This document shows, one piece after another, positions 1 through 10,319 of a DNA stretch of 10,319 nucleotides. The position numbers were made by a program, and so were the translations under genes. Each line of letters starts with the position of its first letter. The stretch's first letter is position 1. The stretch comes from an uncultured Alphaproteobacteria bacterium. GTDB taxonomy: Bacteria > Pseudomonadota > Alphaproteobacteria > Paracaedibacterales > CAIULA01. The notes under the pieces were generated by a model, which was given only the letters and a program-made list of their open reading frames with translations, was not told the DNA's origin and made no database searches. The stretch lies in assembly GCA_903905285.1 (NCBI GenBank), contig CAIVFQ010000112.1, positions 1 to 10,319 on the forward strand. Direction: 5' to 3'.

Positions 1-103
1 GTACCAGATGAGACGCACAAATGCAAATCCATCTCTACTAAAATTTTAAGAATACAAACAAGGACTGAAGTCTCTTTCGCCTGAAGGCGAAGGTTTTAAC
101 CAA
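1..103. other. Left edge, no assignable gene
   Basis: No gene can be assigned here. On the plus strand, frame 2 is open from the window edge to TAA at 47-49 and would encode a short C-terminus ending NPSLLKF. This could be the tail of a gene convergent with the MetN-like gene. On the minus strand an ATG near 32 also opens a frame towards the edge. Both are too short to call. The hairpin at 74-93 lies between these possibilities and the MetN-like stop codon. Confidence 0.4.
74..93. terminator. Hairpin between convergent ends, possible terminator
   Basis: The arms CTTTCGCC (74-81) and GGCGAAGG (86-93) form an 8-bp stem with one T-G pair and a TGAA loop. On the plus strand it is followed directly by TTTT (94-97), as for an intrinsic terminator of a gene entering from the left. 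On the minus strand it lies about 10 bases after the MetN-like stop codon but has no T-run, so termination in that direction would be weak. Confidence 0.45.
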
Positions 104-889
104 TTAGGAGACTATAAAATCAGGAAGCTGATCTTTTAAAAATTCACGTAATAAGGATTGGGTCACGGGGTGCTGCGCGTGAGTCAAAATGTCAATAGTG
201 GCCCCTTGTTCAACCACAGATCCTTTATCCAAAACGTAAACAAAATCAGCGCAATGTTTAATGACATTCATGTCATGGGTCACCAGAACAATGGTCAACC
301 CCAATTTTTGGCGCAACCGTAAAAGCAGATTTAAGATATCCAGGGTCGTTTCGGGATCAAGTGCTGACGTAAATTCGTCACACAATAACACCTCTGTCTC
401 AATGGCCAGGGCCCGCGCAATCGCCACCCGTTGACATTGCCCCCCACTTAATTGATGAGGGTAAGACAACAGTTTGTCAGATAATCCCACCAAATCAGCT
501 ACCGCCTCAACCCGCTGATTCAGAAGGGGCATTTTTATGCCGGCAAGAATTAAAGGCAGGGCGATGTTATCGAAAACAGTTTTTGACTGCAGCAAATTAT
601 ACGTTTGAAAAACCACGCCAATCTTTTGACGGCATTTTCGCAAATCAACTTCGTTCAGCTGACATAAATCCTGATCGCCAAAGAGAATACGACCCGCATC
701 GGGTTTTTCTAGGCCGTTTAGGCATCTTAAAAAGGTACTTTTCCCCGCACCACTTCGGCCAATAATGCCCACAATACTGCCCCTATAAAGGGTCAGGCTT
801 ATGTCATTTAAGATGTTTTCTGCCCCTTGAGATTGTTGAAAGCTTTTGCTTAAAGACTCAATCGTTAATAAGGGTTCTGACAAGACCAT
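104..889 (-). CDS. MetN-like ABC transporter ATP-binding protein
   Basis: This is the nucleotide-binding subunit of an ABC importer of the methionine/polar amino-acid class, acting on the cytoplasmic face of the inner membrane. Numbered from the ATG at 889 (261 residues), Walker A is GRSGAGKS (44-51), the Q-loop glutamine is about 95, the signature LSGGQ is 147-151, Walker B is VLLCDE (167-172) and the switch His is about 205. The stretch VFQTYNLLQSKTVFDNIALP is typical of MetN. Full MetN proteins are about 340 residues and carry a C-terminal methionine-sensing NIL domain; this protein ends soon after the ATPase core. A GTG at 931 would add 14 residues, but neither start has a clear Shine-Dalgarno sequence. 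ATG 889 is preferred because the homologous region begins just after it. No MetI permease or MetQ binding protein is visible, so the substrate is uncertain. Confidence 0.85.
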   Translation of the reverse strand: MVLSEPLLTIESLSKSFQQSQGAENILNDISLTLYRGSIVGIIGRSGAGKSTFLRCLNGLEKPDAGRILFGDQDLCQLNEVDLRKCRQKIGVVFQTYNLLQSKTVFDNIALPLILAGIKMPLLNQRVEAVADLVGLSDKLLSYPHQLSGGQCQRVAIARALAIETEVLLCDEFTSALDPETTLDILNLLLRLRQKLGLTIVLVTHDMNVIKHCADFVYVLDKGSVVEQGATIDILTHAQHPVTQSLLREFLKDQLPDFIVS

Positions 890-1058
890 AAAGTAAAAAT
901 GAAGGTGGCGGTATTTTCTTATTTTTACCACAGTTTGTTATAAAAGACGAAAGGGATATGTATTGTTTTCCTGTGAGAGTTATTTTAGGTTGAACTGTGG
1001 CTGTTGCCCAAACGGCTGCTTTTTGGATTGTAACCATTGCCCCCAAGGAAAAGACGCC
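890..1058. promoter_or_regulatory. Divergent intergenic region with weak promoter candidates
   Basis: This is the only space between the divergent MetN-like gene and the exporter operon, so promoters for both should lie here. A weak plus-strand candidate is TTGTTA (935-940) with TATGTA (957-962), 16-base spacer. On the minus strand a TATAAC hexamer (about 936-941) could be a -10 element for the MetN-like gene. AAGGAA at 1045-1050 is a plausible Shine-Dalgarno for the GTG start at 1059. None of the promoter matches is strong. Confidence 0.3.
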
Positions 1059-2213
1059 GTGTACTATATTGCGTTAAAAATGTTGTTCGGTGATCGTGGA
1101 AAATACATCGCTATGGTGGTGGGGGTTTCTTTCGCAGCCCTAATTATGACCCAACAACCGGCCATTTTGGTTGGATTATTATCGCGAACTTACAGCTTTA
1201 TTAAAGATATTTCCTTACCTGACATTTGGGTCATGGAGCAAGGCGTTCAATATGCTGAAGAACATAAACCCATTCGAGACACCGAACTGAATAAAATTCG
1301 TGGTGTTAGCGGGGTGGCCTGGGCAGTTCCTTTATATAAAAGCATAATGTCAGCCAAGATGCCCGATGGCCTATCCAAAACCATTGACGTAACGGGACTG
1401 GATGACAGCACCTTAATCGGAGCCCCTTTCCGAATTTTACAAGGCAAACTTTCTGATTTTAAACGCGCTGACGCAATTTTTGTTGATTACGAGGCAGCGC
1501 AAAGTCGCTTGCGGATTAAGGTCTCGCCTGACGTAACGCGCCCCTTAGCGGTTGGTGATACTCTTGAAATCAATGATAAACGGGCTGTTGTGGTCGGATA
1601 CATTAAAGCCACACGCAACTTTGTGCTACAACCCCAAATTTACACAACCTACAGCAATGCTTTATCTTACAGTGCCCCGGGGCGTCGGAAATTAAACTAT
1701 GTCTTGGTTAAGGTCAAAGACGGTCAAAATCTTCAGAACATTTGCCAAAAGATTGAGACAAAGACTGCTCTTAAAGCCTATACAGCATCTGAGTTTGGTG
1801 ATGTAAGCTTAAACTATTGGATGAAAAACACAGGCATTCCTATTAATTTTGGCATTTCAGTGTTGCTGGGGTTTATCGTGGGAGCAGCCATTGCTGGGCA
1901 GACTTTCTTCAGCTTTGTTCAAGAAAATATTAAGCATTACGCTGCCTTAAAGGCGATGGGTCTGCGCAGCGGATTATTAGCAAAAATGGTTATGTTACAA
2001 GCCTTAGTAGTTGGATTGGTGGGATACGGTATTGGGGTTGGCCTGGCAACATTGTTTGGATTAAAGTTCCGCGATTCTGTGTTGGCGTTTTACATGCCCC
2101 CAATTTTGTTATTCTACTCTGGTGCAGGAGTGTTGGTGATTATTGTCGTTGCTGCGGCGATTGGGATTCGGCGAGTTATCAATGTTGATCCTTCTATTGT
2201 GTTCCGAGGTTAA
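1059..2213 (+). CDS. DevC-like ABC exporter permease (FtsX/MacB fold)
   Basis: This is the membrane permease of a DevBCA/MacB-type exporter, expected in the inner membrane. The 384-residue protein has one N-terminal membrane segment (about 15-38), a long periplasmic domain (about 45-255) and three C-terminal membrane segments (about 262-285, 310-333, 348-370). This is the layout of FtsX-fold permeases. The opening YYIALKMLFGDRGKY and the C-terminal DPSIVFRG resemble DevC-type proteins. The frame is open from a TTG at 963, but I start at GTG 1059 because AAGGAA lies 8 bases upstream, the homologous region begins there, and the extra 32 residues are an unlikely Cys-rich stretch. It is the first gene of a three-gene operon; only one base separates its stop from the ATPase start. 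Substrate unknown: this class exports glycolipids, peptides or drugs in other bacteria. Confidence 0.88.
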   Translation: MYYIALKMLFGDRGKYIAMVVGVSFAALIMTQQPAILVGLLSRTYSFIKDISLPDIWVMEQGVQYAEEHKPIRDTELNKIRGVSGVAWAVPLYKSIMSAKMPDGLSKTIDVTGLDDSTLIGAPFRILQGKLSDFKRADAIFVDYEAAQSRLRIKVSPDVTRPLAVGDTLEINDKRAVVVGYIKATRNFVLQPQIYTTYSNALSYSAPGRRKLNYVLVKVKDGQNLQNICQKIETKTALKAYTASEFGDVSLNYWMKNTGIPINFGISVLLGFIVGAAIAGQTFFSFVQENIKHYAALKAMGLRSGLLAKMVMLQALVVGLVGYGIGVGLATLFGLKFRDSVLAFYMPPILLFYSGAGVLVIIVVAAAIGIRRVINVDPSIVFRG

Positions 2214-2214
2214 A

Positions 2215-2910
2215 ATGACAGCTTTGGCTATAAATTGTTCGCACATTACAAAATCATTTAAAACGAAAGAGGTCGAAACTGTTGCCTTAAGGGGTATCGA
2301 TTTAACCGTTTCCAAAGGCGAATTCGTAATGTTAGTTGGCCCATCAGGCTGTGGTAAAACCACATTAATTTCCATTATCGCAGGCATTTTGCATCAAGAT
2401 GATGGTGATTGTTGGGTGCAAGGCCAAAATTATACTCAAATGACCGCCTCCCAATTGCTCGATTTTAGGGCCAAACATATTGGCTTTATCTTTCAATCAT
2501 TTAATCTGATTCCCACGTTAAGCGTGGTTGAAAATGTGGCTATTCCATTAATTATTAACCAAGTTGAACGTCAGGAAGCAATTAAACAAGCTGGCGATAT
2601 GTTGGAAAAAGTTTCTTTAGGGAATCGACTGCACAGTTCGCCAAATCAATTATCAGGCGGACAACAGCAAAGGATTGCCATCGCGCGCGCCTTGGTTCAC
2701 AAACCATCAATTCTAATTTGTGATGAACCCACCAGCGCCCTTGACCACGCCACAGGCACTAAAATTTTGGAACTGATGAGGGCGATTAATAAAGACTTGA
2801 AAACAACATTCGTGGTGGTCACTCACGATGCCCGTATTTACCAGTATGCTGACCGTATCGCCCATATGGATGATGGCACAATAACCGATATAACCACGAA
2901 TACATGGTGA
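2215..2910 (+). CDS. DevA/MacB/LolD-like ABC exporter ATPase
   Basis: This cytoplasmic ATPase should power the FtsX-fold permease encoded just upstream. It has 231 residues, the normal size for the LolD/MacB/DevA group. Walker A is GPSGCGKTT (42-50), the Q-loop is FQSFNLIPTLSVVENV (Q about 94), the signature is LSGGQ (146-150), Walker B is ILICDE (166-171) and the switch His is about 204 in VVTHD. The frame extends upstream to 2143 inside the permease gene. ATG 2215 is chosen because the homologous sequence starts there and GAGGT (2206-2210) provides a Shine-Dalgarno sequence within the end of the permease gene. The gene ends in TGA, followed in frame by TAA, and an ATG of the fusion-protein frame overlaps its last codons. 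All this indicates translational coupling. Intact motifs suggest an active enzyme. Confidence 0.92.
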   Translation: MTALAINCSHITKSFKTKEVETVALRGIDLTVSKGEFVMLVGPSGCGKTTLISIIAGILHQDDGDCWVQGQNYTQMTASQLLDFRAKHIGFIFQSFNLIPTLSVVENVAIPLIINQVERQEAIKQAGDMLEKVSLGNRLHSSPNQLSGGQQQRIAIARALVHKPSILICDEPTSALDHATGTKILELMRAINKDLKTTFVVVTHDARIYQYADRIAHMDDGTITDITTNTW

Positions 2911-2915
2911 TAAAA

Positions 2916-3875
2916 ATGAACATAAATCAACTGATTGCTTTTCTAAAAACTAACATGATTGCCGCCTTTGGAGCTATTGGGTTAATAGGTTCCCTTATTT
3001 ACACCTTTACCATGAGCGCCCCTACTGCCTTGCCGTCCAATCAATTAACGATTCCCACTTCGTCACCGTTTACGCACAATATTGCAGCAAAAGGGTTGAT
3101 AGAGGCCAACACTCAAAACATTAACATAGGATCGTTTGTTTCAGGTGTAGTCGCCCAGGTTTTCGTAATAGAAGGCGATAAAGTTAAAAAAGGTGACCCT
3201 CTTTTTTCTTTAGACCAACGCACTGAAGCGGCCCAATTGGCTTTGCATGAAAAAGACTTAGAAAGCGCCCAACACAGCGTTAACGTTACCAAAGCTTCCT
3301 TGGCAGAAGCTGAAGATCAATATGAACGCGTTAAAAAACTAAGAACAGGAGTCATGAGCCAGGAAGAGGTCAAGAAAAAAGAATTTGCCCTTCAAAAAAC
3401 CCAAGCTCAATTAGCTTTAGAAAACTCTAAACTTGAAAGTGCGCAACACCAAGTTTCGCTGTCACGCATTGCCCTTGAAAAATTGACCGTAAAGACTCCG
3501 ATTGATGGGTTGGTTTTAAAGGTTCGCGTGCGCCCAGGCGAGTATATTAATCAGACTATACAAACTGCAGCTCCGGTAATAGTTGGAAACCCTTACCCCT
3601 TACATGTACGTGCCCAAATTGACGAAAATGATGCCTGGCGTTTTGATGCTAAAGCCAAAGCTACTGCCTCGTTAAGGAGCTACCAAAATGCAACTTTCCA
3701 CCTGATATTTATAAGGCTTGAACCTTATGCACAACCAAAACAACAGTTGAGCGGTGAGAGCAGAGAGCTAATCGACACCCGCACTATCGACGTTATTTAC
3801 AAAGTTGATGGCGATTTTCCAGGCTTGCTAATTGGTCAACAAGTTGATGTTTTTATTGAAGCTCAACAAGAATAA
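2916..3875 (+). CDS. HlyD-family membrane fusion protein (DevB-like)
   Basis: This is the periplasmic adaptor of the exporter, linking the permease to a TolC-like outer-membrane channel. Numbered from ATG 2916 (319 residues), it has a short cytoplasmic tail and a membrane anchor (about 13-33). The first half of a lipoyl/barrel-sandwich domain follows (about 66-100, with GVVAQVFVIEGDKVKKGDPL). A charged helical hairpin (about 101-188) leads to the second lipoyl half (about 185-215, TPIDGLVLKVRVRPGEYI), and then a beta-barrel region to the C-terminus. An in-frame ATG at 2904 overlaps the ATPase gene and would add four residues. I prefer 2916 because GGTGAT (2906-2911) pairs with the 3' end of 16S rRNA at good spacing. 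It is the last gene of the operon; no TolC-like gene follows, so the outer channel must be shared or encoded elsewhere. Confidence 0.88.
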   Translation: MNINQLIAFLKTNMIAAFGAIGLIGSLIYTFTMSAPTALPSNQLTIPTSSPFTHNIAAKGLIEANTQNINIGSFVSGVVAQVFVIEGDKVKKGDPLFSLDQRTEAAQLALHEKDLESAQHSVNVTKASLAEAEDQYERVKKLRTGVMSQEEVKKKEFALQKTQAQLALENSKLESAQHQVSLSRIALEKLTVKTPIDGLVLKVRVRPGEYINQTIQTAAPVIVGNPYPLHVRAQIDENDAWRFDAKAKATASLRSYQNATFHLIFIRLEPYAQPKQQLSGESRELIDTRTIDVIYKVDGDFPGLLIGQQVDVFIEAQQE

Positions 3876-3889
3876 TAAATATTCTTGTT
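3865..3889 (+). terminator. AT-rich hairpin over the stop codon of the exporter operon
   Basis: AACAAGAATA (3865-3874) and TATTCTTGTT (3880-3889) form a perfect 10-bp stem with a 5-base loop. The TAA stop codon (3873-3875) spans the stem-loop junction. There is no uniform T-run after it, so it may act as a weak terminator or a 3'-end stabiliser rather than a classical terminator. Confidence 0.45.
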
Positions 3890-4027
3890 ATCATAAAAGA
3901 CGACCACAGACACGAAAACATTTTCCTTAAATCTTACACAAAATATCCGCCTCCAGAATTGCCCTTGAATATTTATAAATAGTGTTTACATTGACGGTAT
4001 CAATTTCAAATCAAAAGACTTGTTAAG
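3890..4027. other. Intergenic region before the secreted-protein frame
   Basis: No gene is seen here. It should hold the promoter of the frame starting at 4028. The best weak match is TTGAAT (3965-3970) with TACATT (3987-3992), 16-base spacer. A TTGACG at 3991-3996 has no convincing -10 partner. No clear Shine-Dalgarno sequence precedes ATG 4028. Confidence 0.3.
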
Positions 4028-4159
4028 ATGAAACGGTTTTCTAAATTAGCATTATTACTGGGTTTCGTGAGCGTCGTCGGTCTTCACGGCCAGTCAGTAT
4101 GAGCATCCTCCTCTTCGTCTTCCTCCTACTCATCATCATCTTCAACTGACCGTGATCTC
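4028..4159 (+). pseudogene. Signal-peptide leader with in-frame TGA, 5' part of the 4160-5842 gene
   Basis: From ATG 4028 the frame reads a clear Sec signal peptide: basic MKRFSK, hydrophobic LALLLGFVSVVGL, then HGQSV. TGA follows at codon 25 (4100-4102). After the TGA the same frame continues as Ala, seven Ser, Tyr, five Ser, then TDRDL and the Met at 4160, and runs on to 5842 without interruption. If codon 25 were sense, V-x-A would give a good signal-peptidase I site; Trp is likely, since TGG to TGA is one base change and a V-W-A cleavage site is natural. The segment and the downstream frame therefore look like one secreted-protein gene (about 604 residues) split by a point nonsense change. 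Readthrough or a base-call error cannot be excluded. Confidence 0.75.
4103..4147 (+). repeat. Serine-codon low-complexity tract
   Basis: This is a pyrimidine-rich run of TCN triplets. After Ala 26 it encodes seven Ser, a Tyr, and five Ser, ending before Thr-Asp-Arg. It uses TCC, TCT, TCG and TCA codons, so it is not a pure DNA triplet repeat, and selection for serine is likely. It sits just after the expected signal-peptidase site, as a flexible linker would. Confidence 0.8.
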
Positions 4160-5842
4160 ATGAACGCGACAGGACCAAGTGAGATTAGAACTTGGATGCG
4201 CCACTACTTTCAAGCTGATCAATCGGACTCCCCTTTGCAGGGCCAAAATAGCGATAACAGCCGCTTAACGGATGCCATAGCAGGATATATGCGGAATGCT
4301 GATGGGGGAACTTTGCACCGACTGTTTTATGAACCTGATGTTGAAACTTGGAGAACTCTTTACCAAAGCGTTGCCTCCAAAAGGCAATTTTCCGCCCTTG
4401 ATCTGGTCACATGGTTAGACGAAACTAAAACCGAAATTTTGCGTATCTATGCCACTGATATACAACTGCAAAATAGCAATCGAATGTCTTTTAGATCCGG
4501 AGCCAATGAAAATGCGGATGAACATAATACAGAGAACGGTATCAAACGAGAGTTTGATGGAGAAGCCTATCTTTATATTCCAACCCTACTTGACAATGCG
4601 ATGCAGCAAATTTTTGCAGGCTGCTGGGGCATTTCTGATGAGCCGACGCCTGCCCACGTTATTGATCGTCTGAAAGGGGTTTATGGCCGCGTTGTTTCTG
4701 GGTTTTACCAAGTTGACAGAGATAATGCTGTTTATGGATTAGCAAAATCCTTGGAAGAAAAAAAACAGGGCCCCTTAAGTTCAAAGAAAGGCCACTTCGC
4801 AGTCCTGCAAGAGTGTGCCGCCGCGGTTATATACAACGCTACACCTGATTTTGATTTTACTTCTCTTTCTATGGAGGATATTCTCTCTTTCGGTTTTGAC
4901 GCTGTCCCCAATGAAAAAGATCACGCTACCTTGAAGGAAGAAAACTCCAACAGGGTTTCTAAATTTATAAAAGAGTTTACCGAAAAGACGCAAATAGCAC
5001 TTTCACAATCTTCTTGCGAAACAACTTTTGAGAAAATTAAGTATCAAAATCCCTTGGAAGCCATCTCTTCTAAAAGTGGTGTTTTCCAACAGATTATGTC
5101 CATCCTTTTGTATGGTGAAGACGATGAAGCTAAGATAAATAAATATGTGGCGTCACTGGATTCTAATCAAGACGTGCTTGTAGATAAAAGAGAAGAGCAT
5201 GTACGTATGATGTATGGATATACACAATATGGATGGGGAGAAAATGTTCTTCTAACTCCAGCACAGCTCCACAGAATTATGACACGCCTTGCCACCGATA
5301 AGAAAGTTCCTCTAAAAGATAAAACCCAGATACTCGTAGATGCGCTTTCACACCCAACGACCATTCCCGAGGCAATTTCCCAAGCTCTGTTTGACAGCAT
5401 TGAGCCCAGCATATCTGAAGCCGAAATCATGGGCGTATTTGCTGCTCTGGAAAGTTTTTCTGGTCCATTTAATTATAATAAACAGGATGCTGAAAAGCTT
5501 CAAAGGCTTCGTTTTGTCCCTGCCCAACAGGACAGATTGCTGAACTTGTACGAACAAGCTTTAAGCAAAGAAAAGGATGTTTTGACCAAATGGGAAGACT
5601 TATTCAGATCACCATTTTTTTCTTCAGATAAAGTTCTTTCAAAAGCAGCAGCAGCTTGTCAGATTTTAAAAACTACGAAACCAGAAGCAGTCCGCTCTTT
5701 TTTGTCACGTCATCAAGACAAGTGTGGAAAAAACGACGAAGCAACGAAGCAGTCAGTTGAGGCGATGTTAAAGGAAATTCCAAAGCCGCAACGTTTACGG
5801 AGGGCCTACTTAAGCAGGCCTGGCTTGTTAAAGAAAATTTAA
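4160..5842 (+). CDS. Hypothetical helical protein, body of a probably exported protein
   Basis: I do not recognise this 560-residue protein. It is mostly polar and charged, looks largely helical, has no membrane segment and no enzyme motif I can name, and ends in a basic tail (PKPQRLRRAYLSRPGLLKKI). Six Trp codons are all TGG and composition is even throughout, so it has been under coding constraint until recently. The first Met of the uninterrupted frame is 4160, with only a weak GTGATC upstream as ribosome-binding site. However, the same frame extends back through a Ser-rich linker and a signal peptide to ATG 4028, interrupted only by TGA at 4100-4102. The native product was therefore probably exported. 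Translation from 4160 would give a cytoplasmic form. A role as secreted effector or surface protein is speculation. It follows the exporter operon on the same strand but is separated by about 150 bases and a hairpin. Confidence 0.7.
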   Translation: MNATGPSEIRTWMRHYFQADQSDSPLQGQNSDNSRLTDAIAGYMRNADGGTLHRLFYEPDVETWRTLYQSVASKRQFSALDLVTWLDETKTEILRIYATDIQLQNSNRMSFRSGANENADEHNTENGIKREFDGEAYLYIPTLLDNAMQQIFAGCWGISDEPTPAHVIDRLKGVYGRVVSGFYQVDRDNAVYGLAKSLEEKKQGPLSSKKGHFAVLQECAAAVIYNATPDFDFTSLSMEDILSFGFDAVPNEKDHATLKEENSNRVSKFIKEFTEKTQIALSQSSCETTFEKIKYQNPLEAISSKSGVFQQIMSILLYGEDDEAKINKYVASLDSNQDVLVDKREEHVRMMYGYTQYGWGENVLLTPAQLHRIMTRLATDKKVPLKDKTQILVDALSHPTTIPEAISQALFDSIEPSISEAEIMGVFAALESFSGPFNYNKQDAEKLQRLRFVPAQQDRLLNLYEQALSKEKDVLTKWEDLFRSPFFSSDKVLSKAAAACQILKTTKPEAVRSFLSRHQDKCGKNDEATKQSVEAMLKEIPKPQRLRRAYLSRPGLLKKI

Positions 5843-5903
5843 CCACCAACAAACAAAATTCATAGAGACCCCCCATTCAGGCAATCTTGGGCGCCCTACC
5901 CCC
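5843..5903. other. Short spacer between convergent ends
   Basis: This spacer lies between the stop of the hypothetical protein and the 3' end of the folate-gene relic. It has a GGGCGCCC palindrome (5889-5896) and C-rich runs but no recognisable intrinsic terminator. Confidence 0.5.
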
Positions 5904-6300
5904 TCACCATAACAACCCCTTGTCGGTCACCATGCCGTCAAGGGGCTCGTCGTGGGGGTCCGTTTCCAGGGATTCTATAAATTGCTGGTGCGCAGCTACT
6001 CCAATAATCTGTGGTTTTTGCACTCTGCTTCGCAAAGCCTTGATGGTCCGGTCATAATATCCTCCACCACGCCCCAAGCGCGAGCCAGACGGACCAAAAG
6101 CACGTCGGGGGTCACTTCAGGCTCCGTCTCTGGGGGCGTCCATATGTCATAAATACCCTTTTTGCCAATGGCTTATCAAAATTCCACTGCCGGAAAATGA
6201 GGGGCTGGTCAGAGGCAATGACCACAGGCAAACAGCACGTTCCCCCTTGCTGCTGCCAGTTCTTCAAGTAGAGTCGAACAGGACGATTAATCTGGCAAGA
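5904..6300 (-). pseudogene. 5-formyltetrahydrofolate cyclo-ligase relic (fau/ygfA family)
   Basis: Reading the minus strand reveals the central and C-terminal parts of 5-formyltetrahydrofolate cyclo-ligase, the ATP-dependent enzyme turning 5-formyl-THF into 5,10-methenyl-THF. The pieces are in three frames. The first (6300 to about 6164) reads RPVRLYLKNW, CCLPVVIASDQ and LIFRQW. The second (about 6163-6092) reads KKGIYDIWTPPE and PDVLLV. The third (about 6101-5904) reads AFGPSGSRLGRGGGYYDRTI, GVAAHQ and HDEPLDGMVTDKG, then TGA. The GxRLGxGGGYYDR and HDxPLD motifs are diagnostic of the family. The first frameshift lies at a run of five A's (minus strand, 6159-6163), where six would restore frame. 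The second lies at 6092-6101, where the GCTTTTGGTCC stretch is read in both frames, suggesting deletion between short repeats. The N-terminal third, including the Lys-rich ATP-binding start, is missing. It should be non-functional. Confidence 0.88.
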
Positions 6301-6323
6301 ATTTACTATACGCTTTCTAAGCT

Positions 6324-6340
6324 AGACATTTTTTATGTCT
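6324..6340 (-). terminator. Small hairpin over the lysR stop codon
   Basis: AGACAT (6324-6329) and ATGTCT (6335-6340) pair around a five-base loop; the lysR stop codon (6333-6335) straddles the loop and stem. On the minus strand it lacks a following T-run, so it is a weak terminator candidate. The sequence beyond it runs directly into the folate-gene relic. Confidence 0.3.
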
Positions 6341-7211
6341 GTTGTTTAATAAAGCTTTGAAAAGCCTCAATTCTTTTGGAATTAGCCAGTTGTTTCGGGT
6401 AAACAAAAAACACCTGAACAACTGGGACTTTCAAATCAGGGAAAATTTCCACTAAATCATCATGGTCCCTAGCAATAAAATCAGCCAGACTGGCAATGCC
6501 AAGACCATTTTTAACGCTTTGCAAAATTCCATAGGCGTTATTAATGACCAAAGAAGGCTGGCGAACCGTTCCTGGTTCAGACCCCAATTTTAAAATCCAG
6601 TTCACATTATCAACCGGGGCCGTCGCATGATTACCAAAAACAATTAAACGATGTGCATCAAGGTCTGCGGGAACCATTGGGACTCCATGTTCTTGCACAT
6701 AAGATTCGCTAGCATAAATCTTCAAACGATAGTCAAACAACTTGTCATAAATTAAATTTGGGTCAATGTCATGCTGACCAAATTGAATGGCCACGTCAGC
6801 CTCGCGCATCGCAAAGTCGACGTCTTCATCGGTCAAAATCATCTGCAATTTTAAATCAGGATATTGTTTGCAAAAATCCGGCAGCCGAGGCGCCAACCAA
6901 ACCGACCCCAGAGCCACTGTCGCCGAAACCTTAAGGGTTCCCCCCAGTTTGTCATAGCTTTCTGCCAACTGAGAGGTCGTTGCTGAAATTTGGGAAAAAA
7001 TAGAACAGGTTGTCTTGAACAAGATTTCCCCTTCAGACGTTAAGGCCAAACCACGCGCATGCCTTGTAAACAAGGGCAAGTTTAAGTCTTTTTCCAGGAC
7101 GCTAATTTGCCGGCTGACCGCTGATTGGCTTAAATTTAGGGCCGACCCTGCGTGTGTTAAATTGCGAATTTCAGCGACTGCATGAAAAATTCTTAATTTA
7201 TCCCAATCCAT
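6333..7211 (-). CDS. LysR-family transcriptional regulator
   Basis: This is a DNA-binding regulator of 292 residues, the usual LysR length. The N-terminal winged helix-turn-helix covers about 1-60, with the recognition region in LSQSAVSRQISVLEKDL and the typical LPLFTRHARGLALTSEGE. The effector-binding domain begins around 90 with GTLKVSATVALGSVWLAPRL, matching the periplasmic-binding-like fold of the family. The MDWDKLRIFHAVAE start is common in alphaproteobacterial members. The ATG at 7211 lies inside the end of miaA (14-base overlap), so translation is probably coupled to miaA; only a weak AAAGAAA precedes it. LysR genes usually sit divergent from their target. This one is last in a same-strand cluster, so the neighbours give no clear target or effector. 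No internal defect is seen. Confidence 0.9.
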   Translation of the reverse strand: MDWDKLRIFHAVAEIRNLTHAGSALNLSQSAVSRQISVLEKDLNLPLFTRHARGLALTSEGEILFKTTCSIFSQISATTSQLAESYDKLGGTLKVSATVALGSVWLAPRLPDFCKQYPDLKLQMILTDEDVDFAMREADVAIQFGQHDIDPNLIYDKLFDYRLKIYASESYVQEHGVPMVPADLDAHRLIVFGNHATAPVDNVNWILKLGSEPGTVRQPSLVINNAYGILQSVKNGLGIASLADFIARDHDDLVEIFPDLKVPVVQVFFVYPKQLANSKRIEAFQSFIKQQT

Positions 7212-8145
7212 GATTTTTTATTTCTTTTAGAACCGTAGAGCACAGTGTAGAAGGATTTGAAGACTCCAGCACGACTTTTTTGCTTACCTGATTACGAAAC
7301 CACGTAAGCTGTCGCTTGGCATAGCGTCGGCTGTTTCTTTTCGCCAGACTAACAGCGGCGGCCAGATCATGCTCGCCTTTAAAAAAGGCCATTAATTCCT
7401 GAACACCAATCGCCTTTAAAATAGGGTTATCACAAGGCAAGTTTAAAGTTTGTAAATGTTTTACTTCTTCCAAAGCACCACCTTGAATCATGGCATCAAA
7501 GCGGGCATTAATTTTCTGATAAAGGTGCCCACGGTCAGGCGATAAAACACAATACAAAAAAGAATAGCGCGGCGTTTGCGTTTGATTGTGCCACCAAGAA
7601 ATTGATTTGCCCGTTTGTAAGTAAACCTCTAAAGCCCGTTGCAGCCGGTGTTGATCGTTCGGGTTCAACCGTTCCTTTATCAGCGGATCGTACCCCGCGA
7701 CATAGGCATAAAAATCATTCCCTAATTGTTCTGATAAATCCCTGACCTGTTGCCTAATGGCTGGCACCATCGCAGGAATGGACGACAAACCGTTCATCAA
7801 CGTGCTCAAATACAACCCCGTTCCACCAACAATGATCGGCATAACGTGGCGCTGTTGGCAAGACTCGATCTGCTTTTCTGCCTGCTCTAGCCACCAACCA
7901 GCCGACCCCTTATGATCAGCCTCAACAATACCATACAGATGATGGGGAAAGGGGCCGCAGTCTTCAACAGTGGGACGCGCCGTTATGATCGACAAATCTT
8001 TGTATATTTGCATGCTGTCAGCATTAATAATCTCTGCTGACTGGGGCGCCAAAGACGCAGCCAGCTCAAGCGCCAAAGATGACTTACCGCACCCCGTGGG
8101 GCCAGCCAGAATAATACCTTGATAGGACGCAATTGGAAAAACCAT
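7198..8145 (-). CDS. miaA: tRNA dimethylallyltransferase MiaA
   Basis: This enzyme transfers a dimethylallyl group to N6 of A37 in tRNAs reading UNN codons, the first step to the i6A/ms2i6A modification that supports frame maintenance. The 315-residue protein has Walker A GPTGCGKS (15-22), INADSMQIYKDL (40-51) with the conserved Asp, ARPT (56-59), VGGTGLYL (106-113), and NDQHRLQRALEVYLQTGKS (163-181). The C-terminal RNSRRYAKRQLTWFRNQ is the family's tRNA-binding signature. The usual GTAKPT motif reads IITARPT, a mild variation. The ATG at 8145 begins 3 bases after the tamA-like stop, with AAAGG immediately before it. That spacing is too short for a normal Shine-Dalgarno sequence, so coupling from the upstream gene is likely. 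Its 3' end overlaps lysR by 14 bases. Confidence 0.95.
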   Translation of the reverse strand: MVFPIASYQGIILAGPTGCGKSSLALELAASLAPQSAEIINADSMQIYKDLSIITARPTVEDCGPFPHHLYGIVEADHKGSAGWWLEQAEKQIESCQQRHVMPIIVGGTGLYLSTLMNGLSSIPAMVPAIRQQVRDLSEQLGNDFYAYVAGYDPLIKERLNPNDQHRLQRALEVYLQTGKSISWWHNQTQTPRYSFLYCVLSPDRGHLYQKINARFDAMIQGGALEEVKHLQTLNLPCDNPILKAIGVQELMAFFKGEHDLAAAVSLAKRNSRRYAKRQLTWFRNQVSKKVVLESSNPSTLCSTVLKEIKNHGLG

Positions 8146-8148
8146 CCT

Positions 8149-10014
8149 TTAGAATGCCTGTCCCACACTTAGATAAAGCTGGAAAGCCGAATCAATTCTT
8201 TTGCCATTCGAATCTTTACGCCTTTCTAAAGGAAAGGCTATGTCGGCACGAATCGGCCCTAAAGGGCTATAATACCGAAAACCAAACCCTGCCCCCCACA
8301 GTAAATTTTTTGAAAAACCAGGCACGCGTTCTGCCTTAACAGACCCACCTTCGATAAAGCTTACAAAACCAATTGTTTCCGTTGTTTTTATGCGAATTTC
8401 TGCCCCCGCTTCGGCTAACGATCTGCCGCCAGTTGGAATGCTTTGGCCGTCAAGAGGTCCTAACAATTGATACCCATATCCCCGAATTGATCCACTACCA
8501 CCCGCATAAAAACGCTTGTTGGGGGGGACGGCCTCTAAGGGTTGATTAAAAATGCTGCCGCCCTTAATAAAGCCTGCTAAAACGCACCGGCTTTCACCAA
8601 TTTCATTGGTGGCAAAGGGAACATAAGCCGATAAAGTTGATGACCCAATAACCATGCTGTTACTGCGTCCTATACGGCCATAATAAGGGGTTACTTTCAG
8701 TTCTGCCCTTATTCCATGAGTTGGGTCTAACAAATCGTCGGTAAAGTCAGCTTTCAGTTTGCCAGGAGTTCCCAGTAACCGCGTTCTGTAAGTGACTTCT
8801 TGACGTCTGATGCGACCGACTTCCCCCACCAAACCAAGCGCGGCCTTAAAATAGTCATTCAAAGGATGTTCAAGACTGAATCCTGTACTATATGTGCGCC
8901 CACTATAAGCGCGCGTTCTTTCACGCAGCAACAACGCTTCATTTCTTAAAATTTGTAACGGTTGCCCAAAGTCGGGAACATCATAGGATAGCTTGGCTCT
9001 CATTTCCCGTTTAGAAGATCGGAAGGAAGCCCCCAGATGTTGCCCATGTCTAGCCACGTTGTCACTATACCAAAACAAATGACCACCAATGCCCTCTGAC
9101 GTTGAATACTGTGCGCCTACCCCCACCGCACGGGCGGCCCCTTCAGACGTTTTGACAAGCACATTAACCGGTTGATAACCATCCTTCGCATCACCTTTTT
9201 TTTCAGTGGTGATAACGACACTAGACAACAAGCCTGTTTCTAAAAGTTTGCGGCGGCTTTTATCAATTTTTTCTTGATTAAAAACTTCCCCTTCTTTCCA
9301 AAGCAATCGATTACGGATATAGCTTTCTTCGATGTTATTCAGACCTTCAACATGGGTGCTGTCGATACGGGCCAAGGTATAGGGAGTGATTGTATAAATA
9401 ACATCTAATGTTTGTTTTTTGTCATCAATTTTACCTTGAGGTTCGCTAACCTCGGCGAAAGGATACCCCATCGTTTGTAAATATTTTTTTAGTCGTTGCG
9501 ACCCTTTTAAAACCTTTTCCAAGTTAACAAAATCACCGGGTTTAACATGGGTTATATCAGCCAAGATAAGGGGCATAAGCATGGACAGAACCTGGGGGTT
9601 GTCAGAACAGTCGATCTTAATCTCGCCAATTTTGTATCGGGGACCGGGGGTGATTTTTACATTAACCCGAAGTGGGGCCTTGTCTTCGTTAACGTCGAAT
9701 TCAATTTTACCCTTAAAATAACCAATCGCGGCTAATCCCTTTTTAAAGGACTCCTCATCTTTTTTACAACGCTTGGCCAACCCTGCCAAAGAAATGGGGG
9801 GACGGTGTTCCAGTTTCATCAAAATTGATTCTTGCTGCAGAACGGATTTAATCTCACCATCGAGGAGCTCTGACCACAAGGTTTCATAAACAAGACCCTG
9901 CGTATGGACGTCTAGAGCCTGGATATTGTTACCAAAATTTTCATCAAACCAACGACACCCCGACAACAGAGTTCCCAGCATTAGAGTGATTAAAATAAAA
10001 CAAAGCCGTTGCAC
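8149..10014 (-). CDS. tamA: TamA/BamA-family outer-membrane assembly protein
   Basis: This Omp85-family protein inserts or translocates proteins at the outer membrane. The 621 residues comprise a signal sequence, about three POTRA domains (roughly 45-125, 128-212, 215-292) and a C-terminal 16-strand barrel (about 293-621). The barrel carries GGSGSIRGYGYQLLGP with the RGY lid-lock motif (511-513), GFGFRYYSPLGPIRADIAFPL (571-591) and a terminal Phe, all typical of TamA/BamA. Size and three POTRAs favour TamA over five-POTRA BamA; no tamB partner is in the window. The signal sequence ends in LSGC (17-20), a lipoprotein box, which is unusual for this family. The start is GTG at 10014: TAG lies four codons upstream, and the next in-frame Met (residue 12) would ruin the signal peptide. 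There is no Shine-Dalgarno sequence; the preceding bases are CCCCTCC. It is the first gene of the tamA-miaA-lysR cluster. Confidence 0.88.
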   Translation of the reverse strand: MQRLCFILITLMLGTLLSGCRWFDENFGNNIQALDVHTQGLVYETLWSELLDGEIKSVLQQESILMKLEHRPPISLAGLAKRCKKDEESFKKGLAAIGYFKGKIEFDVNEDKAPLRVNVKITPGPRYKIGEIKIDCSDNPQVLSMLMPLILADITHVKPGDFVNLEKVLKGSQRLKKYLQTMGYPFAEVSEPQGKIDDKKQTLDVIYTITPYTLARIDSTHVEGLNNIEESYIRNRLLWKEGEVFNQEKIDKSRRKLLETGLLSSVVITTEKKGDAKDGYQPVNVLVKTSEGAARAVGVGAQYSTSEGIGGHLFWYSDNVARHGQHLGASFRSSKREMRAKLSYDVPDFGQPLQILRNEALLLRERTRAYSGRTYSTGFSLEHPLNDYFKAALGLVGEVGRIRRQEVTYRTRLLGTPGKLKADFTDDLLDPTHGIRAELKVTPYYGRIGRSNSMVIGSSTLSAYVPFATNEIGESRCVLAGFIKGGSIFNQPLEAVPPNKRFYAGGSGSIRGYGYQLLGPLDGQSIPTGGRSLAEAGAEIRIKTTETIGFVSFIEGGSVKAERVPGFSKNLLWGAGFGFRYYSPLGPIRADIAFPLERRKDSNGKRIDSAFQLYLSVGQAF

Positions 10015-10252
10015 GGAGGGGAACTATTCTGAAAAATCTTCGTAGATTAAATTTATAAGGGTTATGCGCGCTTACAAAGCACAAAGTTTGAATGCGTCTC
10101 TTTTTTTGGATATAACCCTAATTTTGAATGAAAACTCTGTTTCTTATGTCCGTTAACCTGACTTAATATTTATGTGTAATTTTTGAGACTTTTAACCATA
10201 GATAGTTTTTGATATAATGCCCTGAGGTTTTTTAGAAGGAAGGGGCCTAGTT
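10015..10252. other. Divergent region between tamA and the transposase
   Basis: No gene is seen. It should contain the tamA promoter (minus strand) and the left end of the insertion sequence, whose boundary I cannot place. A minus-strand TATAAA near 10052-10057, with TTTGTA 15 bases upstream, is a weak tamA promoter candidate. An 8-base inverted repeat, AGGGTTAT (10058-10065) and ATAACCCT (10112-10119), flanks about 46 bases and may be an operator or end remnant. Confidence 0.4.
10210..10218 (+). promoter_or_regulatory. Extended -10 promoter of the transposase gene
   Basis: TGATATAAT matches the extended -10 consensus TGnTATAAT exactly. The -35 position (around 10190-10195, TTTTAA) is weak, as is common for extended -10 promoters. 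AAGGAAGGGG (10236-10245) is a strong Shine-Dalgarno stretch 7 bases before ATG 10253. Confidence 0.6.
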
Positions 10253-10319
10253 ATGGCGAAATGTAAATTTTGTGAGAGCGAAGAGCATTATAAGAATGGA
10301 ATTGTTAGAGGGCATCAAC
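10253..10319 (+). CDS. IS1-type transposase N-terminus (partial)
   Basis: Only the first 22 residues are in the window: MAKCKFCESEEHYKNGIVRG and two more. The CxxC pair followed by a polar stretch and KNGxxxGxQ matches the zinc-ribbon start of IS1 InsA-type transposases, which bind the terminal inverted repeats. It has a strong Shine-Dalgarno sequence and an extended -10 promoter of its own and reads away from tamA. Whether the element is intact cannot be seen. A different zinc-ribbon transposase family is possible but less likely. Confidence 0.72.
   Translation, partial: MAKCKFCESEEHYKNGIVRGHQ
10253..10319 (+). mobile_element. Left part of an IS1-like insertion sequence (boundary not determined)
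   Basis: This is inferred from the transposase start. The element's left inverted repeat should lie between about 10100 and 10230 but cannot be identified without the right end. The element probably continues past the window edge. Confidence 0.5.

What the first reader, a model, noticed from the sequence alone, without database searches (positions are those of the whole stretch)
4028..5842. Signal peptide and large protein split by one in-frame TGA at the cleavage site
The frame is continuous from ATG 4028 to 5842 except for TGA at 4100-4102. What precedes it is a textbook Sec signal peptide, and what follows is a Ser-rich linker and a 560-residue open frame. No frameshift is needed; one base (probably TGG to TGA) explains it. 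All 25 Trp codons I count in the intact genes of the window are TGG and none is TGA, so wholesale UGA reassignment is unlikely. Possible outcomes are recent loss of export, UGA readthrough giving a low-level exported form, restart at 4160 giving a cytoplasmic form, or a sequence error. A standard annotation starting at 4160 would hide the signal peptide.
Basis: partly seen in the sequence, partly recalled or inferred. Interest (0 to 1): 0.7.

Follow-up and report, generated by a model that had tools for sequence, protein, structure and literature searches.

The report
Exported-protein gene copy cut by stop
One of about nine related secreted-protein genes in a protist-symbiont-like bacterium has an early stop codon between its export tag and its body, most likely an ordinary, recent loss of one gene copy rather than a new way of reading genes.

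Summary
In detail: ATG 4028, in-frame TGA at 4100-4102, then an open frame to 5842. The leader belongs to the body: a family profile aligns from 4028 to 5767 across the one TGA, and the same leader starts six paralogues in this genome, in frame with their bodies. The Trp guess is not supported: the aligned residue is Lys, Gln or Glu in 15 of 15 leader-bearing rows. Recoding is unlikely: 25 of 25 Trp codons counted are TGG, TGA ends 5 of 38 long open frames examined, and none of 39 tRNAs has a UCA anticodon. RF2 was not found in the draft, but neither were two genes that precede it in three of four relatives looked at, so a gap is likely. This copy also lacks the AAGGA motif that five of six paralogues have, and two other members look broken (C27, C124). 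Best reading: recent nonsense inactivation, with loss of export, of one copy in a lineage-restricted family without known function. Sequence error and a functional leaderless form remain minor rivals. Interest is low to moderate.

The parts
3965..3992 (+). promoter-like block (TTGAAT, 16 bases, TACATT) shared with paralogues; not reported by the consensus scan
   Evidence: alignment of upstream regions; not listed by the promoter scan
4008..4027 (+). stretch before the leader start; lacks the AAGGA motif that five of six paralogues have 6-8 bases before their start
4028..4099 (+). leader, 24 residues, hydrophobic core LALLLGFVSVV; shared by six paralogues; inferred export signal
4100..4102 (+). 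in-frame TGA that separates leader from body
4103..4159 (+). Ser-rich linker (Ser tract 4106-4144) and junction, no start codon; not seen in the homologues aligned
   Evidence: no tandem array called
4160..5842 (+). body, 560 codons from ATG 4160; lineage-restricted family without a significant Pfam, NCBIfam or PDB match

Best explanation
The gene is one of about nine members, in this genome, of a lineage-restricted family of leader-bearing proteins; the bacterium is probably a relative of Candidatus Finniella (Holosporales). Six paralogues share with it a Sec-type leader and an upstream block, most with a ribosome-binding motif, followed by a fast-diverging body. In this copy a nonsense codon at the leader-body junction ends translation after 24 residues. 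Shown: the frame, the stop, the family, the leader in open paralogues, and absence of the ribosome-binding motif. Inferred: the leader directs export; the copy no longer makes the exported protein; the loss is recent, because the remaining 579 codons are open and 47 of 51 residues invariant in the leader-bearing rows are kept; it is ordinary copy-by-copy decay in an expanded family, of which two more members in the same genome look broken.
For: Leader and body belong together. Paralogues with leader and body in one open frame: C63, C201, C74 (two), C85, and C124 up to its frame change. Database rows with the leader: 9 of 11 besides P0001, and P0013 with a divergent hydrophobic N-terminus. AAGGA is missing here, present in 5 of 6 paralogues, and missing in C124, itself broken. 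C27 is split by one TAG four codons before its conserved GCWG motif; C124 is split into two frames relative to Finniella P0013. UGA is a stop here: TGA ends 5 of 38 open frames of 150 aa or more in the G000 stretches examined; of 39 tRNAs the Trp one is CCA and none has UCA; no tRNA-Sec over the cut-off. 255 of 5211 possible single changes in the open part make a stop, so absence of further stops bounds neutral change at about 3.5% per site, or about 6% if all changes were transitions. The database cluster has 7 member sequences on 4 contigs with a 560-residue representative, and the next row is only 42% identical (only the 8000 best candidates were scored).
Against: Draft genome of 217 contigs; raw reads not seen, so one wrong base is not excluded. 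No expression data. The body keeps 47 of 51 invariant residues, which a working leaderless form would also show. P0002, the sister gene in Ca. Finniella inopinata (100/99), is also predicted without a leader, which could mean an older shared change; its upstream DNA could not be reached. Four of the five TGA ends are less telling than they look: one is followed at once by TAA, one by another TGA, one by TAA five codons on, and one is the end of broken C124. HlyD, LysR and miaA in the window also score no ribosome-binding motif by the same simple test. The background rate of broken genes in this genome was not measured.
Confidence: 0.72

Rival explanations
1. Sequence or assembly error: the real genome has a sense codon and the gene is intact and exported.
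For: One codon breaks an otherwise open and conserved frame; draft of 217 contigs; paralogues with similar leaders could confuse an assembler (61 of 72 leader bases equal to C63).
Against: The 560-residue form represents 7 member sequences on 4 contigs, the longest 10341 bases against 10319 here, so more than one assembly seems to hold it (they may share reads and were not seen). The ribosome-binding motif is also missing, which a single error would not explain.
Confidence: 0.14
2. Functional leaderless form: translation restarts at ATG 4160 and a cytoplasmic protein is kept by selection.
For: 47 of 51 residues invariant in leader-bearing rows are kept; the sister protein P0002 is also predicted without a leader.
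Against: No ribosome-binding motif before 4160. Of the members read, all but P0002 and P0012 show a hydrophobic N-terminus (computed for twelve of them, read by eye for the database rows). P0002 keeps only 29 of 46 invariant residues and has a long branch, which looks more like decay. P0002 starts at the residue aligned with body residue 44, so the two leaderless starts do not coincide.
Confidence: 0.08
3. Low-level readthrough of UGA gives a small amount of exported protein.
For: A single stop near the 5' end leaves everything downstream open.
Against: No UCA tRNA among 39 and no tRNA-Sec over the cut-off; the next base is G, not the leaky UGAC context (recalled); C27 carries TAG, so no common recoding signal.
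Confidence: 0.04
4. UGA is reassigned in this bacterium (RF2 lost).
For: prfB is not found in G000 although an RF1-type gene is, while 30 of 38 genomes in the same search have prfB over the cut-off. In G003, one of four relatives looked at, prfB has other neighbours, so the gap argument is not airtight.
Against: Two genes that precede prfB in G001, G002 and G004 were not found in G000 either, so the block is probably a gap; TGA ends other open frames; 25 of 25 Trp codons counted are TGG; tRNA-Trp is CCA. Odds raised from 0.01 to 0.02 on checking, because of G003.
Confidence: 0.02

Closest known systems
Nonsense-interrupted paralogues in expanded surface or secreted gene families of host-bound bacteria (recalled, general)
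   Same: one in-frame stop, rest of frame open, open paralogues in the same genome, other members apparently broken independently
   Different: this family has no described function that I found and no Pfam or NCBIfam model
Candidatus Finniella inopinata proteins P0002 and P0013 (hypothetical protein; alpha/beta hydrolase family protein)
   Same: P0002 is the sister of the window's body (support 100/99); P0013 is the one-piece relative of paralogue C124
   Different: P0002 is annotated without a leader and keeps only 29 of 46 invariant residues; P0013 is predicted in one piece, 1098 aa
UGA-recoded genomes (Hodgkinia, Mycoplasma) and selenoproteins (recalled)
   Same: in-frame UGA within an open frame
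   Different: no UCA tRNA, no tRNA-Sec over cut-off, TGA ends other frames

Membership tests
Lineage-restricted leader-bearing family (defined here by alignments A1, A3, A4) | body homologous over the conserved region with the GCWGISDEP and LKGVYGRVVSG motifs | tested here: met
Lineage-restricted leader-bearing family (defined here by alignments A1, A3, A4) | family leader translated in frame with the body | tested here: not met
   leader present at 4028-4099 but cut off by TGA 4100-4102
Pseudogene (inactivated copy) | disabling change in a frame that relatives keep open | tested here: met
Pseudogene (inactivated copy) | no functional product | not testable with these tools
   needs proteomics or transcript data
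Pseudogene (inactivated copy) | relaxed constraint on the body | tested here: inconclusive
   47 of 51 columns identical in nine leader-bearing rows are kept, 61 of 71 at 8 of 9 or more; those rows themselves keep 57 of 58-62 in leave-one-out
UGA reassigned to Trp | in-frame UGA at Trp positions of conserved genes | tested here: not met
   25 TGG and 0 TGA in eight window ORFs; aligned residue at 4100 is K/Q/E in relatives, not W
UGA reassigned to Trp | tRNA with UCA anticodon | tested here: not met
   39 of 39 tRNA places read, none UCA; draft genome
UGA reassigned to Trp | RF2 lost | tested here: inconclusive
   prfB not found, but two genes that precede it in three of four relatives are not found either
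Selenoprotein | tRNA-Sec in the genome | tested here: not met
   13 matches, none over the gathering score, at the places of ordinary tRNAs

The most novel reading that the evidence does not exclude
The shared 5' block (promoter-like region, ribosome-binding site, leader) is an exchangeable cassette in front of diverging bodies. Stop-cut copies without a ribosome-binding motif, such as this one, are silent stores that can be switched on by recombination with an expressed 5' block: a slow variation system in a protist symbiont. Hints: the first 14 leader codons are DNA-identical between this copy and C63 although the bodies are only 42% identical, and C74b joins the leader to a body without most of the N-terminal domain.
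Probability: 0.06. Interest if true: 0.6.

Novelty: new member of a known kind. Interest (0 to 1): 0.22.

Why it matters
It makes it likely that the stop marks a decaying copy (or, less likely, an error) rather than recoding, and shows how an annotation starting at 4160 hides it. The by-product is a lineage-restricted family of leader-bearing proteins with diverging bodies, for which I found no description; these are candidates for host interaction in Finniella-like protist symbionts (inference).

Tried and rejected
RF2 loss: prfB was not found, which would have made UGA recoding serious. I take it as an assembly gap because two genes that precede prfB in G001, G002 and G004 were not found either. 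Against this, in G003 prfB has other neighbours. The names lgt and methyltransferase for those genes were recognised by eye from their sequences, not by a family search of them. The methyltransferase search used one protein from G001 and its empty answer is weak by itself; the LGT family search matched 9 of 14 named control genomes.

tRNA-Sec: only sub-threshold matches at ordinary tRNAs. Named-organism loci in genome contigs: two scans, no relative confirmed, so the DNA upstream of Finniella P0002 was not seen. Structure prediction: asked eight times, always 'machine busy', so there is no fold evidence. Pfam, NCBIfam and PDB searches of the body gave nothing significant (in one search five Pfam models matched one member each at E 0.008-0.1). 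Tandem repeat in the Ser tract: none called. Literature: three full-text searches, of which I saw listings and abstract starts; one review seen by term passages only (PMC11909080). None of what I saw describes this family; that is the whole basis for calling it undescribed.

Full report
Observation. The window holds ATG 4028, a 24-codon leader, TGA at 4100-4102, and an open frame to TAA 5842. From 4103 there are 579 sense codons; the first possible start is ATG 4160. Eight window ORFs hold 25 TGG and no in-frame TGA.

The family. The body (4160-5842) has no significant Pfam or NCBIfam match and no PDB relative by profile. In its own genome (G000, 217 contigs) relatives lie on contigs C63, C124, C201, C74 (two genes), C85, C169 and C27: nine genes with this one (C169 and C27 by partial profile matches, E 6e-11 and 8e-10). 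Among 38 genomes searched with the protein, G000 and the same-genus G001 match; with the family profile, 3 of 42 (G000, G001, G002). A scan of 5.8 billion proteins gave 12 rows, the window's own included, with only the 8000 best candidates scored; the profile search added one, P0013. The two rows with a named organism, P0002 and P0013, are from Candidatus Finniella inopinata, a symbiont of the cercozoan Viridiraptor invadens (host from passages of PMC11909080).

Leader and body are one gene. The leader alone hits the starts of C63, C201, C74a, C85 and, weakly, C124; C74b shares it by alignment. In each it runs in frame into the body. Profile A3, which holds the window's body but not its leader, aligns the window from 4028 to 5767 with one TGA inside. 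Of the 11 database rows besides P0001 in alignment A4, nine carry the leader; P0002 and P0012 are predicted without it. P0013 has a divergent but hydrophobic N-terminus. More distant members (C27, C169, three of G001, one of G002) also have hydrophobic stretches near their N-termini; for C169 the start is unsure.

What was at the stop. At the aligned position the six paralogues have K,Q,Q,Q,Q,Q and the nine leader-bearing rows K,K,E,E,Q,Q,Q,Q,Q; none has Trp. P0008 is nearly the same protein as C124 and P0011 nearly C201, so the rows are not all independent, and the region after the leader is variable, so alignment there is less sure. The Ser tract (4106-4144) is in none of the aligned homologues.

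Other signs of decay. Five of six paralogues have AAGGA 6-8 bases before their start; the window copy has none before 4028 or 4160, and C124, itself broken, has none either. HlyD, LysR and miaA in the window also score none, so the motif is not general; the point is its absence relative to paralogues. Against decay of the body: it keeps 47 of 51 columns identical in nine leader-bearing rows, and 61 of 71 at eight of nine or more. Those rows keep 57 of 58-62 in leave-one-out, P0012 32 of 40, P0002 29 of 46. Not all of the nine rows are sound: P0008 is the first ORF of broken C124, and the tail of P0010 looks out of frame beside P0011. With 255 of 5211 single changes leading to a stop, the absence of further stops bounds neutral change to about 61 substitutions (3.5% per site), about 6% if all changes were transitions, or about 20 substitutions if indels come at one per ten substitutions, an assumed rate. 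So the loss would be recent.

Other broken members. C27 has a single TAG four codons before its conserved GCWG motif; the piece after it matches the 642-residue G002 relative (E 5e-19), the piece before it only weakly (E 0.018). C124 is split into two ORFs in different frames that both match Finniella P0013, and lacks about 195 of its residues. So 3 of 9 members look interrupted. The genome-wide rate of broken genes was not measured, so I claim no excess.

Recoding. G000 shows one class-I release factor, of the RF1 type by its PxT motif (recalled), and no RF2. Of 38 genomes in the prfB search, 30 have it over the cut-off. In G001, G002 and G004 prfB follows two genes that I read by eye as lgt and a methyltransferase; in G003 it has other neighbours. 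In G000 neither gene was found, so the block is probably unassembled. In the G000 stretches examined, TGA ends 5 of 38 open frames of 150 aa or more: the window's 2143-2910 (followed at once by TAA), one each on C85 (next stop 94 codons on), C27 (followed by another TGA) and C169 (TAA five codons on), and the first ORF of broken C124. All 39 tRNA places have ordinary anticodons; Trp is CCA. No tRNA-Sec passed the cut-off. UGA is therefore taken as a stop.

Sequence error. The 560-residue protein stands for 7 member sequences on 4 contigs, the longest 10341 bases. That points to more than one assembly with the stop, though they may share reads. I could not see those contigs.

Sister gene. In a 17-row tree P0001 and P0002 are sisters (100/99), with a long P0002 branch (0.83 against 0.21). 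P0002's predicted start aligns with body residue 44, beyond ATG 4160. Whether its gene has an upstream leader is not known.

Verdict. A recently stop-cut copy of a leader-bearing gene in a lineage-restricted family: ordinary as an event; the family is the more useful find. No structure was obtained because the service was busy at each of eight attempts.

Noticed in passing
L022:1745-3271 (G000:C27): Family member with hydrophobic N-terminus split by a single in-frame TAG four codons before the conserved GCWG motif.
   Followed up: partly
L018:228-2923 (G000:C124): Family member whose C-terminal prolyl-oligopeptidase-like domain lies in a second, overlapping frame; the one-piece relative is P0013 of Ca. 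Finniella inopinata.
   Followed up: partly
G000 (whole draft): prfB and two genes that precede it in three of four relatives looked at were not found in a draft called 100% complete; probably one unassembled block.
   Followed up: partly
G005, G024, G031: Three further relatives at 91-100% completeness show only one match to the prfB model, at an RF1-like score; gap or loss not examined.
   Followed up: no
P0010: The tail of this database protein looks out of frame beside its near relative P0011; possibly another broken member elsewhere.
   Followed up: no
L021:1515-2525 (G000:C85): Paralogue ends in a low-complexity (DSRDSK)n tail.
   Followed up: no
window 3948-4069: Upstream block and first 14 leader codons are far more alike between this copy and C63 than the bodies are (69 of 80 upstream bases, 42 of 42 bases in the first 14 codons).
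   Followed up: partly
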